Part shown: in pieces, positions 1-12,835 of the stretch
Numbering within the stretch: the stretch's first letter is position 1
Layout: every line of letters begins with the position of its first letter
Assembly: GCA_002387005.1 (NCBI GenBank)
Contig: DGKN01000070.1
Coordinates: 27,362-40,196 of the forward strand
Direction of reading: 5' to 3'
Length of the DNA: 12,835 nt
Source: Propionibacteriaceae bacterium UBA4569
Lineage (GTDB): Bacteria > Actinomycetota > Actinomycetes > Propionibacteriales > Propionibacteriaceae
The notes under the pieces: model-generated
The model's input: the letters and a program-made list of their open reading frames with translations, nothing else
Told to the model about the DNA's origin: nothing
Database searches by the model: none
Translations under genes and position numbers: made by a program

Positions 1-709
1 CCGCCCCGCCGATCGCCAACCGGGGCGCGATCTGTTCGTCGAAGTATCCCTGGTCGCTGATCGGGCCAGCGATCCGCAGGCCCATCCCAGCCGCGCGCGC
101 CGCGTCGATGGCGACGTGCAAACCCTTCTCGGGCGTGATGCGCGCGGCCCACACCGCCGCCGGCGAGCCCGTCGCGGTGGCCGTCCACCGGGACAGGTCG
201 ATGCCGTTGTGCACGACGCCCACCGGCACCGGGTCGAGCCACTCACGCCAACCTGCCGCGTTGAACTCGGAGACGCTGACCCAACGGTGCCGGGCTCCGG
301 GCCGCCAACCGGACACCTGCACCACCCGACGGACACGCTCCAGCGTCGCCGGCGTGTGCAGGACGGTCAGCATCGCAGCGTCCGGGAGCGCCCAGTACGG
401 CACCGGGGACAGGCTGTTGTTCAACACCACGTCGTGACCCGCGGCCTGCTCGCACGAGCGCAGCGTCGCCTGGTCGAGCCTTTGGTCGTCCCCCTGCGAA
501 CTGCCCGGGCTCCAGACGAAGGATGCAGGCATCATCTCCGCCACCCGCACCCGAGGGTGCATGACCGTGCTGCCCTGCTTGCAGTAGAGCGTGACGTCAT
601 GACCGCGGGACGCGAGCTGCGCGCACACGATCGCCGTGTGGGCCTCGAGCCCGCCACGGTATGGCTCCGCGATCGGGTGATGCATGTGTCCCAGTACGGC
701 AATCCTCAC
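1..709 (-). CDS. GT4-family glycosyltransferase, partial (C-terminus beyond the left edge)
   Basis: Reading the minus strand from a GTG at 709 gives an unbroken frame of 236 codons to the window edge. The first residues (MRIAVLGHMHHP) form the opening beta strand of a GT-B fold, followed by a GG-x-E-x-H segment typical of GT4 acceptor domains. Near residue 180 comes VVHNGID, and near residue 200 ARITPEKGLHVAIDAA, the R-x-x-x-EKG signature that opens the nucleotide-sugar binding domain of GT4 retaining transferases. The downstream E-x7-E donor motif lies outside the window. GT4 enzymes act in the cytoplasm, transferring a sugar from a nucleotide-sugar to a lipid, protein or glycan. The acceptor cannot be told from this sequence. 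An in-frame TGA just upstream rules out a longer start. The gene is divergent from the GT2 gene at 793, with 83 bp between them that could carry both promoters. I am sure of the family and unsure of the substrate. Confidence 0.93.
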   Translation of the reverse strand, partial: MRIAVLGHMHHPIAEPYRGGLEAHTAIVCAQLASRGHDVTLYCKQGSTVMHPRVRVAEMMPASFVWSPGSSQGDDQRLDQATLRSCEQAAGHDVVLNNSLSPVPYWALPDAAMLTVLHTPATLERVRRVVQVSGWRPGARHRWVSVSEFNAAGWREWLDPVPVGVVHNGIDLSRWTATATGSPAAVWAARITPEKGLHVAIDAARAAGMGLRIAGPISDQGYFDEQIAPRLAIGGA

Positions 710-780
710 GTGCGCAGCATGGCAGCGAATTGCCTGCCAACTACCCCACCACCCCGCAAGCCCACCCCAATACCGCCCCT

Positions 781-790
781 AGGGAGGGGA
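781..790 (+). promoter_or_regulatory. Shine-Dalgarno of the GT2 gene
   Basis: The purine-rich stretch AGGGAGGGGA ends two bases before the ATG at 793, with its GGAGG-like core about seven bases away. It decides the start of a frame that would otherwise be open from 661. Confidence 0.7.
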
Positions 791-792
791 CG

Positions 793-1614
793 ATGACTTC
801 GGTTTCGGTGCTTGTCATCACCCATCGACGCGACGACCACCTGCTCAACCAGCAACGCGCCCTGCAGCGGGTTCGCGGCTGGGACGAGGCGGTGGTCACA
901 TTCATCAACCAGCCCAACGTCCCCTGGGCTGCTGCACCGCCCCGCGTCCGGGTCGAACACCTGACCGCCGACGGGTTGGCTTTGGCGCAGGCCCGCAACC
1001 ACGCCGCCCGCGCCGGTCGCGGCGAGGTGCTGATCTTCCTGGACGTCGACTGCCTCCCCGGGTCGGGGACGATCGCCCGGCTCGCTGCCGAATGCCAACC
1101 GGGGCGGGTGGTGATGGCCGAGCCGCGCTACCTGCCCCCGAGCTGGACGCCGAACACGAGCCCCGAGTCGGTCGCCTTGCCCCACCACTCCCGGGCCGGG
1201 TTGCCGGTGGGCCGAACCGATGCCTGGCACATGTTCTGGTCGCTCGGCTTCGCGATGCGGGCGGACGATTTCGCGTCCGTGGGCGGATTCGACGAGGGTT
1301 ACAGCGGCTATGGCGGGGAAGACACCGACTTCGCGTTCGCCTGCCGACGCGCGGGCCTGGAGCTGTGGCTGTCATCCGCGCCGGTCTTCCACCAGGCCCA
1401 CGCCGTGCACCGGCCACCGCTGCAACACACATCCAGCATCGTCATCAACGCCCGCCGATTCCGTGAGCGCTGGGGCACCTGGCCGATGGAGGGCTGGCTG
1501 GCGGCGCTGGCCTCACGCGGGCTGGTCGCCTGGGGCGACGACTACCTTGAGCTGCTGCGCGAGCCCACCGCCCAAGAGCTGGCCGACTCGCTGGTTCCCG
1601 ATGCCCGTTTCTAG
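793..1614 (+). CDS. GT2-type glycosyltransferase (GT-A fold, galactosyltransferase-like C-terminal motif)
   Basis: The product is 273 residues. The frame is open further upstream, but the ATG at 793 follows a purine-rich Shine-Dalgarno at 781-790 and begins the first GT-A strand (SVSVLVITHRRDD), so I chose it. Visible motifs are the metal-binding DVD at residues 84-86 and GGFDEGYSGYGGEDTDF at 164-180, which resembles the Glyco_transf_7C type of catalytic segment with its ED pair, followed by a His near 203 (HQAHAVH). Enzymes of this kind invert at a nucleotide-sugar and add single residues to a glycan or glycolipid. There is no membrane span, so it is probably cytosolic or peripheral. Its last 34 codons, stop included, overlap the MurG-like gene on the other strand tail to tail. 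Together with its GT neighbours it suggests surface-glycan synthesis; donor and acceptor are unknown. Confidence 0.92.
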   Translation: MTSVSVLVITHRRDDHLLNQQRALQRVRGWDEAVVTFINQPNVPWAAAPPRVRVEHLTADGLALAQARNHAARAGRGEVLIFLDVDCLPGSGTIARLAAECQPGRVVMAEPRYLPPSWTPNTSPESVALPHHSRAGLPVGRTDAWHMFWSLGFAMRADDFASVGGFDEGYSGYGGEDTDFAFACRRAGLELWLSSAPVFHQAHAVHRPPLQHTSSIVINARRFRERWGTWPMEGWLAALASRGLVAWGDDYLELLREPTAQELADSLVPDARF

Positions 1615-2628
1615 GGGCTGCCGCGGGCTGGCCACCTCCTCCAACAGCTCGCGCACCCGGCGTCCGAAGACCTTCCGGGACACCAGCAGGGCATCGGGGA
1701 GCACGCGTCCGTCGAGGTTGCTGGCCAGCAGACCCGGCCAGTCGGCGTCGTCCCAGCTCTCCACCAGCGGGACGCCCAAGCGCTCGTGCAGCTGGCGGGC
1801 GAACACGAGTTGTTCGTCGTGGGGACGCATCTCCGGCGCGAGGACGACGGGCCGACGGGCGGCCGCGGCGGCGGCGATCGTGTTGTGGCCAGCCCCGCAG
1901 ACCACCACCTCGGCCCGTTGCAACCACTCGAGCGGGTTGGGCACCCAGCCGTGCAGGTGCAGGTTGTCGACCCCGGCCAGGGCGGGGATGTCCCCCGTTG
2001 GCCCCAGGACGTGCCACTGCCGGTGCGGGGTCTGTCGGGCGGCGCGCATCAGGTGGGCGAGGTCAACCCCTCGTCCGCCGGCCCCGGAGACGACGGTCAC
2101 CACGCCGGGTTCCGGCGCCACGTCGGGCAGGTGCGGGTGGTCGTCCGGCATGCCCAGCCATCGGGTCTTGTTGGCCCACGCGAACTCCGGTTGCTCGAGC
2201 TCGCGCGGGTAGTACGCGAACAACCGCTCCGACAGCGAATACGCCAGCTCGTGCGGTGGGTCGGTGCGATCGCCCGGCATCCGGCGGTGCAGGACGGGGT
2301 ACCCGGCGAGGTGGCAGAAGGTGGCCGCCTCCACCGACACGTCAACCATCACCAGGTCGGGGTCGACGTCGTCCAGCACTTGGTGCAGCGCACTGAACCT
2401 ACGCCTGACCTGAGCCGTGGTGGGGGTCCAGTGGAAGGGAGAACTCGACGGTTGCACGTGATCGTCACCCGGGACGACGTCCGGCGGCAGCTCGACGTCC
2501 GCGCCCCGGCCACCGACGACGACCACCTGCGCCACTCCGAGCGACGCCAGCCGGCGGGCATGGCGCAGGTGCCCGCTGCCATGGTGGTGGGCGTAGTAGA
2601 CGAGAGTGAGCGGAGCGGCCACCAGCAC
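1513..2628 (-). CDS. MurG-like GT-B glycosyltransferase
   Basis: The product is 371 residues from a GTG at 2628; a second GTG two codons later is an equally possible start. No strong Shine-Dalgarno is visible. The N-terminus has a glycine/histidine loop (YYAHHHGSGHLRHA, residues 11-24) comparable with the GT28/MurG acceptor loop that follows the first strand. The C-terminal half carries VVVCGAGHNTIAAAAAARRPVVLAP at about 241-265, then a PHDEQLVFARQL segment at 269-280, the usual nucleotide-sugar site of GT1/GT28 enzymes. It probably transfers a sugar from a UDP- or similar donor to a lipid or surface-glycan acceptor. The last 33 residues (339-371) lie opposite the end of the GT2 gene, beyond what the fold needs, so they may be an acquired extension after loss of an earlier stop. 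The pairing with two other GTs argues for a shared glycan pathway. I see no reason to call it MurG itself: no division-cluster neighbours are present. Confidence 0.88.
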   Translation of the reverse strand: MLVAAPLTLVYYAHHHGSGHLRHARRLASLGVAQVVVVGGRGADVELPPDVVPGDDHVQPSSSPFHWTPTTAQVRRRFSALHQVLDDVDPDLVMVDVSVEAATFCHLAGYPVLHRRMPGDRTDPPHELAYSLSERLFAYYPRELEQPEFAWANKTRWLGMPDDHPHLPDVAPEPGVVTVVSGAGGRGVDLAHLMRAARQTPHRQWHVLGPTGDIPALAGVDNLHLHGWVPNPLEWLQRAEVVVCGAGHNTIAAAAAARRPVVLAPEMRPHDEQLVFARQLHERLGVPLVESWDDADWPGLLASNLDGRVLPDALLVSRKVFGRRVRELLEEVASPRQPLETGIGNQRVGQLLGGGLAQQLKVVVAPGDQPA

Positions 2629-2730
2629 AGAATAGGAGCGAGGATGCCCGCTTTCCTAGCGCCAGAGGGGGGTGTTCGCGCGGTGGGGCTGGATCCCTGC
2701 ACCCGTGGCCTTTGCGGCCGATGCCTGGGA

Positions 2731-2736
2731 CATAAT
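2731..2736 (+). promoter_or_regulatory. Possible -10 box upstream of the small membrane-protein gene
   Basis: CATAAT matches the -10 consensus at five of six positions, within a 240-bp stretch between the MurG-like gene and the small ORF. No convincing -35 sits at 16-18 bp. Apart from this I see nothing certain in 2629-2868; the same frame as the small ORF is open from 2767 but without a ribosome site there. Confidence 0.25.
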
Positions 2737-2868
2737 GCCTAGCCGCGCCTAAGTTTGCAATACTAGATGAGCCTGAAGGACGGCTGTTGGCTGCCCCTGT
2801 TCGCACGGGTGGGCGCGCTGGTGGCACCTAGCCTGTTGGTACTCCCTCACCAGCTGAAAGGCGTTCCA

Positions 2869-3195
2869 ATGGCACACACCGTCCCGGGCGGACTTGGGGT
2901 GCTGTGCTGCGCCCTGACTGCCTGCTGGACGACGTCGTCCTCGGTGGCCGCGCTGCTTGGCGGCGAGGATGCACGAGCCGTGTGGTTCGCCGTGGCGAGT
3001 GCGCTGGCGATCTGGGGAGCCGGGCTGTGCTGGTTCTTGCTGGTGCGACCTGTGCGGGTGCTGGTCCGTCATCCCAAACCGTCGACCAATCTCACGGCCT
3101 CCTCAGCTGGCCTGCCGGTGCTGGCGACGTGCCCGTTGGCCGCGCAGGAAGCTGACAGCAGCGAAACCGAGCAGCGTTCGGTTCCCGCCGCCTGA
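2869..3195 (+). CDS. Small hypothetical membrane protein, two predicted spans
   Basis: The product is 108 residues from ATG 2869, chosen because AAAGG (2857-2861) lies seven bases upstream. An in-frame ATG at 2767 would add 34 residues but has no ribosome site. I recognise no family. Two hydrophobic stretches are visible, at about residues 7-30 (LGVLCCALTACW and onward) and about 36-63 (AVWFAVASALAIWGAG and onward), with a basic loop after the second (RPVRVLVRHPK) that would face the cytoplasm. The tail is hydrophilic and Ser/Thr-rich. Third codon positions are mostly G or C in the first two thirds, as in the surrounding real genes, which supports coding. It stands alone between the MurG-like gene and eamA. 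A non-coding interpretation remains possible. Confidence 0.5.
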   Translation: MAHTVPGGLGVLCCALTACWTTSSSVAALLGGEDARAVWFAVASALAIWGAGLCWFLLVRPVRVLVRHPKPSTNLTASSAGLPVLATCPLAAQEADSSETEQRSVPAA

Positions 3196-3380
3196 GTTTC
3201 GCTCTGCCCACGCGGGATGCCTGGGCTTGGGCGCCCCGGCCAGGTGCTCGGCCTCGGTGCCATTGGTGGGCGGTTGCCACGGTGTGCTGATGTCGGCAAC
3301 GCCATGGGACGCATGTCGCCCTGCCGTCGACTTCTGCGATGGTGGTCGGCGCGGGCTCCCTCCCGCGGAGACACCAGGAT

Positions 3381-3387
3381 GAGGAGG
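3381..3387 (+). promoter_or_regulatory. Shine-Dalgarno of eamA-like gene
   Basis: GAGGAGG ends three bases before the ATG at 3391. The spacing is short, but this start aligns with the N-terminus of E. coli EamA (MSRKD there, MPRKD here). An in-frame ATG at 3379 is the alternative. Confidence 0.6.
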
Positions 3388-3390
3388 CCC

Positions 3391-4305
3391 ATGCCACGCA
3401 AGGACGTCGGCCTGGCCGCGTTGGTCATCTGCATCTGGGGCGTGAACTTCGTCTGCGCCAATCTTGCGATGGAGTCGCTGCCGCCGCTGTTCATGGCGGC
3501 GGTCCGGTTCACGCTCGTCGCCCTGCCCGCGGTCTTCTTCGTCAAGCCCCCGGCCGTCGGGTGGAAGCCCGTCGTCGCGTCCGGGCTGTGCATGGGAGCC
3601 GTGCAGTTCGGGTTGCTGTACACGGCCATGAACCTCGGACTGCCCGCCGGTCTCGCCTCCCTGGTGCTGCAGGTGCAGAGCCTGTTCACGGTGGCGCTGG
3701 CCGCTTTCATACTCGGAGAGCACCCTACGACGGTGCAGGTCTTCGGCATCCTGGTCGGGATCCTCGGGATGGGCGTGGTCGGCTGGCAGTACCTCGCGCA
3801 CGCACCCGTGCTGCCCTTCGCGCTGGCGGTGCTGGCCGCGCTCGGGTGGGCCGCCGGCAATATCGTCACCCGGCGCCACCCACCCCGCAGCGGGTTCTCC
3901 CTGGTGATCTGGTCGGCGCTGGTGCCACCGATCCCGTTGCTGCTCGGCTCGATGGTGCTGGAGGGCCCGATGGCCGGATTCCACGGCTTGGCGCACCTGA
4001 GCCTGCGCTCGGCGCTGGGCGTGGCCTTCGTGACCTATGGCGCCTCCATGGTCGGCTACGGCCTGTGGAACCTGCTGCTGAGCAGGCATTCGGCGGCCAC
4101 CGTCTCGCCCTGGTCGATGTTCGTCCCGGTGGTTGGAGCGATCACCGCCTGGTTCTACAACGGCGAGGTCCCCACCCCAATGGGCATTCTGGGCGCCGCC
4201 ATCACCGTCGCCGGCGTGCTGTTGGCCCTTGGGGTGGGAAACCGTCTGTTCGCCCGTGCCGACGTTCCCGACCCCGAACCAGTCACCGAGCCCCCCGGCC
4301 TGTGA
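3391..4305 (+). CDS. eamA: EamA-family (DMT superfamily) exporter, O-acetylserine/cysteine exporter type
   Basis: The product is 304 residues, the usual size for a ten-span drug/metabolite transporter made of two EamA repeats. From memory of the E. coli EamA (YdeD) sequence, several stretches match closely: WGVNFV near residue 16, AAVRFTLVALPAVFFV near 36-51, PAGLASLVLQVQSLFT near 85-100, GWAAGNI near 151, SLVIWSALVPPIPLL near 170, and VPVVG near 247. E. coli EamA exports cysteine and O-acetylserine, so export of thiol amino acids or related metabolites across the cytoplasmic membrane is a reasonable inference, though DMT substrates diverge widely. The frame is open upstream to 3217; the start was set by the ribosome site and by alignment with EamA. 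The C-terminal tail is short, acidic and proline-rich. It appears monocistronic. Confidence 0.9.
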   Translation: MPRKDVGLAALVICIWGVNFVCANLAMESLPPLFMAAVRFTLVALPAVFFVKPPAVGWKPVVASGLCMGAVQFGLLYTAMNLGLPAGLASLVLQVQSLFTVALAAFILGEHPTTVQVFGILVGILGMGVVGWQYLAHAPVLPFALAVLAALGWAAGNIVTRRHPPRSGFSLVIWSALVPPIPLLLGSMVLEGPMAGFHGLAHLSLRSALGVAFVTYGASMVGYGLWNLLLSRHSAATVSPWSMFVPVVGAITAWFYNGEVPTPMGILGAAITVAGVLLALGVGNRLFARADVPDPEPVTEPPGL

Positions 4306-4349
4306 GCGCCGGGCCCGGACGCGCCCCTTCCCGCCCGCCGATCCGCTGA

Positions 4350-4399
4350 GACGCCCAGACCCCCCTGTCTTCCCACCATCTCAGGTGCCCCTGGGCGTC
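4350..4399. repeat. 9-bp perfect inverted repeat between eamA and tetR
   Basis: GACGCCCAG (4350-4358) is matched by CTGGGCGTC (4391-4399) across a 32-base loop. It lies 44 bp after the eamA stop and ends 14 bp before the tetR -35 box. It could end the eamA transcript or bind a regulator. There is no T-tract, so it is not a textbook terminator. Confidence 0.45.
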
Positions 4400-4412
4400 A
4401 TCTCCGCCACCC

Positions 4413-4441
4413 TTGACATCGGCTGAACGCACGTTCAGACT
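4413..4441 (+). promoter_or_regulatory. Promoter of the tetR-ABC operon
   Basis: A perfect -35 box TTGACA (4413-4418) is followed after 17 bp by CAGACT (4436-4441), a 3-of-6 match to the -10 consensus. Transcription would then begin about seven bases on, at or next to the GTG at 4449, giving a leaderless mRNA. An ORF caller could take the TTG of this -35 box as a start codon, which I consider wrong. Confidence 0.55.
4423..4438. promoter_or_regulatory. TetR operator site 1
   Basis: CTGAACGCACGTTCAG is a palindrome with perfect 7-bp arms around a 2-bp centre. It lies between the -35 and -10 elements, so a bound dimer would block RNA polymerase. Size and symmetry are those of TetR-family operators. 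That the adjacent TetR binds it is inference from position. Confidence 0.75.
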
Positions 4442-4442
4442 A

Positions 4443-4458
4443 TTGAACGTGCGTTCAA
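4443..4458. promoter_or_regulatory. TetR operator site 2
   Basis: TTGAACGTGCGTTCAA is a second palindrome with 7-bp arms and a 2-bp centre. Its reverse complement differs from site 1 only in the two end bases. Its centre is 20 bp from that of site 1, about two helical turns, so two dimers would sit on the same face. It covers the presumed transcription start and the GTG start codon. Confidence 0.75.
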
Positions 4459-5120
4459 ACCCCGCCGACCTGACCACCGAGGCCCGCATCCGTGCCGCTG
4501 CCGTCGAGCTCTTCGGCGAGCAGGGCTTCCCGCACACAACGATCCGTCAGATCGCCGAGCGGGCAGGGGTTTCGGCGCCACTCGTGATGCACCACTTCGG
4601 GTCCAAGGACAAGCTGCGCGAGGCCTGCGACAACTGGGCGATGGAGGCCCTCTCGCAGGAGACCGCCTTCCTCTCCCTTGGCTCGATGCCCACCATGGAC
4701 ACCTACATCGAGCAGCACCCCGAGTACCGGACGCTGATGGCCTACCTCGTCTCGGGCCTTCGCGCCGGCGGCCCCACCGCCGACCGGATCTTCGACCGCC
4801 TGATGGAGACCTCCACCGAGATGGTCGACCAGGCCGTCGAGGCGGGCGTCATGCGCCTACCCGACGACCGGGAGGCCGCGGTCGCCTATCTGGTCGCCTC
4901 CTCCTGTGGAGTGATGCTGCTCGGTTCCCAGTTCAGCCGCCACCTCGGCGGCACCGCGCTGACAGACCACCAGGTCGTCCACCGCTACAGCGCCGCCACC
5001 ACCGATCTGCTCACCCACGGCGTCTTCACCGCCGAGTACCGCGACGCCCTGCTGGCCTCACTCGGGCAGGCCGATGAGCAAACCACCACCAGCACCATCA
5101 CGCAGGAAGAACGGAAATGA
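4449..5120 (+). CDS. TetR/AcrR-family transcriptional repressor of the adjacent ABC transporter
   Basis: The product is 223 residues from GTG 4449. The N-terminal TetR helix-turn-helix is clear at about residues 9-56: [16 protein letters not shown], then [27 protein letters not shown], including the H-F-x-S-K-D-K-L signature at the end of the domain. The rest is an all-helical ligand and dimerisation domain without recognisable identity. I prefer GTG 4449 to the in-frame TTG at 4413 because the latter is the -35 box and because residue 1 then falls eight residues before the first HTH helix. A TTG at 4443 is also possible. Its stop overlaps the ABC ATPase start by 4 bp (ATGA). Genes of this layout usually repress their own operon until the exported compound, or a related ligand, releases the protein. 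Confidence 0.92.
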
Positions 5121-6010
5121 CCCAGAACGCGATCGAGGTCCATGGCCTCGTCAAGACTTTCGGACCCACCCGCGCGCTGGACGGGTTGACGATGCAGGTC
5201 GCCACCGGTCAGGTGCACGGCTTCCTCGGGCCCAATGGCTCGGGCAAGTCCACCGCCATCCGGGTGTTGCTGGGCCTGTTGCGGGCCGACTCCGGCACCG
5301 CGTCCCTGCTCGGTGGCGACCCCTGGGCCGACGCGCCCAGCCTGCACCGCAGGTTGGCCTATGTTCCCGGCGACGTGAACCTGTGGCCGAACCTGACCGG
5401 CGGCGAGGCGATCGACGTGCTCGGACGCTCCCGCGGTGGCCTCAACCCCACCCGCCGCGCCGAACTGATCGACAAGTTCGACCTCGACCCGCGCAAGAAG
5501 GGCCGCACCTACTCCAAGGGCAACCGGCAGAAGGTCGCCCTGGTCGCCGCGCTCGCGTCCGACGTCGAACTGTTGTTGCTGGACGAACCCACCAGCGGCC
5601 TGGACCCCCTGATGGAGCGGATCTTCACCGACGAGATCCTCGCCGACAAGGCCCGCGGACGCACCGTGCTGCTCAGCTCACACATCCTGTCGGAGGTTGA
5701 GAAGCTGTGTGACCACGTCAGCCTGATCCGCGCCGGACGCATCATCGAGACCGGGACGCTGAGCGACCTGCGCCACCTCCACCGACTGGACATCACCGCC
5801 GATCTCGACCGTCTTCCCGCCGAGGACCTGCACCACCTGCCCGGCGTCCACGACCTGGCGATCACCGGCAACACGCTGTCCGCGCACGTCGACGCCGATG
5901 ACCTGAACGGACTGCTGGCGGCGCTGACCAGCTGCGGAGTGCGCTCGCTGACGTCCACCCCGCCATCGCTGGAAGAGCTCTTCCTCTCCCACTACGAGGG
6001 GACGAAGTGA
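5117..6010 (+). CDS. ABC transporter ATP-binding protein (drug/antibiotic export type)
   Basis: The product is 297 residues. Walker A is GPNGSGKST at 38-46, the signature loop is YSKGNRQK at 132-139, Walker B is LLLLDEP at 152-158, the D-loop SGLD at 160-163 and the H-loop His at 189. The Q-loop position reads VPGDV (83-87), with Gly in place of the usual Gln; from memory, some actinobacterial exporter ATPases have this too. The C-terminal 80 residues form the regulatory extension common in DrrA-like export ATPases. It hydrolyses ATP at the inner face of the membrane to drive the permease encoded next. Translation is probably coupled: ATGA overlap with tetR upstream and TGATG junction with the permease downstream. 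Confidence 0.95.
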
Positions 6011-7638
6011 TGTCGTCCACCGGACACAGGAGCACCAGCACCGTGACCGGGCTGGGCAGCTCGCTGCGGCTCGCGGTGCGCCGCAACCGATGGTTCTGGC
6101 TGTCCTGGATCATCGGCCTGGCCATTCTGATGCCGATGACCGCGGCGCAGTACGAGACGATCATCCCGGCCGGCACCGACCCCCGCGACACCCTCGAACC
6201 ACTGCGCAACAACCCGTCCATGCTGGCCCTGCTCGGCCCGGCCTTCGACATCTACACCAAGGGTGGTTTCGTCTTCTGGCGCGTGGGCGGCTTCTGCTCG
6301 ATGTTCGCCGGAATGATGGCGGGCTTCGGGATCATCCGCGCCACCCGTGCCGAGGAGGAGGAAGGACGCTTGGAGATGGTCCGCTCCGGGGCGATCGGAC
6401 GACATGCCCCGCTCGCCGCCGGCATCCTGCTCGGCGCGCTGGGTTCGGCCATCCTCGGCATCCTCACCGCAGCGCTGCTGGTCGCGTCCGGTCTTCCGGC
6501 CACCGGGTCGGTAGCCTCCGGGCTGGCGCTCACCGTCGAGGGCCTCGTCTTCACCGGCATCGGCGCGGTGGTTGCGCAGGTCTTCGGGAGCGCCCGCACT
6601 ACTCGCTACTGGACCCTCGGCGCCCTGTGGGGCGGCATGTTCGTCGTCCGGATGATGATCGACGGCGGCGGGGAGTCCGTGCCGGGATGGCTGCGTTGGC
6701 TGGTCCCGATGGAGTGGGGCATGCTGATCCGGCCCTTCTCGGACGAGCGATGGTGGGTCGCCCTGTTGCCGCTGGGGCTGTTCGTGGCGCTGGTGGCGTT
6801 GGCCTTCCGGTTGGAGTCCGCCCGCGACCACGGCGCCGGGCTGGTCCAGCCCCGTCCGGGACCCGCCGCGGCATCACGCTCCTTGTCAGGACCATTCGGG
6901 CTCGCTTGGCGGTTGCAGCGCGGCGGCGTGATCGGGTGGGTGGTCGCGATCGCCTTCAGCGCCCTGGGTTGTGGTTCGATCGTGTCCCAGATGGAGGAGT
7001 CCTTCGCCGCCAACCCCGAACTCGGCGAGATGGTCGAGAAGATGGGCGGCAGTGACGACCTCTTCGTCGCCTTCTACGTCGCGATGCTCGGCATCATCGG
7101 CACCGTCACCGCGATCTTCGCGGCCACCGTGCTGAACCGGCTCAAGTCCGAGGAGGTCCGCGGGCACGCCGAACAGATGCTGGCCACCGCCATCGGACGG
7201 ACGCGCTACGCGGCAAGCCACTTGGGGATCGCGTTCGCCTTCCCGACGGTCGCGTTCGTGTTGACCGGTGCCCTGCTGCCCTTTGCGCAGGCCCAGCGGG
7301 ACGGTAACTGGTCGCTGGTTGGGACGTACACCCGCAGCGCCTTGGGGCTGTTGCCCGGGCTGTGGCTGGTGCTCGGGTTCGCGATGCTGCTGATCGGTTG
7401 GGCGCCACGGCTCACCGGGCTGGTGTGGGGGCTGCTCGGCTGGGCCCTGTTCGCCACCTGGTTCAGCGTCCTGTTCGACCTGCCGGTCTGGCTGACCAAG
7501 ATGCAGCCGTGGGGTTACCTGCCCCACCTGCCGCGCGACCCGATGGGCTGGACGGCCTTCCTGGTGGAGTTGATGCTCGCAATGGCGCTGGTCGTCGTCG
7601 GGCTCGTTGGGTACCGCAGGCGGGGCATCCCGGGCTGA
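6010..7638 (+). CDS. ABC-2 type permease, exporter of polyketide-antibiotic-like compounds
   Basis: The product is 542 residues from ATG 6010, which shares one base with the stop of the ATPase gene; a GTG one codon earlier is possible. GAGGGG at 5997-6002 supplies the ribosome site. The protein is about twice the length of a simple ABC-2 permease and shows two similar halves of roughly six hydrophobic spans each, joined by a Pro/Ala/Arg linker around 280-295. Each half opens with a short basic cytoplasmic stretch (RRNRWFWLSW at 25-34; WRLQRGGVIGW near 300). A charged loop EEEEGRLEM at about 115-123 and a matching KSEEVRGHAEQML in the second half are the coupling-type segments seen in this family. 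It forms the export channel with the ATPase. The substrate is unknown. Confidence 0.92.
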   Translation: MSSTGHRSTSTVTGLGSSLRLAVRRNRWFWLSWIIGLAILMPMTAAQYETIIPAGTDPRDTLEPLRNNPSMLALLGPAFDIYTKGGFVFWRVGGFCSMFAGMMAGFGIIRATRAEEEEGRLEMVRSGAIGRHAPLAAGILLGALGSAILGILTAALLVASGLPATGSVASGLALTVEGLVFTGIGAVVAQVFGSARTTRYWTLGALWGGMFVVRMMIDGGGESVPGWLRWLVPMEWGMLIRPFSDERWWVALLPLGLFVALVALAFRLESARDHGAGLVQPRPGPAAASRSLSGPFGLAWRLQRGGVIGWVVAIAFSALGCGSIVSQMEESFAANPELGEMVEKMGGSDDLFVAFYVAMLGIIGTVTAIFAATVLNRLKSEEVRGHAEQMLATAIGRTRYAASHLGIAFAFPTVAFVLTGALLPFAQAQRDGNWSLVGTYTRSALGLLPGLWLVLGFAMLLIGWAPRLTGLVWGLLGWALFATWFSVLFDLPVWLTKMQPWGYLPHLPRDPMGWTAFLVELMLAMALVVVGLVGYRRRGIPG

Positions 7639-7663
7639 GCGGGGGCTTCCACCCTCGGAGACC

Positions 7664-8638
7664 TCAGCCCTCGGCGGTGCGGGGAACCTCTCGCGGGGCA
7701 GTGCGGGCGATCTGCTCGCGAATGTCGATCAGGCGCTTGGCGTGGGACTGCAGTGCCAGGTCCTCGGGCAGGGTCGGGTTCCATGAGCGGACGGCGACCT
7801 TGCGCGAGCCCGTCGGGTCCAGCGCCACCAGCACCATCAGGCAGTGGGTGGTGGTGTGCATCTCGCCGCCGCTGCGGGGATCCCCGGACCGGACATGCAC
7901 CGAGACGTGCATGGACGAGTGGCCGGTGTGGATCAAGCGCGCCTCGACCTCCACCAGGTGCCCGATCTGGATCGGACGGTAGAACCGCACGCCACCAGCG
8001 AAGACGGCGATGGCGGGACCTTGGTGCCACTGCTCCGCGACCAGGTTCGCGGCCTCGTCGATCCACTGCATCACGGAGCCGCCGTGCACCTTGCCGCCCC
8101 AGTTCACATCCGTCGGCTTGGCCAGGAACCGCAGCGTCCGGCGCAGCGAGGCCGTCGCCTCCGTGTAGACCTGATCGGCCATGTCGGCCTCGATCTCCCG
8201 TCGTCCGTTGATCCGGCGCACGGCGATCTGCTGCTGCTCGCGCTCCCAGTCGTCGGTCGGCTCGAAGGCGGCCACCTCGCTCGGGTGCCCGTTCTCGTCC
8301 GTCGCGACGAAGACCATCAGGCACTGGCACGTGACGGCCCGCTCCTCCGATCGCGGCGACCCGCTGGAAACGGTGCAGACGATGTGCATCGACGTCCGTC
8401 CGGTGTGGACGATGCGCGCCTGCACCTCGACCATGTCGCCGACCAGCACGGGGCGGCTGAAGCGGACATTGCCGACATAGGCGGTGAAGCAGTACTGGCC
8501 ACTCCACGCCACCGCAGCGGCGTATCCGGCCTTGTCGATCCACTCCAGCACGAGGCCGCCCTCAACACGTCCCTCGGTGTTGCCGTCCATCGGCGCCGCC
8601 AGGAATCGAAGGGTCAGGTGGCGCTGGGTGCCGGGCAC
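7664..8638 (-). CDS. Acyl-CoA thioesterase with two tandem hotdog domains
   Basis: The product is 324 residues from GTG 8638, with AAGGAG at 8645-8650 six bases upstream. Residues 1-130 and 160-290 are clear repeats of one another: RFLAAPMDGNTEGRVEGGLVLEWID in two blocks around 11-35 aligns with RFLAKPTDVNWGGKVHGGSVMQWID around 170-194, and later VRFSRPVLVGDMVEVQARIVHTG with VRFYRPIQIGHLVEVEARLIHTG. Each half keeps both the hotdog active-site Asn (N20, N179) and Asp (D35, D194). Such proteins (YciA/ACOT7-like) hydrolyse acyl-CoA to free acid and CoA in the cytoplasm, working as an intramolecular dimer. The gene runs convergently to the ABC permease, only 25 bp away, and is divergent from ppm1. 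Chain-length preference cannot be read from the sequence. Confidence 0.93.
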   Translation of the reverse strand: MPGTQRHLTLRFLAAPMDGNTEGRVEGGLVLEWIDKAGYAAAVAWSGQYCFTAYVGNVRFSRPVLVGDMVEVQARIVHTGRTSMHIVCTVSSGSPRSEERAVTCQCLMVFVATDENGHPSEVAAFEPTDDWEREQQQIAVRRINGRREIEADMADQVYTEATASLRRTLRFLAKPTDVNWGGKVHGGSVMQWIDEAANLVAEQWHQGPAIAVFAGGVRFYRPIQIGHLVEVEARLIHTGHSSMHVSVHVRSGDPRSGGEMHTTTHCLMVLVALDPTGSRKVAVRSWNPTLPEDLALQSHAKRLIDIREQIARTAPREVPRTAEG

Positions 8639-8686
8639 GATGTGCTCCTTGTTGAGACGGTGGACTGTGATGACTAGGGGAATGGT

Positions 8687-8730
8687 GCGTGTCGGGTGGG
8701 ATCGCCCACCAGCCTATCGCCGCGACACGC
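8687..8730. repeat. Nested inverted repeat in the thioesterase-ppm1 divergent gap
   Basis: Outer arms GCGTGTCG (8687-8694) and CGACACGC (8723-8730) enclose an inner hairpin GGTGGG-ATCG-CCCACC (8695-8710) directly abutting the left arm. Folded as RNA or cruciform this would be 14 paired bases with a 12-base bulge on one side. It sits 44 bp before the ppm1 start and 49 bp before the thioesterase start, so it may be an operator or a leader structure. Confidence 0.5.
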
Positions 8731-8773
8731 GGCCCCAGTAACCTTGAGTCCTTGACGTGAGAGGAACGACGAC

Positions 8774-9604
8774 GTGACACAGAACGCGGACACCTACGCC
8801 GGTCTCGGCCGGATCCTGGTGATCATCCCGACCTACAACGAGCTGGAGAACATCGGCCCGATCACGTCGCGGTTGCGCAAGGCGGTCCCCCAGGCCCACA
8901 TCCTCATCGCGGACGACAACTCCCCCGACGGCACCGGCGCCAAGGCCGACGAGCTCGCCGCCGCGGACGACCACATCCACGTCAACCACCGCAAGGGCAA
9001 GGAGGGGCTGGGTGCCGCCTACCTTGATTCCTTCAAGTGGGGTCTCGACCAGGGCTACGACGTCCTGGTGGAGTTCGACGCGGACGGCTCCCACCAGCCC
9101 GAGCAGCTTCATCGACTGCTGGACGCGCTGGCCGACGGCGCCGACATGGTCAAGGGCTCCCGCTGGGTGAAAGGCGGTTCGATCGTGAACTGGCCCAAGC
9201 ACCGCGAGTTCCTCTCGCGCGGCGGCTCGGTCTACATCCAGCTGATGCTCGGCATGCCGATCAAGGACGTCACCGGCGGCTTCAACGCCTTCCGCGCGGA
9301 CGCGCTGCGTCAGCTCGTCTCCGAGAACATCGACCGGCACGGCTACGGGATCCAGCGCGACCTGACCTGGAATGCCTACCGCAAGGGCTTCACCATCGTC
9401 GAGGTTCCGATCGACTTCGTGGAGCGGGAGATCGGTGACTCCAAGATGGGCAGCGATGTCGTGAAGGAGGCCATCAAGTCGACCACGAAGATGGGCCTGC
9501 AGCACCGCGGCAGCCAGCTGCGCACCCTCGGCAAGGGGGTCGCCGCCAGCGCCGGCAAGGGCTTGGACGCCGCGAAGCAACAGGTCGCCAAGCGCCGCGG
9601 CTGA
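8774..9604 (+). CDS. ppm1: Polyprenol-monophosphomannose synthase (DPM1-like GT2)
   Basis: The product is 276 residues from GTG 8774, preceded by GAGAGGA at 8758-8764. It is a GT2 enzyme close to dolichol-phosphate mannose synthases: VIIPTYNELENI (16-27), ADDNSPDGTG (46-55), the metal-binding DADGSHQP (102-109), KGSRW (127-131), and VTGGFNAFR (166-174). It transfers mannose from GDP-mannose to a polyprenyl phosphate at the inner face of the membrane. In actinobacteria this lipid-linked mannose serves outer-leaflet mannosylation of lipoglycans and proteins. There is no fused Lnt-like membrane domain, so it is the single-domain form. The last 27 residues are Lys/Ala/Gly-rich and basic, beyond the catalytic domain, and could help it sit on the membrane. 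Mannose rather than another sugar is inferred from the family. Confidence 0.92.
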   Translation: MTQNADTYAGLGRILVIIPTYNELENIGPITSRLRKAVPQAHILIADDNSPDGTGAKADELAAADDHIHVNHRKGKEGLGAAYLDSFKWGLDQGYDVLVEFDADGSHQPEQLHRLLDALADGADMVKGSRWVKGGSIVNWPKHREFLSRGGSVYIQLMLGMPIKDVTGGFNAFRADALRQLVSENIDRHGYGIQRDLTWNAYRKGFTIVEVPIDFVEREIGDSKMGSDVVKEAIKSTTKMGLQHRGSQLRTLGKGVAASAGKGLDAAKQQVAKRRG

Positions 9605-9616
9605 ACGCCGCCGCCC

Positions 9617-9630
9617 CGAAGTCACCTTCG
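9617..9630 (+). terminator. Short hairpin after ppm1
   Basis: CGAAG (9617-9621), loop TCAC, CTTCG (9626-9630), starting 13 bases after the ppm1 stop. The stem is only five base pairs and no T-run follows, so termination is uncertain. It also lies just before the next ATG at 9638. Confidence 0.3.
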
Positions 9631-9637
9631 TCCATCC

Positions 9638-10527
9638 ATGGCGACCCGTGAGAACACCAGCCGGGAACAGCTGGCGCGCGAGGCCTTCGCGCTCGTCTTC
9701 TCCGATGCCCTGCAAGCGCGCGGCCTGACCCTGGACCGCGTCCACGCCCGGCTCGTCGCGGCGGGTTGTCCCGTGTCGATCGCCACCCTGAGCTACTGGC
9801 AGACCGGACGCTCACTGCCCACCCGGATGGCGTCGATGGCGGCGCTGGCCGAACTCGACCGGATCTTCGAGCTGCCCCCCGGCTACCTCGTCTCCCTGCT
9901 GCCTGCGCGCACCGACCGGTCGTGGCGGTTGCGCCAGGTGCTGGACTCCTACGACCGGGTCGAGCAGATCTTCGCGGGTTGGGGTTCGTCCACCGACTCC
10001 CAGCTGACCAGCATCGTCGTCCACGAACGGCACCTGGTGCAGGACGAGGGCCAGCGGATCGTCTCCCGGATGCGGCAGCTGATGCGCTGCACCGGGGACG
10101 ACGTGACGACGACGCCATACATCTTCCAGCAGCCCGCCGCGCACGTCGCGCCTCGTCCACAGGCCCTGACGGCTGCGAGATCGGCAACTCCTTCATCGAT
10201 CAGGACGCGGGGCTGGCCGTCGGCGAGTGGGTCTTCCCGCGGCCAGTCCAGGCCGGGGAGCTGGTCTGTTTCGACTTCGAGATCGACTGGGTCTCCTCCG
10301 ACCCGCTGGACCGCTGCTTCGAGCGGCTGTTGGCCGACCAGGCGCAGATTCTGTCGATCCAGGTCGAGTTCACCGGGCGTCCACCCGCCCGGGCCAGGCG
10401 CCAACTGCGCGCCAACCATGACACGGATATGCTGGTGGACGAGCCGCTGCCGGTGGACGGCAACCAGGTCACGTCCCTGGTGGTTGACCCGCAACCCGGA
10501 GTGCACGGGGTCCGCTGGGAGTTCTGA
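9638..10527 (+). pseudogene. XRE-like helix-turn-helix regulator, interrupted by a one-base frameshift
   Basis: The first frame runs from ATG 9638. Residues 20-80 look like a Cro/C1-type HTH: FSDALQARGLTLDRVHARL, then VSIATLSYWQTGRSLPT, then an ALAELDRIFELPPGYL segment. After residue 172 (near base 10150) the protein-like signal jumps to another frame, which goes on as SSTGPDGCEIGNSFIDQD and ends naturally at 10527 with VHGVRWEF. Adding one C to the CC at about 10151-10152 joins both parts into some 296 residues with no further problem. The C-terminal part is probably a ligand or effector domain; I do not recognise it. No slippery heptamer is visible at the junction, so this is a real mutation or a sequencing error rather than programmed frameshifting. 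No Shine-Dalgarno is visible before the ATG. It may regulate itself or ppm1; nothing in the sequence proves either. Confidence 0.75.
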
Positions 10528-10542
10528 CGCGGGAATGTCGTC

Positions 10543-10664
10543 GCGGCAGGGAAGTAGGCGTACGGCCGCGCGCGTCCATCAGAATTGACCAAGAAGAAGA
10601 GGCACGTGGCACCTCCGCTCCACTCACCAAATAGAAGGCCACCCTTGCTCAGCCCAACGCCAAT
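10543..10664 (-). pseudogene. Remnant of the immunity-like gene (C-terminal part only)
   Basis: On the minus strand, 122 bases encode IIGVGLSKGGLLFGEWSGG onward to NSDGRARPYAYFPAA, matching residues 89-129 of the membrane protein at 11328-11792 with no gaps. An in-frame TGA precedes it after five bases, there is no start, and the frame runs on without homology into the antisense of the HTH gene. It is a fragment left by duplication and deletion, not an active gene. Its left edge lies 16 bp after the HTH gene's stop. Confidence 0.85.
10543..10664. repeat. Direct repeat, copy 1 (122 bp)
   Basis: It aligns without gaps to 11407-11528; by hand count 109 of 122 bases agree (89%). Both copies have the same orientation and are 742 bp apart, flanking the broken lipoprotein gene. 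Confidence 0.9.
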
Positions 10665-10681
10665 AATCGGTCAGGCCCTCG

Positions 10682-10695
10682 CCCGGGGCCCCGGG
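10682..10695. repeat. 14-bp perfect palindrome after the lipoprotein gene
   Basis: CCCGGGGCCCCGGG equals its own reverse complement. It lies 9 bp beyond the stop of the lipoprotein gene (minus strand) and 17 bp before the immunity remnant, at the junction of the two. It could fold as a 5-bp stem with a GGCC loop and act as a weak terminator, or mark a recombination joint. Confidence 0.45.
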
Positions 10696-10704
10696 AGGCC
10701 TAGA

Positions 10705-11200
10705 TCATCGAGAAGAACACCCATATTCGCCGAGGTCTAGCTTCGCCAAGGAATCATACTGGACAACCTCCTCTACAAGCACTGCCTGCCCGTCCTCCAT
10801 ATGAGACGGTACCTCAACCCAAATTTCGCTGCCGTTTTCGGCCACGCCAGTAACCAAGCGTCCTGCAACGGAGAATCCTGCTTGAATGCCTGGGGCGAAT
10901 TTGACACGGACACCGGCCGTCGATCGTCCTGGGAGTTCTGCGGGATTCACGCCCGTCAGATAGTCATACTGCGCCAGTATGGAATCCGTCGGCGTGCCGC
11001 CCGAGTCAATCGATCTTACTTCCATCCTCCTAAAGGCATCTTCACGGCATACGGAGCCAGCGATCCAAACGCCACCCCCTCAGGGCGACGAACCCGGGAG
11101 AGTAGGGGCGTGAGGGGGCGCATGACGCAACGAGCAGCGACCATGCCGCGAACAACAGGAGTTTCGTAAGGCGGTGACGTTCCGCAATTTCAGCTAACAT
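10705..11200 (-). pseudogene. Lipoprotein gene broken by a one-base insertion at a C5 run
   Basis: On the minus strand an ATG at 11200, with GGAAG seven bases upstream, starts MLAEIAERHRLTK, then a hydrophobic stretch LLLFAAWSLL and the lipobox VAS-C (Cys27), a typical lipoprotein signal. This frame dies at a TGA about 53 codons in. From the G5 run of the coding strand (11075-11079 on +), the +1 frame continues as VWIAGSVCREDAFRRMEVRS and runs to the stop at 10705. Removing one G joins them into about 164 residues. The alternative start inside the second frame (ATG 11025) has AGGAGG directly abutting it, with no spacer, so it is a poor start. The mature protein would be a surface-anchored beta-rich domain of unknown family. 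It follows the toxin and its candidate immunity gene, so it may be a second immunity or accessory protein. A phase-variable gene or sequencing error is also possible. Confidence 0.7.
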
Positions 11201-11327
11201 GCTCCATCTTCCGGCTCTCATAGATCGGAGAGTTGGGACTCTTGGGCCAGCGAAGTCATGAACACCGAAATCACCTCAAGAGGTCCAACTCAGGTCCAAG
11301 TTGACCGTGCCCAAGTAGTCAAGAGTG

Positions 11328-11792
11328 TCACTGGACTTCTTTAACCTGCAGCAGTCGACAGACGTTCCACAATTGTCTATTCAGTTCCTCAGATCTGGAG
11401 AAGGCTGCAGCGGGCAAGTAGGCATACCGCCGCGCGCGCCCATCAGAATTGACCAAGAAGAAGAGGCACGTAGCGCCCCCGCTCCACTCACCAAATAGAA
11501 GCCCACCCTTACCCAGTCCAACGCCAATGACGTCATCCGCATCGAACGATACCTTTCCAAGGGGTCGGGGTACCTCTATCTGCCTCGTCACCCCATCGAA
11601 CTTCACAGCTCCGAGCGACAGGTATCGGAGGCCGGTGCAAGCAAAGAAGACCCCTAGGGAAGCGACGGCGACTGCCGACTTCCCGCTCATGTCTGTCGCG
11701 GCCAGTATCGCAACCAAGGAATACATTCCAAACGACAGGGGCGATGCCACTCGGAAGTACCGCGTTGGCCGCGCGATAGTTTGCCGGCTCAC
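11328..11792 (-). CDS. Two-span membrane protein, candidate immunity protein of the Rhs toxin
   Basis: The product is 154 residues from GTG 11792. The frame is open 222 bases further upstream, but that part lies inside the toxin gene. The GTG overlaps the toxin stop as GTGA, the usual sign of translational coupling, so I chose it. Two hydrophobic stretches, about residues 18-33 and 38-62, form a membrane hairpin. The remaining 90 residues look soluble and beta-rich: VKFDGVTRQIEVPRPLG, SFDADDVIGVGLGKGG, and CLFFLVNSDGRARRYAYLP, a pattern I associate with bacterial PH-like domains (inference). I do not recognise a named family. The gene order, toxin then small protein in the same direction, and the presence of a decayed copy downstream are typical of polymorphic-toxin immunity genes. 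Base composition is poorer in GC than the core genes. Confidence 0.75.
   Translation of the reverse strand: MSRQTIARPTRYFRVASPLSFGMYSLVAILAATDMSGKSAVAVASLGVFFACTGLRYLSLGAVKFDGVTRQIEVPRPLGKVSFDADDVIGVGLGKGGLLFGEWSGGATCLFFLVNSDGRARRYAYLPAAAFSRSEELNRQLWNVCRLLQVKEVQ
11407..11528. repeat. Direct repeat, copy 2 (122 bp, inside the immunity-like gene)
   Basis: This copy is the intact coding version, residues 89-129 of the immunity-like protein. Copy 1 is at 10543-10664 in the same orientation. Confidence 0.9.
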
Positions 11793-12835
11793 CACGCAGA
11801 ATACCGATGAGTCGAAACGTAGGCGGCGCCTGTATACATGCCGATATGGACGTTCATTCCCCACCGGACCGATCGTGGAATGTACGACCCTGCTCGTCGA
11901 CGATGTCTCCAGGTAGCGGCGTACTTTCCACCTCGTCGCGCATAATGCCCGCCGCCATATCTGTAGACGCGCTCCATCACACGACCGCCAACACGTCCGG
12001 GCAGGACACCCCATGCAAATGTGCTGCCTGCTTCCCTCCAGCGACGCTGCCTAGCATAGGCGCCCATGTATATGCCTGTACACGCATAACCCACAGGACC
12101 CCACGCGAACGAGCACACGGTGTTGATCCGCTTTCCCCACTTTGAGTCTGTTAGCCAGCGAGAAGCACTGAGAGATCCTCTAGAAACGGACCGACCAACT
12201 GACCGTCCCCAGCTCTTCACCTTCCCCCACCATTTGTTCCCGTCGATGTCCCGCATGTTGATGGGATCGTTTGGGTACCCGTAGGCAGTGTCGCCCCCTT
12301 GGTACTCGGGATCCAAAGATGTGAACAGTCCAGTGGTTTGGTTGTAGAGGCGGGCGCCCATGAGGGTGATGCCGAGGGCGTCGAGGGTGGCGCGTTCGTG
12401 TTGTCCGAGCCATCCGTAGCCGGCTCCTGCCGTCCCGCCGGTGTTGGTGGTGGCGGGTTGGGTGGGTTGGCCGTATTCGGTCCAGTCTTGCCAGGCGTCG
12501 ATCCCGCTGGCGGGGTTGGTGCCCTCCAGGGTGATGGTGGCGTTGATGTCCCCCCGCAGCCCGGCCAGAGCCAGCTCGGCGGTGGTGGCACCGCTGGTGG
12601 TGGTGTAGGTGATGCCGAGCCCGTCACCGGTCAACGACCCGAACCTGGTGGTCGTTGCGACACCTTCACGGGTGTCGACGGTCCAGGCTGGGTTGTCCGA
12701 CGCGTCGGTGTAGTGCCGCACCACGGTCCCGGCCACGGCACCGGGCACGACCACGGGGCCGACGGTGGCGTCCTGCACCAACCGGCGACCAGCACCATCC
12801 AGGGTGAACGTGGCCCGCACGTCGCCCTGGCTGAT
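11789..12835 (-). CDS. Rhs/YD-repeat polymorphic toxin, C-terminal part (N-terminus beyond the right edge)
   Basis: The minus-strand frame is open from the right edge; 348 residues are visible. Residues 1-140 are YD-repeat-like (TFTLDGAGRRLVQD and onward). The RHS-associated core follows: YGWLGQHERATL near 140-151, MGARLYNQTTGLFTSLDP at 159-176, and AYGYPNDPINMRDIDG at 184-199. Rhs proteins are large secreted or surface shells that release a toxic C-terminal tip into neighbouring cells. The tip here is residues 200-348 (bases 11789-12238). It has about 28 Lys/Arg against 3 Asp/Glu, is rich in Gly, Trp and Tyr, and contains a hydrophobic run near 238-260 (SFAWGPVGYACTGIYMGAY). I recognise no catalytic motif. 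Codon composition falls in GC exactly from the tip on. The stop overlaps the next gene as GTGA. The core is certain, the activity of the tip unknown. Confidence 0.92.
   Translation of the reverse strand: MSQGDVRATFTLDGAGRRLVQDATVGPVVVPGAVAGTVVRHYTDASDNPAWTVDTREGVATTTRFGSLTGDGLGITYTTTSGATTAELALAGLRGDINATITLEGTNPASGIDAWQDWTEYGQPTQPATTNTGGTAGAGYGWLGQHERATLDALGITLMGARLYNQTTGLFTSLDPEYQGGDTAYGYPNDPINMRDIDGNKWWGKVKSWGRSVGRSVSRGSLSASRWLTDSKWGKRINTVCSFAWGPVGYACTGIYMGAYARQRRWREAGSTFAWGVLPGRVGGRVMERVYRYGGGHYARRGGKYAATWRHRRRAGSYIPRSVRWGMNVHIGMYTGAAYVSTHRYSAW

Follow-up and report, generated by a model that had tools for sequence, protein, structure and literature searches.

Several described toxins that act on membranes bear comparison with the locus analysed here. 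One is Tse5-CT of Pseudomonas aeruginosa, described as a pore-forming Rhs tip that is delivered by the T6SS (PMC9637101). Glycine zippers, described as extended, are reported for EsxX and TelE, the zipper pattern being given as (G/A/S)xxxGxxxG or GxxxGxxx(G/S/T) (PMC12744356). CDI ionophores are described as consisting of an entry part and an ionophore part, with a predicted five-helix bundle, and their CdiI partners as typically sharing no more than about 30% identity within a group (PMC11630599). The N-terminal glycine zipper of Tde1, a GxxxG segment, is reported to permeabilise the target membrane (PMC10240207). A 2012 survey of polymorphic toxins mentions one domain that forms pores, W-TIP, which at the time was confined to proteobacteria (PMC3482391). 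For Actinobacteria, we found no description of such tips in open-licence PubMed Central, among the matches listed.

We analysed a stretch of 12,835 nucleotides (the window; G000:C29:27362-40196) from an incomplete genome of 2.58 Mb in 263 contigs, with a completeness of 79%. It contains the C-terminal part of an Rhs gene and an adjoining small gene (Table 1). We propose, with a probability of roughly 0.55, that the Rhs tip is an enzyme-free, membrane-depolarising toxin like Tse5 or EsxX/TelE, and that the small gene encodes its membrane immunity protein. At the level of sequence, the tip, its partner, the linkage between the two, a family of related tips and a set of conserved residues are established.

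Table 1. Features of the Rhs locus in the window (tip residues are counted from the first residue after DIDG)
Feature	Coordinates	Strand	Basis
Rhs/WapA-like protein, C-terminal 348 residues	11789..12835	-	open frame, TIGR03696 core, relatives in frames of 2182-2397 codons
Rhs core aspartates D175 and D196 of the fragment (DPEY..DIDG), expected self-cleavage device	12248..12313	-	alignment of three proteins
Rhs tip, 149 residues, proposed membrane-active toxin	11792..12238	-	ORF, charge, family searches
Tip residues 1-41, cationic stretch	12116..12238	-	net charge +9; best 18-residue hydrophobic moment of the tip, 0.68
Tip residues 42-53, Cys-x10-Cys segment (CSFAWGPVGYAC)	12080..12115	-	C42, G50 and C53 invariant in six members
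Tip residues 77-85, glycine zipper GVLPGRVGG	11984..12010	-	G77 and G81 invariant in six members
Tip residues 86-149, variable basic aromatic tail	11792..11983	-	pairwise identity 0.14-0.16 from about residue 102
Membrane immunity protein (proposed), 154 residues	11328..11792	-	GTG start overlaps tip stop; hydrophobic N-terminal part
Immunity gene 3' part, truncated second copy (displaced module remnant)	10543..10664	-	89% identity over 122 nt to 11407-11528

The Rhs fragment and its surroundings

The frame of the Rhs gene is open to the window end, which is the end of contig C29 (40196), and the N-terminal part of the protein lies beyond it. The visible part is built like an Rhs/WapA protein, with an RHS/YD core, a terminal DP..D..G motif and then a variable tip. 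The core scores E 9.6e-8 with TIGR03696 (32.4 bits, just under the cut-off of 32.5) and can be aligned with the cores of relatives in Luteococcus japonicus and Kribbella. Luteococcus is a genus of Propionibacteriaceae. Two aspartates, D175 and D196, are invariant in the three aligned proteins; they may serve self-cleavage, which is predicted to occur just after DIDG. The autocleavage motif described for comparison is DPXGX18DPXG, with D1141 and D1164 in Tse5, and the window motif departs from this consensus (PMC10684867). In the Kribbella relative, the N-terminus is strongly hydrophobic and resembles a signal sequence (15-residue window of 2.77); at the N-terminus of the L. japonicus relative no 15-residue window exceeds 1.9, and it is signal-like by eye alone. 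A second Rhs core in the window genome (L008, G000:C36:6918-7321) is frame-broken, with runs of N nearby, and is followed by a different basic tail.

Base composition changes at the core-tip junction: GC and GC3 are 0.677 and 0.834 in the core, 0.582 and 0.564 in the tip, and 0.581 and 0.645 in the immunity gene. Such a shift fits an exchanged module, as do the adjacent immunity gene, the displaced immunity fragment and the fragments found in L. japonicus. Nine of the 12 codons that differ between the truncated copy and the immunity gene are changed synonymously, and the copy contains an internal TGA. Between the two lies a low-GC ORF of 106 residues (10705-11025, minus strand; MEVRSIDSGG...), which had no match in Pfam, PHROGs or PADLOC and is perhaps another displaced remnant. 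In L. japonicus (L006, G088), displaced core-plus-tip fragments are found behind the main Rhs gene at 307-1968 and 3907-5688, each with a different basic tip containing a hydrophobic helix and with a membrane protein behind; the stretch between them (1969-3336) appears by eye to encode a transposase.

The locus might also be read as a decaying Rhs island with a non-functional tip, given that the immunity fragment at 10543-10664 is broken, that the second core on contig C36 of the same genome has lost its frame, and that the N-terminal part of the window Rhs gene is absent from the contig. We consider this very improbable. The frames of tip and partner are intact and overlap by four bases, the tip retains all five residues that are invariant in its family, and truncated copies displaced downstream are described at Rhs/WapA loci (PMC12704120).

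The tip and its family

Following DPINMRDIDG are 149 residues with a net charge of +25 and many Arg, Trp and Tyr, as the earlier note on this DNA, whose coordinates also hold, had stated. That note called the tip extremely basic and counted the charge among its hints of novelty and of membrane action or nucleic-acid binding. We compared it with other Rhs tips of the lineage, which came from searches with the core in 198 genomes of the taxonomic family (28 matching) and 391 genomes of the order (87 matching). Thirty loci were taken from each and joined by three further loci; from these 63, 21 failed the cohort rule and nine were repeats, leaving 33 distinct tips, with one tip kept at multi-tip loci. 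Nine tips that had failed the rule were viewed under looser rules and the other 12 were left out. Net charge in the cohort ranges from +14 to +35 with a median of +25, and the window tip ranks 16 (ties counted). GIY-YIG-like tips carry +27 to +30; the tip of L029, which lies outside the cohort, carries +9. The number in the earlier note is thus right, but it is ordinary for the lineage. High charge being common, we see no support for it as a sign of novelty or of nucleic-acid binding, and we dropped it as a key feature.

A toxin that binds DNA or RNA through its positive charge and kills by sequestration would be in keeping with the net charge and the wealth of Arg, Trp and Tyr. This is highly improbable in our view: the Rhs tips of the lineage are in general similarly charged, the residues invariant in the family are Cys and Gly rather than Arg or aromatic, and the partner is a membrane protein.

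No significant match to the tip was found in Pfam, NCBIfam, PHROGs, PADLOC or the PDB, in line with the earlier observation that it lacks a recognised toxin domain. The sole Pfam match (0.29) is at chance level; neither Pfam nor NCBIfam profiles detected a toxin domain, and the enzymatic classes GIY-YIG, HNH and Ntox were unmatched. The tip of L012, by comparison, scored E 1e-8 with GIY-YIG in the same Pfam search. A profile of the tip retrieved nothing among PDB chains at E ≤ 1. Searching a large protein database, length-filtered and hence excluding full-length Rhs proteins, with the bare tip gave 44 candidates, none at E ≤ 1; a second query, the tip portion of the complete L. japonicus frame, retrieved a single protein, the one it was taken from. 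Plasmid and phage collections held no match. The AlphaFold model of the tip is poor (pLDDT 44.7).

The single hydrophobic run that had been pointed out before is present but weak, its best 19-residue Kyte-Doolittle mean being 0.95. By our rule for a membrane helix (best 19-residue mean of at least 1.6, a value of our choosing), the window tip has no classical membrane helix and only one of six family tips has one, which counts against the membrane reading. The glycine zipper of the window tip, G77-G81-G85, satisfies the published pattern.

With the tip alone as query, three of the 198 family genomes matched: its own, L. japonicus G088 (E 3.5e-20, 47% identity, 2281-codon Rhs frame), which belongs to the same genus as the window, and G015 (E 1.4e-5, 30% identity over 86 residues, 2182-codon frame). 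L018 (G014) joined from the cohort (E 1.2e-4 among 13 tips) and is a weak member, as is L083. At E ≤ 0.01, 11 of the 391 order genomes matched a profile that had been built from these four tips, the convincing new matches being the Kribbella-type G235 (2.4e-15) and G302 (8.2e-7). Kribbella sandramycini (L059) has exactly the same tip as G235, and this tip aligns to that of the window with 34-40% identity. A six-member profile matched eight of 394 class genomes at E ≤ 0.001, with G766 (2.8e-18) as the top new match. Six profile matches (L045, L046, L048, L091, L096, L097) were set aside by eye as other proteins; this sorting left out L047 and kept L044, which has the L027 tip, in another group. 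Family tips terminate long Rhs frames in L. japonicus, Kribbella and other Actinobacteria. In two genomes (L094 in G538, L095 in G729) near-identical family tips are each followed by a two-helix protein of 350-362 residues; the other family partners are smaller.

Only C42, G50, C53, G77 and G81 are invariant in the six-member alignment, which includes the window. GxxxGxxxG occurs in five of the six members and in six of the 27 other tips; shuffling gives a mean of 1.61, and 0.25% of 2000 shuffles reach five. The looser zipper pattern is no more frequent than in shuffles (0.29). Among the eight class-level loci besides the window, five have the Cys pair, and four of these also have GxxxGxxx(G/A/S), which is absent in L090.

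Mean pairwise identity in the window group is highest in the block containing the Cys segment (0.37) and lowest towards the C-terminus (Table 1); by halves, it is 0.25 (N) and 0.19 (C). In this comparison, for which we chose groups that are unequal in divergence and added L012, L015 and L074 by hand, three other groups with membrane-protein neighbours behave similarly (N half 0.29-0.41, C half 0.19-0.26). The GIY-YIG-like tips are better conserved in the C half, on the enzyme side (0.62 versus 0.44 in the N half). The HxH group has 0.54 in the N half and 0.44 in the C half, yet contains a C-terminal block of 0.60.

These values bear on the main alternative, in which the Cys and zipper segment is an entry device only, the tail is a fast-evolving cytosolic toxin such as a nuclease or a translation inhibitor, and the immunity protein blocks entry. 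Hydrophobic segments do stand ahead of GIY-YIG domains (L012 by Pfam; L022 and L075 are similar), ahead of tips that by eye are of the HxH type and, also by eye, as a hairpin ahead of HINT and nuclease domains in L091. Cys-paired hydrophobic segments likewise precede tips that look nuclease-like by eye, L011 and L017 among them with GxxxGxxxG. The DNase Tde1 is reported to need a GxxxG motif if it is to be delivered into its target cells (PMC10240207), and the tail of the window tip has a net charge of +10 and four histidines. On the other hand, an enzyme hidden there should show up as a conserved block, and the six members, a small and divergent sample, have none. Given that the N half of the HxH group is also the better conserved one, it is the GIY-YIG-like group and the block values that carry this argument, and we graded the membrane-depolarising reading slightly lower, and entry with a cytosolic toxin slightly higher, for this reason. 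Together with the neighbours described below, we judge the latter possible but doubtful.

L011, L017 and L074 combine a Cys-containing hydrophobic hairpin with a conserved His-rich block (perhaps a nuclease, by eye), and their neighbours lack a membrane helix.

The adjoining gene and the neighbours of other tips

The GTG start of the partner overlaps the TGA stop of the tip by four bases (GTGA). The best 19-residue stretch of the partner scores 1.64, narrowly above our threshold and in line with the membrane protein noted earlier beside the tip. Its AlphaFold model is poor (pLDDT 41.0), with two helices, five strands and a helix, and Pfam found nothing in it. A PH-like domain, suggested by eye and by this model, was considered and rejected; Pfam was empty, the PDB matches were mainly to designed proteins over short stretches, and few partners beat the decoys in the jackknife described below. 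A homologue, P0002, with 24-27% identity is present in Acidipropionibacterium thoenii. Judging from the overlap, the truncated copy and this homologue, 11328-11792 looks like a real gene. In A. thoenii (L050, G004), P0002 (1378-1902) lies beside an ORF (2072-2890) that by eye resembles the neighbour of the L024 tip. No Rhs core was found in the 3.4 kb of L050 covered here, a stretch that is possibly an immunity island.

A membrane protein is encoded next to all six family members of the cohort, versus 13 of 26 other tips (one-sided Fisher 0.030); one further cohort tip had no neighbour, and the better of two candidate ORFs was counted. At L071 only the second candidate is a membrane protein. 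The counts vary little with threshold: six and 14 at 1.4, five and 13 at 1.8, five and 11 at 2.0. All five class-level loci with the Cys pair also have a membrane protein next, L094 and L095 being near-identical and the ORF at L090 beginning 133 bases past the stop, just outside the 130-base rule. This brings the total to 11 of 11 family loci. Of the three class-level loci without the Cys pair, two have neighbours lacking a membrane helix, and at the third, L096, the sequence goes no further than the stop. Among the nine tips viewed under looser rules, a membrane neighbour is present at L014, L015, L029 and L072 and absent at L012, L016, L038 and L074; L067 has no neighbour.

More generally, tips with two cysteines spaced as C-x5-12-C within their first 75 residues have a membrane neighbour in 16 of 19 cases, compared with three of 13 without the pair (p 0.0009, for a pattern picked after viewing the data and sequences that are not independent). 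No membrane helix is seen in the neighbours of L012, whose GIY-YIG domain is confirmed by Pfam, of the similar tips L022 and L075, or of three HxH tips. Set against the 11 family loci, these six argue against a cytosolic toxin in the tail of the window tip.

The partners do not form a single family. Those of L059, L092 and L093 are mutually homologous and form a separate family, the window partner is homologous to P0002, and most others are without demonstrable homology. A jackknife against 200 decoys left only P0002 (for which the window was in the training set) and L028 ahead of every decoy; for L037, 5 of the 200 were as good, for the window 17, and for the other five between 46 and 122. 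That different partners share one compartment suggests that the membrane is the place where the tip must be met.

Proposed mechanism and comparison with known systems

Taken together, the relatives, the Cys pair, the glycine zipper and the membrane neighbours lend weight to the earlier guess of a membrane-acting toxin. In the mechanism that we propose, a Luteococcus-type actinobacterium would export a WapA-like Rhs protein that carries the tip as its C-terminal effector and frees it at D175/D196. The target would be the cytoplasmic membrane of a neighbouring bacterium, with no enzyme involved: the cationic amphipathic leader would bind the envelope, and the Cys-x10-Cys and glycine-zipper segments would insert and self-associate into an ion-leaking assembly. 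In the owner, the 11328-11792 product, residing in the membrane, would block this action. Export and cleavage in this organism, toxicity, depolarisation and neutralisation are all predictions of the model.

A more far-reaching idea, which we consider unlikely, is that actinobacterial Rhs proteins have a common entry hairpin and that here the enzyme was lost, so that the hairpin itself became the weapon. The cysteines would then stabilise or switch it, through a disulphide that would form extracellularly and might open at the target, and unrelated membrane immunity proteins would have evolved against it.

If a membrane-depolarising tip is the right reading, its mode of action is already known, while the family, its Cys-zipper signature and the actinobacterial Rhs setting are undescribed in the literature searched. 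The earlier suggestion of a tip not covered by known Rhs-CT classes therefore holds for the sequence family but not for the likely mode of action; novelty is limited to the former because membrane-acting Rhs tips, namely Tse5, are known. Enzyme-free membrane attack would, if this is true, also be open to exported Rhs proteins of Gram-positive bacteria, and the family supplies about ten toxin-immunity pairs from nature as well as five invariant positions.

Like the CDI ionophores, the window protein would have a membrane-depolarising C-terminal tip and divergent immunity partners (PMC11630599). Unlike it, they are delivered by CdiA in Gram-negative bacteria and have a predicted five-helix bundle, of which the poor window model (44.7) shows nothing. 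A GxxxG segment is shared with Tde1, but Tde1 is a DNase effector and no such domain was recognised in the window tip. EsxX, TelE and TspA resemble the proposed window system in that they are Gram-positive toxins, contain a glycine zipper and are paired with immunity proteins of the membrane (ExiCD, TsaI); EsxX, in addition, is described as having no Pfam domain beyond LXG and as having orphan immunity genes in islands (PMC12744356). These toxins differ from the window tip in using LXG/T7SS delivery rather than an Rhs protein. Neither the Kribbella nor the L. japonicus relative, both of full length, has a listed LXG domain, and the N-terminus of the window protein lies beyond the contig end. 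The window tip has one GxxxGxxxG, as opposed to the extended zippers of EsxX and TelE, and a Cys-x10-Cys segment, which the passages of PMC12744356 drawn on here do not mention for EsxX, TelE or TspA.

Tse5 differs in being T6SS-delivered in a Gram-negative bacterium (PMC9637101), and our comparison with it is drawn from descriptions, the profile of the tip having no PDB match at E ≤ 1. By these descriptions, Tse5-CT likewise forms the C-terminal end of an Rhs protein, has a comparable size (about 16 kDa) and follows a core with a conserved aspartate pair (PMC10684867), and its immunity protein Tsi5 is membrane-bound (PMC12744356), as we propose for the partner of the window tip.
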